Shown: positions 1-64,000 of the stretch, one piece after another
How the letters are laid out: each line of letters opens with the position of its first letter
How positions within the stretch are numbered: position 1 is the first letter of the stretch
From: Rhytidiadelphus loreus
Taxonomy: Eukaryota; Streptophyta; Bryopsida; Hypnales; Hylocomiaceae
Length of the DNA stretch: 64,000 nt
Assembly (NCBI GenBank): GCA_947034895.1
Contig: OX344762.1
Coordinates: forward strand, 80,408,981 to 80,472,980
Direction of reading: 5' to 3'
Program-made: the position numbers and the translations under genes
The notes under the pieces: model-generated
What the model was told of the DNA's origin: nothing
Database searches by the model: none
The model's input: only the letters and a program-made list of their open reading frames with translations

Positions 1-804
1 GAATTCATTTTGGTATGAAGTTGGGCCAACCTTAGATCCTGCACGCAGAAATTTACATTACAACACTCAAAGATGAGAGGCTGCTGATAGTCAAACCTGT
101 ACTCCAACAACTTGTAGAGGATAAAATATGAGAGAAACTCAGAATCCCAAGTTTAACATGTCCAATTCCTGAAACGCCAGTTACAGGCCTAGGCGAATTT
201 ATATATATTAATATACCTGTATTCAAGTAGCTGACTTGAGAGGAATTTTTGATATTGAGTTTCCATTCATCTCAGGCTGCTCATCTCCCTGGCTAGGTTA
301 GCTTTCATTTCGTGCAGTTTTTTTGTAAGAATCTTGAAGCTGCAACTGCAAGGACTGAAATATTTCTTGGCTCTCCAACTCAAATTCCTGTTTCTGACTT
401 CTAGGAGTGATGCCTGTTATCCCTGCAGCATCAAGTAGGCCACCCAACCCAATTAGGTCATTTCTGCTGCAAACTTCCCATTTGGATATCGAGTAAATTC
501 CCACTCCAGCGGACCTGATTCGGACAGTCTTTGAGCGGGATGTCCATGAGCTTCTCAAATCAAGCCAACTGCAAGGGTCCACATATCATAGTAATCTCGT
601 ATTTTAAAAAAATTATGATGGTTTCTCGAGGCTCCTGAACCGCCGTAGCCATAGCGTGCCTTCTAAATCCCCACGGTGCAGCCAACACTCCACTTCTATC
701 TATCTTGTGCTTGTTCTTTCACCACTTCTCTGTCACAATGTCGATGAGTCTTGTTGTTAGTCCTGAAGATTAGACAAAACATTAGCAGCAGAGCTGCACA
801 TATA
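1..804. other. Stretch without a supportable gene
   Basis: Moderately AT-rich sequence at the window edge. The only open frame of note is on the minus strand at 298-582 (94 codons, rich in Gln, Leu and Ser, ending in TAA). It lies downstream of the ADD zinc-finger exon on the same strand, so it could be a later exon of that gene. I see no family signature and no convincing splice junction that joins the two. Confidence 0.3.
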
Positions 805-1005
805 TTAGAAGGTTCCAGATTCTCGTGTAGGTGATTCAATGGCGTTGAGAATCTCTTCTCCAAAGTTGCGTTTGATGCAAGGCTTGCAAAACGCTTTTGG
901 ACAAGTGTCGCAAAGAATCACTGCGCCACCATTGCCGCACCAGTGGCACTCGTTCTCATGCTCAAACGAGTCTTGGGGATTGTCCTGCAAAACGGACTTG
1001 AGTTC
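805..1005 (-). pseudogene. ADD/PHD-type zinc-finger exon, ATRX-like fragment
   Basis: The minus-strand frame encodes a Cys-rich module with the spacing Cys-x2-Cys-x8-Cys-x2-Cys-x4-Cys-x2-Cys, followed by KRNFGEE. This is the characteristic second half of the ADD zinc finger of ATRX-type SNF2 remodellers, a domain that reads the histone H3 tail. A good splice acceptor (pyrimidine-rich stretch ending TTTTGCAG) lies just upstream on the minus strand at about 994-1003, so the exon probably starts near 993. The frame runs on to a TAA at 805-807 without an obvious GT donor after the zinc finger. No first half of the ADD domain and no helicase domain are visible within the window. It may be an exon of a gene that continues left of position 1 through a junction I cannot see, or a captured or decayed fragment. 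Confidence 0.55.
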
Positions 1006-1049
1006 AGAGATCATGAAGAAAAATGTGATAACAACAAAAAACTAAATCG

Positions 1050-2810
1050 CTTAACCCGCTTATGGTTTTGAAACGTCGACTCCAATTGATGAGAATTGAG
1101 AAAATTGTAATCCACATGGGGCCAAATTTTTATCTCACCAGAATGAGTGACGGACATTACTCGGGTCGGTAAAAGAATTTTAGATGCAATTGAATGAAAG
1201 GTGGTCCCATATAACCACCATAAAATTGGTGAAAAAACATATGTCAATCAGGGTTTAGGGATTTGAGAGGATGTGCCTTGGTGAAGGGGCTAATGAAGAG
1301 GAAATTGTAACAAATCTAGCAGACACCCATGTGGAGTACTGGATGTGACCACATGCTGTACACACAAATTCTGCATCGTGTTCATGCTATTTGTAGTGCA
1401 TTGGAATCCTCTTGAAAATAGTGACAATTGCAAAACAAACAAGAAGAAATAGAGTTAGAACCTCAGTAATGGAACCCTCCCAAAGCATTGGAATGGTTCA
1501 CTGTAAGAAACTTGTTTTTTTTGTTGACATGTGAAAAATGTGTTTTGATCTCTAAAAAACTATCAAAGCACTTCCATTGCAGTGTCAATCAAAATCCATT
1601 TAGTTTGACATGGCAAAAACATGCAAAAATCCATCGTGTTTTTGGAAAAACATCCCAGAAAACGTGACTCTATAAAGATTTTTTTTTGTGCCACATACTA
1701 GGTGCCACATCACTAATACATAGGCACCATGCAGAAGGGCAATGCCACGTAGGAAATGAGGTTGTGTTGCCCCTTGCTCATGTGGTGTGTGGTGTGACGG
1801 CGCAAAGTGACTAGGCATGTTGATGTAGTCCCACTAAAAATGATGGAGCAATCCACGTTTGTGCCTTTGGAATTGGTTTTAGTTTTCATATGTTAACCTT
1901 GACATCAAGTCAAACACAATGGGGTTTTTCTTGGCATAGCTAACAATGTTGGTATGTTTTCATTGAGGTTTTTACGGAGATTGCAATATTCTTTCTTCGT
2001 TGATCTACAAAGCATTGGTACAAATAGAGACATCTTCTTTGACGCATTGGCAATGGAGATGTCGCTGTGGATGATTGTTGAAGGTGTTGTACATGATGGG
2101 TACGTGACATCGCGAACATCCACTGAATGTCTCAACATTCCTTTCCCTCGATAAAGATGTCCAAATATATATCTTTGCCAATACAAGGTTTGATCTTTGC
2201 ACTTGATTTCTTTGTCTACTTTGGTATTTCATGAAACATCAATGCCATTGTTGATGTTTCAATGTACTTGTGGTGATTGTTATGGGTAGCACCCCCCAAT
2301 GTTTCAATTGATGTCAACACAGACACATGATTATACTTGACCTTATCAACCCACTATTCTAATGCCTTGAGTTCAAGATTGTCTAAGTTGATACCATAAC
2401 AAACATGCCATGTTTTCTTGGATGTCTCAATTAAAACATTTTTGAATATTGTGCATCATTTACATGTTGCTATTAGCAATGTTCCAAAAAATTTCACATA
2501 CATTGGAAAAATTATTCAGTATAATATAATTGCCATACAATGATGTTATTTTGGACATTTCAATATATGTCATAGACGTTTTTGTAGACATCAATTCAAA
2601 TGGATTGTTGTTTCACAAAACATGTATACTTAGTGAACACTTCTGTCACTATGCACTCAAAATTTTAATTAATTAATTTTAAACTCCCGTCCACACACAC
2701 CGGGTTTAAAAAAGAAATTTAATTAAAATTAATTTCTTAATTTTTCATCCCCTCCCCCTACTTGTAATTTTTTGAATGAGGTTAACATGACAAACAATAT
2801 GGGACAATGA
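1050..2810. other. AT-rich stretch, nothing recognised
   Basis: Only short chance frames on both strands. No domain signature, RNA gene or well-formed repeat was found. A small AT-rich inverted sequence with Taa/Tta runs sits around 2665-2735. Confidence 0.5.
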
Positions 2811-2814
2811 AAAT

Positions 2815-2955
2815 TCCGTATCCATATATCGTATCCGTATTGTATATGTATCCGTATTGTACAATATTCCAATATCAAGTATCCGTATCCATATTTTGAT
2901 TTTGTATCTGTATTCATATTTTGATTTTGTATCCGTATTCATATTTGGATGGATG
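2815..2955. repeat. Tandem repeat of a GTATCCGTATT-like motif
   Basis: The motif GTATCCGTATT and variants (GTATCTGTATTC, GTATCCATATTTTG) recur about nine times in direct orientation. The later copies form longer units containing ATTTTGATTTT. The repeat produces spurious Tyr/Ile-rich open frames on the minus strand, which I do not treat as genes. Confidence 0.7.
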
Positions 2956-2959
2956 GCTT

Positions 2960-4740
2960 AGATTCAATCTCAAAGATCAACGGCTTAAGAAATTTGGAGA
3001 AATCAACGGTATTCTGGAGGGGGAAGCATTTATAAAAAAATCAACTGCCTATTCATTTTTGGGAGAAGGGGGGCAACTAATGGCAAACCAGATGTGTGAC
3101 TGCCTCTTTTGGGTGCATAGTGAACATACGTTGATTTCATTGTTGCCGTGGATATCCGTTTGAACATGACATATCAACCTTGATGGCCTTGCAACATCTC
3201 GACATAACAATATATATCATATGTACATCATCTCTTGCATCATAGAAAACATGAGAGATGTGTAAGAAAATGCATTTACCTCAATAATGACATTGTACAT
3301 AACATTGATTTTAATAGGTATTTAAGTGTTGCTACTCTTAACGATTGAAATGACGTTCCTTAGGTGTTAGAATGGGCATCATTTGGAAGAGACACCTCTT
3401 GCAATGAGCATGTTCACTCTAGTTCTCCAATACTCACCTCAATGGAGTTATGGATACTACATTGAACAAATGATGTCTTCCTTAACGTTGTTTCCATCAT
3501 CACTAAGAATATTATGCATGATCTAATGGACATCAATGGCATCAAAATAAACATAAGAACATGCCCTATAATATGAATGTACGTCAATTGTAGCATAAGG
3601 GACAATATTTATCTCCTAAAGTGGTGTAAAATTATACGTTTCACTAGAAAATACATGTTCTAGTAGACATCATCTACATTGGTTTAAGTTAACTCATATG
3701 TATGCACGCAATTTACGGAAGAATGTTGTCTTAATTATAACTATAAAGTACATACATATAATTACACAATACATACACAAAAAGTCATTGGTCCAATCAA
3801 ACATCAAAGTGTTCATTTTCTTGGCATTTTCCATTGTCCTTTTTCTATGCATAACTCTTAGAGATAAATTTTTCTAGGTTTGAAATTAGAGAAACATACT
3901 ATTTTCAATGCTTTATAAATTATCCATATTTTACAAAATATATTCTAAAATTCACAATACTCAATGAAATAGGCATTTTGAACCAAAAATGGAAGGTGTT
4001 TTTTGCAATAGCCCAAAATAGTTTAAATTCTATTTCACAATAGAAAAAAATATAGTGTCACTCTAAATTTGCATATGACTTGAAAACAAAATGTATAATT
4101 GTGATTGAGAATTTTTTATATAATTGATACCCTCTTAGTGAAAAAAACGCTTGCATGTTGTCATGAATGTCACCATAGAAATTAAAAAATGTCATTGTCA
4201 TGTGGACCATCTATCTTCAACTATGTTAGTTCTAAGTGAGTGTGTTGTTAGACTTGTTGGGTGGTTGGTAGAAGGTTGGGGTTGTATGGCTCATAGGTGG
4301 GGTCAAATTGGGCTTTAGTTCCATAAGGTTTACAATTGCAAATCCTTTCTTTGGGTACATAAGATTGTAGCTTACTTAATTTGGGATCAACTTTTCATTA
4401 ACTATGAAACCCTTTTTTGTGAGATCTTTGGTCTCTTTTAGTATTGTGGTTGCTTTTAGTGAGGGTTTCTTTCACTTTTTGTCTTGTGAGGATTAGACTT
4501 ATTTTTTTGAGCTTGAGAGGTTGGAATAGCAAAAACTTGAGAGGAATTTAAGTGATATTGGATCTTGATAGTACTAAGGGTTGGGATCTAAGTTTTAGAA
4601 TTGTAGGTATAGTGAATATACTAAAGCAATATCAAAATTCTCTTTATTTATAAAACAAGTGTCTATTGGAAAATCAGTTTCATTTTGTTATTGTAGATGA
4701 ATTGGGTACTCGGATTAAGGTGGGTTTTTTTTGTCATTGT
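2960..4740. other. AT-rich stretch, nothing recognised
   Basis: Very AT-rich with short chance frames only. No repeat structure or coding signature that I can support. Confidence 0.5.
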
Positions 4741-4746
4741 TGTTCC

Positions 4747-5101
4747 CTAAATGAGATTCAGCTTTTCTATAAGTCCACGAGTTCCCCCAAGTTCTTGAAT
4801 TGTGGAAACTTGTCCACAATAATAGTTTAATGTGGCTAAGCAATTGCCATTTCAGATAATTTTAAAAATTTTAAATTTTAAAAATTTTAAAACTTTAAAT
4901 TTAAAAAATTTTAAAATTTTAAATTTTAAAATTTTAAAATTTTAAAAATTTAAAATTTTAAAAATTTTAAAAATTTAAAAATTTAAAAATTTAAAAATTT
5001 AAAAAATTTAAAACTTAAAAAAAAAATTAATTTTAAAATTTTTAATAATTTTTAAATTTGGCCAATAGCATGGAGAGTTTGCCTAAAAAGGCCCTCTAAT
5101 G
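4747..5101 (+). mobile_element. Degenerate CATTAG-family TIR element (copy 1)
   Basis: The left end reads CTAAATGAGATTC and the right end closes with CCTCTAATG. Between them are the family landmarks GAGTTCCC, a GGC..GCAATTGCCA segment and a final GGCCCTC block, as in the better copies at 34.4, 42.5, 44.0 and 57.3 kb. The centre has expanded into about 200 bases of almost pure A/T made of AATTTTAAAA-like units (about 4858-5060). It is non-coding and non-autonomous, and it is the most decayed copy in the window. Confidence 0.5.
4858..5062. repeat. AT-only low-complexity tract
   Basis: About 200 bases composed almost entirely of runs of A and T in an irregular AATTTTAAAA pattern, lying inside the CATTAG-type element. 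It is probably replication slippage in the AT-rich core that the other copies also have at shorter length. Confidence 0.75.
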
Positions 5102-5104
5102 CAA

Positions 5105-6980
5105 TTGAAAATCATCTAATTTTTATGTTTTTTTTACAAACATTTACTACAACCAAGAGCCATATGTGTCTTAGATGTCTACATGGACAATTGAGAGAAC
5201 ATCTTCTAGTTTTAGATGACATTTGTTGGGACACAAATGACCATTCAATAAATATACAAAAACGCGGGTCAACTTTGAAAATCTTTATTCTTTACATTGA
5301 CATGTCATTTGTAATAATGCACTGAGTTCTATGTGACAGCCAATGTAGGATTTGGAATTTCATGTTTAGGAACTTTCAGATATGCATGAGGTGTTGTAGC
5401 TACAATTTCTTCTTTCTTGACTCCAATCTTATAGAGGTGTTTCTCTATAGGGAGAGCAACCTTCATTTTATAACATATTCTAAGGCATTATAAATTTATA
5501 TTTGACATAAAATATGATGATTACTTGAAGCAATCATAATAATTTGTACAACACAACGAATGCAATTCGTATTCAAAATTATATAGAACATAAGCCCGAA
5601 CATAGGTTTAGGTAATTCTATAGACTTGTTGAAAAATCATAAAAAATGACCATAAACATTGTACACTCAACATGCTCCAAGTTTCTTTTTTGTACCTCTT
5701 AGACACTACTTTGTCAAATCCAAATAAATATGGTTGTTTCTCTATTTCAAGACTACTTTGTCACAATGTCTATATACACATTCTAATAGACATCACAATA
5801 TTTTCTTAGACATTGTTCAAGACGCCAACTTACTCACCACAATGATCCTCACACTTTGTCAAGCCTAGTTCAATGCAAAAATATTCCTATTTGTTAATTT
5901 GTATATGCATCAATGCAAAAATTCACAACACCCCTTGATTATACAAACTTGTTGAAATAATAGAGTAAATTCTATACACACTATGTTGCATACACTTAAT
6001 GGATTGTATACAATTAAATTTAGACCCTTATAAGTCTCATTCATTCACAAAGAGGTCCATGTCCATTGAACAATTGTTCTAGACAATTTTCTTAATTCAC
6101 TTAACACCTAAATTGCTAATTACCAACTAAATTCTTCTGTAACAAGTCTAAATAAGTCTAAACAAAATTGTACAAAATCATTCTATAGTACAATCCTATA
6201 GAACTATTGTGCACACAACTTACAATTCTCCAAAGAAATTGTACACACAATACACTATAATGAGCTAATTTTCATACCTTCTACACTCACTTGTAACAAG
6301 TACTAACAAAATTGTACACAAAAAGGTACAAATAAAAAATGTAAACAAAATTGTACACAAGATAGCATGTAATTCTACAACACTACTAAATTGAAGACCA
6401 TGGACTTGGATTACATTGCCACATTTGAATGGCCCCTCTTTCTCTCTACTTTAATGTCGTATGGTTTTTGGATGTCTACACAAACGTCATCAGTGGGGCA
6501 TCTCTTTGTTTTCCAAGACACATTGATGGGCATCACCAAACTCATTGTAGTAATTCATATAGTAAAAGATGTTAATTCATTGGATTAAAAATTCTACTAG
6601 GTAATGTGTACATGCATCAACACACAATGGTGCAAATGATCCACTGATCCCCACTTTGTGAAGAGGTCAAATCTTGGCATTAGTAGCCTTTGCAGATTTC
6701 ACTTTCTCCTCTAACATTAGTACCTTGAAAGTTTGCTCACTATTGGAGCGCTTAGGTTGTGGTGCTTTGATTTTTGAAACCCTTAAATTGTCTTGCATAA
6801 AAAAATTATACACGGTATATAGAGCAATAGAAGTGCAAGACTCTCCACCTACTACTTCCTAATGATTACAAAACTATACATTTAGTAAACAAGACCTTGC
6901 ATCACACTCAACTAATAAGGTGTACTTGTTGAGAATTGACTATATTGGTAGCCATGTTGTCTATTGTTGCCATAATCCCT
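5105..6980. other. AT-rich stretch, nothing recognised
   Basis: Many short direct motifs such as TTGTACAC and ACAAAATTGTAC recur at 6000-6370, giving a locally repetitive texture. There is no ordered tandem array and no coding signature. Confidence 0.45.
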
Positions 6981-6982
6981 CA

Positions 6983-8520
6983 TCATGCATGCACCTCCTT
7001 TGTCAAAATGTCAATGCCTGCATTTGCTAGTACAATTTTTTTTTGTTGAAGGAGTCCTTCTTTAACTTCTTCATCATCGTCTAAATCGTGCTCTATCAAT
7101 GCAAAGCGGTTGGTTAGCATAGTACAAAGCAATTTGAGAGGTGTGATGTCACATGACAAGAGTGTACAAGCCATCTCAGATTCTTGTGATAGACGTGTTG
7201 TGCATTGCATATTCGTCATTTGTAATGTTATGAAAATTTGCATCAAGTTTAATAGTCGCTTTAGGATGTCTTGCAACCCTTTCACGGGCTCTTCCACCTT
7301 TTTCATGAACTCTTGCATTTTGTTCATCATGGAAGACATGCCTTCATCATTGACTGTGTTTCCTTTTTTTTTTCCTACAATGGGGTTGCAATTTTCTTTC
7401 AGGAGCCTATTCCACTCTTTTGTCACTTCTCTATTCACCTTGCTCTTGTTTGATTCTCTATCCCATTGTATACTTTGTCACACATAGATAGGTCATGTTT
7501 GTCATGTACATAGTGACAAATCATCATGCAAAACATTCTGGACGTCATAAACAACATCAAGTAGAACATCTACATGAACATGATACCATTGCACACACAA
7601 TTCCTTCACAAGCTTGGCAATGACAAACTTCTAGAATGCAACCCTTTGTAATGCTTTAGTACCCTTGTGGCCTTACCTAACAAAATATTCCACATTTGTT
7701 CTAATTTATTTTTTATTTTCCTCTTCACTTTGTCAATGCACTACTAGAGTACTCTAGTGTTGAAGCTTTACCTTGAGGGATTTAGGACCATTCTTTTCTA
7801 TAATCAAGCTGAATTGAAAGAATACAATCACAAACACCTTTGTGATAATTGGGCCAAAGAAATTCTTGTTGATTTCCAATGTCAAACCTTGGACCTCCCA
7901 ATCTAAGAGCATAGCTTATGGAATTGAATCATGGCTTCTAAATCATATACAACTGAACAAACTTGTTTTTCATACCTTTTCATTACTAGATCAATAACTG
8001 GACTTGCAACTATGAATGAAACAATATGCCACAACAAACAAAGATATACTTGAATATAACTGCTTGAAAAAATATTTCTTCTCTTCTTGTGTTTGTCCTT
8101 CTCAATTGTTGCAGGGATCAAGCTCCTTCACAAAAAGTTGCACATCTTCCTTCTAAGACGCCTTCATTCTTCCTTGTAGACAACTATCTAAACCCACAAA
8201 CATAGGTTTCTTGATCTCTTCTTCCACTAGTTTGTGTTTCTAAGTTATCCTTCTCTTACTTTGCTGATGTCTTGACCTTCACTATTGAAGGCTTATCTTC
8301 ATCATCCAATTATGGAGAATCATACTCACCACTATACATCAAAAAACACCCCTTGCCAATATCCATTTTAATTGTATGTGGAAAGAAGACATCATTGTCA
8401 AAAACATTGACTCCTAAAAGCATTGATATCATTTTAGAGAGCATTGACATCATTTTGGATAGCATCGATACCAATTTGTAAGCATTGTCATGTTGGACAT
8501 TATTGGTGATGTTCAATGGG
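6983..8520 (-). pseudogene. Decayed coding sequence of unknown family (minus strand)
   Basis: Read on the minus strand from about 8520 down to 6983, the sequence gives a chain of protein-like segments broken by scattered stop codons and at least one frameshift. The best segments are 8310-8516, 7903-8121 (basic start, then a hydrophobic patch) and 6983-7438. The last is open for 151 codons, begins Lys/Glu-rich and Met-rich (possible coiled coil), and ends with an acidic DLDDDEE stretch. Amino-acid composition across the broken frame looks like real coding sequence rather than AT-rich noise. I do not recognise the family. A transposon-derived gene is the likeliest explanation given the surroundings, but this is inference. 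Confidence 0.4.
8400..8485. repeat. Short tandem repeat, unit about 24 bases
   Basis: Three to four adjacent copies of a unit like AGCATTGATATCATTTT followed by a short spacer, with point differences. It lies in the upstream part of the decayed minus-strand coding region and would encode Met-Leu-Ser-Lys repeats there. Confidence 0.5.
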
Positions 8521-8524
8521 ATGA

Positions 8525-9925
8525 AAACATAACCATGTCATCTATCTACATCTATATTAGTTCTAAGGAGTCATCAATCCAATATTCAATATCTAGTGAG
8601 TTGACACTAGGTTTTCATAGGATGTCATGTTGTGCTTGTGTACATTGCACAATTAATATTGAGGTCTTTAGTGTATGTTTTTGGTGCAAATGTATATAGG
8701 TGTTGTATTTTGGATTGTGATGATTATGGGTATTGAGATGTACCTTTCCTTTGTTTGTGTTTTCAATTCAAAGTTATGGACCCTTGATATTAGCCCTTGC
8801 CAACCGACCCTTCAATTTGTTTTAGAAGTTTAATGGTTACACTGTCTTGGGAATCAACGTAAGGTTCTTTTAGTAGATTGATAAATCCATCTGAAATTTC
8901 AAAGTAAAAAATTCCACCAATCACAAGATCATATATTCATATTCCTTAAACTTCCAAAACTATTGAAGTAATGTAAAGTTTCATCTTTCAAAATTTATTT
9001 TATAGAATTTGTGCATCTTTAAAATTTAAGTGACTTAATAATATTTTACTTAAATGAATTGAGAATTTATGGGAAAAAAATTAGCAACAAAAACTTGATA
9101 TTTCTTGGTGAAAAAAATCACTAAATGGTAGAAAGTATATGATGAAAGGAAAAAATAAATTCTTAAATAACTTTGACTTGGAATTGAGAAATGTCAATCC
9201 CAATGGTTAAAATATTTAATTTAGGGTGCTAATTACTTCATCTCATAGCTTAACCACTTCCAAATCATGTTCATCCACTAATTTATAATTTCAATGAAAG
9301 AAGATATTACTTCTACCCTCAAACTTGAGTTCACAATTTACAATTGATTTAAAAATTGAAAGGTATCAATACCGCCATTTTCAATTCGATCAACAAAGAA
9401 CCACTACCAAGATACAATAGAACATCGTTATATATAAAATTAATAAAGCATATTTCACTCAATTACTCTTCTTAAATGACTGAGGTTTTTCCTAGGAAGA
9501 GAATCCTAAAAAAATATACAATCTATAGGAAGAAGTAATCAATGAATTATAATATGAAGTTGATTAATAAGATCAAATTAATGTGAGCAACTTAATAAAA
9601 TAACTCTAGAATCCAGATCACTCGAGACTTCGACGTGCTAGTAAATTGTGACACCAAGATGTTCTTCCATTCGTTGTTGAATTTCCTTTGTGTTCTTGCT
9701 TACTCACAAACTCCCACTCAGGCTTCCGCCACACTCATAGTCTCAATTTATTCAATCTTTGAAACAATCTCAATCTCCTTGATCTCTCACAATTGCCTCA
9801 TCACATATAATCAATAGCTAGAATCAGTAATGGCACATGAGAATCAACAATCTAGGTAGGAAAACAAGGTGCAATCCTAACTTGTAATGAACAAAAGAAT
9901 TACTCAAACACAACAAAGAAAGCAT
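8525..9925. other. AT-rich stretch, nothing recognised
   Basis: No open frame beyond chance length, and no ordered repeat or RNA-gene signature. Confidence 0.5.
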
Positions 9926-9928
9926 GAG

Positions 9929-9929
<1 letters not shown>

Positions 9930-9986
<57 letters not shown>
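9930..9986. repeat. (AT)n microsatellite
   Basis: About 28 uninterrupted AT dinucleotides. It yields artificial Ile-Tyr repeat frames on both strands that should not be read as genes. Confidence 0.97.
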
Positions 9987-10356
9987 CACTTACAAATGGG
10001 GCATATATCCAAATGCCTGAATTTTTAGTAGTTTCTTTAGCCTTTTATACTATTTTTGAGGATAGTCGCAAGGGTTGTTATGACTGTTTGTTTGTTTTAA
10101 TTTAAATTTATGATATTGTTGTTTATTTTATTTATTTTAAAACTTTTACTTTTACTTTTATTTACTTCTATTTTTGTAGTGACATCTCTAGTCCTTTATT
10201 GATTTATTTGGCTAATCTTATTTTATTATCTATTTATATGTAGTTTAAAGTGTTAAATGTCTCATATTATTCTAGAAAACCTAAACTAGGGATTTCTAAT
10301 TTAAATTTTCTATACTACAAGTTATAATTAGTCTAATGAATCTCAAATGAAGAATT

Positions 10357-10627
10357 CATTACATGGAATTCAGACCTTTGGGAGGGCCGTTTCAAGCTGG
10401 TTCCTGTTGCTCAGAACCAGCTAGTGCTGTTAGGAAAAAAAATAATTAAAAAAATAAAAAATAAAAAATTTATAAATTAAAATTAAAAAATATTTAAAAA
10501 ATATTTTTTAATATTTGCTGATGTGGTCGTCTCTTGACCACATCAACATCCTGTATGGCAGAGTTCCCAGCGTTTGGGAACGCATGGGAACTTGCAGCCC
10601 TCTACATCAACAGAATCCCATCTAATG
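10357..10627 (-). mobile_element. CATTAG-family TIR element (copy 2), reverse orientation
   Basis: About 271 bases. The left end begins CATTACATGGAATTCAG and the right end, read in reverse, begins CATTAGATGGGATTCTG, so the termini are inverted repeats. The conserved block GGGAGGGCCGTTTCAAGC sits at the left, whereas the other copies carry its complement at the right, so this copy is inverted. The centre is AT-rich, with a TGATGTGG..CCACATCA stem. ATT precedes and ATT follows the element, a possible 3-base target duplication. It is non-coding. Confidence 0.7.
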
Positions 10628-10639
10628 ATTTGTGTTGTG

Positions 10640-11950
10640 CTTTTATTATAACTTTTATAGATGAATCTACTTGTGAATGAAATAGTGCATGTTGGAAATG
10701 TACAATAAACTTTAAAGTTTGAAGGCATTTTTTCCCTCAAAACCCCTCCACAATTGCCATATCTTCTTTCTTGAGCTATGAAAACTAAAATATGATTTAT
10801 TATCAAATATAACTATAAAATCTTGCATTTAATTTCTATGTGAACATGTAGTAAAATTTTTGTGGCATTTGATTATACAGATTAGAAAGAATTAGCATTT
10901 GAAGTGAAATGAATTTTTGTTTACCCAAACCAAGAGTTTTAGATGACTTTGACAATTTTAGATGACTTTGATTGTCATTTGTAATACATTTTTGCACTAC
11001 AGATTTTGAACTAAAAAACTTACCATATTCTAGTTAGATTATATCAAACACACCTCCACCAATTTTTAAAAGTTTTTGATACTTAAGAACACTTTCAAGA
11101 AAATCCTACCAAATGACTATATTGTGATAATGACATTTCACTACACCTTTGTGTAATCAATTATATTGTTATGAGCCTCCACATTGGTTGACAAATTAAA
11201 ATATGAAAAAATTAAACAAAGTAAGTGATTGAATTAGCATGTTAAGAAGTGTTAGGAAGAAGACTTAATACATAACTATGAATTTAGGAGTTTTTTATTA
11301 AATAGCAATAGGAACTTTGGGGGATTGATACAAAATTTTAAAAATGTAATTAGGAGAAATTGATGAAAAAATTATAGGAAAAAATAGGAATTTAAAATGA
11401 AAATGACTTCTAGTTAGTAGTATTAGAACAAAGACTAGACCACTAACCTAGAAATAAACATATTAAAATTAGGAAGGAAAAAACACTAATTTAGTGGTTT
11501 TACAAAAAATCAGTAGGATTTGCATTAATTTAGCCCCTTTTACACTAATTTAGTATATTTTTCAATAAGTTAGTGCATTTTCAGTAAATTAGTGTAGGAT
11601 AAAATTTAGGGATGAAAATTAAATCGTTAATGGGGTTTAATTTATGAAATTAGACTTAGGAGCTCTATCTTCACTCTCTTGTTTATTTTAAGTGTGCATT
11701 ATGTTTTTAAATTATTGGCATTTTTGGCATGAATTGGGAGATTTTTGTGAGGAAAATATAGAGATTAGGTGAGGGAATGATGTAGGACAATTTATCAATT
11801 AGGTTTGTCTATTTTGTAAGAAGAAGAATAAGTGAAAAATGATAGGATTTTTTAGGTCAAATAGAGGGTTGATTGGAATGTCCTTGGATTCATATTAGAT
11901 TAGAAGAATGATTAGGTTTACTTGAGCTACAATTTTGAAGAACGAGATTA
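10640..11950. other. AT-rich stretch with dispersed repeat fragment
   Basis: No gene. Around 10880-10925 the sequence resembles segments near 32300, 44360 and 58810 (TAGCATTTGAAGTGAAAT-like), so it probably contains a fragment of the dispersed TTAA-ended family. At 11490-11600 a TAATTTAGT-like motif recurs. Confidence 0.4.
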
Positions 11951-11955
11951 GGAGG

Positions 11956-12255
11956 ACTACAAAGAATTTGGAGTTGAAAATTGGTGGAATGATGCTCCTT
12001 GAAACTGACTTTTCAGCAAGCTTAAGCTCACCCCATTTGAATCAAGGACGAGGGAATGATGACTATTTTATAATGGAATATTTTATGTTGCAAGAAATTA
12101 GGAAATGCAACTTATAAAAATGAAATAAAAAATAACACAAAGAATTTTGAGTTAAATATTGGTAGTATGGTGCGCTTGAAGCTAATTTTTTAACAAACCT
12201 AATCTCGCTTCATTTGTATCAAGGAAGAGAAGATGGCAGCCATTTTGGAAGTGGA
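11956..12255. repeat. Diverged tandem duplication, offset about 180 bases
   Basis: The stretch 11956-12075 (CAAAGAATTTGGAGTTGAAA, then a CTTGAAACTGA segment and AATCAAGGACGAGGGAATGA) is matched in the same order and orientation by 12134-12255 (CAAAGAATTTTGAGTTAAAT and so on) with many substitutions. The duplication is old and has no coding potential I can support. Confidence 0.6.
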
Positions 12256-12259
12256 AGGT

Positions 12260-15200
12260 CTATTGCACCTAAGAAAAAGTAACAATTTGAAGGGGGATTA
12301 TAATTTTGCTTTTGTATTTGAATAATTACAATATTCATTGCATTTTGTTATTGAAAATTATGGGTTCAACTATATGATGAACCAAATTTGAACTTCTAGG
12401 GCTCCTTTTGAATATCTATACCCCTCAAAAATGACCTTGAATAGGGTTGTTTAATCGTTTTGTTACATTATCTCTGCTACACTATGTCTAATGAAATTTT
12501 GATTGTAAATGCCTTGAGTTTATAATCATTCTCATGAATGATGAGGTTGGTGCTTTGATTTGTCGTTGCATCCATTTTAAAAGATGATGCATGTGTTGGT
12601 GTTTGGGCCCCTTCAGATTAAAATACCAATACACTACAAGCAACTTGTGAAATTCTTAAAAGAAAAAAATTTATAAGTCATGGCATAAGAAGTATAGGAA
12701 AGCAAGTTTAGAGAATTTTAATGTAGTACTAAAAACTTATGTTACTTGAACCAAGATTTAAAAGCCAATAGGCATCTAACAGTTGAGAGGTATTTGTTAG
12801 TTGTACTAGATATGGCCCATGGACTTTTAGCAAAATTATTTACTATGGCGGTATTGGTTGCAATTCCTACACCATATGTTATTGGGAAAATCACTAGTCT
12901 CATTTGGAAGGATGGCATATGGTTTGATTTTGAATTGATCACCAATTCACCATGGCTATTTGGTCCCCAAGACACTTAATTGACTTTATAACATCTTCAA
13001 GATCGTTATTAGCCTTATTACACTTGATTTCTATTTTTGCAATTTGAAAAGAATTCTTATTCAAATTGCTATGGAAGAGTTAGTCATTTAGAAGTGAAAT
13101 AGGGACCGGTTGACTTGCAATAATCAAATATGAGTGCACTTACAGAGGCTCTACTAAAGTTGAGTGCATGAATTAGGCAAGGATAAACACATATACCCAT
13201 ACTATAGTGTAGTTTCACAAATTAATGTTTTCTTTCTCAATCCACTCTGTGTATCAGGCCTCTACTTGTATAATACCAAAAAGAAGATTGCAATTCCAAC
13301 CAGAAATTGAAAAAAAGGTCAATTCTAGTTGTTGGTAGCATGAATAGGATTTTAAATAAAAGAAAACGCAACCGAATTTGATTGCAGTTATTTTTTATCA
13401 CTTTTTGGTATAGTGTTGAGCTTCATCCAAGGTTTGAGGTACTGAATTCAAATCTCTCTCATGATAGTTTGTTTGTTAAAACCCTAAATGAAAAAAAACT
13501 TGATGGTTTCATCTACGAGATGATTTTTCATAAACTAGATTTTAACCATATTAAAATAGCATATGCATGCTAAGATTTCTTTGAGATTTCCTTGATGAGG
13601 GGCTTGGCACATTCATGTAAGGACTACCAAGGCACTTTGTTGTTCAATCTCAAGCTAGAATTGCTTATTAAAAGCTAATTGAAGGGTTGACCATATGGCA
13701 AGGTCTTGGAAGCATGTGATTGGTTCCAATCATACACTTGACCTTCTAAAGTAGTTGAAAAGCACAAGAATTTATTTGTCTTGTTAGGAATTATACTTGT
13801 CACAAAGGCCTCAATTTATTGCTCAATATAACTCAAAGGATCTTCTTGCAACATTTTTGAAATTTTTGAGGGTATATGGATATAGGTCAAAGTGCCAAAC
13901 CTTAGAATGTAACTAATAGTTATCCCTGAGGTGCCATTGTGGCATTCACTGAACTTGCAAAGAAAATAACATATTGAAAGGAGCAATGATATGCTTTGCT
14001 TATAATCAAACCATCAACAATAATTATGTTTTGCTTGTGGAATCATTGTTGAAAGATCTCTCATATTTGATTAAAAATTTGTTCCTTATAAAAACAAAAA
14101 TAGTAGACTATAGACACCTCACATATGACAATTCTAATCACTTTGTATTGTTGATTGTCATGGGTGTAGGTGAGGTCTACTACCTTATGAGCTTTATTGC
14201 AACTTTTTGCTTTGAATTTTTGAGACAAATCTCTTGATATTCCACTGATGCTACTTGACAAACAAATAATTTGAGTATTATATTAATTTTCTTTGAGTTC
14301 TAACTATAATTGTTCTATGAAGCTCATAAGACATGATATATCTTTATACTTGGAGAAAGATGATTAGCTCCAAGTTTCTAATTACAATAGTCCTTATTTG
14401 AAATAGAAATAAACATAGTAAATGCTTTGATTTAAGAGACGCATCAAAAAGTTTTTTTGTTTTAATAAAAATGGAGGCGTAGGATCAAAAGAGTTTGTTT
14501 TTTCTTAACTCTTTCTTGACAATCATTATATGTACTATGTACAATGGACATCAAATGTTTAGCATAAAGAAGGTTGCTACATTTACCAAAATAACTACAA
14601 ATGATCAAAATAATCACTTTGGACTTGAATGGGTGGCTTTGTGATTGAAATGACAACAAGGTTTTCAAAAAGTAGTGGAAAGATAGGTAGTTAACAATGA
14701 ACAAATGATGATCTCGAGAGGAGCCATTCTTGTAGAATAGGTGTAATGTAAAATACAAATTGTTCCTCCAAATGTTGTAGAATAGGAGTTGATTCTTTTG
14801 AAATTGTTAAAAATTAATTTACATGACTAGTTTAGAATGATAAATGTACAACTTTTTTAGAAATATAATTCATACACAAAAAATGTAAGTTTATTTTGTA
14901 ACATTTCTAAGTTCATCATAGACTTTCAAAGTTTTTATTTTAACAATTGAAAGTATGAAGTATCATAACAAATATTTAGTGCATAATTTTATATACGAAG
15001 AACAAATGATATATTAGATGATTTCTCTTCCCTCCAAAATTTGAAAGTTTCATTTTGTGGTGGTGGATAGCTCAAGTGTAATGTCTCCCCGTGCCAAAAA
15101 TCTCTAATTTGGTGTATAAAACTTTTTGATAAATATTGTCTACATAAGGTACATGATAAGAAAATTATAATTTTTTAATTTCAAAGGATCAAAATTTATA

Positions 15201-15800
15201 GCAACAACATGCAATGAAGGCAAACAAAATGTAATTTATATAATAATTGTTATTTTTCTCATTCTATTTTAGTTATAATTTTTTTTAATTCTATAAAAAT
15301 TAATTATAGAAGCACCGTTAACCCCTTAAAGATCATGGGATAGTCCAAAATCATGGATATGCCTTTTCAAATGCAACTTAGAATAACAACTTAATGATGA
15401 ATTTTTTTTAAAATCCTTAAAATATGATCTATAAATCATATTTATACAATGTCATCAATTGCTACACTTACCAATATTTTTCAGTAAAATTTGAAACCCC
15501 AAATTAGAAAGTCTTTCTAAAATTGATTACAGATCAAGTATTTGTATTTTCCATACAACATGTTTTGCTTAGAATTCAAAAGATAAGTTCTAATCATGGT
15601 GGTCTTTTAATATATTTAATTTTACTTGTTTGTCAAAACTCTGAAGAATCCAACAAATATTACAATTTTATCTTCTACAACCAAAAATACATTTATATGG
15701 TGAAGTAATGGATTATATCATTCACATTTAGTGAGGTGATAGTGGAGAGGTCATTTTTATATTGAATTCCATTGTCCATCATGAGTCCTCAAAGGGTATG
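12260..15800. other. AT-rich stretch, no supportable gene
   Basis: Overlapping 77-codon frames on opposite strands at 12742-12979, and an 87-codon frame at 13974-14237, lack recognisable signatures. A TTAACCCCTTAAAG motif at 15318 is a possible end of the TTAA-ended repeat family described elsewhere, but I cannot place its partner with confidence. Confidence 0.4.
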
Positions 15801-15809
15801 GGATAATTT

Positions 15810-16257
15810 GAAGATGAGAGCTTGACCGCTCATTGTCAAAACAAAAAATTATGTTTGGAGTAGAACTTCATACCTCATTTAGGCATAGTAGAATAACTTT
15901 CCTCAAAAATTTGAACTAAAAAAAGTTGTTAAAACAATATAAATTTCATCTCCAAAAATCCGCTTGAGATTTCAATCCTCCAATCAAAAATTATGGACAA
16001 ATTTTAGAAAGGATGTTTGAAAATGTAAAAAGAAATGTCCCTTCTAACCCCTCTCTGAAAATTGTCTATAACTTTTGATTGGAGGATTGAAATCTCAAAT
16101 AGATTTTTGGAGATGAAACTTTTATTACTTAATTTGCCAACTTTGTTTAGTTCAAATTTTTTTGAGAAAAGTTATCCTACTGTGCCTAAATGAGGTTTGA
16201 AATTTTACTTCAAACACAATTCTTGCTTTTGACTTAATTATGAGTAATTGAGCTTCT
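15810..16257. repeat. Imperfect long palindrome (hairpin-forming repeat)
   Basis: Two arms of about 180 bases face each other around a centre near 16033. For example, ACCTCATTTAGGCATAGTAG at 15872 pairs with the CTACTGTGCCTAAATGAGGT region near 16178-16195. Likewise GAGATTTCAATCCTCCAATC on the left pairs with GATTGGAGGATTGAAATCTC on the right. The arms diverge modestly, as expected for an old foldback element or inverted duplication. Confidence 0.75.
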
Positions 16258-16345
16258 ATTCATTCTAACTTACATATCCCACATGCATTGTGTTACCTCC
16301 TACCACCCAAAATCTATATAGTGAAAGAGAGCTTTTCTTCTCAAT
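16255..16345 (+). repeat. Dispersed repeat fragment related to the 23.1-kb hairpin
   Basis: The segment with ACATATCCCACATG, TACCTCCTACCAC and CTATATAGTGA matches, in order, one arm of the hairpin at 23131-23300. It directly follows the palindrome at 15810-16257. Confidence 0.6.
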
Positions 16346-16349
16346 ATGA

Positions 16350-17946
16350 AATTCAAATTATACTTGGCTTTTGTATCAATATAGGTAAAATGGCCCATTG
16401 TGGTCAGAATTAGGAGTTTGACCACATGTGGTTTCTGAAAAATTTCAATTTTTTCCCAGTAGCACAAATGTGAGAAAAAGTGAGAACAATTGAAATCATG
16501 TTTTTTTGACAAAGTATGAATTTGCTATGAATTTTTAAAGTGTTCAATGCATCATGGCCCAAAAGAGTTTGTAGACTACCTTAGAACGAACAAAATCTGA
16601 ATCCATCATGCTCATATCGTTCACCTAAGGCAGTCAAAGTCTTTTCTAACATGGAAGGCCTAAAAAGTCAATTCTCACAATGAATTCTCACTAAAAAATT
16701 GGAAGTTCCTAATACAGTCACTAACTACTTCATTACTGTCATGTAAGACATGCATTGAAGCCAAAATTTGACAAAAAATGAAAAATCCATAATGGGGTCA
16801 TTTGGTAGGTGACCACAATGGGTTGATTTACCTTAATGAGTGCATAAAGAGTGCATACACTTTCAATGAATTACTTAGAGCTTAAGCTTACTTCAATGTA
16901 CAATACACTGCACAATTGAGACTTGATAGATTTACTTCAATTTTCTAACAAATATCAACGCGTGTAATTTAGCTAATTATGTTAGGTGTGGAATATTCTA
17001 AGGTAAACCACCCCATTACGGATAGAATGGGAGCAAGCCCATTGTGAGCAAAATTCTAATGGTGGTGTACATTCAAGTTTTGAAATGTACATCATTCTAT
17101 TACAAGAAAGACAACATAGCTCATTGCTACTGAATGTTATGTAAGCTTATTGTTTTTGGAGACTTTAATGTAGATTTGTATTAAGAAAAGAAAAAATAAT
17201 ATTTCTCACAATAATTCATTCAATGCATGAATAAATTTCAATTACTTAAAAGTATCATTAATAGATCACAATTAGACAAATATTCCTAATCAAGATAGTT
17301 CTTATGGAGTTATTGATGCCTATTGATTTGATTATCATAAAACTATGTATTCTAAATTTCAAATGCAAAGCCTAATTGCACACTTAGTTTTTCTAGTTTA
17401 AATCTTTAAGAAAAAGTACTTCAAAGAGCAAGAATTAAAATGTATGATATACTTTAAACTAATTGTAATATGATTTTTTTTTAAATGAAAGTTTGCAAGG
17501 TTCCTAAGATTTCAATTTTTGGCATGATATTTTGAAACTTTATATAGAAATATATATATATATATTTCAATTGGTGCATGAGAGAAATAATTATGCCAAC
17601 AAAAATTTAAAAACTAAAAAAGGGGGAAAAAGGTTGACAGCTAGAAGAAATTTTAAAAACTTTAATTTTAAAATAAAATAATTCTCATAGAATGTGTTTT
17701 TGTCTACATGAAAGGACTCTATTCATTCCATTTGTATTATTGATGTGAAAGTTATGAAGAATCTTATTTTAGAACAATTATAGCACCATCTACAATAAAA
17801 AATTTACAAGATTTGTTTTGGTACATAATTTTTGTAATTTTATAAAAGAAAGGTTCAAAAGGTTTAAATTGCTTGCTAGAAAAATCTCACCATTACAAAC
17901 TTAGAATTGATATGTTCAAGTACTTTACCTTAGATATATCGACAAT
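16350..17946. other. AT-rich stretch, nothing recognised
   Basis: No gene. Two short segments (16390 and 17010-17045) repeat phrases like CCCATTGTGGTCA and CCCATTACGG, suggesting small diverged repeats, but no element boundary is clear. Confidence 0.4.
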
Positions 17947-17949
17947 TTA

Positions 17950-18154
17950 CACTAGAAGAAACCCGTGTTTAATGTGAGAGCTGGATTTTTCTTGACGGAT
18001 TTTTTTAGACATCTACAGTAGACAAAACCATGTTTTAATGTTATAACGGATGTTATAATTGACATAAAAACATGGTTTTGTCTATTGTGGATGTTTAGAA
18101 ATATCCGTCAAGAAAAATCCAGTTCGTCACATTAAACACGAGTTTCTTCTAGTG
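17950..18154. mobile_element. CACTA-type hairpin MITE (copy 1)
   Basis: The 205-base element starts CACTAGAAGAAACCCGTGTT and ends with the inverse, closing CTTCTAGTG. The inverted arms run almost the full length, so the transcript or single strand would fold into a long hairpin. TTA directly precedes (17947-17949) and TTA directly follows (18155-18157), the 3-base target duplication expected of the CACTA (En/Spm) superfamily. There is no coding capacity; it would need a transposase in trans. Confidence 0.88.
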
Positions 18155-18159
18155 TTAGT

Positions 18160-21100
18160 TTTTTTCCCATCTTGCATTTTTTCTACATAAATTTTTTTTA
18201 ACAATCAAAAATCTAATTAGTTTCTTATTGAATTTTTTCCCCTAGATTTTGAATTTACTTCTCCGCCTTTTAAATTTTTTGCTTGAAAAATTTATAGTAT
18301 AAACTCTCAAGTTGATAGGATTCAAACTTTTTCTAATCCACAGGTGGTATGGAATAGAGTCAACATAGCTTTTCCTTGACTTGAAATGTTTCTATCGAGG
18401 CTTCTATCTTGCAATGTACACAAGCAAAGTTTTTGCAATTTCACTTCCACACATTTTGATCTCGGGGGTGCACTTAGTTCTTCTACAACAAACCATGTGT
18501 GAACAAGTGGTTTCTAATAAACTATAATTTCAATCTAAAATTTTGACCATTGTTTAATAATGACTATAGGTTTCTATTGCCAAAATTTTCAACTGAAATA
18601 AAATATGAAATGATTTCTAGAAGAGATTGAAAATGAACTAAAACGACATGTTTTTCAACTCAAATAATTATAGAGAAGACATTTAGATGACCATTGAATC
18701 AATATTCAACTCAAAATGAGCTTTCAAAAGAGAGTTATTTATAGGATTTTTTTTTTCATTTTTTAGACTATTTTTTCATATGTAATATAGGGGTGTGAAA
18801 GTTATTTTTCAATTCTATAGTGTATCTTTTTACTTCAAAAATTTGTAACTAAATATTATTAACAAATAAAAAAATCAATAATTCAAAACATAAACTTTCA
18901 AAGTAGGAAAATATATTCATATTTTTTTAATTTTGTTTTCTTTTAAATAGTATATAGGAGGTCCAAAGTTTTGTTCGCAGGTGGGTTCTAATGAACACTC
19001 TAAGTGATCCCTCCAAGATTTTGATACTAGTCTATACAAGATCCTAAGGTTGAATTTGCAAAATGATCAAAATATTATTTTCTTGGCTTTTTGTAAACAT
19101 AGTCAAGGTTCTTTGATATTTGAAATTTTCATACACTAGTACTATAAAAATACATATTTATGAAGACCATAGTTAACCCTTAAAGACAGTTGTCTATTGA
19201 ATAGACAATTGAAAATCTAGGTAGGTTTCTACAAAGTCAATTTTGGTTAAATGTTCATAAATTTTTGACACAAGGTCTAAACACATACATCCATTTAGTC
19301 CTTCAAACGAGAAGACACCCTTGCTAACTTTGGTCACATACTACACGTCACAATCACATTAAAGAGTGATTGTGACACTGTGCAATCGCATATTGTAAGA
19401 ATTTCCTATAAATATAGCTGCAAATGTTACATCCAACAATTAAAAATGAAGATCCATTGTGGTGCCCAAATTGCAAAGGGATCTAAAGGCACTCTAGCTC
19501 CAACATACCATGGTAGTAAGAAACAATATGGCAAAAATAAGGAGATCATGAAAGATTTTTGGTTTTGTCCAAATGATTTTCTATAATGGTTTTGGCTCCA
19601 AGTACTAGAAGTGTGACTTATATTGACAGGCACCAATTTGACACGCAACAAAACACTTTTGTGGTAGGAGGCCAACATTTAATTCTAAAAATCACCACCC
19701 ATGTCACCTCAACAATTGTTCACAATTTACAATGTTTTTAAGGCGATCCTTTACAATTAGCCTAATCCTTTGCATGCGGACACCTATCCAGCAACTCAAA
19801 AGAGCAAACCCATTTGACCTATTACAAATTCTCCTACTATATAGCATCACAATAAGTGGGAGAGTGCTAGTAACATCAAAAGACCAATCTTGGGAGTAAC
19901 CATGCTCCCCTTCCTTGGACTTAGAGCCATAATCTCCCTTCAATCTAAAATCAAACCTAATTATGTTGACATGGCCATCTCAGTAATTGATAGATGCCAT
20001 CAATACATTAATTGCAAAAAAAATTATTACTTATTTTGTTACTTCTACAAGATAATCGAATTTGATAGAAGACAAGTTCATATACTCTCCTAGTTTTAGC
20101 AACCTCTTTGATAGTGGAGGAGTCATCAAGGACCCAAATGATAATCTTGAACATACATAGAATACCAAGAATCTTTGAGTGATTGCAACTTGAGAGTGAA
20201 AGCCTTGAGTTTCAACTTACACATATAACTTTAGATGTATTAATCATTTTTGGAGACAAATAATGTTATTCAATTTGTGGATTCGATCAAATATTCTATA
20301 CAACTATATTTCCATTTCTTTTTTTTCCACGTCAATTGAATTCTTTATCTTCATAATTTATACTTCCCATACTCTAAGGAGTGTTAAAAGTTAGAATATG
20401 AAAACAAATTCAAGAATTCTATAGTAATGAGTTTACAATAGTAGGTATTAGAATTCGCTAAAAATTATAAATTTTAAACAATTTTTTTGGATGGAATCTT
20501 TCTTAGAAATATTATTGAGCTTTCTAATTCTTTTTGCAAATACTAATTAGGTGATTAAACCTCTAAAGTTTGTCTAATTTATGCATTGTGATCAATTATG
20601 AAGATTGTGAAATTATAAAAAAAAATTAATACTTGTATCTGGTACCAAGATGTATATTCCTAACTAAAAAAAATTGAATTTTTTTTGGATCTACTGAACC
20701 TCTTGCTATAAATTCTTTAATTTGGGGATTTGTAGGCATTATATATAGTGCAAAATTTTTTATTTTTTATTGGTAGAAATAATAGTTTTATATAGTGTAC
20801 AATCAAATATGAGTCATGTCCAAAAATGATATTAAATGAGATTATTTGATATTCCAAATGATTTCTTTTTGAGAATTATATGTAAATAAGACACAACTTC
20901 CTTTTTCAACCAAAATATATATTAAAAATGTTTTTTAATCTTTGACTATGATGAATTTTTTTTCTTAATATGTTGTAAGTGTAAAAAGTTGAAACCACGT
21001 TAAGTAAAGTCATACTTTATTATATTTAAAAAATGAATTCATTTGACATATTGATATGGATTGGAATTTTAGCGGAGACAACCTTTGGGAGTATCCTTAT

Positions 21101-21870
21101 CCTTATTGTACCGCTTTATCAAAAGGTGCTCATGAAAGCGAGAAAGTAGACTTCTTTAATGATGTTGCCATCATTATGGAAGAAGGTAAGAAGTTGACAT
21201 GGAACTTAGTTGATTAGCTCATATACAACAAAAATTGTAAAACAATGGTATGAAGAAGGATCAATTAATTATGTAAGACTGATTTGTTTGAACAAGGAAG
21301 GTATAAAGTCTTTACCAACGTATTGCAAATAAATCAAGGGCCTTCAATACTCAAACAACAATTGTAAAATATGATTTATAGAATATATTTTAAAGGATAA
21401 ATCAACTATTACACAAACCAATATTTTTGAATAAAATTTGAAGCTAAAAACTAAAAATTCCTTCTAAAATCAATTGCAAATTGAATATTTGTGATTCTCA
21501 CTAAAAAAAACATCCTTGAAGTTCAAAATGTTAAATTCTAATCATAGTGATTTTTGAAGATTTTACTTTTTACTTTTTATTCAAGTCCTTTTTGAACTTA
21601 AAAGGTTATATTTGAAGCTAGACCTACCAGTACCTATTGAATAATAGAACATTTACAAAGCAAGGTCTTTAGAATCTATACAATATTGTACAAATGTTAA
21701 AGGAATTAACACAAAAATCTTTAAAAAAATTGATGGATGCATAAATGCATTTTTGTATGCCTAGGATGTATTTGCATTCATCCGTTGTTCAAAATTTAGG
21801 GGAGCAGTTTGTGTACTATAACCAACATTCTCCTCACTGTAAGGTAGGAATACCATAAATGGCACCCCCT
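18160..21870. other. AT-rich stretch, no supportable gene
   Basis: No family signature in any frame. TTAACCCTTAAAGACAG at 19173 resembles ends of the TTAA-type repeat family. The sequence at 19240-19300 resembles 32815-32875, so a relic of that family probably lies here without clear ends. Confidence 0.4.
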
Positions 21871-21904
21871 CCTAATGGCTCAATAGGGTGTTCTAAAACC
21901 AACA

Positions 21905-22110
21905 ATAGCCGGCCACAAGTGGCTTGACGGCCTCTCTCCGTGCTTGGTCTTTAGCTTGGTCCTTGCTTGTTGTCCTCCGTCTGTCTGTTAGTGTTTCCCT
22001 TGTCGTTGTTGTCTCCTCCAGGCCTCTTGTAGCTGGAGGCTTTGTTCCTCTCTCTTGCAATGAAATTCTGTTTCATTTGTGTCAAAAACAAAACAAAACA
22101 AAAACAATGG
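21905..22110 (+). mobile_element. Probable 3' end of a retroposon (LINE or SINE tail)
   Basis: A GC-richer insert ends with GCAATGAAATTCTGTTTCATTTG and an A-rich tail of CAAAA units. This wording (GCAATGAA, TTCATTTGT, then A-run) recurs in the well-bounded retroposon at 41057-41251 and near 22580 and 26970. A 7-base AATGGCT occurs both before (about 21874) and just after the tail, as a weak candidate target duplication. The ORF inside has no recognised domain. Confidence 0.5.
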
Positions 22111-22278
22111 CTAGCTTTGATGTTGATTTGAAAAGATTCCATTTTCTGAAATTTGATTGGCTTAGACTTTATTAGGAATAAGTTCTAAGGGAATCCGTTT
22201 TAGGTGAAGCTACGAGACAAGAATGGGGTCCGTATGAGAAATCCACATTTATATTCAATAAAATATTCATTTTTGAAG

Positions 22279-22302
22279 AATTTTTTTTTTTTTTTTTTTT
22301 TT
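22279..22302. repeat. Poly(T) tract
   Basis: About 24 consecutive T residues, possibly the poly(A) tail of a minus-strand retroposon. I could not identify a body or target duplications for it. Confidence 0.8.
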
Positions 22303-22429
22303 CATTCTTCCTCATCCTTATTTGTGCACACATTGAGCTAAATTTCTCAATAAATTTCACATATCTTATAGGCTGAAATGCTTATTTTAACCGTTTATGA
22401 TATTCCTACCTTAGTGTTCCAACCCTCTT

Positions 22430-22612
22430 CTGCAAGCACTCCATGTTCCCAGTGCACAACTGCAAAGCCGGCTTGAACGCCCTTCAGCAGTTTGCAGAAC
22501 CACTGTTGTCAAGTTTGTCAGTGCCCAGTTTGGCTAAAGAATCAAACTAAACTACCCAAGCCTTCAAAACCAAGATTGAATCCGTTTCATTTGTTAAAAA
22601 AAAAGAAGAAGA
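22430..22612 (+). mobile_element. Possible retroposon 3' fragment with A-rich tail
   Basis: A GC-richer block ends with ATCCGTTTCATTTGTT followed by an A-run, the same terminal wording as the retroposon tails at 22.1 and 41.2 kb. Start and target duplications are not evident. Confidence 0.35.
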
Positions 22613-22870
22613 CAAGATTGAAGGCCATATGTTCAAATTTTTTTCTTAATTTAATTAAAAATTGATAGGTCACTCAGTCAGTCGCTCCACATTCGATTTC
22701 TGGGTTTCACAGAACAGTCATGAATTGATCCAGTCTCCTGTCTAAAACTGTTTCCATCAAAAACCGTGTCACATAACATTGTTCAGCAATTAACTTATAT
22801 GCGGTCCTTGTACAGTCAAGGACAATCAAGTATTAGGAAAGAATGTTCTCTCCAAGGATGAGGTGATCTA

Positions 22871-24044
22871 AGAGCATCCCCACGGCAGACTCAACAGATA
22901 GGGACGGCCAGTGTGGTTTTGCAATGCGATTTTGAAGACCGCGCCGGAGAATTTCTCCTGTTCCTTCCAGCTGACTCGCCAAAAGGGTGCATGAAAGTAA
23001 GTCTAAAAGAACTTTCCAACCTCAAAGAGTAAGGTATAAAAATTTTACCTTTGGATCTATACAAATCTACCACCCATACCTTCACACGCACATCCAACTT
23101 GTTTTTTAAGTAAATTTTTAATGAGAAGCGAATCTCTTTATATACATAGGGGGTGGTAGGAGGTAGAACAAACCATGTGGGATATGTTAATTTGATATCA
23201 CTATTAGTGCTTAAGCTCCTACTAATTCCAATTAACATATCCCACATGGATTGTTCTACTTCCTACCACACCATGTGTATATAGTGAGTTTCTCTTTGTA
23301 TCATAAAATTCAAAATAAGGTGATAAATTCATGTACTTACTTTTGAATTACAGTAGAATGCTCATTAGCATTTCATATGTTCAAAAAATATAATTGAAAT
23401 GTGTTTAAACTCTTGTGATTGTTAGTTGGGGTCGGTAAGGTAGGAAGCTCTAAAATGAAGTGGACACTAAGAATGGACAAACGGTAGTTCAAAAATTAAC
23501 CTTCATAGTCATTGAATGAGCACTAAAAAAGCATTATTGATTGCAAGAGTCAATCATTCTCTTTGCTTTCGCATTTTTCTTTAGAAGTTGCACGTGAACG
23601 GTTTATGGAGGACCTAGGGACATAAATAGGGACCTATGACACAACTCCTTTGAAAATCCATAAGTAATTCAAAAATGCTTCAAAAAATATGAAATCACTT
23701 TTGTTAGATTCTTCTTCTATTTTTCTTGGTTTGAAAAATGAGATAAAAACATTTTCATTTATGAAAATACATGAAAAAGGCAGATCAACCTTTAGATGAG
23801 CCATTTCAAAGCCTCCTACCTTACCTGCAAATTAGCCTCAATCTTCAAGCTCCGTACCTCAAAGATTGTCTTCTAACATATCGTGGATTGGTCTGCCTAT
23901 ACTATTTGCCCGTTTGCTCAGCGCATTTGGCCGTGGCTGACCATTTTCTGGTCGTCCCCGTGCTTGCTAGGGAGCATTTATTTTGGCAAGGCCTAGCCAG
24001 TCACAAGGTTTGTGCCATTTGTCGAGTCGCTGTAGGAATGCTCT
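22871..24044. mobile_element. Candidate TIR DNA element with nested hairpin
   Basis: The left end reads AGAGCATCCCCACGGCAGAC and the right end, reversed, reads AGAGCATTCCTACAGCGACT. The match continues as CTCAACAGATAGG versus CTCGACAAATGG, giving inverted ends of about 30 bases. The two ends are GC-richer than the middle. No transposase is visible; the 91-codon plus-strand frame at 23771-24046 and the 118-codon minus frame at 22891-23247 overlap the ends and show no domain. The two ends might instead belong to two separate insertions, because no target duplication is clear. Confidence 0.45.
23131..23300. repeat. Short hairpin repeat nested in the 22.9-24.0 kb element
   Basis: Left arm (GGTGGTAGGAGGTAGAACAA, then CCATGTGGGATATGTTAAT) and right arm (ATTAACATATCCCACATGG, then TTGTTCTACTTCCTACCACA) are near-perfect complements around a roughly 40-base loop. 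One arm is found again at 16255-16345. This looks like a small foldback MITE. Confidence 0.8.
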
Positions 24045-24059
24045 AACCTCCCTACATCA

Positions 24060-24718
24060 AAAAGTGAAATTGGGTTGCATTAACAATTAGGTTCCCTTAC
24101 CAAAAGATTTGTAAATTTTTTTTGTTGCCCACTCTCCCCAATTTTGAGGTTATTGTGGCATAACTTTTGCTCCAGGGCACCATTTGGAATAATAATTATA
24201 TTTTTGTAAAGCCCATAAGTTCATCTATCTTATGAGAAAGCTTCAAAAAAACTCAGTAAAAATTGAGATCATAGGAGCCTGCCCAAAATCCATTTTGTCC
24301 TCTGTAGGGACAATGGGACTTTAGGGGTTAAATTAAATGCAAATAGTGTCAAGATTTTATTTATAGTGTTCTTTTTTGCAAAAAAATTCATCCATTTGTT
24401 TCTGCTAAATCCAAATGACATTCATCCATATTCTCATTGAAACCTTGTAGAAAATTGAAAATTGAATTAAATAAAGGACTTCAAAGTTTATTTTAGAGTG
24501 AAACTTTTTTAGTATTGTTGCATTGCAATAGGCTCAATTCTAGTTATTTTATAACAAGCTAACTCTATTAAAAATCATTAGTGTGCACTACAATTTTTTT
24601 GATGTCACAAAATTAAACAAACTCCAAAATTCATATAATAACACAAATTTTGGCAACATTATACCAATACAGTAATGTAAGGAAATATGACATCAAAATA
24701 ATAGTTTGGACTGCATGA
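24060..24718. repeat. Fragment of a dispersed TTAA-ended repeat family
   Basis: At 24170 the phrase GGCATAACTTTTGCTCC followed by a CATTTGGAATAATAATTATA-like segment matches the order seen at 59380. The right boundary at 24314-24330 reads ACTTTAGGGGTTAA. The segment AATTAAATAAAGGACTTCAA at 24460 recurs at 44710. Non-coding. Confidence 0.5.
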
Positions 24719-26627
24719 TTAAACCCTAAATGCCCAAGCCTTTTTTAATCTTCTTGGTGTCTAAATTAAACAAAAAGTCTAAGTTTTGATAAATTTTGTT
24801 GGATTAAAAAAAATTATAACCATACAAATTCATACAAATTCAAACTAGACGTGTTATGAATCATATGGAAAAGAAAATATGACAAAATCATGTATGGATT
24901 GAAATATAAGAATGTTTGATAATTAGGGTGTTAAAACTCTCAAAAGTGATTTGAAGTCTACCAATATATTTTTTACATGTCAAATCTCAAATTGAGGTTA
25001 TAAAAAAAATATGAGTTCAAAGGACATAACATACTACAATTAATTTAAAATTTGAAATTCACTCTCTAATTTTTTTTAAATGAATTTCTAATGCATCAAG
25101 ATCTAGTGTATTTGAGGCTCATCTCCAAGAGCCTCAAACATTGAAAAATCAAGACTTGCAATGGAAAACCTTGTACAAAATCTTCTACAGAAAAACCATA
25201 TTAAATAATTTTTTGCAAAATTGGATTTTTGACATTTAAAATGGACTTCAAAGGTTATTCAACTTTAAAAAACATGTACTAAAAATGACACTTTAGTAAG
25301 ATTTTTATTTGACTTCAAAGCTTAGCAAACACAAAAATCTTCATGTGTTGGGTATTTAGGGGGCAAGGGATTTAAGAAGGTAATCTATTGTAGAACCCTT
25401 AAAGTCACACAAGTGTACCATGTGTCATTGCCAAAATATAATAAAATAAAGATAAAAGTAATTTTCTAATTCATAAAAAATAAAAAATAAAAAATCTTTT
25501 TTGCCATGAATAGAACACTACAAAACAAAGTCCGTACACCTTCTAGTTTGTTGTGGTGTGAGAAGTTGTGTTCTTAATATGAATAGAAAGTTTTATGCAC
25601 AAAAGAGTGCAAGGGCTTTGTTTTGTGGCATTTGGATATGTGATGTCAAAGTTATGATTTTTTTTAAATGAAAGATAATTTAATATAAAATTTTAATTTT
25701 TAAAAAATAAAAAAACCCCTTAACTTTCACATAGTAGGTCCAAACACTACAAAACAAAGTCCATATAGCCCTCCCCACAAAGAGTTTTCGAATAGTACCA
25801 AGAACACAATTGAAGGACTCATGGTTTCTTAAATCTCAACATATCAAACAAACAAAACAAACAAACAAACAATTTTAAAATATAGATTTTGATGTAATTT
25901 CTTGTGTCATAACAAAGGGTGATTTGTCATAAAAGGGATAATTTCCAAGGTCACCCCTTCGTCCTTTAACCCCAAAATGACCTTGAGGACAAAATGTGTC
26001 CTTGACCAATTTTTGAAGTTAAATAAAACCTTACTAAATTAATTTTTTTAGTAGTTTATATTTTTGAAAAAATCTTTTTGAAGTCTAGTTTTAGCTTTAA
26101 AAATCTGATTTTGAAAATGATTGATTATGATTTTTCTATTCAAGATTTTGTGCACAAGTGTCCATTGCAATCTTGACTTTTTGTAGTGTCGAGGGCTCTT
26201 GGGAATGAGCCTCAAATATACTAGATCTTTAAGAAAAAATCACATTAGAAATTCATTTAAAAAAATTGTAGAGTATATTTTGAGAAGTCATAAATTGATT
26301 GGAGTTATGCATGTTAGGCCCTTTAACCTTATATTTTTTTGATGCCCAACTTTTTAGATTTGACATGTGAAAAGAGGATTGAAAGACTTCAAATCAATTT
26401 CACAGTTTTAACACCCTCATGATCAAACACTATAATCTTTCAATCCATAAGAGATATTGCTGTATTTTCTTTTCTAATGTGATCTCTAACATGACTAGAT
26501 TGATTTTATACGGTTACAATTCAAAAAAACATGATATAACTTATCAAAATGTTGGCTTTTTGTTCAATTTAGAACAAATTCCTAGAAGCTCAGAAAATTC
26601 CAGGGTCATTTTGGGGTTAAGGGTTAA
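24719..26627. repeat. Long imperfect palindrome, about 1.9 kb
   Basis: Successive landmarks on the left arm recur in inverse order and orientation on the right, around a centre near 25.68 kb. AAACCCTAAATG at 24721 mirrors 26600-26620. AATTAAACAAAAAGTCTAAG near 24766 mirrors 26545-26570. TTTGAGGCTCATCTCCAAGA at about 25110 mirrors 26187-26215. GTTGTGTTCTTAATATGAATAG at about 25566 mirrors 25800-25815. Both outer ends carry TTAA next to CCC. The arms have many substitutions, so this is an old inverted duplication, two TTAA-type elements tail to tail, or a foldback element. Confidence 0.7.
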
Positions 26628-26639
26628 TGGTGGAGAGTG

Positions 26640-27040
26640 AGTTGGAACTAAATGTACGGAGTATGTCTGTTTTGGAAAGTTAGTGGAGAGGAGACAAGGT
26701 GATTTTAAAAAAATGGCCATTGAGCGCTTTCTAGGTAAGTGTTGAAATTTGTTGTTGCCACGTCATGGACTGTCGTACATGTTTCCTTCAATCCCAATGT
26801 TACACGCGGTCCCTTTCCCTCCCCAATATAATCATGTCATGCTGAACCTGCCCTTCACGGCTTCTTCAACAACATTTCGCAACAATATTGTACTCCTTGA
26901 AATATCATTACAAGACTGTACAGTCCTGAGTGTTGTCCATTTGAAACAAATAAAAAACCTCTTGTGGCTATGGATTTCCATTTGTTTAAAAAAAAAATTT
27001 AATTTTTAAATTGAAAAAAATCTATCTTCCGAAACGGAAA
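26640..27040. other. Transition to the GC-rich gene island
   Basis: AT-rich sequence gives way to GC-richer sequence. CTATGGATTTCCATTTGTTT and an A-run at about 26968-27000 resemble the retroposon tails elsewhere. No gene is supported. Confidence 0.4.
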
Positions 27041-27862
27041 GCGAATATTTGAACAAATCGAACGGCATCCCAAGTTGCAGATTATATTTCGTCCGGGCAG
27101 ACCCTTATCGGGCAGATATTCCTGGGGTGTCGAATTTCCGTCCAAGCCGGCGCCTTGGGAGACGAGCCCCACATTTCCGTGCAGCATCCTGAAGGAAGAA
27201 TCCTTCCAATCGTCCAGTCTTCGCCCTCGGCCAACTGGAATACCAGCCAACTGAACGAAGAATTCGAACAAAGAATCCGCTTCCGTCATTCAATCGTCCG
27301 TCCAAGGACGAGCGACAACTGCTCGGAACCATAACGATAAGAACCTTCCCGTTTGCCGCCCGTCGCCGAGGTGGACGTACGACAGTACCCGACAGTGAAC
27401 TCTTCCGTCAAAACGATCGTTCGTACGTCGATTTCATGAACGATCGTCCGTCCTCCCGAAGGTTCGCCACAGGATCAGGGTCAGGACACTGGCAAGAACC
27501 AGCACTTCCGCAGGGGCTGCTTTTCGGGACACCCAGACTTGCACATGCGGCGGACGGTGGTCGCAATTTCACCAGTTTTCGCCAATTTTTCCAAATCCAA
27601 ACCCAAGCCTGTCATCCCTCGCCATCGGAAAGATCGTAGGCAACCAGGAGTTGCCCAACCAATTCAAAACACACACACACACAACCCATACTCCTAATCT
27701 CGCAGTTCCCACGATTTGTGCACACAACTTTCTTTTCACCACTTGCATCCCAGCCTCTTGCATCTCGTTCAATCGCTCAATCTCCCTTTGCGATCTATTC
27801 CCAGTTCTTTTTCCGATAAAATTGATGCATTAGGGCCCCCCGATCGCGTGTTTTCAGTCAGT
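27041..27862 (+). promoter_or_regulatory. GC- and CpG-rich 5' flank and probable leader of the EDR2_C gene
   Basis: The base composition changes sharply to CG-rich, with many CGTCCG-like motifs (27090-27480), immediately upstream of the only intact host gene. A (CA)n tract lies at 27667-27681, and C/T-rich sequence at 27720-27830 is typical of a plant leader. No clear TATA box can be assigned. The reading frame of the gene is open upstream to 27716, but that part translates into low-complexity His/Leu/Ser sequence and is more likely untranslated. Confidence 0.5.
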
Positions 27863-28861
27863 ATGAGAGAGTGTGGGGGTACTTTTCACCAGAAGATGCA
27901 CGCAGTGGTGCCTGTGCGCGAGGACGACGACGACGACGACGGGACGTGGATGGCGACGACAAAGAAAGTGCGGCAGGATTGGGAGGAGGAGGTGCGGATC
28001 GGGGGTTCCTTGCAGAATGTCGACTTAGAGACCGATGGCGTGCAGCACGGCTGGGCTTCTCCTCCTGCACCATTGTTTATGGTTCGCGGCTTGAATTACC
28101 TCCAGAAGAGGCAGAAGATGCCATGCTCGGAGAGTTTGCTTCGTCCTTTGGGGGTCGACTGGTTGCGTTCCAACGGCCGGTTAGATCACATCCTTTCCCA
28201 CCCGGAGAATCGCGTGATGCAAGCGTTGAGTAAAGCCTCCGTGGAGTCTCGCAAAAACTCGTTTATTCTCGCCGTGAATTTGCAAATCCCAGGTAAGGAG
28301 CCTCACAGCGCGGTGTTCTACTTCGTGACGGACGACCCCATCATAGAAGGCTCCCTGCTCTACCGTTTCGTCCACGAAGACGACGCCTTCCGGAACAGCC
28401 GCTTCAAGCTCATCAACCGGATCGTGAAAGGGCCGTGGATCGTGCGCACGGCCGCGGGCAACCACGCGGCGTGTCTGTTGGGGAAGGCGCTCACGTGCCG
28501 GTACATCAAAGGGCGGAACTACTTGGAAGTCGACGTGGACATGGGCTCTTCCACGGTCGCTAATGCGATTCTGCACTTAGCGCTCGGGTATGTCACGACG
28601 GTGTCTGTGGACATGGCGTTTCTGATTGAGAGCCAGTCCGACGAAGAGCTTCCGGAGAAGCTGCTGGGCGCAGTGCGAATGGCGCAGATTGAGATGGAGT
28701 CGGCGGCGTATTTTCCGTTGCATCCTCCTTCCGAGAATGAACCCGCTACCACAACGACTGCTAGGGAGTCGGGGCAGTACTGGCGGAAGTTTGGGAAGAG
28801 CTTGTCGAAGCTCGGGAGCCATGGCAGCAGGAACGGGAGAACAATTGATGAGGAGCAGTAA
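27863..28861 (+). CDS. EDR2_C (DUF1336) domain protein, single-domain form
   Basis: The intact intronless frame encodes 332 residues from the ATG at 27863. The frame is open further upstream to 27716, but that extension is not protein-like. Residues 21-26 are an Asp run. From about residue 64 to 280 the sequence follows the EDR2 C-terminal domain: WASPPAPLFMVRGLNYL, then the NLQIPG segment, FRNSRFKLI, GPWIVRTAAGNHAACLLGKA, NYLEVDVDMGSS and ELPEKLLG. In Arabidopsis EDR2 this domain follows PH and START domains; here both are absent, as in the shorter plant DUF1336 proteins. The molecular activity is not firmly known; EDR2 itself negatively regulates cell death in disease resistance. The Ser/Arg/Lys-rich tail is probably disordered. 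Codon use is much GC-richer than the surroundings, but that fits an expressed gene in its own island rather than transfer. Confidence 0.9.
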   Translation: MRECGGTFHQKMHAVVPVREDDDDDDGTWMATTKKVRQDWEEEVRIGGSLQNVDLETDGVQHGWASPPAPLFMVRGLNYLQKRQKMPCSESLLRPLGVDWLRSNGRLDHILSHPENRVMQALSKASVESRKNSFILAVNLQIPGKEPHSAVFYFVTDDPIIEGSLLYRFVHEDDAFRNSRFKLINRIVKGPWIVRTAAGNHAACLLGKALTCRYIKGRNYLEVDVDMGSSTVANAILHLALGYVTTVSVDMAFLIESQSDEELPEKLLGAVRMAQIEMESAAYFPLHPPSENEPATTTTARESGQYWRKFGKSLSKLGSHGSRNGRTIDEEQ

Positions 28862-29720
28862 CAGTAGTTGTAGGAATAGGAAGAGGGTGGCGATGGCGTG
28901 TACAGGGGCTGGTGACCGAGGGTACAGTCCAGTAGGGTGGGCATTTCTTAAGGAGATTCCTAATTTTGTAGAAGTATGCAACCAACTAGCAAATTTTAGT
29001 GTTTCGCAGACGAGAAACCTATTAGTGTTCTCGCGCTTCGGCTTCTTAAAAGAATCGACCAATTCTGGTCGAATGATGGCAACTTGGATCTCACTTTGGG
29101 TATGTTTGGGTGTTCACATGGGGGATTATTCTTGCGTGGGTTCATTTGGGTTTGTGTTGATGCCGTTGAGATTGTTATGTGAACATGATTTTGAGTGTAT
29201 TCCCCGAGTGACTAATTTGTACTGTAGAGACCTGGCTCAGGTAACTCAGCATATTCTAGGGTTTCTTCTTCCAAGCTTTGGGGAATATCCTTACCTCTAA
29301 TCTTGGTTTTCAGGGTTCTCACAAATCCTATGAAGTGGTTTGTCAAAGCGGGGCAGCCGTGGGCGTAAGAACGGGAGAATCAGTAGGGATGGTGGCGATG
29401 GTGTGTACAGATAATGGTGATGAAGGATGCAGAAGGTGACTTGAGGGCTATCAGTTGCACAGGGTTGGCATTCCTAATTTCGTAGAACTATGCAGGCTAC
29501 AAGCCAATTTTAGTGTTTCGCATACGATGTTTTTTCACACTGTAGCTTGCAAAGTGAACAGCAACAATTTCGAACTCTCTTCACTTTTGGAGGATGGAAA
29601 TTCTCATCTCACGTGGGTGTATTTTTGGTGTGTGCAGATAGGCGATAATGCATGTGTTGGTTCATTTGGTACTCAAGTGTGACTTGGTATTGATACTAGC
29701 TGTTCACTTTACTATGCTTG
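28811..29720 (+). repeat. Diverged tandem duplication covering the gene's 3' end
   Basis: The last coding bases and trailer (28811-29180) are followed by a second version at 29343-29720. Shared landmarks in the same order are GAACGGGAGAA, GGTGGCGATGGTGTGTACAG, TTTTAGTGTTTCGCA, CTCTGG/ACTTTGGGTAT-type segments, and TGTGTTGGTTCATTTGG. The second copy is shortened and has no long coding frame, so only the 3' part of the gene was duplicated or retained. Open frames at 28626-29300 and 29455-29682 overlap this repeat and are not supported as genes. Confidence 0.65.
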
Positions 29721-29724
29721 CATG

Positions 29725-32120
29725 ATTTTACTTTCTTCTGGGTGGCTAGTTTATGCCAAAAGAGGACTTTGTGGAGGAAACTCTGCATGCTATAACTTAG
29801 GGCATTTTCTCCAGTGGGGATGCTTCGAACGTGGCTTCAAGGTCTTACTTTGACATCCTCATAATCTGGGCGGCTAGACCGTGCAAGCTGACCCATTTAG
29901 GATGTAATATACGAAGTATCTTTTTGAAATTCGGGTCTCCAAAGGTTGTTCTCATAAAGGTCATCTGTATGTAACTTTAGGTGAGGTAGTTTGCTCTTGA
30001 AGCGACCTTTTAAGAGCTGATTGCATTGGGCCCTCCTTGAAACAATTTTCAGTAAATTTTCGTAGGAAGAAAAATGGAATTGGCATCTAACCTAAGTCGT
30101 TTGATATTTTTTTAGACCTTCATGGAATTCATTAGGAATTTTTCAAGTTGAAAGGGAGCGGTCACTAAAAGTGCCCACCTCCCGAAATGTACACTATTTG
30201 GTACATTGAAGAAAGCCAAATGTACCTTTCTGTTAGTGGTCGCTTTTAGAGCACCCTACCTTCGCAAGACCTTTGTGCCTTTCATATCCTATTGAAAATT
30301 GGGTCTCACTTCTAGGCCTGTCCCCTTCTGGATTTCTGCATCCTGCATTGTTTACTTAATTATTGTTCTGCATGTTTGAATGTGGACTGCAGAACAACTG
30401 AAGATGTCTTTTGGTGCATATGCAGAGGGAGGTAAGTTAACTTACAGCATCTTTGTAGCAGATTTCTGAGCCACATAGCAGGAGAGCGGTTCGTTGTGCA
30501 GTCCTGACATCGATGTCTTGGTTTCTCAATTTTTCTTGTCAATTTGTGTGTGAGGAAATTGATGTGTGGCTTTTCTTGACATTCCTTGTAAATGACACAT
30601 GATCCGGCATTGTGCTTTCGCTTTACTGGCGTTACTTATTAGGCAGGGTATTAGCATGGAATTTTCTCATCTCCATTAGTGAGTCCTTAACAAAATTTCC
30701 CTCCTTTCGTTTTGCTGTTGGAGGTGCGCTTCGGTATAAGATGCAATAACCAGAGATTTTGTTATAATTTCAACTTCTGAGATTTGCATCTTCTGAAGAC
30801 GGAATGTGACTTGGGGACAGGGAAGAGCATTACTGGAATAAGTGGATAAAGTAGATGAGCTGCGCATTGACAATAAGAATGGGCGTGACCCAGGCTTTGG
30901 CCCTGATTTGGCTCTACCACAATCTATAACGTACAGAGAGTCACAGTCTTTGGAGGAGCATCTGGAGCTGAAAAATCAGGTCAGAAGTGAATAGGAAACT
31001 TATTTGAAATATCGGGTACACTAAATTAAGCCTTCTCTAACGACTCTGCCCAAATGACACTGCCGTGTGGACAAATAGGCCCAGGCACAAGTGTTCAGAG
31101 CTTGACAAGTGGATGTTGTCCTATCAAGGGAGCTTCATGGTAATGAAGTGACCAAGAACTGCGGCCAAGACTTTTCCTTAACTTACATTGTGATTGAAGT
31201 AGTACAGCTGGCTGGGCCAATGTCACTTTACACCAAGGTGAAAACATCTACGTTACAACAGTCAAAATAAGAAATTCAGCATAGGTGCAAGTTGTCTTTT
31301 TCAGTAGGGGGAATATTTTTTCTCCTGCTAGCAAGTGGAAATCATGAATTCACCAAAAAAAATATACTTCTTGGACCAACCATGTGAGCTCCATCATTCT
31401 TCAAAGTGAAAAAATGTATAGACCACTTAAACCCACCCTATTTTTTGTTATAGCTGACTTCATTAAGTGCCACTCATTACTTGTAAAAAAAGCCTCAAAG
31501 GGATATGTTGTGGCCCTTCAACTGTGTCAAAATGGATTGCAATATGTCTCCATGTGATGTAAAAACAACTTTCAAGTAATTGGAGGCAATCCAACAATGT
31601 CTTCATTATGACTTATTATTGCATGGCCAACCTAGTCCAATTTGAACGTGTCTAGCAACTATTCAAGGTTGATGCCCTTATGTCCTTTCTGAAATGAGCT
31701 CAAATTCTCTCACTCACGACCATTGCCGTGAAGTTTTGTGGTTGATTTAGAAGAGCACATGGCATCTAGCTAAAGTAGTGCTTGTATATTTTTAATCAAC
31801 AATCCAAATATATATTTTTATATAAAATATCATCCTTCCAATATTCCTAATTTTCAAATACCATACATAAATGCCTTCACTATATCCTTTATATATTATT
31901 TTTAGCCTACTAAATAAAATAAATGCAGTAAAAAACGTAACAACTAATGTAAAAGCTAACTTAAAAATAACTACGAATTGAACTTTGAGTTACTAAACTC
32001 CCATTATATAACTAATATAAAAAACTAATATAAAAAATATATATATGACTATTTTTAACTAGTAAACAGACCACCTCATGATATCCACCCCTTATAAACT
32101 TGCACATTCGCTGGTATGTG
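29725..32120. other. Stretch without a supportable gene
   Basis: Base composition is mixed to about 31.3 kb, then AT-rich. A small inverted pair (AGCGGTCACTAAAAG at about 30156 and TAGTGGTCGCTTTTAGAG at about 30233) flanks 60 bases that contain two copies of AATGTAC. No open frame with a family signature was found. Some of the 29.7-31.3 kb part may be trailer or non-coding transcript of the upstream gene, which I cannot test. Confidence 0.4.
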
Positions 32121-32125
32121 CTTGT

Positions 32126-32893
32126 TTAACCTCTAAAGGACTAAGTTTTTTTTTTCAAGGAAACATTGTCAAAAACTGCAGTTTTTGGTATATTATTCAA
32201 AAATGAAAATTGGATTTAAAAAAAAAAAATTCAACCACACAAAATTGAAGTAAATTATTTAAACAAAGTGTGGAAAAAATTTCAGCTTGTTTGACTACAT
32301 GGATTGACATTTGAAGTGAAATAAAGAAACTTTTTTTCATTCCTACGAAATAGGGTTAGTAGACTTTGGGCCCTCTTCAAAAACAATTTTTGGCTTTTTG
32401 CTCTACACAAAAATGAGGATTTTCACCATTTATAAGTATGTGAGATTAGGTTTATTCATAAAAAAATTTAGAAGCAACTGAGATGTTTAGCTTACACAAA
32501 ATCACTTTGCAATGCAAGTAGGTTAAATGAATTGGTAATATATGAGTTTTTTTTTTGATGATTTCTTGTGCAACAAAGAAATTTTTTATTTGAAATCCAA
32601 ATGGTGAAAAGTTAGAGATAAACATTTGGAATATGTAAAAAATTAGAATGAGATTTGAGGATTAAATTTATTTATTTTTTGGACAATTGTATGCCATATT
32701 TTATTAATTACATGCATGCCAAAATTTTAAAGTTGAAGAGCTTTTTTGTGAAAGATTCCCAAAAGATTTTTTAATTGCCCGAGTTGCCCAAAAAGTTCAG
32801 GGTAGTATTGAAGTCAATTTTGGTTGGATGTTCATTGAACTCACAAAAAAAAAATTGTGCATTGAACTCACACTTGGTCCTTTTGGGGGTTGA
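32126..32893. mobile_element. Candidate TTAA-ended non-autonomous element (copy A)
   Basis: The left end is TTAACCTCTAAAGGACTAAG. The right end, reversed, is TCAACCCCCAAAAGGACCAAG, so the ends are inverted with shared CCYCNAAAGGAC. The right flank has decayed from TTAA to TTGA. The interior shares ordered phrases with the candidates at 43.9 and 58.6 kb (for example GACATTTGAAGTGAAATAAA). Non-coding. Confidence 0.5.
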
Positions 32894-33197
32894 CAAGAAA
32901 GAAAATATGGGCCAACGTTAGTCTTCAATCCTTTGATCTTCATCCTGGTTTTTAGTAACTTCAACTTCAGCTTCATCCAACCTTCTATTATGTGGGAATC
33001 TACCACCCTTTATATCATTGCAATTTTATTTTGCTATAGCATGTGGTGAAAAATCCCTCTTATATTCAAGGAAATTGCCTTCAAATTCCTTACTTACTTT
33101 TGGCAAAGGACAAGTTCTCAAATTCTCACAATTTCTCTCAAGATTTGCACAAATTGTCAAGAATTGCATGGCTTGCTTCCTATCTTGACTTCTAATT

Positions 33198-33383
33198 CAC
33201 TAGAAGAAAATTGTATTAAAATCCCTGAAAACACGTCACCTTGTTTTTGTTAAGTTCCCATTTCGAAACACAAAAAAACGTTTTTTCTCTGTTTTTCTCC
33301 GTTTTCACTACATTTTGAAACAGGAACTTAACAAAAACAAGGTGATGTATTTTTAGGGATTTTAACACAGTTTTCTTCTAGTG
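33198..33383. mobile_element. CACTA-type hairpin MITE (copy 2)
   Basis: The 186-base element begins CACTAGAAGAAAATTGTATT and ends in the inverse. The arms contain CACCTTGTTTTTGTTAAGTTCC on the left and its complement on the right, around a T/C-rich loop. ATT at 33195-33197 and ATT at 33384-33386 form a perfect 3-base target duplication. The outer 12 bases are identical to the 17950-18154 element, but the interior is unrelated, so these are two subfamilies sharing transposase-recognised ends. Confidence 0.9.
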
Positions 33384-33599
33384 ATTGTAATGTATGTTGA
33401 TCCATTGTCTATGACCTTGGTCTCCATCTGTGAGGCTGTAATATAAGGTTGTTTGGCCAAGAATGATTGGATACGTAGAGTTGGCTTGAACAAAAAAGTT
33501 TTGCTTGTCTCTCACATTTCCAATCAACACATTTACATTTGAACAAGCTCCATATAAATCTCCACGTGAATTGTCAAGCTCTAATTATTAAGGATGTGC

Positions 33600-33909
33600 A
33601 AGAATTAAAATTGAAGATGGCTAAGCTTGAAGAAAAGAGTTATGGACATATTGATACATCAAAGCAATAATTGGGAACTAAATCTAAGCCCACTAGAGGT
33701 AGGTTGTCTCTTCATTATACATGGTGTGATAGTTTTGAGCATTCATGAAGGGATTGTGTTCATTACACAAAGGTTTTCGTAATGGTATTGTATTTTTCAA
33801 AGAAAGAAGGATTCATTCAAGAGAGACAAGATTTTCATTGGATATAAACTTTGGTAAAGGTGGCACAAAGGTATTAGTGGAGGGATTGCAGAGCTTGATT
33901 GAAGATTGA
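33600..33909 (+). pseudogene. Relic of a retrotransposon gag-like zinc knuckle
   Basis: The plus-strand frame through 33704-33755 spells a pattern like Tyr-x2-Cys-x4-His-x4-Cys (WCDSFEHS then RDC). This matches a CCHC zinc knuckle in which the first Cys codon has become Tyr and a stop lies inside the x4 segment. Downstream, in a different frame, comes NFGKGGTKVLVEGLQS, a motif I associate with gag-like proteins of plant retroelements. Stops and a frameshift show it is dead. No LTRs or pol segments are visible nearby. Confidence 0.45.
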
Positions 33910-34424
33910 GTGAAAAACACATTCTTTGGTTGAATTTATAGGAACCAAATTCTTTTCAAATCTATTTTTTATTAAGATGTATGGTTTTTAGAAGTTGTAT
34001 TTACATGTAGAAAGATCTTTGGTGTGGTGTGTGGAGGAGCAAAGATAGTAGGAAAGTGGATTGAACGAGTTGAGGTTGTGTACATGTAGTGGGATTGTTC
34101 ATGAAGTTAGTGGTTGTGTTTTCTTAGGGCATTTGTTTTGGAATCGTAGGATTGCAGTTTAAAGTAGGATTTGGGTTGCTTGTTGATAAGGGGTGCATTG
34201 CCAAGCATTTGTTCATGTATGCAAAGGAGTTAAAATAAAGGAACATATTGAAGTAGTTTGCAAGAAAGAAGAGGATGTGATTTCAAAGGTGGGTTGTAGT
34301 TTGATGTTAAAGGCTTTGCCATCTTGAATTTACATCTCATTTGGAGAACAAGGTAGATAAATTCTCCAAGAAATAGTTTCATAGGATCAATTTCTAGAAT
34401 ATATGATGATAGGTTTAAAAGTAA

Positions 34425-34703
34425 CATTACATGTGTTTTGGCTGCTTGGGAGGGCTTCGAGTTCCCAACTCGAAACCCACCTGAGAAACGCCGAAACCTG
34501 CCGTTCTCCGCCTATGCTAACCTGGCCGAGAGACTGCCAGGTCAGTTTTCGAAAAAAAACAAAACAACTTTGTTTCTCATTTTAAGGACTTAAAAAAAAT
34601 TCAAAAAAAAGAAGTCTGACACCGGAGTTCGAGAAGACTGGGGGGAACGAAGCTAGGAACAAGCCCGAAATGGCCCTCCAGCCTCCCCCAATCTCATCTA
34701 ATG
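34425..34703 (+). mobile_element. CATTAG-family TIR element (copy 3)
   Basis: About 279 bases, starting CATTACATGTG and ending CAATCTCATCTAATG. Internal landmarks are GGGAGGGCTTCGAGTTCCCA near the left, CTGCCAGGTCAG in the middle, and GGGGGGAACGAAGCTAGGAA followed by GAAATGGCCCTCCAGCC at the right. The left and right blocks are partly complementary, extending the inverted ends inward. It creates a spurious 60-codon frame. Non-autonomous. Confidence 0.75.
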
Positions 34704-34709
34704 CCACTC

Positions 34710-37700
34710 CTTCTAAAGAGCTTAATAGGTTATTTATAATTCTATTGTTTTCTATGAAATGTGCTTAAAACTATCCTAATGATTTTAGAGTTTATCTTAT
34801 AGCATGTATTTCTAATGTTAAAACAATATTTTTAAGAAGAGTGGAGATCAAAAGATTTCAATAGATGAAATTGAGGATACTGCACATGTATTGTTTGAAA
34901 TTTTGATGGTTGTGATTGTTCTTCTTGACATTTTGTACCAAATTGTTGGTATTATAAAGTTTTTTGCTATTTTTGTCTTGTAAGAACAATAACATTATTA
35001 ACTGGAAATGGCATCACTATTGAATAGCAAGTGACATTGTTGAGTGCTTAAAACTAAAAATGAGTAGTGTCATTGTCTACAATATAACATCTTTTTGTGG
35101 GCCTATTTCAAACACATTTCCCCTCTAATTTTTTGATAGAGTACAATAATTCTATCAAGCATTGATTAAGATGATTTGTGGATTTGACTCGAGTGAATTT
35201 GACTCTAGTGAGTTTGGGTGTGTGATTTAGTGCTTGTGTCATTGAGGACTATTTTGAAGTTGAAGCCAAAGACAAGTGCATCTGTTGACCAACTATGAAA
35301 TGTACAGGTAATGTAGTTTTGTCTCTCAATTATCCAAGAGTTTGGTTATTTGACGAATGTTCATAAATAACTCTTATTATATTCCTTTGAAAATATGCTA
35401 TGATTTGATGGGATTGGTTCATGCTATGTTCTTCGACTTTCCCGAATAGTGCATTTTTTCATAACTTCATTTTAATAGGGATATCAATTGTATATGGCCT
35501 TTTGTATTTCTTTAACTTTAAAAGCTTCTAGCAAAATCCTATAAACTCGTGGAACGAACTTTATGTGCACAAATACTTTTTGTCAAGTCATGCGTCATAT
35601 TCATTACACTACATGCTAATAAGTCAAAAGAAGTATATGAATAGATTATTTAGTGTTGATAACAAGGATCTAAGTAGAGAAGAAGATTAGGATTTAGTAG
35701 CCTCCACCATAATACTATTAGAAAGAAAACAAAAGGCTTTGTAGTGTGTTGAGCTCAATGCATCCTAGCAATGAGAAAATAAAGGATTTGATTACTAATT
35801 CTTTGATATAGGGCAACATTTAATGGATCCTTAGGCGGATGTGCTATTGTTATTGTACTCTCAATCTCATTGAAAGTCATCATCTAGGTAACATTCAACT
35901 TTATTCAACTAGTTATTCTTTTCCATTTGCACCATACATGATTTGGGATGTAATCTCAATGCAAACGAGTTTCACCAATGAACATTGCATGTTGTGATCA
36001 TCTAGCATTTGATACTTCTCAAGACTATGTAAAGCTTCAATCTATGCACTTTGCAATAATTTGTAACAATTAGTTTGGAATCTCAAGTCAATTTTGAAGT
36101 GTCTACCCTTGTATATTCTATTATGAAGAAGTGAGTTAAAAAAATGTCTAGATAATATGACTTGCTCTTCTTTCTAGTATGTGATCATATGATGTGCAAT
36201 GATGGAAAGTTCTATGTGATTCCAAAGTTGCTTCATATGCATCAAGATAAGGTATTTTCTTTGTGTTTTCTTGGTATATGATTTCACTTTCAATCCAAAT
36301 TATTGTGCTTCCTAAATAATTTATTGCAACTCCTATAAATATGGAAGCAAAATTTTTGGACCATGAAGGCATTTTGGAGTTAGCATAGTACTTTCGTTTG
36401 ATAGATCTTAATGCATGGTAGCAAACATCCTCCCCTTGTTCAAATAGGTTGTCTTAATCATGTTCTACATTTTATAATGGTAAAAATATGTTTGAAAGTA
36501 CCTATAATTTACCAATAGCTTCCAAAAAATACTTTCTATTTATAATTCAACTACTCATGTTTTTTCAATTGTATGAGTTAATTCTTGAATTCTACATAAT
36601 ATTCAAATTCTAAAAGAGTTTTTCAACTTTTTGAAAGTTCAAACCTTGATTCTTTTTCATCATTGGGCCTTGTTCTAAATTTTTGTTTCATTGCAATTTG
36701 GCCTTTGTACGTATTTTTCAAAAGGGAATGGAAGAATGAAAGACCAAGGTTTCACATCTAGTGAAGACATTCAAAATCCCTCCTTCATTCAAATGTAAAG
36801 AAATGGTCATTTACAAAATTCCAGGGAAGGTGATTAGCATCAATTTTTCAATTTCATCATTCTCCATGTCAAATTTTCAAAAGCTACAAAACAACTTTTT
36901 AGAAGCCAACTTACTCAACAAAGGTTTTTTTGGTTGTATATATTGCTCCAAATTTTCAAGTGTTAAAATCTTGCTATTAAGAAAGTCAAGTCAAATGCCT
37001 CAAATTGGTACAAAATGAGGATAATTTTTTGGAAGTGGTAGACGCTTTGGCAAGGCTATAAAATACAAATGCTATTGATGCCAAATGTCAAGTAAAATCC
37101 TTTTGCAATAGTAGACGCCATTATGGAGAACTAATATTTTCAGCAATGTCATAGGTTCTTGTTTTGTTGATGTAGATTGTAGAACAATCTTTGTGGGAAT
37201 CTTTGAAAATCACAGTATTGGAGTTAAATCACAATATTGGAATTTAATCATAGAGCTTGGTGTTCTATAAAATTAACAACTTTGTATTCAAATGTTGAAT
37301 TTTTATAAATACAAGTGCTCTAAATATAGTTGAAACATTTGATACTCGAATTTGATGTTTCAAGATTTGTTATAAGTATGGTAGTATTTTTTATTGTTGG
37401 AAAGCCTTTTGATAGCTCATATTCATTCTTTTCTACCTAAATTGAAACTCAAAAGTCTACTTTGAAAGCTCATAATTCATTATAGTTTTAATAACTTTGA
37501 AAACTTTTTTTTACAATTCACAAAATTAAAGACATGCTTTTTTTGTCTTCAAGTATATACCTTCATATCACTTTTCACGTCAAGCAGTGACATATGTGGT
37601 AATGAAGCTTATTTTGGAATACTAGTTTGGGAATTGAAAAAGAGAAAAACTTGTTTTTAGAAGTTTGTGCCATGAAAGTCAAAAAGGGCGTTAGGTGTGT

Positions 37701-38060
37701 TTCTTGTTGAAAGAATGTTGTTTTTAACTTATAAAGAATGTTAATTAAATTGAATGAAGTAATTTTAAATTGAGGTGTAAGGATATATTTTCATTTATTT
37801 AAATTTAAATTCCAAAATGCTTGTTGTTGTGATGATTTAATTGTCGATGTTGAGTTGTTACCAAAGTGCTTGTAGAATTACCATATTTGTATTGGTTGTA
37901 TTAGTAGACTAGCTAAAGGTTATTGCATGTTGAGGTTTTGTGATCACTAATGGATTAATATAGTAGTGGCTTTCTTGTTGTTTTTTGCAAAAATTTGTAG
38001 AGCTTCTGCAAAGAGCCATGGTTTTCTTGGGTGCATTGTAGGCTTCGACAAAAAAAACTG
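34710..38060. other. AT-rich stretch, nothing recognised
   Basis: Only short frames (for example 36148-36372 minus and 36761-37018 plus), without signatures. No element boundary or RNA gene can be supported. Confidence 0.45.
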
Positions 38061-38069
38061 TAGTTGCAT

Positions 38070-38812
38070 CTTCCTATCGTCTAGATTGGTGAAGAGAAAA
38101 ACGCTGTAATCTTTGGTGTCTTGACACAGCTCACAGGTTGCACAATACTTGGTGATGTGTCACAAATGTTCATTGCAAGGTAGGTTGGGGGACACTTATA
38201 GGTTGGAGATGCCTTTGCAACAGTCCAAAGTGAGATGGCTGGTGGTTGAGTGTGTAGTCTTGAAGTGTGTAGGTTCCACGTAGGGGTTGTTGATGTATTG
38301 ATAATTTTCGATGCTTGTTAGACCAAAGCGAAACAATCCATCATGGTGCAACACTAGTGGTAGAGTGTATTAGACTTCGATGTAAGGTAACTCTGAGAGC
38401 ACTAGGTGATTGGTGAATGAAGGATATTTAGCTTCAAAGCAATCCTTTACCAGCTTGTTTTTGAACCTACACGTGGCTAGCACGACCTTCCAATAGAATA
38501 AAAGTCAGCTAGTGATCTCGTCTTTGGATACCCCAAATGCTCTCGATGCAGTAGCGGCAACAATTGAAGAAGTGTGTAGGTTAGGACTCTGGAGGTATTT
38601 GCGAGCCAAGTATTTCCAATACTTGAAAGATATTTTTAGATGAGTCAGTATGTGCAACAAATCTTCCAAAGGTAGTTTCTTGACACTTTTGTCATTACTA
38701 AAGCCTTCCTCGTCAATGGGATAAAACTTGTGGGGGAAACCCCGGGGAACTTACAACCAAACCTCAAATGGTGGAAGCTCCTTGTCCTTGTCACTTGGTG
38801 TGTATCCCTATA
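38070..38812 (-). pseudogene. Decayed coding frame of unknown family (minus strand)
   Basis: On the minus strand a single frame can be followed for about 245 codons with only five stop codons, each separated by clean protein-like sequence. There is no frameshift over the stretch. Segments include YPIDEEGFSNDKSV, LEDLLHILTHLKISFKYWKY, ASRAFGVSKDEI and, near the end, a Cys-rich CATCELCQD. The preserved frame with point stops means a gene that died relatively recently compared with its neighbours. I do not recognise the family; a transposon-borne protein is the likely source. Confidence 0.5.
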
Positions 38813-38877
38813 GATTGGCTTACATTGTTAGGAATAAAAAATAACTTGAAAAGATGATTAGTAAATGAGTTTCTTAC

Positions 38878-39010
38878 CCTAGGTGCCTACTCCCGGCAGA
38901 CACACCGTTTTGTGGTTGTCGGTCTTGTTGTATCAAAGCCTAGATAGTGAACTTATTAGTACCTAGTCTCTCCTGGAAGACGAACCATTTTATGGGCGTT
39001 TTATTCCCAC
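38878..39010. repeat. Short diverged direct repeat
   Basis: CTAGGTGCCTACTCCCGGCAG..ACACACCGTTTTGTGG (about 38880) and CCTAGTCTCTCCTGGAAG..ACGAACCATTTTATGGGC (about 38963) look like two copies of one roughly 45-base unit. Function unknown. Confidence 0.4.
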
Positions 39011-39014
39011 CCTC

Positions 39015-40738
39015 GGAATAAAGTATACACAACCAAGTTTTAACTAATTTGATGATGATTTTCTAATGGGTGCTTAACCTATGTGCAATCCAATTGAGCC
39101 TTCCAAGCAATGGATATTTCTAATTCCTACTCCTAATTGATTCACTTAATATTTTCTTGTTCAAAATAAAACACAAGTTAGTTTGTACGGCCGATTTTGA
39201 CTATAATGGTCAAAACTAAGGTCCGCTAAATTATTAGTCAAGCAATTAGTGAAATAAATTAAGTTGTAGAGATTGATTTATCCTTTCCAAAATGATAAAG
39301 AAATCTTAATTTGACCTAATTTCCTAACGGCAAATGAAGTTTGACCCTAAAACTAACCTCTAAAACTTCATCCGTCAGTTGCAAACGTTCTAAGTATTGA
39401 AATTGAGTGCGTTTTTTTTTGTTATTTTTTATTTTTTGTGTTCTTCTCAAGTTTAAATTTTGACATAATTTGGTCAACTCTATTTGACTTTCATCCATTA
39501 GACCCTGCTTTTGGCTAAAACTTCACTACTCTAACTCCTTTGATTTTCATTCATTTTTGAAGTGAAATTAATTTTGGAATCTTAAAAATATTTTCTTCAA
39601 GATCCTATTCTTAACTTATTCCTTGGTTATTTTTTGACTTACTTGATAAGTTCTTAACTGTTTCTTATTATATTGGATAAATTTGAGTTTTACTTTTATT
39701 TTTAAGGTTAAATGGTTTTATCTTTTAAAGTTTTATTTCTACTTTTATGAAAGGTAAAAACTTCTTACTTTTGACCTTCTTGGTAAATTTTATTCATGAA
39801 AGAATTTTGACCGTTGTCCGGTTTACCAAAATTTGTACCTAATTTTTTTTACTTTTAATTTCAAAATTACTTTTACTTTTTATCTTTTATCTCCTAAATT
39901 GTAAGATTCCTAAAAAAATTTGTAAATATTTTCTTTGATAACTTTCTATTTTTAAACTATTTTTACCACTACTTTTCATCCGATGGTAAATTCTAGTAAC
40001 TTTTTCTAATAAACTCCTACAATAATTCTCTAACTATTTTTGGACTTACTACTTGATTGTTTCAATCAATAAGTTAATTCTAATTCTAATTTCTAATTCA
40101 AAAGTCAAATTCTAATCTAATGTTTTTGATAAAAGGAAACAAGAAAATGGGTAAAATTTAATTACTAACCTCCGTGTTTATGCCATCTTCATTGAACATT
40201 GCTACTTGACGGCGCACTCCACCTCCATCTTCGATCTTTATTGTAGGTTGTTGTTGGAGTTTTAGATGTATTTAGAAAAGTCCCAAGCTTCTTCTTTTCT
40301 TTTCCTTTTCTTCCACTTTTCTTTTAATGTTTTCTTTTTCCTTTTCTTTTCTAGATATTTTTTCAAATGGCTTGAAATAAAAAAAATCCTTAAGACAAAG
40401 TTTGTTTGACTTCTTTTAACTAATAACTAATCCTAGAATCTTCCTATAGTCAACTATTTTTTTTTTTTCCTCCCTGTCTTAGATGAAAAGTCCAACCTTG
40501 TTTTAATATTCTCTAACAAATGGCTAAGCTTTGTTTGAGTATCTCCGTCTTCCTAACACTCTAATGTTGCAAATCTTGAGTTCATTTCCTTCTTCAACTT
40601 TAAATTGCAAGTGTATTAGACACTAGAGATGAGAGATTTAGACTTCAATTTTGATAATTGATGGTGAAAAGGTAGATGAGAAGCATGCATAGCTTCAAAA
40701 ATCGTGTTCTGGATCCAAATAGAGAGAGTTGAGTGACC
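39015..40738. other. AT- and pyrimidine-rich stretch, nothing recognised
   Basis: Long T- and CTT-rich runs (39410-40060, 40270-40480) dominate one strand. No coding signature. Confidence 0.45.
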
Positions 40739-40779
40739 AAAATATGAGCTGAATGGTAACTGATAGTTGATTGTGACGA

Positions 40780-40945
40780 AGGTGTGATAATATGGAACTA
40801 GTGTGATAATACGGAACTAGAGCTTGTAAACTGAATGGTGACCAAGGTGTGATAATACGGAACTAGAGCTTGTAAACTGAATGGTAACAAAGGTGCGATA
40901 ATACAGAACCAGCATGACAATTTGGAACAAAGATTGTGAATTGAA
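40780..40945. repeat. Minisatellite, unit about 46 bases
   Basis: The unit starts GTGTGATAATACGGAACTAG and continues AGCTTGTAAACTGAATGGT. It occurs as two near-complete copies (about 40800 and 40846), a truncated copy before them and a degraded copy after. It has no open reading frame of its own. Confidence 0.8.
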
Positions 40946-41056
40946 TGGAACCACTCTAATTGGGTAAGCTCTGGCCAAATTGAACTCAATATTGATTTTC
41001 TACGTTCTCTACCAATTCTCCCCTACCAAACTCTGTTCTTTGAAAATTCACTCTCA

Positions 41057-41251
41057 CCATCTGGACTCACTCTTCTGTGGTGGCATTTAGGAGTGGTGAT
41101 GAGATTAGTTGGAATCTGCAAAGGCCGATTCCTTGCCTTTTTCATTAGTTTCTTGTTTTGGCTTTGTTCCCTTTGACCGGCCTTTGGCCTGGTGGTTTTG
41201 TATCTGTTCTCTGCAATGAAGGTTCTTCCATTTGTTTAAAAAAAAGAAAAA
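41057..41251 (+). mobile_element. Short retroposon with poly(A) tail and perfect target duplication
   Basis: The 15-base sequence GAAAATTCACTCTCA occurs at 41042-41056 and again, identically, at 41252-41266. Between them lies about 195 bases, GC-richer than the flanks, ending GCAATGAAGGTTCTTCCATT, TGTTT and an A-rich tail. Insertion of a tailed sequence between long direct repeats is the signature of LINE-type target-primed integration. The piece is therefore a SINE or a severely 5'-truncated LINE. The tail wording recurs near 22.1, 22.6 and 27.0 kb, defining a family. The frame at 41158-41349 runs across the junction and is not a gene. Confidence 0.85.
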
Positions 41252-41269
41252 GAAAATTCACTCTCAGTA

Positions 41270-42480
41270 TTCACAAAAAAACCCTGAAATTAGACTTTGG
41301 GTTGGTCCAACACTTTCCACAAGCTTGCTTTTCAAAAACCAGATTTTAAATGTAAAAAAATCACAGTAGGGATCCAACAGGGTATCATTTTGATTTTTGG
41401 AATTTGATTGCAAACCGATGGTATGTGAATTACTATGTGCTGGTCAATCAAGAGACCAGTTGGCTTAATCAAGCTACCCACTAACCCACTAGCTCGTTGT
41501 ACCGACTTTCTACTGCTGCCTTGCAAGTTGGCTGCCTATTTGGCTGGGGGTTTGGCTGGCCTGGCTTGGATTTTTGGCTACTGGTTGGTTTTCAAAACCT
41601 TAGTGGTTGTTGCCAAAATTTTGGTATTTTATACCAACATTGGGTCTCCTAAATGGGGACCCTTTAAGCAAATACAAATACAGAAAATTAGAACTTGGAG
41701 CAAAGCTTTGCCATTCCAGGGACAAGTCGGTCTTTTAAAAGATACAAATAAAAAATTAGATTTGGAAAAGTTATGCCTAAAACAATAGCTTTGCCATATT
41801 AGAGGTTTTAACCTCAAATTCTATGAAAATTTTGCAAGAGTTTGGTTAAGCAAACTCACAAAGTACTTTTTGAGTCTTGGATCCAACCCAAAATCTCTCC
41901 AAAATACGGGGAAATCATTTTTGGACCACGTATTCCACATCAAGACTTTAGGGGGATTTTCACAACCCAAAGGTAGGAGATTCCACACAAGAAGCTCAAT
42001 GGAATGGTTGTTAGTAAACGGACTTGCTTAAAACATAATCAATAATTTCCAAGGTAGTCAAACTAACGGCATTGCTAGAATTCGGTCTGAATATCCTTGG
42101 TGTTAGAACAAACACTTCCAAGTTCAATAAAACGCACTATAGTTCACACAAACACTTAAGTTAAAACGCCAAGTACTTCAAAGGAACCCCAACATCCTTT
42201 GAATGGGCTAAAAAAAGGGTACAAAGACTTCAAAAGCAAAGAAAATAGAAGCAGAGTTTCTGCATGTGGTTTAAAATAAGAGTTTTTGTCCAAATGGCCA
42301 AAATTCAAACAATGTGGCTACATTTTGGCCAAAGCTTTACGAAAAAAAAGGGGTGCAAAGAGAGAGGAGGAGGAGGTCTTTTATACTTATCCAAGACCCC
42401 CTTTTCCCCTCTAATTACCTATACCTACTCCTAAGTAAATGGAAATTAGCAAAATTCAAATTCTACCACTACTGTTGTGA
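41270..42480. other. Stretch without a supportable gene
   Basis: A 117-codon plus-strand frame at 41435-41788 includes a hydrophobic segment but has no recognised domain, and the composition gives no support. No element boundary was found. Confidence 0.4.
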
Positions 42481-42485
42481 TTCTT

Positions 42486-42778
42486 CATTAGAGGGGATTC
42501 AGCCCCTTTGGAGGGTTGTGATTTCCCTTGGTCTGGGAACAACCCCCCAACAGTCCGCAGCAATTCGCAGGTTCTGCCTGACGTGGCAAGGCGACTGCCA
42601 CGTCATTTTTTTTTAAAATTCAAAAAGAAAATTCAAAAGAAAAAAAAAATCAACTCAATCTTTCATTTTAAAATTTCAAAAAAATAAATCTAACAGCAGT
42701 CGTTCCCGGATTGTCGGGGGAACAACGTTGGGAACAAGCTTGAAACGGCCCTCCCGACCCCCCAAATATCATCTAATG
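42486..42778 (+). mobile_element. CATTAG-family TIR element (copy 4)
   Basis: 293 bases, starting CATTAGAGGGGATTCAG and ending AAATATCATCTAATG. Internal landmarks: CTGGGAACAA at the left, a perfect small stem TGACGTGGCAAGGCGACTGCC/ACGTCA in the middle, A-rich core, and GGGGGAACAACGTTGGGAAC plus TTGAAACGGCCCTCCCGACC at the right. It is one of the best-preserved copies and useful for defining the consensus. Non-coding; the frame at 42314-42616 is accidental. Confidence 0.82.
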
Positions 42779-42779
42779 A

Positions 42780-43880
42780 TAACTTTTGGAGAAAAACTCC
42801 AAATGCCAAATCAATTGTGCCGTTGTCTTTAGAAGACCCAAATTACACTAAGGAACCCTCTATCCTCTATTTTCAAGCTATTTAGTACACGAAAACAATG
42901 ATTTAGCGTATCTTTTAAACAAGTCAAAAATTCACTTATTGGAGATGATTTTTCTTTCAAGTTTTGACTAGCTAAGGTGTCTTAGAAGGTTCAAGATAGT
43001 AAGAAAAGAGTCCAAGTTGACATTATTGGAAAATCATATGGTTGTGGTACACCGGTCAACCCGTTGCAATTCTTGTAAATTTGTTAAAAGTTGTTGCTGC
43101 CGCCAGTTAGGGTACTTGTTGATGTCAGAATGTCATAGAATTTGGTTGGGCACTTATTTATGATAAAAAAACACTATCCTAATTTTTAGTGGGATTTTAT
43201 TGCTATCTAGGTAATTTCTATAAATTTCCCAATGTCAATAAACACGGTTGACTTCCCCTAGAGTCATCTTTTGTAATCTAGAAAAATATGGAACTTTTTG
43301 GAAATCTCCTAAGAGGTCCCCTAAAGATAAATGAAAGTTTATATTGGAACTTGACACTAATAATGGCAGGATGGAAATTCCTACTTCTTGGTTTTAATTC
43401 CTTTGAGGATGAATCATTCCCATAATAGGGAATCTTGACAATTTGGCTTCACCGTTACGCTCCTGTCATGTTTCTTAATTAAAAACATTTTTCTTCATCC
43501 CTTGATTGCCTACAATCTGAATTCATGGATTTACTTGCAATATTATACATGATGGCATTTCCCCCAACTTCTGCAAATTGGGTCATGCTCCCCTGTAAAT
43601 TCCTAACAAGGCTTCTAGACTCTAAGAACCTATGGAAACCCTAACTCCTCCTCTCCTATCTTAGGAATATTACATGCTCTTTCAGTGGTCAAATCTTTCA
43701 AAAGTTAGTTTAGGTGTTTTCCTATTTTAGCCATTAGGGCTCAATTCTACTTTAAACTCACAAATGACCCCTCAAACACCTAATAAGACATAGAATTTAA
43801 CAAATGGAAGTGTTTAGAACACTTTTAGGCTTTTGGGACCTAAAACATTGTATTAGTAGGGACTTCTATTGAACACAATG
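42780..43880. other. Stretch without a supportable gene
   Basis: No coding signature and no repeat boundary. This segment separates two CATTAG-type copies. Confidence 0.45.
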
Positions 43881-45135
43881 TTAACCCCTAAATGTTAGAG
43901 ACTATGTTTTCACCAAAACTGCTCCAAAACTGTCATTTTTAGGACAAGAATCAAATTTTAGGAAAAAAATATTTTTAGATATATGTAACTGTAGGATCTT
44001 GTAGTACATTGGTTTGAGAAGACATTAGATGTTCTTTTCCTACTTGGAAAGGCTATGAGTTCCCAATTTAGGAACCAACCAAAAGTGGTAGAAACTGGCA
44101 GGAACTGTAGTTTGTGAGTTGCATTGATATGGCATGGCAATTGCCACGTCACTTTAAAAAATAAAATAAAATAAACTTGTATTTTCATTTTAAGAGTTTT
44201 AAATTTATTATTATTATTTTTTTTTCTGACATTGGCATTCGATGAGGCCTGGAGGAACGGAGTTGGGAACAGAGTTGGAAACATGCCTGAAACGGCCCTA
44301 CAACCCTCATAGATCTCATCTAATGTGGTAAAAAATTTAGAAGTTTCCATCGTGTAGATTGCAAGATATTAGCATTTGAAGTAACTAAATTTCTTTTTTT
44401 TGCCCTGCAAAAAACCAAGCAACTGCACTTCGCAAGGTCACATTTGTGTGAAAAAGTGTTCAAAATGATGGTTACTCTTTGGATTCCTTCTTCAAGTCAA
44501 GTTGGCTACATGCTTGAAAATTTTTAGATCATTTGAAATTGTACAATATATAGGAAAAAAATAGTAAGTAGAAAGAAGTAGAGAATGTTTAAAAATACTA
44601 AATTGTTAAGAATTTATATGAGGAATTGAAAAATGCCAATCCCAATGGTTGTAATGTTTCAATAAACAATATATACCTAATTTTTTTTTAAATTTTTTTC
44701 CAAAAATATTGAAATTGAGTTAAATAAAGGACTTCAAAGTTTATTTTAGAGTAAAGATTTCATAACTACCTACAAACTAACCCAAACTAAAATTCCTCAT
44801 AACTTTCATCTCATCAATCAAAATGGAATGATTCAAAGCTTTCCACATATATATAAATCTAGAAAATCAATTAAAATTTATTTATTTTCTAAAAAGTGAT
44901 TTTCAAAGAAGTTTTTTTTTGCTCAGACTGCCCGCCGAACACTAAAAATTACATATCATGCAATAACTTTTGAACCATGTAGTCAAAAGTTATGAAAATT
45001 GTTAGGACTTAAAGCGACTCCTTAGACACATGTTGTGTGGAAAGTTCAAAGAAAAAAAAGAAAAATTCCATTTGTAGTGAACTACCCAAAATCGCTATGT
45101 TGTCAAAAAATGCAATTTGGTCCTTTAGGGATTAA
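43881..45135. mobile_element. Candidate TTAA-ended non-autonomous element (copy B) with a nested insertion
   Basis: The left end is TTAACCCCTAAATG and the right end, reversed, is TTAATCCCTAAAGGACC, so TTAA flanks inverted CCCTAAA-like ends. The CATTAG-type copy at 44023-44325 is inserted inside it, so this element is older. Without the insert it is about 950 bases. Interior phrases (AACTGTCATTT, ATTAGCATTTGAAGTAA, GCAATAACTTTTGAACC) recur in the 58.6-kb candidate in the same order. There is no coding capacity. TTAA flanks plus CCC ends are piggyBac-like, and the element lies only 350 bases from a piggyBac element with related ends. Confidence 0.55.
44023..44325 (+). mobile_element. CATTAG-family TIR element (copy 5), nested
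   Basis: 303 bases from CATTAGATGTTC to AGATCTCATCTAATG, with GAGTTCCCA, TGGCAATTGCCACGTCA, GGAACGGAGTTGGGAACAGA and TGAAACGGCCCTACAACCC in the family order. It sits inside the TTAA-ended element 43881-45135, which dates it as the later insertion. The 130-codon minus-strand frame across it is accidental. Confidence 0.82.
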
Positions 45136-45486
45136 TACACTATTCAGTATTTTTTTAATAGAAATACTCATAAAAATGAGCGTAAAGTGGAAAAAGAAAT
45201 CCGAGGACCGAGTGACAATTACAGGGCTCACAAACTTCCCTTCTATTGTTAAGCATGTTGACAAACATGACTTTTCCACAGTCAGTATTCACGTATAGTT
45301 GGATAGCTAATCCTAGTAGCTAAGGCATGTCGTTTTCAAGAGAGCCACTTTGTACATGCCGTTGCATGTACGCAAATAAAAAACAAATTGGAATCAGGGT
45401 ACCCACACATGGAGACACATTGGAAAACGAAGTGGGACGGACGTTCCAGTGCTCCCCTTACCAAGGCAAAACTAACATTGCATCGC
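45136..45486. other. Spacer between TTAA-ended elements
   Basis: No gene. Base composition begins to rise in GC towards the piggyBac element. The 67- to 87-codon frames here are not supported. Confidence 0.4.
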
Positions 45487-45996
45487 TTAACCCCTTTTGC
45501 ATTCACCCAGCCAATTTGGCCTACGGTTGAGGTATTCAGGCTATTTAGAGGTGGTTCTAGGGTATTGTTGGAAATACGTGTAACTACAAATTTGGGGGCA
45601 AGATTGTGAACCTAATTAATAAAAAATAAAAAAAATATCTCTATTGAGCCTCAGCCATGGGAGTTGCTCGATCTATGTTCTGGGTGTATTCTCCTGGAGA
45701 CAAGTATGTCCACATTGCAGATTAGGGTTAGGGTGCCCACCTAGGTACGTATTCGTAGAAAACTGGCTCAGCCGGTTCGTGGCAGTTGGAGGTACTTCTG
45801 CTGGCGTCAGAGCGAGGGGGACGTTTTCTCGGATTCTAAACCGAGGACCTTCTTCAAGAGATTAGTGAAGAAGGTGGTGCATTTTTTTATTGCTTGTTCA
45901 AGCAAGGGGATCGGCAATGGATTGCGAGGCGCCCTGCAAGGGATTGGGACTGCCTTGTAGGCGGTAGGATTTTCAAATTCTCTGAAAAGGAGCGCG

Positions 45997-46539
45997 ATGG
46001 AGCTCCGTCAGGCCGCGTTTGAGCATATAGTGGCCACCGTCTTCGGTCTCCAATGCGTCGTAGGCAGACGTGAGGTCAGTTCCTTCGCGATTTGCATTCA
46101 CAGTGAATTGTTCATGGCGGGTGCCACACTTACGGGAGAAGCACTACAAAATTCGGCATCCCTCGAGGTCTTGAGGCGTTGGTTTACAGACGAAGGTGTC
46201 TCTGCGGCAGGCGTGCAACACGTTGTCAACCTTTGCGATCCCAGTTACTTGGAAGCACAACCCAGACCCGCATCATGGAACCGGCGTGGCAAATTTGAGG
46301 TCCACGACCGACACAGGTACTTGTGGTATCGGCACGCAGCCAGGATACTCGGTTGGAGGGATCGTCACCAGTTCCCAGAGTTCATCTCTGCTTTCTTGCG
46401 GGATCACATTTACCCAAGACCGGTTGTCCAATATGAAGAAGCTCGCGAGATCACGACATTGCAGGGAGGAAACACCCTCAGATGTGAATGTCCTCACACA
46501 GGTAACTGCACCTCCTATGTTTCTGGATTTATGCATGAC
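45997..46539 (+). CDS. piggyBac transposase gene, putative exon 1
   Basis: The frame from the ATG at 45997 is protein-like for about 168-181 codons, with balanced composition and Trp/Arg/His-rich segments such as WFTDEGVSAAGVQHVVNLC and HRYLWYRHAARILGWRDRH. Two GT donors are possible: at 46502 (after CCTCACACAG) or at 46540. Only the latter leaves the reading phase needed by exon 2 as I define it. No known domain is recognised; it is an N-terminal extension absent from animal piggyBac transposases. It is linked to the downstream exons by strand, spacing, shared composition and splice-site fit, not by homology, so it could be a separate gene. Confidence 0.55.
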
Positions 46540-46842
46540 GTAGTAATAGTGGGTTAGGTTGACGGTCCAAAGTTTCCCTGCCAGCATCCTCCCAATTCAG
46601 GGTTTAGACATTCAGCATGCCAATACAAGGTTAGAGTTCCTAGAGTGAGGTCAAGTGCTTGCAGTCTCATTTGTTTAGAATTCGCTGTATTAGGCTTCAG
46701 CTGAAGGTTAGGATTTGTGGCACTGGATTTAGGGTTGCATTTACGTGCACGTCTGAAGTTCAGAGTCTATAAGCAACGAGAACTTCGCACATACTTTATG
46801 GACTGCAAATCTAATCCTCAGTCACTATTTCATTGCTCTTAG
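46540..46842 (+). other. Putative intron 1 of the transposase gene
   Basis: The sequence between exons 1 and 2 is AT-richer, contains stops in all plus-strand frames, and ends in CATTGCTCTTAG, a good pyrimidine-rich acceptor. The donor choice (46502 or 46540) is unresolved. Confidence 0.5.
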
Positions 46843-47164
46843 GTGGGTCAAGCAGTGGAGGGCCCGTGCACACAACGCGTACCACTTGCCGAAGTGGAGG
46901 TCGACAATGTCATTGTGCCGCCAACAAAGAAGCGGATTCATCGACCTCGAGCCAAGAAGGGCCCCCCCACTTTGGAGCATGCCGACCTGACCAACGAGGT
47001 AGCAATCGTAATATCAGCGAAAAAAAAGCGGAAGCCTCGGCAGAAGAAGCAGACGACACCATTGCAATCCCCGGTTCCCGAACTGCTGATTACTTCCATG
47101 CCGTTGAACCCCTCGCCAAACGACATCGGCCCTCCACCACCTGACTCAGCTACTCCCTTACCAG
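46843..47164 (+). CDS. piggyBac transposase gene, putative exon 2 (basic, nuclear-localisation-like)
   Basis: The acceptor TTGCTCTTAG precedes 46843, and the donor CCAG/GTATAT follows 47164. The 107 codons include PPTKKRIHRPRAKKGPP and SAKKKRKPRQKKQ, strongly basic clusters typical of nuclear localisation or DNA-backbone contact, followed by a Pro-rich stretch. The exon ends one base into a codon. The acceptor of exon 3 (GAATGCGCAG before 47380) requires exactly that phase, giving Ala at the junction. This agreement is good evidence that the two exons are joined. Confidence 0.65.
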
Positions 47165-47379
47165 GTATATTCCGGCAAATGCGTTGAAGAACTCTGCTCC
47201 TCTATACTTACTTCACTTCGTTCGTAGAGTTAGTTGAATTCACATGTTGCCAACTAAAGTGTTACATGTAATTGGCATGTGCCCTGTCAATGCTTTCATT
47301 TTAGAACTCCTATTCACCACGGTCTTTCGTTGTCCATTGAAACTAATCACAGCGTCAACTCATGTTCATGAATGCGCAG
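47165..47379 (+). other. Putative intron 2 of the transposase gene
   Basis: It starts GTATAT and ends GCGCAG, 215 bases, with matching phase on both sides. The frame happens to be open from 47244 through the acceptor, which is why a naive reading starts translation inside the intron. Confidence 0.6.
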
Positions 47380-49019
47380 CTCGAGGGAGGAACGGCAGGT
47401 GGACAAGAAGCCAGAAGGGCAAAGGACTACAGACGAAAGCCATCAAGCCGAAGAAGTGGAAGGCTCCGGAAATCGTCCCGAACCAAACGCAGTGTGTCTT
47501 GACTCGTGCGAAGGCGGTGGAGATTCTGGAGTACCAACGGCAGAGAGAAAACGATCAATTCATTCAAGAAGTCCTTGGTCACTTTCCAGCAGAAGATGAG
47601 GACCTCATTTCCGTGCCACCAGAGTCGTTGCATGCAGTGGGGAGTATGGACACTCGCAATATCAACCTCTGGGATGTCATCTTCAGGGACGAGGCGTGGA
47701 GGGCTGTCGACAACATTGACAGGGCTCACGGGTTTGGAAGTACCCATCCTGGTGGCACGGAAGCAGCTGGCAAATGTATAGCTACTACTCTTGCAGAAAT
47801 TCCACTACATCTGCAGGGAATATATGCTGATTGGAGTGCCCGACGAGCAGGGTGGGCTGTACTAGTCCCCAACAGATTCTTGTCTGAGGCGTCCTTCCAC
47901 ACAGGGTACACACCTACGTGGACACAAGGGCATGTTGTTGGCGAAGGTAGGGACCTCGGCAATGGTAAGAAGATGGTCGTTTGCCAACTAGGCGGTTTCC
48001 CTACCGAGGTGCACATGGAGGACTGTGACGTTCGCATCGCAAAGTCGGCCCATTCTGGCGCTGAGGGAAGTGAGGGTGGCCATGGTTATGGCTGGAACAA
48101 GCAGAGAAATTGTTTTCTGACAGCACCAACGGCAGCAGCAAATACCGAAATCGTCAATGACCAATACGTTGTGGGCGACGAAGGATCAGGAGGCGGTCTC
48201 GGGGCGGCCGACGAGGCAGTACAGGAAGGACTTGGGGGAAGCAGAGGAGCCGAGCTAACAGAGCAAGTCCAAGAGAACCATCCCGACTGCAGAATTGCAC
48301 CGCAGCCTCGGGGGGTGCTAATTGATGGTTATGACTTGCCGAGTGATGTGGAGGCCGTCGAAGGAACGCAGGACTCCACTGCGCGTTCAACCTTTCCGAA
48401 GGTAAGTTTCGCCCTCCCTGAGTACCTGCATGTGGGCGATCGGGGGAACCTATCAAGTGCCGACGATGGAGCCGACGATCTTGTCTCACGTAGTTCTCAT
48501 GCAGACTCAAGCGACCGTGATTGGATACCTGACTTTGAAGACGTCGTAGAAAGTGCCGAGTCAGATTTTGATTTAGATAGCTTGGACGTCGAAGCTGAGT
48601 ACGACGAAGGCATTTCGTCAGGGTGCATGAACCCTCATTCATTTGCCCCTGTCGACATGACAATGGATGAGCTAGCACAGTACTACCGGAAATCCTCATG
48701 GAATTCTAGTACTGTCGACTTCGTGAGATCTCGGGACAATTTCAGTGGTCCTAGTCCAGGTTTGAAGCTTCTACCGGTAGGAGGAATGCCAGAGGTTGAT
48801 AGAGTGTTCAATCGATATTGGCCCCCGGAGATTCTAGACCGAATTGTATTAGAAACTAACCGTTATGCTCGGGCGGAGCTACCTCGTAAGTCAAACGAGC
48901 TCCCCAGAACAAAAGGTGGTCCAACTTGGTTAGATGTCGACCGTGTAGAATTGCAGGGGTGGTTTGGAGTGTGCATCCTAATGGGATGTAAACGACTTTC
49001 CAGTATCAGACACTACTAG
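47380..49019 (+). CDS. piggyBac transposase, exon 3 first part (acidic linker and N-terminal transposase region), ends in TAG
   Basis: About 546 codons. It starts basic (RGRNGRWTRSQKGKG), continues into an uncharacterised segment, then a long acidic stretch (SSRDRDWIPDFEDVVES-like, Asp/Glu/Ser-rich), as commonly precedes piggyBac transposase domains. From about 48790 the family region starts: MPEVDRVFNRYWPPEILDRI, then LQGWFGVCILMGCKRLSSIRHY. The frame then meets TAG at 49017-49019 and continues in the same frame as the catalytic segment. In the DDE_Tnp_1_7 family the Tyr here is normally followed by Trp, so the stop most simply derives from a TGG codon by one G-to-A change. Confidence 0.8.
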
Positions 49020-50225
49020 ATGAAGACAGAAAACCTAATGTTTTGCGATGTTATTGCTAAGGTGATGACATTTGCTAGATTTCAGCAAATCACGAACTGC
49101 CTCCACCTCGTGGACAACAGAACTGTTGTCCAAGATGTGAACAATCCTCTATTTGATAGAATAGCCAAAACTAGATGGCTTCTCGATTGGTTTAGCAAGG
49201 TGTCTCAGGACATCTACAACTTGGAGAGGGAAATTACGGTAGATGAGTGTGTAGTGCCTTACAAAGGGAGATACTGCTTTATCAGGCAATTTATGCCTGA
49301 TAAGCCCGTCAGGTTTGGAATCAAGGTTTGGGTACTAGCAAGTTCTAAAAGCAGATTTGTATGGAAGATAGAGGTCTACTTTGGAGAGGGGACTGGCACT
49401 GGACCCCATGGACTAGGATATCACGTGGTAGAAAGAATGATGGCAGGCTTAGAGCATAGGGGTCACCACTTGGTTGTAGATAATCTTTTTGCAAGTGTGA
49501 ATTTATTTCACAAGTTGATGGTTGAGGGAACGTGGGCCACTGGTACAGTGCGGCGTAGCAGCAAAAACCTGCCTTCCGGTTTGTATCGGGATCTTCATAG
49601 TGAGGTGAGAGGTTCTATGCTCATTAGAACTCATGTTCATCGCCAAATTGGGGTAGTTTCTTGGCAAGACAAGAAATTAGTAACCCTTCTTAGTACAGCC
49701 TTGCCACCGTGGACTCCTGGGGTCACTGTCTTACGCCGAATAGCTGGTATGCAAGGGCAATTGATAATTCCCTCCTCACCGATGCATGTCGCTTACGTAG
49801 AGTACATGCGAGGTGTGGATGTCACAGACCACCTTCGAGGAAACTACTCTTCGCAGCTACGGGGTCACAAATGGTGGATGAAGCTCTTTCATTTCGTACT
49901 TGACCAAAGCATGGTCAATGGGTATGTGTCTTGGGTGAAAGAGATGGAGGATCTCGGTTTACGGGTGATGCCTCATTTGAAGTTCAACATAGCGGTAGGC
50001 AAGAGACTTGTGCAGGGGGCTATCAGTGCAAGACAGAAGAAATCACGTGTAGCACACCGTGCTCCCAAAAGACCACCCCGAACTCATGCGCACTTTCGGT
50101 CTAAGTTGAAAAGAACGTGCATTGTTTGTGGACGCGTGCAGAAATGGTACTGTGAGGCATGCGGATATAAGTGGATGTGCAAGGAGGCTTGCTACTTCGC
50201 TTATCATGAGGCCTTGAACCACTGA
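49020..50225 (+). CDS. piggyBac transposase catalytic domain (DDE_Tnp_1_7) and C-terminal Cys-rich domain
   Basis: 401 residues in frame with the preceding segment. The three catalytic Asp residues of the superfamily are visible: Asp75 in EITVDECVVPYKGR, Asp154 in HHLVVDNLFAS, and Asp267 in EYMRGVDVTDHLRGNY. Nearby family features are FDRIAKTRWLLDWF, KPVRFGIKVWVL and the GHKWWMKLFHFVLD segment. The last 40 residues form a Cys-rich module (Cys367, Cys370, Cys378, Cys381, Cys387, Cys391, His396), matching the C-terminal zinc-binding domain that recognises the transposon ends. The enzyme would cut and paste DNA at TTAA in the nucleus. No other lesion is seen, so the TAG at 49017 is the only obvious inactivating change. 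Confidence 0.93.
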   Translation: MKTENLMFCDVIAKVMTFARFQQITNCLHLVDNRTVVQDVNNPLFDRIAKTRWLLDWFSKVSQDIYNLEREITVDECVVPYKGRYCFIRQFMPDKPVRFGIKVWVLASSKSRFVWKIEVYFGEGTGTGPHGLGYHVVERMMAGLEHRGHHLVVDNLFASVNLFHKLMVEGTWATGTVRRSSKNLPSGLYRDLHSEVRGSMLIRTHVHRQIGVVSWQDKKLVTLLSTALPPWTPGVTVLRRIAGMQGQLIIPSSPMHVAYVEYMRGVDVTDHLRGNYSSQLRGHKWWMKLFHFVLDQSMVNGYVSWVKEMEDLGLRVMPHLKFNIAVGKRLVQGAISARQKKSRVAHRAPKRPPRTHAHFRSKLKRTCIVCGRVQKWYCEACGYKWMCKEACYFAYHEALNH

Positions 50226-52379
50226 TTCCGGACGAATCTAACTTAGCGTATGTATGGTCATGCATGTAGCTGCCGAGGACTCTGGAGAAGCGGTTTAGGT
50301 TGGGAAGACATGGAGATGACATCGGTGGACCGCAGAGTTGCAAGCGGCGATATAGCCTTTGACTCCATACTAGTGGATTCAGCGTCCAGCATGTGCCCCG
50401 TAGCCCTTAGTAGTAGCTCCGGTGCTTCTATGGCAACAATTAGGAATCATGCCCTAGTTTTAGTGCACTAACCATTTTAGGAGCGTTACATTTTGGCAGA
50501 GCTTAGAACAATTGGGAGGCGGACACCATTTTGGAAGAAACAGTGAATTGGGAGGTGGACACCGTTTTGGAAAAAACAGTGAATTCCATGCTTTCCATAA
50601 ATATATAAATCTGTAAATGCACATGAGTAACTTGCCGTCCTTACATGGCTCCGTTGTAATGTTTTGTAGGACACCCTGACAGGCATCCTGTCTAGTTCGC
50701 CCAAGGAACGTGAGTTGTCCTTGTGTCTTCAGCTGTGTCGTCCGTTCATGTTCCTAAAGAGAATGTCTGTCTTGCAAACTTGTCTTTGAATTCCTATGCG
50801 GGTCATGAGTCACGAATGTCGTTAAACTAAGCAAGCTTTCTGTATAAGGTAACATCATTGAGATGGTGCATGCAGCTCTTGAAACATGTACTTTCCATAG
50901 CAGGGCTCCTGATTTCAATTACGTAGGACATCCTGTTGTCGAGCTTTATTTTCCCTGTCGTTTACTTGTCCATTTGGATATACTTTTGTGCTAACTAAAC
51001 CATGCATGGTCTGCCGAGAGAGAGAGTTGATATTGATTTTTTCCCCGGTGATTTTTGCAGGTGTATTTTATTGCGGACCAATACCACTAGCAAACGAAGT
51101 GGAAGGCGAATAAAGAAATAGAGATTTCTTTTAGAGCAACACAGGTATACTATGGAAGAATCAGGACTTACAACAGGAAAATTGTATTGTGTTCTGGTTG
51201 ATAATTTGTGTTATTAGTGGGATATAGCCTTCTTTCTAATGAGTATCTAGGAGTAGAGAGCGTTCTTCATAAACCAATTTGGAGTGGATCTACTAACCTC
51301 GAGAGTTTAGTTTTCATCTACCTGGCAGTACACTCGTTGTAGAATAGTGCACGGTGTTTCTGTCTTCAACGAAAATTCGGTCTTGATAGAGAATTTGTTA
51401 ATTTACGTACAGACTCAGCCTCCCAATGAAATCCAGTTTACCATGGTCTAGTGAAGACTGAACAGGAAGTTGCTCGCAAAGTGAAACTGGCTCAGATCTG
51501 TATGAGTAAAGAGTATCTGATGTTCGTGAATGAATGTTTGTAGATCGAGAAGTAGTACCGCAGGTTTTTGTGAATTACCGAACTCACTGTTGTTACCTTG
51601 ATGGGTGCAGGTCGTTCCAGTTGATTTCTTCCTCGCGCTCGTTTGCTAGAATACGAATCGAGAAGATCAGAAGGTAAATTCGGAAATTAAAATGCTGTCC
51701 TAAATCCCTGAATGATGAATGTAACTTCTCAGAGTTGTTCCTGTGCTGATGCAGGCATGGCTCCCAAGTAGGAGCAGCAATGTTATGAAGCCTCCCTCGC
51801 CCAATTGACCCCCGTGGCAAGCAGGCCATGTACAAAGAAGTTGAAGCAACAGTAGGTAGTCCCTTGAACTATTCATTCCGCCCTAAACCGAATTGTTCCT
51901 TTTCCATCAGTAGCACTAAAATGAAAACTGAAAAAGAACTGACACATAAGCCATATTCAGCTCATTACCGAATTCCAATTAAACCAAAAGAAGAGGACAA
52001 TGTTTTCACGTTTAGCGAAGTACATATATACAAAGCTAATTGTCCATCCTCCAAACTTGTTTTTGACTTCCAATCTCGTTAACCTCATAGCAGTGGAAGT
52101 AGAAGGTAATAGCTCTTAGTCTTTTATGCAAGGCACGTTCTATACAGACTTATTCTTGGAAAGTAACAGCAAAGACATGGGTTGGCAGTTGGGCAGCCCC
52201 CATGCAGACTTATACTTAGAAGGTACTAACAGCATTGACGTGGGCTCTACAGGACATTCAGCATATGCTGTGGAAGGTCCGAGGCGCTTGAGGTGCTCAC
52301 TGCCGACGGTGGCCTCCATATTTACAATCACATGTTGCCGACTTCAAACAGGTCCGGTTCACCGCCTCCGAGGTGACAA
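50226..52379. other. Interior of the piggyBac element between the two convergent genes
   Basis: Mostly non-coding by my reading; the 72- to 84-codon frames are not supported. It probably holds the trailers of both genes. TGATTTTTGCAGGTGTATT at about 51050 looks like a splice acceptor but I cannot assign an exon. Confidence 0.4.
50506..50586. repeat. Short tandem duplication, unit about 37 bases
   Basis: AATTGGGAGGCGGACACCAT..GGAAGAAACAGTG is followed directly by AATTGGGAGGTGGACACCGT..GGAAAAAACAGTG. The two copies differ at three or four positions. It lies inside the piggyBac element, downstream of the transposase stop codon. Confidence 0.85.
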
Positions 52380-52415
52380 TCAATTGTTGCCGACTTCGGC
52401 CAGGTGCGGTCGAGA
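52140..52415. repeat. Two adjacent tandem duplications downstream of the B3 gene
   Basis: A unit with CAGACTTATTCTTGGAAAG and GACATGGGTTGG is repeated as CAGACTTATACTTAGAAGG with GACGTGGGCT (about 52146 and 52205). Then CATGTTGCCGACTTCAAACAGG is repeated as AATTGTTGCCGACTTCGGCC (about 52331 and 52383). The second copy of the latter overlaps the end of the B3 reading frame, so its C-terminus arose from, or was extended by, the duplication. Confidence 0.6.
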
Positions 52416-52858
52416 TGGAGGAGCGGAGTTCATGCGGGTGACATTGAAGTGGTCCTTCGTGAAGAGAGTAAATTGGAGCCGATCCCCTTCCTTCAGGTTG
52501 TGTGCCGTGCAGAACTGCTTGAAACCGGTTGCAATGGAGACATGCACGTAAGCTGAGTTGATGATGTAGACGTTCAACTTCACCTTCCAGTCGGGGGTGG
52601 CTCCATCATACCGTAACCAGCTTATGCCACTGAATGTATCGGCGTGGGCTTCCACGAAAGAAGATGGAACAGTCTGCACAGGTCAATCAGGAATGTGAGT
52701 ACCAACGCATGTGTCGCAATGGTGGAAAACAAAGTTCTCGGAAGAAGAACTCAAAGTTGGTGAAGGCAGATACGCACCATTGCGACGAAAGAGGTCTTCT
52801 TGAGGACCTTCTCGAAGCTGAAGTTGCTGCCGTTCGTGGAGGCGTTCGTTCTCTGCAT
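52380..52858 (-). CDS. B3 DNA-binding domain protein, two exons, inside the piggyBac element
   Basis: Exon 1 is 52778-52858 (27 codons from the ATG at 52858; an in-frame TGA lies just upstream). Exon 2 is 52380-52673. The junction is in phase, with donor ATG/GTGCGT and acceptor CTGTGCAG. The spliced product is 124 residues, and almost all of it is one plant B3 domain. It opens FSFEKVLKKTSF, continues TVPSSFVEAH, then WKVKLNVYI, the core GFKQFCTAHNLKEGDRLQFT, and closes FNVTRMN. B3 domains bind short DNA motifs in the major groove and are found in plant transcription factors (ARF, LAV, RAV, REM). No second domain is present, so it would act as a bare DNA binder. It is convergent with the transposase gene and lies within the same terminal repeats, suggesting it belongs to the transposon. 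An independent captured host gene is the alternative. Confidence 0.78.
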
Positions 52859-52914
52859 GTTGCTTATCTGCGGAAGTGCTCAAATCGGTCCTGTAATCTG
52901 TGATGGAAGACGCG

Positions 52915-53010
52915 TAGGGAGAGTGCTGTGAGAGAAGGGACAATGCTGTGAGGTAGAGTGCTGTAAGGGAGACTGTAGTGAGAGAGAGTGCCGTCAGGGA
53001 GAGTATGACT
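52915..53010. repeat. Degenerate GAGAGTGCTGTGAG tandem repeat
   Basis: About five imperfect copies of a 15- to 20-base unit (GAGTGCTGTGAGAGAAGGG and variants). It lies just upstream of the B3 gene on its minus strand, where it could form part of the promoter or leader. Confidence 0.7.
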
Positions 53011-53059
53011 CAGGAAGGAGGAGGCTGTCGAGAGAAGGTAGAATGAGCACGGAGATTGC

Positions 53060-53150
53060 TGGTTGTGTTTATGTGAGAAGAATTTGGTGACCTTCTTGAA
53101 GCTGACTTGGCTCGTCGCAGCTGTAATGAATCTGCTAAATCGACACAATC
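53060..53150 (-). pseudogene. Possible duplicate of the B3 first exon
   Basis: On the minus strand, ATSQVSFKKVTKFF resembles the B3 exon-1 segment GSNFSFEKVLKKTSF both in residues and in bases (CAGCTTCAAGAAGGTCACC versus CAGCTTCGAGAAGGTCCTC). It could be an alternative first exon or the remains of a tandem copy. The frame continues without family similarity. Confidence 0.4.
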
Positions 53151-53154
53151 AGCT

Positions 53155-54093
53155 GAAATCTCTTGTGATGTGGTAGGCATGATGGCTAGACCAAATCATC
53201 ATCATCAATGACTTGAACTGATGAAGACTGAGGCGATTTTGTTTGATTGTATGTATGTTTGGAGGAGAGTTGTGGTGATTAGAGCAGAATCGTATGCAAA
53301 TCTGAGGGTTGGGAAACAGTAATAGGAGTTCCTGTGTGCATCCCTTTCGAATTCCAAGCGCTGATCGGGAGACATCACTTTTGGCTTGAACCTAAATCCG
53401 CTGGATTCAACCACGATTACTTGAATCGAATTTCAATCTCACAATCTGATCTCATGGCATTATGAGTTTTGAATGACCCATCGAAGGAGTGAGGTGAGTT
53501 TTGTTGTGTGATCCTGCAATATTTAGTAGTGAGACCCTAAATCCGAACCCAATTCTCGATCTATCGACATGAATTACCCTAAACCGTAGTAGGAGCTTCA
53601 GTTGTGAGAAACTGTAACTGCTTTCCAAGCGGCGAGTTCAGCAAACAACAGACAGTGAGGGTACTTGTCCATTTGGAAGTCCCTCAGTGGTCCACGGTGG
53701 CGGGTAAGCGGGTTGTCCTGTCTGTACTGACGTCAGACCACCGGAGTAGCCCTTCAAATTTTGACTTATACACCGGCAGGTCATTGCACGGGAGTTCCTG
53801 TCAACCTACTATGCAAGCCAGAACGTGGACAGGTTGTAGTCCTTCTGAATAGGCAGTTTGTAATCGGATACAACATCAGTGCTTGAAATACACAATTACC
53901 ATTCAATTTCTTATAAATAGTCCTAAACCTCTATAATTTCAAAAATTTCTGTCGTAGCATCCCCTGAACCTACCCTATGTTCAAGCAAAAATTGGGTTCA
54001 ATGCAGTGAGCTTATCATGCCCTAAATTGAAATGTACATCCCCAGTCTCCTAATACCCTAAACCGTATCCTCCCTGCCAAAGTGCATTAGGGG
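53155..54093. other. Right subterminal region of the piggyBac element
   Basis: No gene. The motif CCCTAAACCG occurs at about 53577 and 54053 and related forms elsewhere in the element. Such repeated subterminal motifs are common transposase or accessory-protein binding sites, but this is inference. Confidence 0.4.
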
Positions 54094-55149
54094 TTAAGAG
54101 GAAGGCTGCACTACGCAGGCAATCGTCAACATTGTTACTTCCTACAAATTAGGTCGGTGGCAACATTTGCCTTACTGAGTGCCTTACAGATGAGTCTTCT
54201 TCTATGAAGGACCCTTTCCCCTCACTGTCTTTTCTGATTGTTGTTGTCGCTGCTCATAGGCATGCCCTTCCATTTCTTGTAAGATTCAATCACTTTCTCT
54301 AAGAACATTGCTTTTTCTTGTAGACAAAACTAGTGCATCATATACAGTGAAAGCAGACGATTGTTAGGATCATTAGTGCAACATGTTATGACTGCCAAAA
54401 TGTTAATGCTAAAGATTACGAAGGATGCAAAATATTGTGAAAACTATGTCGACACAACACCAGTGCAGATACGATACAAATATTGTGTAGTAGTGGTATC
54501 AAGCCATAATAAAACTCGTACGACGTGGTTTACTTCCTCACTAAATCTGAGGGGGTGACCTTTAGTAAATCTTATTGTTAAACCTAAATTCCTAGCACAA
54601 TGATGTCTAAAAAGAAATCGCAACCTATGTGGAGTATCATGTCTTTTCACACCTAACTTCACCTTTTGTCTCAATAATCGTTATTGATCTAGAAGTCCTA
54701 AAAATTGTCTAGTACATATCTTTGTAGCTCTCACTAAGGAAGACCATCACTACAACAACGGTAGTGTTTTATGACTGAGGATGACTGGCGACTACTCGCA
54801 GTCATATTCTTGGAGGTCAATACTTTGGGGAGAAATATGACTGCAAAATATGATTGCCAGTCGTTTTTGGGCCTTGTACTTCACGGGCGTATATTATACA
54901 TCCGTTGGGAACACCAAAGTATTTCATAGGGAACGGTAGGGAACTCGTTTGAGAACATTGAGTTATATTATTAGTCATATTTACATGGTAGTAACATTTT
55001 TTTGTTTTTGGGCAACCTAAGAAAAACATGGACAATAAAAGAAATATAGACAAGATATTGTTTAAAATTTTGAAACCTAATCACCACTTTTTAGGGTTTT
55101 GAAACCCTAGCCGTCATTTTTTTAGGGTTTTGAAATCCTAGCCACTATT

Positions 55150-55640
55150 TTTTTTTACTCTTCTTTCTAACCTTTTGTTGTCTCTTGTTTCTTGTCTCTT
55201 GTCTCTTATCTCTTTGAATTCACTCTTGTTTCTTAGTTCTTGTCTCTTATCTCTTTGAGTTCACTCTTGTTTCTTAGTTGTTGTGTTTTGTTGCATCTTG
55301 AATTCACTCTTGCTTCTTAGTTGTTCTTAGTTGTCTTTTGCTGCATCTTGAGTTACTCTTCTTAAAGTTGTTGTCTTTTGTTTCATCTTCACTCTTGCTT
55401 CTTGTTTTGTTTTTCTTGCATCTTAATTCTTTCTTCTTCTTATTTCTTATTTCTTATTTCTTATTTTTTGTTCTTTTTTTTTGTTTTTTGTTTCTTTTTG
55501 TTGCATCTTAACTCTTTTTTGTTGTTTCTTGTTACCTCTTAGTAGTTGCTCCTTATTGTTTCTTGTCTATCTTAACTTGTATTTGTTGTTATCTTTTAGC
55601 ACTTGTTGCCTTTTTTCTTCTTGTTCCTTGCATCACCATT
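55150..55640. repeat. Pyrimidine-rich tandem repeats inside the CACTA element
   Basis: Units such as TTGTCTCTTATCTCTTTGA followed by ATTCACTCTTGTTTCTTAG repeat at 55180-55330, then degrade into TTGTTGTCTTTTG-type runs. The hydrophobic Leu/Phe/Ser-rich frames here (55481-55748) are by-products of the composition. Confidence 0.75.
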
Positions 55641-56179
55641 GTTTTTCTTCTTACCCTATATTTGTATTACATATTTTCTATTGTTGTAAACTTTTCAAGA
55701 TTGAGTTTTGTTGTATGTTCATTAAAAATTAACCTCCTATTTCTTTAATTGTATATGCAGGCAACAAAATTGGAATAAAGTTGTTGGAGGCTACTTGCAA
55801 CTCACTTCATATTATTGTAAGAAATATAGTCTCTATTGACTTGTGTAAATAATTCATTGTATTATACATATTTTGTATTTGTGACTAATAAATTATAAAT
55901 GTCATTGAAAGGAGTCACAATCCTTCTTATATATTCCCTCTCCAGTATAATTGTTTCTTGTATACTTTTTAAATCATATGTATTTGTTTTTAACTACATG
56001 AAATCTTTTATTCAATTATTAAATCATTTTAATGTATGATTGCAAATATGCTTAGGTATCTTACAATCATTGTATGATTTGTTCAATTCATAGTTCAAAA
56101 TACATATCAATAAAAAAATGACTATTTTGGAGTCACAAAATGATTATAATAATTTCCAAAAAATGACTAGGTGTTCTCA

Positions 56180-56820
56180 ATATGACTAAAAAATATGACT
56201 GAGAAGAGTCGTTTTACAAATCATCAAAAAATATGACTCACCGCAGTCATATTTCACATGACTGCAAAATATGGCTCACCGTAGTCATATTTCACATGAC
56301 TGCAAAATATGACTCTCCGCAGTCATATTCCACATGACTGCAAAATATGACTCACCACAGTCATATTCCATGTCATCAAAAAATATGACTCAAAGCATTC
56401 ATATTTCATAGTAATAAAAAATATGACTGACCGAAGTCATATTCCACGTCATCAAAAAATATGATTCAATGCAGTCATATTCCACAAAATATGACTGACC
56501 ACAGTCATATTCCACATCATCAAAAAATATGATTGAACGTAGTCATATTCTACGTAGTATTTTTTCATTTATCCGGGCAGCTCAAGAAAAAGTCAAAGAA
56601 AGTCAAAATATACACCTTGTTGGCATATTATGGCTAATTATGGGTATTTATACCCCTTAACTTATATGACTGCCAATATGACTGATGTCTGAAGCGACTG
56701 CTTCTAAACGACTGCAGTCAGTCATATTCCGAGTCATCTACAATGATTTCTGCGCGAGTCATATTTTTTTATTTTACGACTCACTGCAGTCGTTTAGAAG
56801 CAGTCATAAAACATTGTTTT
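56180..56820. repeat. Array of palindromic subterminal repeats of the CACTA element
   Basis: The core AAATATGACTNNCNGCAGTCATATT (N variable) is itself a palindrome and recurs about every 35-45 bases, separated by CCACATGACTGCA or CACGTCATCAAA linkers. Each unit presents two AGTCATAT sites head to head. It is likely the binding platform for the CACTA transposition proteins. Confidence 0.85.
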
Positions 56821-56833
56821 TGTTGTAGTGCAT

Positions 56834-57309
56834 TGATGTATTGTTTGGCAAATCTATGACAACAACAATGTGTGGCAATCAATGGAAGGCAACACAATGG
56901 CCATTACAAGGCAAGCTCATTCTCGTGCTTGTCTAGGAATATCACAAAAAAGTTCTTGAACTAAACCACTTGTGGTGCTTTTGTAACTATGGACAAACAA
57001 CTCATGAACTACTACTCAATGTTCCTAAGATGGCTACAAGGCTTCTAAGGAACAACGAAATACTACTATGACATGAGAAATACTAAAGTGTAGACCTGCA
57101 TGCTCACAATATCGAATAGCAGCTATGATAACAACTATCATTGACATCTTCTAGAAGTGCCCTAAAGCATGTACTATTGTCTAACTTATGACTTCGCGTG
57201 TGTAGATGTGGAGCACTACGGACAAGTACAACAAGTGGAATGGCGGTTCACTAAAGAGGTTCTTATTGCAAGCAACTGCAACTACCATTGATGGAAAACA
57301 TGAATCGAA
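56834..57309. other. Spacer, nothing recognised
   Basis: No gene or repeat boundary was found between the CACTA element and the next TIR element. Confidence 0.45.
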
Positions 57310-57593
57310 CATTAGGGGAGATTTTTGCATTTTAAGAGACTATGAGTTCCCGGACTATGGGAACTATAGTTCGCTGTGGAAACGCTGATTTGACCTGGCT
57401 AGGAGACGGCCACGTCAAATATAGTTTTTAAATATATTTCTTATAAAAAAATAATAATCTTTTAAAATTTTAAAATATATTTTTTAGTTTATTTATTTAT
57501 AAATATTATTATATTCTGATTGTACAAGACTGGTTCCCAACAATAGGAACAACCCTGAAACAGTCTCCCGAATAGCTGAAATCTCCCCTAATG
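57310..57593 (+). mobile_element. CATTAG-family TIR element (copy 6)
   Basis: 284 bases. The ends are strong inverted repeats: CATTAGGGGAGATTTTTGCA at the left and, reversed, CATTAGGGGAGATTTCAGCT at the right. GAA precedes and GAA follows, a possible 3-base target duplication. Internal landmarks are GAGTTCCCGGACTATGGGAA, GACGGCCACGTCAAAT, and ACTGGTTCCCAACAATAGGA with CCCTGAAACAGTCTCCCG. The core is AT-rich. The frame at 57206-57388 is accidental. Confidence 0.85.
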
Positions 57594-57594
57594 G

Positions 57595-58620
57595 AAAAAT
57601 AGGGATTTGTCAAAGAGGATTGCGCATAGTTACACTACTAACAATAATTTCTAGAATGCCATTGGAATGACATCAATGTGGTGCTCAACTAAATAGAATT
57701 ACATTACATACATGTATGATTCCCTTTCTTTATTGTGGAACTCAAAGGATGTAGGAGAATAGGTCAATATATTGCATTTCAATTTGTTTGTTCATTTCTT
57801 TTTATTCGGTCAAGAGTACTCCGCAATGAGATGATTTCATAGTTCATGAATGCAATTGATGGTGTTTACTACGTTGTCGTTGTACATAAATTATTAGCAT
57901 CAATATCATTCTAATCAACTACACCATATGCATTGCCTCATGAAGGGCTTCCCTACTAGAAGGTGTCCACATATTACCTTGTATTGCTTGTTATTTTACA
58001 AAGATACTATATAGAATTTTTGAGGCTATAAAAAATTGCTTTCTTCAAAGTCCACTATAGGTGCCACATTTTCCTCAATCATCCTTGCACATAGTATTGC
58101 TGATGGAGGTATCAAATTCCTAATATGTGCATTGAAGAAGCAACCAATAATTTATAGAAATGAGAATTCTTTATGCATGATTTCCTTTTGCTAAGTGACA
58201 ATTGTGATTCTTTTTTGCCTTGCCACGTACACTTTGCCTTCAGTAATTTTTTCACCACCGTACTACTACAATTGCTGAAAATAAAATGACAAAGTTCTAG
58301 AATTTTCCTACATCCATGACAGAAGTATACGTACAAGTCTAGCATGGTCAGTTGCTTACTACAAGCCTCCAAAAAAAATTGTGATTTTCAAATGTGTCAC
58401 TACTCCTATTAGTGGGCACACAAAAATTTTAACGTTTTCTAACATGTATTGCCTTCCCAATTTCCCCCCAAATACTGGCATTGATTTCAAGGGAGGAATT
58501 TTCCATTTTGACCATAGAATAATTCCAAATGTCTCCACTAAAAAGAAAAAATGAAAAAAAGTCTCTCTCTGTGAGATGTAGCACTTCACTAATGTGCATT
58601 GTCCATATATTGGACGTTGA
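57595..58620. other. Stretch without a supportable gene
   Basis: Two minus-strand frames of 76-86 codons (58112-58589) have no signature. No repeat boundary. Confidence 0.45.
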
Positions 58621-58624
58621 CGTG

Positions 58625-59870
58625 TTAACCCCTAAACGATCAAGGCCTTTTTTCTATCAAAAAACAATCAAAACTGTCATTTCTAATGCAAAGACGAGTG
58701 CAAAGAGTAAAAAAAGTTGAAAATTGTTTTATTTTCACATTGAACCATAGGATCTCACACCTAACTAGTGTGAAAATGTGTAGAAAAAAATTCAAAAATT
58801 TTGACCACATAAATTACAAGATATCTGCATTTAAAGTAAAAAAAACAAGTTTTGTAGCACATTGTAAGACTAGATTATTTGACTTTGAACCTTCTTAAAT
58901 TAAATTTTTTGCAACATAGAGTTTTGAGCTTTAAATCTTTATTGTGGGAAATTGAGTTGAGAGTCTAGGGTGGGAAAATTCAAAAAAACTTATTTTTTAT
59001 TCTTTAAAAAATAATTAAGTAGAAGTAGGTATGAGATAGAAAGAAAATCTAATTATTAATAACTCTAAAATGGAATTAAAATGTACTAATTCCAATGGCA
59101 AGATTGTTTTAGGAATCAAACTAAACCATATAGAACTTCTTTTTTAATTGTAAAAATTGCATTAAAATGAATCCTACAAGTTATTTTTTCAAAAAGATGC
59201 TCTAATTGCCCGAAAACAAGATTGACCATTACTTTCTCACAACAAATCCAAATGGAATGAATCAAAGATTCCCATGTAGAACAAAATATAATCTACAAAG
59301 AAAATAAAATTAAAATTAAAATTTTCAAATTTTTGTTGTTACTTAATTTGAGCTCTCTTGTTTTGAGCTTATTTGGGCATAACTTTTGTTCCCAAGCACT
59401 AATTGAAAAAAAATTATATTTTCATAAAGCTAATCAATTTCTCTATCTTCAAAAAAGAATTCAAAAATCATGACAAAAATTCAGCCCGTAAATGTATTTC
59501 TATTCTACAAATTGATGGAGCATAAGAATGGAAAAGTTGTTTATATTACAAGTTTTTCATAGTTGTAGTTTGCACATAAAAAATAAGAAACCATATTATT
59601 TATTGTCATGGGAATGTTGGTGTCATTTTGTATCTACTATGTATCATTAGAGTACATTTGAAAATTTGAAATGTACACTACTAATTCACAATGGCACAAA
59701 TAGGGTGGCTTCTAAATTGTGGTACAAATAGGGTCTTCTAACTCTGCATTAGATTGTTCTAAAAAAGAGGGAACTTGGTGGGTGTAGATCGAAGAAATGA
59801 CTGACAAGGAGATCTAAGGTAGAACTACCTATCACCCCCCTGATTTGCAATCTGACTATTTTGGGGTTAA
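58625..59870. mobile_element. Candidate TTAA-ended non-autonomous element (copy C)
   Basis: The left end is TTAACCCCTAAACGATCA and the right end, reversed, is TTAACCCCAAAATAGTCA, which match at about 14 of 18 positions. Interior segments (AAAACTGTCATTTCTAATGC, TCTGCATTTAAAGTAAA, GGGCATAACTTTTGTTCCC) correspond in order to the 43.9-kb candidate and to the fragment at 24.1-24.3 kb. No coding capacity. The right boundary is less certain than the left, because the spacing to the last shared segment differs from the other copies. Confidence 0.45.
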
Positions 59871-59874
59871 TTTC

Positions 59875-62800
59875 AAGAAGGTCACATATTTTTCAGAGGT
59901 GTGTTTTTGTTTCACGGATCAAACCCAAGTGGAATTATAATTTTCCCATTAAAATTGTAATTTCTGTGAATTTTTGAAGTGGTCAGTCCTGAAATTACAA
60001 AACCATTTATAGACTGGGGTCAAAATTGTCCCATAAACAACCCATTACCGCCTAATCAAGTACTAGATATTCTCTATTAATGGAGTGACACGTAACCCTT
60101 GTTGTCATAAAAATCCCTGATTCTGTCATAGAATTCTCTGATTTTGTCATAAAAGGAAGGGAATTAGAGGGGATTTTAGGCGGAATTGGGGCCAAAGTTG
60201 ATGACGGAATTGGGCTGGTCTACTTGATGGAATTGGACTGCAGAACGGTAATGGGTATTTTGACCTTACATGACAAGTTAGACTAGTTGTAGGTATTCCT
60301 TTGGGTCATTTCCATGTCCCATGTTTCTACTAGTGTAGAGCTCACCACTCACCAGCATTGTTAGAACATGCCCACTAGGCTCGCAAAATGGATGACCATT
60401 CCAGCATAGCTCACAAAACCTGACCCACCAAACCCCGAAATTGCATGATTTGTTTGTGACAGGAGCTGGCTTAAAAAACACGGTGTGTTTGCAGGACTTG
60501 AGCGAGGCTTGCAAAACAACTTGAGACAAAGAAAACCCGCTTTCTGCAACTTTAAGGATTTATTGACTTACTGACTTTTACCTCCTACAGCACTTCTGTG
60601 GTTGGGGACCATATATGGGATCTTGGTTTGCACTAATGTGAAGTTTTATTTGCAAATTCTTTGCTGAGAAATAATTTTGATTATGCAGAAACAATAGAAT
60701 GCATTGCATGAAAGGTTTAGATCTGCATCACTTCACAGTGGCGCTGACAGCATACGAAGCAGACAGCATACGAAGCTCTTTCTAGCTAGTGTTGCAATTT
60801 TGAATAAGTGATACTCAATTGAGTCTTTTGTAAAGTGAACCTCAGTCAAACTGGATACAATATTCTTATCTCTTAAAAGGTGGAAAACACATTACTGAGC
60901 TATTGAATTTGCCATTCATCCTCAATTTGGATTCACTGTAAAAATGTCGATGTTGAGCTGCACTCAGGACCATGGTATCCACCTAAAGCAATGGTATCTT
61001 TGTAGATATGAACTTGCATGTCACCTTTCCTAGCACTTCTGCCAAATATTCAACAAATTGCTGTATGACATTTGAATAGCATCTCAATCTCTGTATACAC
61101 ATGACCTTGAGTATTGTTGTATGTTTAAAACCAGGTACTCCTTTACATTTCAGTTGCTTAGCTCCCAAATATTGGAAAGTCTCTCCAACATAAAGGATAG
61201 AAAAGTAAATGTGACATCTGTTTGTAAAAACTCTGCCATCCTCAATGTGGAAACACAGTGAAATCTAACTCATAATTTATTGTCCACCATCTAAGTATTT
61301 TAGGTCCTTATTCCCAAGAGGTGCAAAGTGTGAACATTGATCACCATCCATCCTGTAGAAAGGTGTTTCAACTCCCCAAATTATGAGATCTTTGCAAGAA
61401 CACACTGATTTAGTTCATTGAACAACAGAACATATTGTTAGAGATTAAACTGTTCACCCAATAGATCATATTTTTAGAGATTGAAAACCTCACACAATCA
61501 AGCATAGATGGGGAGTGCCATGATAGGACATTGAATTGAACCTTCTCAATCATAAATACTCACAGGAGCAGTATTTTCTGGGGAGGTTCATGAAACATCA
61601 AAATTACAAACAATGGAGGAGGCACTTCAATATGTTCAGCATGAATATTGAGATTTGTATGACTTTCTGACACATGGATGAATCAACTTTTGGGTACTGA
61701 ATGTTTCTGAGAACCAAATCTACAAAACAAAACCATATGCCTGCAACTTCCTTCAAAATCTAAAACAAAGATTCAGAATATGGGTGGTCCATTATAGATC
61801 TCCAGATCTGTGGTATTGAAAAAAAATTGTGTACCTGCATACTGCCGTGAAGATTGAGTTGCTCAGCTCCAATGAAAATGATTCAAGACATGCAAAAATA
61901 TAGAAGTTGGGAAGGTGATTAAAATTGAAGATGTTCTCACCTATTCCATGGATCCTGTTATTGCCAGTCCTTGCCCTTGCCTGGCATGATTTTTTGGAGT
62001 TAGATGGTGTTCAAAAAGGCTGCATTCCAAGCATGTTGAAGCACTAGACAGACTTCAACAGGCTGATCCTCATATTTTTGGGAAATGGCCAATTTCCTTG
62101 AAATTGGAGCAGTTTTAGATTTCCTTGAAACCTCAGATCTGTATGCATCAGTACTAGTTCTCAAAGCTCTGGCCACGCAAACATCACAATATTGGTGCTC
62201 TGGATCATGCCCATCTTAACAAATATGAGCATGTTAGGTCCAATTATGCACATTGATAACATAAAATCTCTTGTTTACAGAATTTTGCTTTGAATTGAAT
62301 ACCCTAAAAGTCCCATTTTTTGAACAGAAAAGAGAAAAGCCAAGTGAGTTGTTGATACACTGGATGACTATTTACAGTATAATGTGCCATTGCTGCATTG
62401 GAACGCCATCTCTGCAAGTGGTTGTCTTGTCCAGTACACTGCCTTGAAACTTGCAGAAACTTGCCTTCGAGACCAAACTAAGGAAAAAAAGTTTGTGTTG
62501 CTTGAATTTGTTAGTTGTTCAACTGCATCTTTTTGTGAATAAGTTTATTGTACCACAAGACTGGTGGAGATTCCAAAAAGTTTCAGTCATTTACTGATTT
62601 ACCAATGCCAGATGCCATAAACTAGTTATTGAGAAGATTGAATATTAATTGAGAATTGAAACTGATTCAAGCTCCTGACGTGAAGAAAACAAGGTACCCA
62701 ATGGGGGTATGCCTTCAGTGAATACTAATTGAGAAATTCAGTACTAGTGGCATTCCCCATGATTTCCTCATTTCAGGACCTCGGAATTCAGTTATGAAAT

Positions 62801-64000
62801 TGACATTTTGAAATTCGACCATCTCGAGGTAAATAAACAATAAGTTTCTATGATTTCCCGAGGCAACAAACTTGGACTTGTGCTGTGCCCCAGGTCCACA
62901 TGCTGTTTGTTGTGAGTTATATCCTGAGCCACCCAACCGACTTTCCTTCTCTTCTAAACATCACCGTCCCGTGACTTCCATCTTATCTTGAAGCAAAACT
63001 TGAAAGTCACCAAATGAATGTGCCTCACGTCACCACAAACGTTCACATCCCATTGGAATAGGTTTTTGCTGTCAAGAAGCATTCAAGCACCCCAAGTCCC
63101 ACGACTTTGACAAGAAAAAAAAGGACACTCGGTTTTCCAATAACACAAAACACAAAACACAAGAATGCCAATGGATTGTTAACCTAACATATCTAGTATT
63201 GTTTGTGTACCATACTGGGCATCTTTCATCAAATCCCCTCCTTGGAAATTGTAAATCCACCGTTAAGCACATGTATCTTCCACAGCACCACCTCATCACA
63301 AATCGTCACTACTGTTAACTTATCTGCTGTTTCTATTGCATGAGCACACACGAGTCTGTAGTGAACAGTATTGCAAGAAAGAAAGCAGAAAAAAAAATGA
63401 AGGGTGGATATTCCGCTGGGTACTAAGAAGGGTATCTAAGTAGGTATTGGAGCAGGATTGAGAATTGGTTACCATGGTATGTCAGTAAACCATCAACAAT
63501 GAATTCTTAAAAAAAGAATTACAACATCAGGTTGGGATAAGGGCAAAGACATAGGGCGGGATTAAGGGATAAAATTCCACGCAAAGAGTTGAAATTGGAA
63601 AAAAAAATTCAAGTTTTTTAGAATTGGAAATTGATTTCACCAACTTGTACAATCCTATGAGAGTAGGGAGAAACTATATTTTAGGAGTAGCTTTGTCTTG
63701 CTTCAAAACTAAAAGCAACCAAAAAGTTCAAGTCCAGTGTTCAAATTATTTTTCTGGAAGTCGAAAAGTTAGTAAGTTACCTCCCCTCCCTCTGGTGAAC
63801 CTCTCCCTAAAATTTTATTATTTTCTACAAAGTTTGGTTGATTTTTGTACATAGAAGTCTACCCTTAGGGTTAGTTAGTTAGGTCAACTAGACATCCCAC
63901 CCTACGAAGTATTGCCAAAGAGTACATGTGGATTCTTAGAACAAAATTTGGTGAAAAGTAAACAATAGAGTATAATAAACTTTGGAAGCACTAATAAGGA
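59875..64000. other. Final stretch without a supportable gene
   Basis: Composition is less AT-rich than the rest of the intergenic DNA, which could mean proximity to a gene beyond the window or non-coding exons. A small repeated phrase (CTGATTCTGTCATAGAATT, CTGATTTTGTCATAAAA) occurs at 60115-60160. Frames of 60-83 codons (60278-60549, 62715-62936, 63072-63299) show no domain and no splice-supported extension. Confidence 0.4.

Follow-up and report, generated by a model that had tools for sequence, protein, structure and literature searches.

A stretch of 64,000 nucleotides of the Rhytidiadelphus loreus genome (the window; contig OX344762.1) raises the question whether a transposon can carry a B3 gene as its own second gene. 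B3 proteins are a central family of plant transcription factors. If the answer is yes, a selfish element with B3 as its second gene would link the B3 family to transposon biology and point to a testable origin for new B3 genes. The transposon in the window is a piggyBac element, and piggyBac is little noted in plants, as far as excerpts of the literature go. A review of land-plant transposons gives six TIR superfamilies, and its excerpted text does not mention piggyBac (PMC9033089); an excerpt on a fern genome gives 1,230 piggyBac-annotated pieces (PMC6890710). A narrow literature search joining piggyBac transposon, moss and B3 domain returned no report.

The element and its transposase

The element extends from TTAA to TTAA at positions 45487-54097 of the window and is 8,611 bp long. 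Its left end is TTAACCCCTTTTGCA (45487-45501, plus strand) and its right end, read inward on the minus strand, is TTAACCCCTAATGCA (54083-54097; on the plus strand TGCATTAGGGGTTAA, finishing at 54097). The GC fraction is 0.474 within the element and falls to 0.336 and 0.348 in the 10 kb on either side. The end signature of the element copies is TTAACCCCTWWTGCA. TTAA-bounded ends with termini opening CCC were found in the window element and in three further copies, L025, L009 and L010; L011 also has both ends, the right one diverged (TTAACTCC). The ends are not due to chance, because L025 has identical left and right ends in other flanks and L009 has both ends too. Thus, the GC-richer, TTAA-bounded unit with matching ends proposed in a preliminary description of this DNA was confirmed.

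The piggyBac transposase gene of that description was likewise recovered, by the Pfam profile DDE_Tnp_1_7 (PF13843), together with a feature absent from the description: an in-frame TAG at 49017-49019 that splits the transposase into two open reading frames on the plus strand. The first (47244-49019) ends at this TAG and holds the N-terminal part; its residues before 521 have no Pfam match, and its last 71 residues match the profile at 6.7e-8. The second (49020-50225) encodes the catalytic core and the Cys-rich C terminus and matches at 1.6e-55 (49020-50222), both matches being above the cut-off. As its own transposase frame is interrupted, the window copy probably depends on transposase from elsewhere. 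It was found that the transposase aligns to the solved piggyBat chain 9c0f (1.6e-21) and to the piggyBac chain 6x67 (2.5e-17). In the 9c0f alignment Asp stands opposite Asp at three places (TVDEC/SLDEG, VVDNL/YMDNY and GVDVTD/GVDRAD), which we take to be the catalytic residues. The element shares with piggyBac and piggyBat the PF13843 transposase, the TTAA-bounded CCC ends and the Cys-rich C terminus, but it differs from them in its accessory B3 gene and in the long N-terminal frame without Pfam match. This frame 5' of the catalytic core is kept in relatives, and the structure model of the region was too poor for use (pLDDT 35). A three-exon transposase model was dropped, as its reading phases do not join in a hand count. 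Upstream there is a plus-strand ORF of 186 residues (45997-46557), part of which (46276-46458) recurs elsewhere in the genome, several of the matches lying beside piggyBac transposases. A 36-bp tandem repeat of 2.1 copies (50510-50585) lies 3' of the transposase. A first look at the genome gave 767 candidate piggyBac transposases, and all those scored (116/116) were above the cut-off.

The B3 gene in the window and in other copies

The second gene lies on the minus strand, convergent to the transposase. The gene model, built from the sequence alone, has two exons and predicts a protein of 124 residues with a single B3 domain. Exon 1 (52778-52858) opens with the ATG at 52858 and is followed by a phase-0 intron of 104 bp (52674-52777, GTGCGT..GTGCAG) and by exon 2 (52380-52673), which closes with the TGA stop at 52380. 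The spliced protein scores 32.2 bits with PF02362, just above the curated cut-off of 30.1, which bears out the convergent, spliced single-B3 gene described earlier; exon 2 alone scores 29.8 bits, just below the cut-off. No stop codon interrupts this reading frame in the window. A homologue search using the spliced B3 gave no match, and solved structures searched by sequence gave no B3 match. The structure model of exon 2 alone was poor (pLDDT 56) and matched no solved structure at E < 0.001; the B3 chains that it did match, several in number, were weak matches only. A degenerate 15-bp tandem repeat of 4.6 copies (52936-53004) lies 78-146 bp 5' of the B3 ATG.

That the element carries this gene as its own had been suggested from the window only, with other copies proposed as the check. 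Four further copies with matching ends were found; two of the four have the B3 gene, while it is absent in L025 and was not found in L011. Counting the window element, B3 is thus present in three of five clade members. L025 (on contig C5; positions 4237-6163 of the locus) is an internally deleted copy of 1,927 bp, with the same ends in different flanks, that has lost both genes. L009 (444-9138) measures 8,695 bp with both TTAA ends, and its transposase DNA is 69% identical to that of the window. Its B3 gene has the same place, strand and phase-0 intron as the window B3 (introns of 103 and 104 bp) and carries an in-frame TAA. The left end of L010 is at C2:69030034, and 552 bp at and past the transposase 3' end are 79.9% identical to L009. 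Reading L010 as a truncated copy without B3 was overturned by a convergent B3 match 31.85 kb downstream (76.8% identical to the L009 B3 region over 826 bp) and by a TTAA right end at the spot predicted from L009 (84.9% over 179 bp). The position of the B3 match so far downstream suggests a large insertion within L010. From order, orientation and identity, L010 would be one element of 37.5 kb, as read without C2:69043801-69065899 and 69066701-69067149. At the site of the L009 splice acceptor GCGCAG, the L010 B3 reads GCGCAA. L011 retains both ends and the transposase and has no detectable B3, its right half being rearranged; thus B3 can be lost or replaced.

Judged by these comparisons, the B3 gene is part of the element, as diverged copies carry a two-exon B3 near the right end, convergent to the transposase. 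The contrary idea, that a fixed host B3 gene is merely flanked by transposon ends, is extremely improbable. B3 is a typical plant gene, and for most listed B3 places, of which a minority were inspected, no surrounding transposon was identified. However, homologous B3 genes occupy the same place inside same-ended elements with other flanks, both on C4 and at another site of C2, which refutes a fixed host locus that happens to sit inside the transposon. Chance neighbourhood of B3 and transposase is unlikely too. Of 96 B3 places, those of the window and L009 have one of 131 transposase places no more than 10 kb away, with 0.63 expected at random, and both are convergent.

Inheritance and origin of the B3 gene

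The transposase DNA tree unites the window element, L011, L009 and L010 in one clade (100/100), the only part of its 15 rows in which B3 was found. For L012-L024 and L026, the right arms yielded no accepted B3 when searched with ORFs of at least 55 residues and a two-sequence profile; several of these loci may stop before the element end. Weak profile matches in L022 (E 0.2) and L015 (E 0.78) were attributed to chance. The B3 tree places the three piggyBac B3 genes together (89/88, below the tool's star), and its pairing of L009 with L010 (96/90) agrees with the transposase tree. On the simplest reading the clade ancestor would already have had B3. The carrying along of B3 into several diverged copies suggests that the element uses the B3 protein.

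It could be argued instead that a host B3 was captured once by chance and kept by inheritance alone, as cargo useless to the element. The genome's abundant small B3 genes (150 matches scored out of 255 candidates, with 107 matches to the window B3) would make such a capture easy. L011 has persisted without detectable B3, and two of the three B3 copies (L009 and L010) are damaged. In addition, L009 and L010 differ almost as much in the exons (79 and 81% identity) as in the intron (76%) and the flanks (74 and 80%). Against this stand the open frame of the window copy and the codon statistics. By the NG86 method dN/dS was 0.42/2.16 for window/L009, where dS is near saturation, and 0.147/0.584 for L009/L010, the window/L010 dS being not computable. 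The ratio is about 0.2-0.25 for these few (three) sequences. Differences at the three codon positions were 36/34/58 and 18/12/30, respectively, over 105 codons each, an excess at the third position. Moreover, BLASTN of the window element with L009 3' of the transposase matches mainly the B3 region (52434-52824, 61% over 396 bp) and the right end, though nhmmer threads one long weak alignment across this whole stretch. Useless cargo is therefore unlikely, and the codon statistics suggest that the B3 frame may have been under purifying selection during descent.

Small B3 genes form a large family in the R. loreus genome; the window B3 is one of them, and this family could be its source. Another origin is possible, though doubtful: B3 genes may be common to several groups of DNA transposons (piggyBac, CACTA and one or more additional dispersed repeats) and move between them, the piggyBac gene having come from another transposon and not from a host gene. 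Two copies that are 86-87% identical, L060 and L061, contain DUF4218 and DUF4216, which we take to mark CACTA, and have the terminus CACTACAAGGGAAACATG; the right terminus of L060 finishes with CATGTTTCCCTTGTAGTG, and that of L061 is one base shorter. Some 1 kb separates their B3 gene from the terminus; the gene is convergent to the transposase, and its intron lies, by eye, at the same place as in the window B3. L037 and L038, on two chromosomes, are a dispersed repeat 97.65% identical across 3.58 kb with a B3 exon of 39 bits inside, and nearly the same B3 locus recurs at L048/L062 and L057, on different chromosomes. However, the B3 tree leaves the direction of transfer undecided, and its clade of 11-13 rows also holds B3 genes outside identified elements. 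No CACTA terminus came to notice near the window B3, short of a dedicated search. Only two of 107 B3 places have one of 148 CACTA places at 10 kb or less, with 0.8 expected; the CACTA list is incomplete and lacks L060 and L061, and two of the 150 listed places, on small contigs, were left out. We suggest, tentatively, that small B3 proteins are a transposon-borne regulatory module common to unrelated superfamilies (piggyBac, CACTA and perhaps the third dispersed repeat). In both resolved cases the B3 gene is a second gene close to one terminus and convergent to the transposase. The proteins might regulate by recognizing specific sequences or might counter silencing, and part of the large B3 family of R. 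loreus would have expanded as transposon cargo. A narrow search on CACTA and B3 domain, at the level of titles and opening lines of abstracts, returned nothing that appears to report B3-carrying transposons.

Possible role of the B3 protein

Taken as one reading, the locus is probably best explained as a two-gene piggyBac element with an inherited, selected, host-derived and regulatory B3. In its least certain steps, the B3 protein would bind subterminal or promoter sequence of the element and could act for it, either as a regulator of both promoters or as a counter to silencing. There would be a division of labour, with catalysis from the transposase and regulation from B3.

Known systems show likenesses. 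The second gene of CACTA (En/Spm) elements is named TnpA. Like CACTA, the window element has a transposase and an accessory gene, and CACTA here has a related B3 in the same convergent place; however, it is another superfamily with an unrelated transposase, and the TTAA target is that of the window element. VANDAL elements belong to the MULE superfamily, which sets them apart, as does the fact that the window B3 is known from its sequence alone. VANDAL elements are nevertheless also plant DNA transposons with an accessory DNA-binding protein, and their anti-silencing protein VANC, as excerpted (PMC5735166), may be a model for a possible B3 role. Kolobok elements share the TTAA target and accessory proteins: an excerpt describes duplicated TTAA targets, 5'-RR termini and a variety of accessory proteins in different lineages (PMC9587614). 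The window element differs by having CC after TTAA (TTAA-CCCC) and a PF13843 transposase. According to the same excerpt, piggyBac families encoding a second, KolX-like protein are already in print (PMC9587614); the window element resembles them in having a second protein, but that protein is a B3 DNA-binding one. Of the new two-gene architecture put forward in the preliminary description, the two genes are thus real, while the novelty is reduced by these excerpted two-protein families and by the occurrence of B3 in CACTA.

CATGCA, TGTCTC and CACCTG are B3 sites, CATGCA being the RY site of some B3 proteins. None of the three was concentrated in the element ends, and a k-mer count there gave no convincing binding-site array. 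Among four words tested over whole elements, CATGCA was the one in excess in the window element (16 vs 5.8 expected; 0/100 shuffles as high), a weak and post hoc hint, and in L009 (12 vs 6.2; 5/100). L011, without B3, has 8 vs 6.6 expected (38/100 shuffles as high). The hint is not specific, since the 45-kb left flank is also in excess (37 vs 24.0; 0/30). ACCCTA and CCCTAA were mildly enriched in the element ends (12 and 14 vs 1.8 and 2.7 expected).

Extent and genes of the window element

The preliminary description of this DNA had placed, between two TTAA sites, an 8.6-kb GC-richer unit with a piggyBac transposase gene and a convergent, spliced gene for a 124-residue single-B3 protein, and each of these parts was borne out. 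The window element (45487-54097) is 8,611 bp long, starts with TTAACCCCTTTTGCA and ends with TGCATTAGGGGTTAA, and has a GC of 0.474, the two 10-kb flanks having 0.336 and 0.348. In the searched genome (G000; 407 Mb, 489 contigs, the window being G000:C2:80408981-80472980), a DNA search with window 45400-46560 and local BLAST revealed a 1,927-bp copy on C5, L025. It is identical to the window element by 79% at the left end, 73% in a short middle piece and 75% at the right end. L025 is likewise bounded by TTAA on both sides, in flanks unrelated to those of the window element, and thus both ends of the latter are independently fixed. L025 contains neither the transposase nor the B3 gene. The ORF at 45997-46557 overlaps a stretch which matched other genomic places in the DNA search.

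The transposase matches PF13843 over 49020-50225 (1.6e-55) and can be aligned to the solved piggyBat and piggyBac chains, with Asp-to-Asp correspondence at three places in the piggyBat alignment. Its frame is broken by a TAG at 49017-49019; relatives from public protein collections have a sense codon at the equivalent place, as matched by eye. The ORF preceding 49020 matches PF13843 at its own end only (6.7e-8, residues 521-591). The long frame upstream of the transposase core has no Pfam match; its identity to P0028, P0032 and P0039, relatives with lengths of 627-690 aa, is about 50%, so this part is conserved in the lineage. The window element agrees with piggyBac in all features that could be tested but departs from it by having a second gene.

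The B3 gene model, read from the sequence, lies on the minus strand and consists of exon 1 (52858-52778), an intron (52777-52674, GTGCGT..GTGCAG) and exon 2 (52673-52380). The predicted 124-aa protein gives a modest match to PF02362 (32.2 bits, cut-off 30.1), but B3 places of this genome that score higher (20 fetched of the 150 listed) align with it over its length. A degenerate 15-bp array is present 78-146 bp upstream of the ATG.

The B3 gene in related copies

Three lines of comparison bear on whether the B3 gene is part of the element. A second TTAA-bounded copy, L009 on C4, is 8,695 bp long and 69.5% identical to the window element over 1,377 bp of the transposase region. Its B3 gene has the same place, strand and phase-0 intron (103 bp) as in the window element, with 49-52% amino-acid identity per exon and one in-frame TAA. 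In L010, on C2, the left end and a transposase are present; 552 bp that take in the 3' end of this transposase and the DNA beyond it are 79.9% identical to L009, and past this stretch the homology ends. A genome search with the window B3 protein found a convergent B3 match 31.85 kb downstream, where 826 bp of DNA can be aligned to the B3 region of L009 at 76.8% identity. The right end, GGCATTAGGGGTTAA, was found in 401 bases fetched at the spot predicted from L009; a 179-bp alignment with the end of L009 shows 84.9% identity. From the order, orientation and identity of these parts we infer that L010 would be one element (C2:69030034-69067496) of about 37.5 kb, about 22.5 kb of it unread, in which case it holds roughly 28-29 kb of extra DNA. 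The L010 B3 frame is open and has AA where L009 has the acceptor AG. The L010 right arm also contains a CACTA-like miniature element, small and palindromic (CACTACAAGAAAATGGGGG..CCCCCATTTTCTTGTAGTG; L064 local 6-158, G000:C2:69067155-69067307).

L011 has both ends and a transposase, its right end being diverged (TTAACTCCTACTGCA, homology E 4.5e-6). In the suggested check for the B3 gene in other copies with matching ends, it is present in L009 and L010, was not found in L011, where about 6.5 kb of the right half could not be aligned to L009, and is missing with the transposase from L025. Three of the five clade members carry it.

A DNA tree built from 15 transposases unites those of the window element, L011, L009 and L010 in one clade (100/100); none of the tree loci outside this clade, some of them possibly cut short, yielded a B3 gene. 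In a B3 tree of 21 rows (long-branch L040, L044 and L045 dropped) the piggyBac B3s cluster at 89/88, unstarred, and those of L009 and L010 pair at 96/90; window and L009 B3s had grouped at 92/91 in an earlier 22-row tree predating the L010 B3. NG86 gave dN 0.42 and dS 2.16 for window/L009, dN 0.49 with dS not computable for window/L010, and dN 0.147 and dS 0.584 for L009/L010, and in all three pairs the third codon position is the one with the most differences. L009 and L010 are 79 and 81% identical in the exons, 76% in the intron and 74 and 80% in the flanks. As the exons are barely more alike than the intron and flanks, a claim of selection on B3 would lean mainly on the codon statistics of three sequences.

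Novelty and possible role of the B3 protein

piggyBac transposases act by cut-and-paste at TTAA sites, and B3 domains bind DNA. The B3 protein could bind the DNA of its own element, and might regulate the element promoters or counter silencing. Such self-regulation or anti-silencing is a tentative possibility, aid in end recognition is unlikely, and cargo or other roles take the probability left by these two. The only hints on the role are the retention of the gene, dN/dS, the 15-bp array in front of its ATG and the word CATGCA, which is in excess in the two B3-bearing elements tested and not in L011. This word, counted post hoc as one of four tested, occurs 16 times in the window element (5.8 expected), 12 in L009 (6.2) and 8 in L011 (6.6), and is also in excess in the left flank (37 vs 24.0). 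No evident site array was seen at the element ends. DNA-binding accessory proteins occur in some plant elements; VANC, for example, is described as binding short motifs of its own element and removing methylation (PMC5735166).

Accessory proteins are already known in other transposon superfamilies. The pairing of piggyBac with B3 had been proposed as a new two-gene architecture. Two-protein piggyBac families are already in print, with a KolX-like second protein (PMC9587614). For B3 genes within piggyBac or CACTA, no report was noticed in a limited literature search.

B3 genes and transposons across the genome

The content in B3, CACTA and piggyBac suggests a land plant genome, probably that of a bryophyte. 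B3 places are many (150 scored of 255 PF02362 candidates; 107 genomic matches to the window B3). CACTA is abundant (150 scored of 700 candidates), as is piggyBac (116 scored of 767, all 116 above cut-off). Ten of the scored piggyBac matches are 626-aa open frames, one with a stop, and six share the score 259.8; piggyBac is strongly expanded, and the identical-score copies look like a recently active family.

Two CACTA copies on different chromosomes, L060 (G000:C1:33475500-33484000) and L061 (G000:C3:38345500-38354000), are 86-87% identical. Each has, some 1 kb away from the terminus, a B3 gene of two exons in convergent orientation, and its intron is placed, by eye, as in the window B3. The L061 terminus is one base short and adjoins part of a piggyBac transposase that belongs to a different subfamily. 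B3 places lie within 10 kb of piggyBac places in 2 of the 96 entered (part of the window-B3 matches and the PF02362 list; 0.63 expected with 131 piggyBac places, 116 scored and 15 others), and of CACTA places in 2 of 107 (0.8 expected, 148 CACTA places). All four near pairs have the convergent orientation. With incomplete lists of transposases, systematic proximity is weak as a statistic.

L037 (G000:C5:45053000-45058000) and L038 (G000:C1:61084000-61089000) share 3.58 kb at 97.65% identity and both contain a B3 exon; they form a dispersed repeat on two chromosomes, which may be a transposon or a duplicated host gene. Upstream of L037, L039 contains an ORF with a weak, sub-cut-off RING-finger match and a 99-bp tandem repeat. 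L048 (C3) and L057 (C4) are near-identical small B3 genes (97.6% over the 628 bp fetched). Such genes are paired about 4 kb apart on three chromosomes, at C3:49968325/49972323, C4:21860046/21864051 and C2:53770519/53774619 (L048, L062, L057, L055), with 97.6% and 84% identity where fetched and a complete reading of the C3 pair only; host segmental duplication and transposon cargo are both candidate explanations. In the window itself, a GC-rich 381-aa ORF at 27716-28861, in a patch of 52-56% GC, is likely a host gene exon; by eye, we take it to resemble EDR2/DUF1336-type plant proteins.
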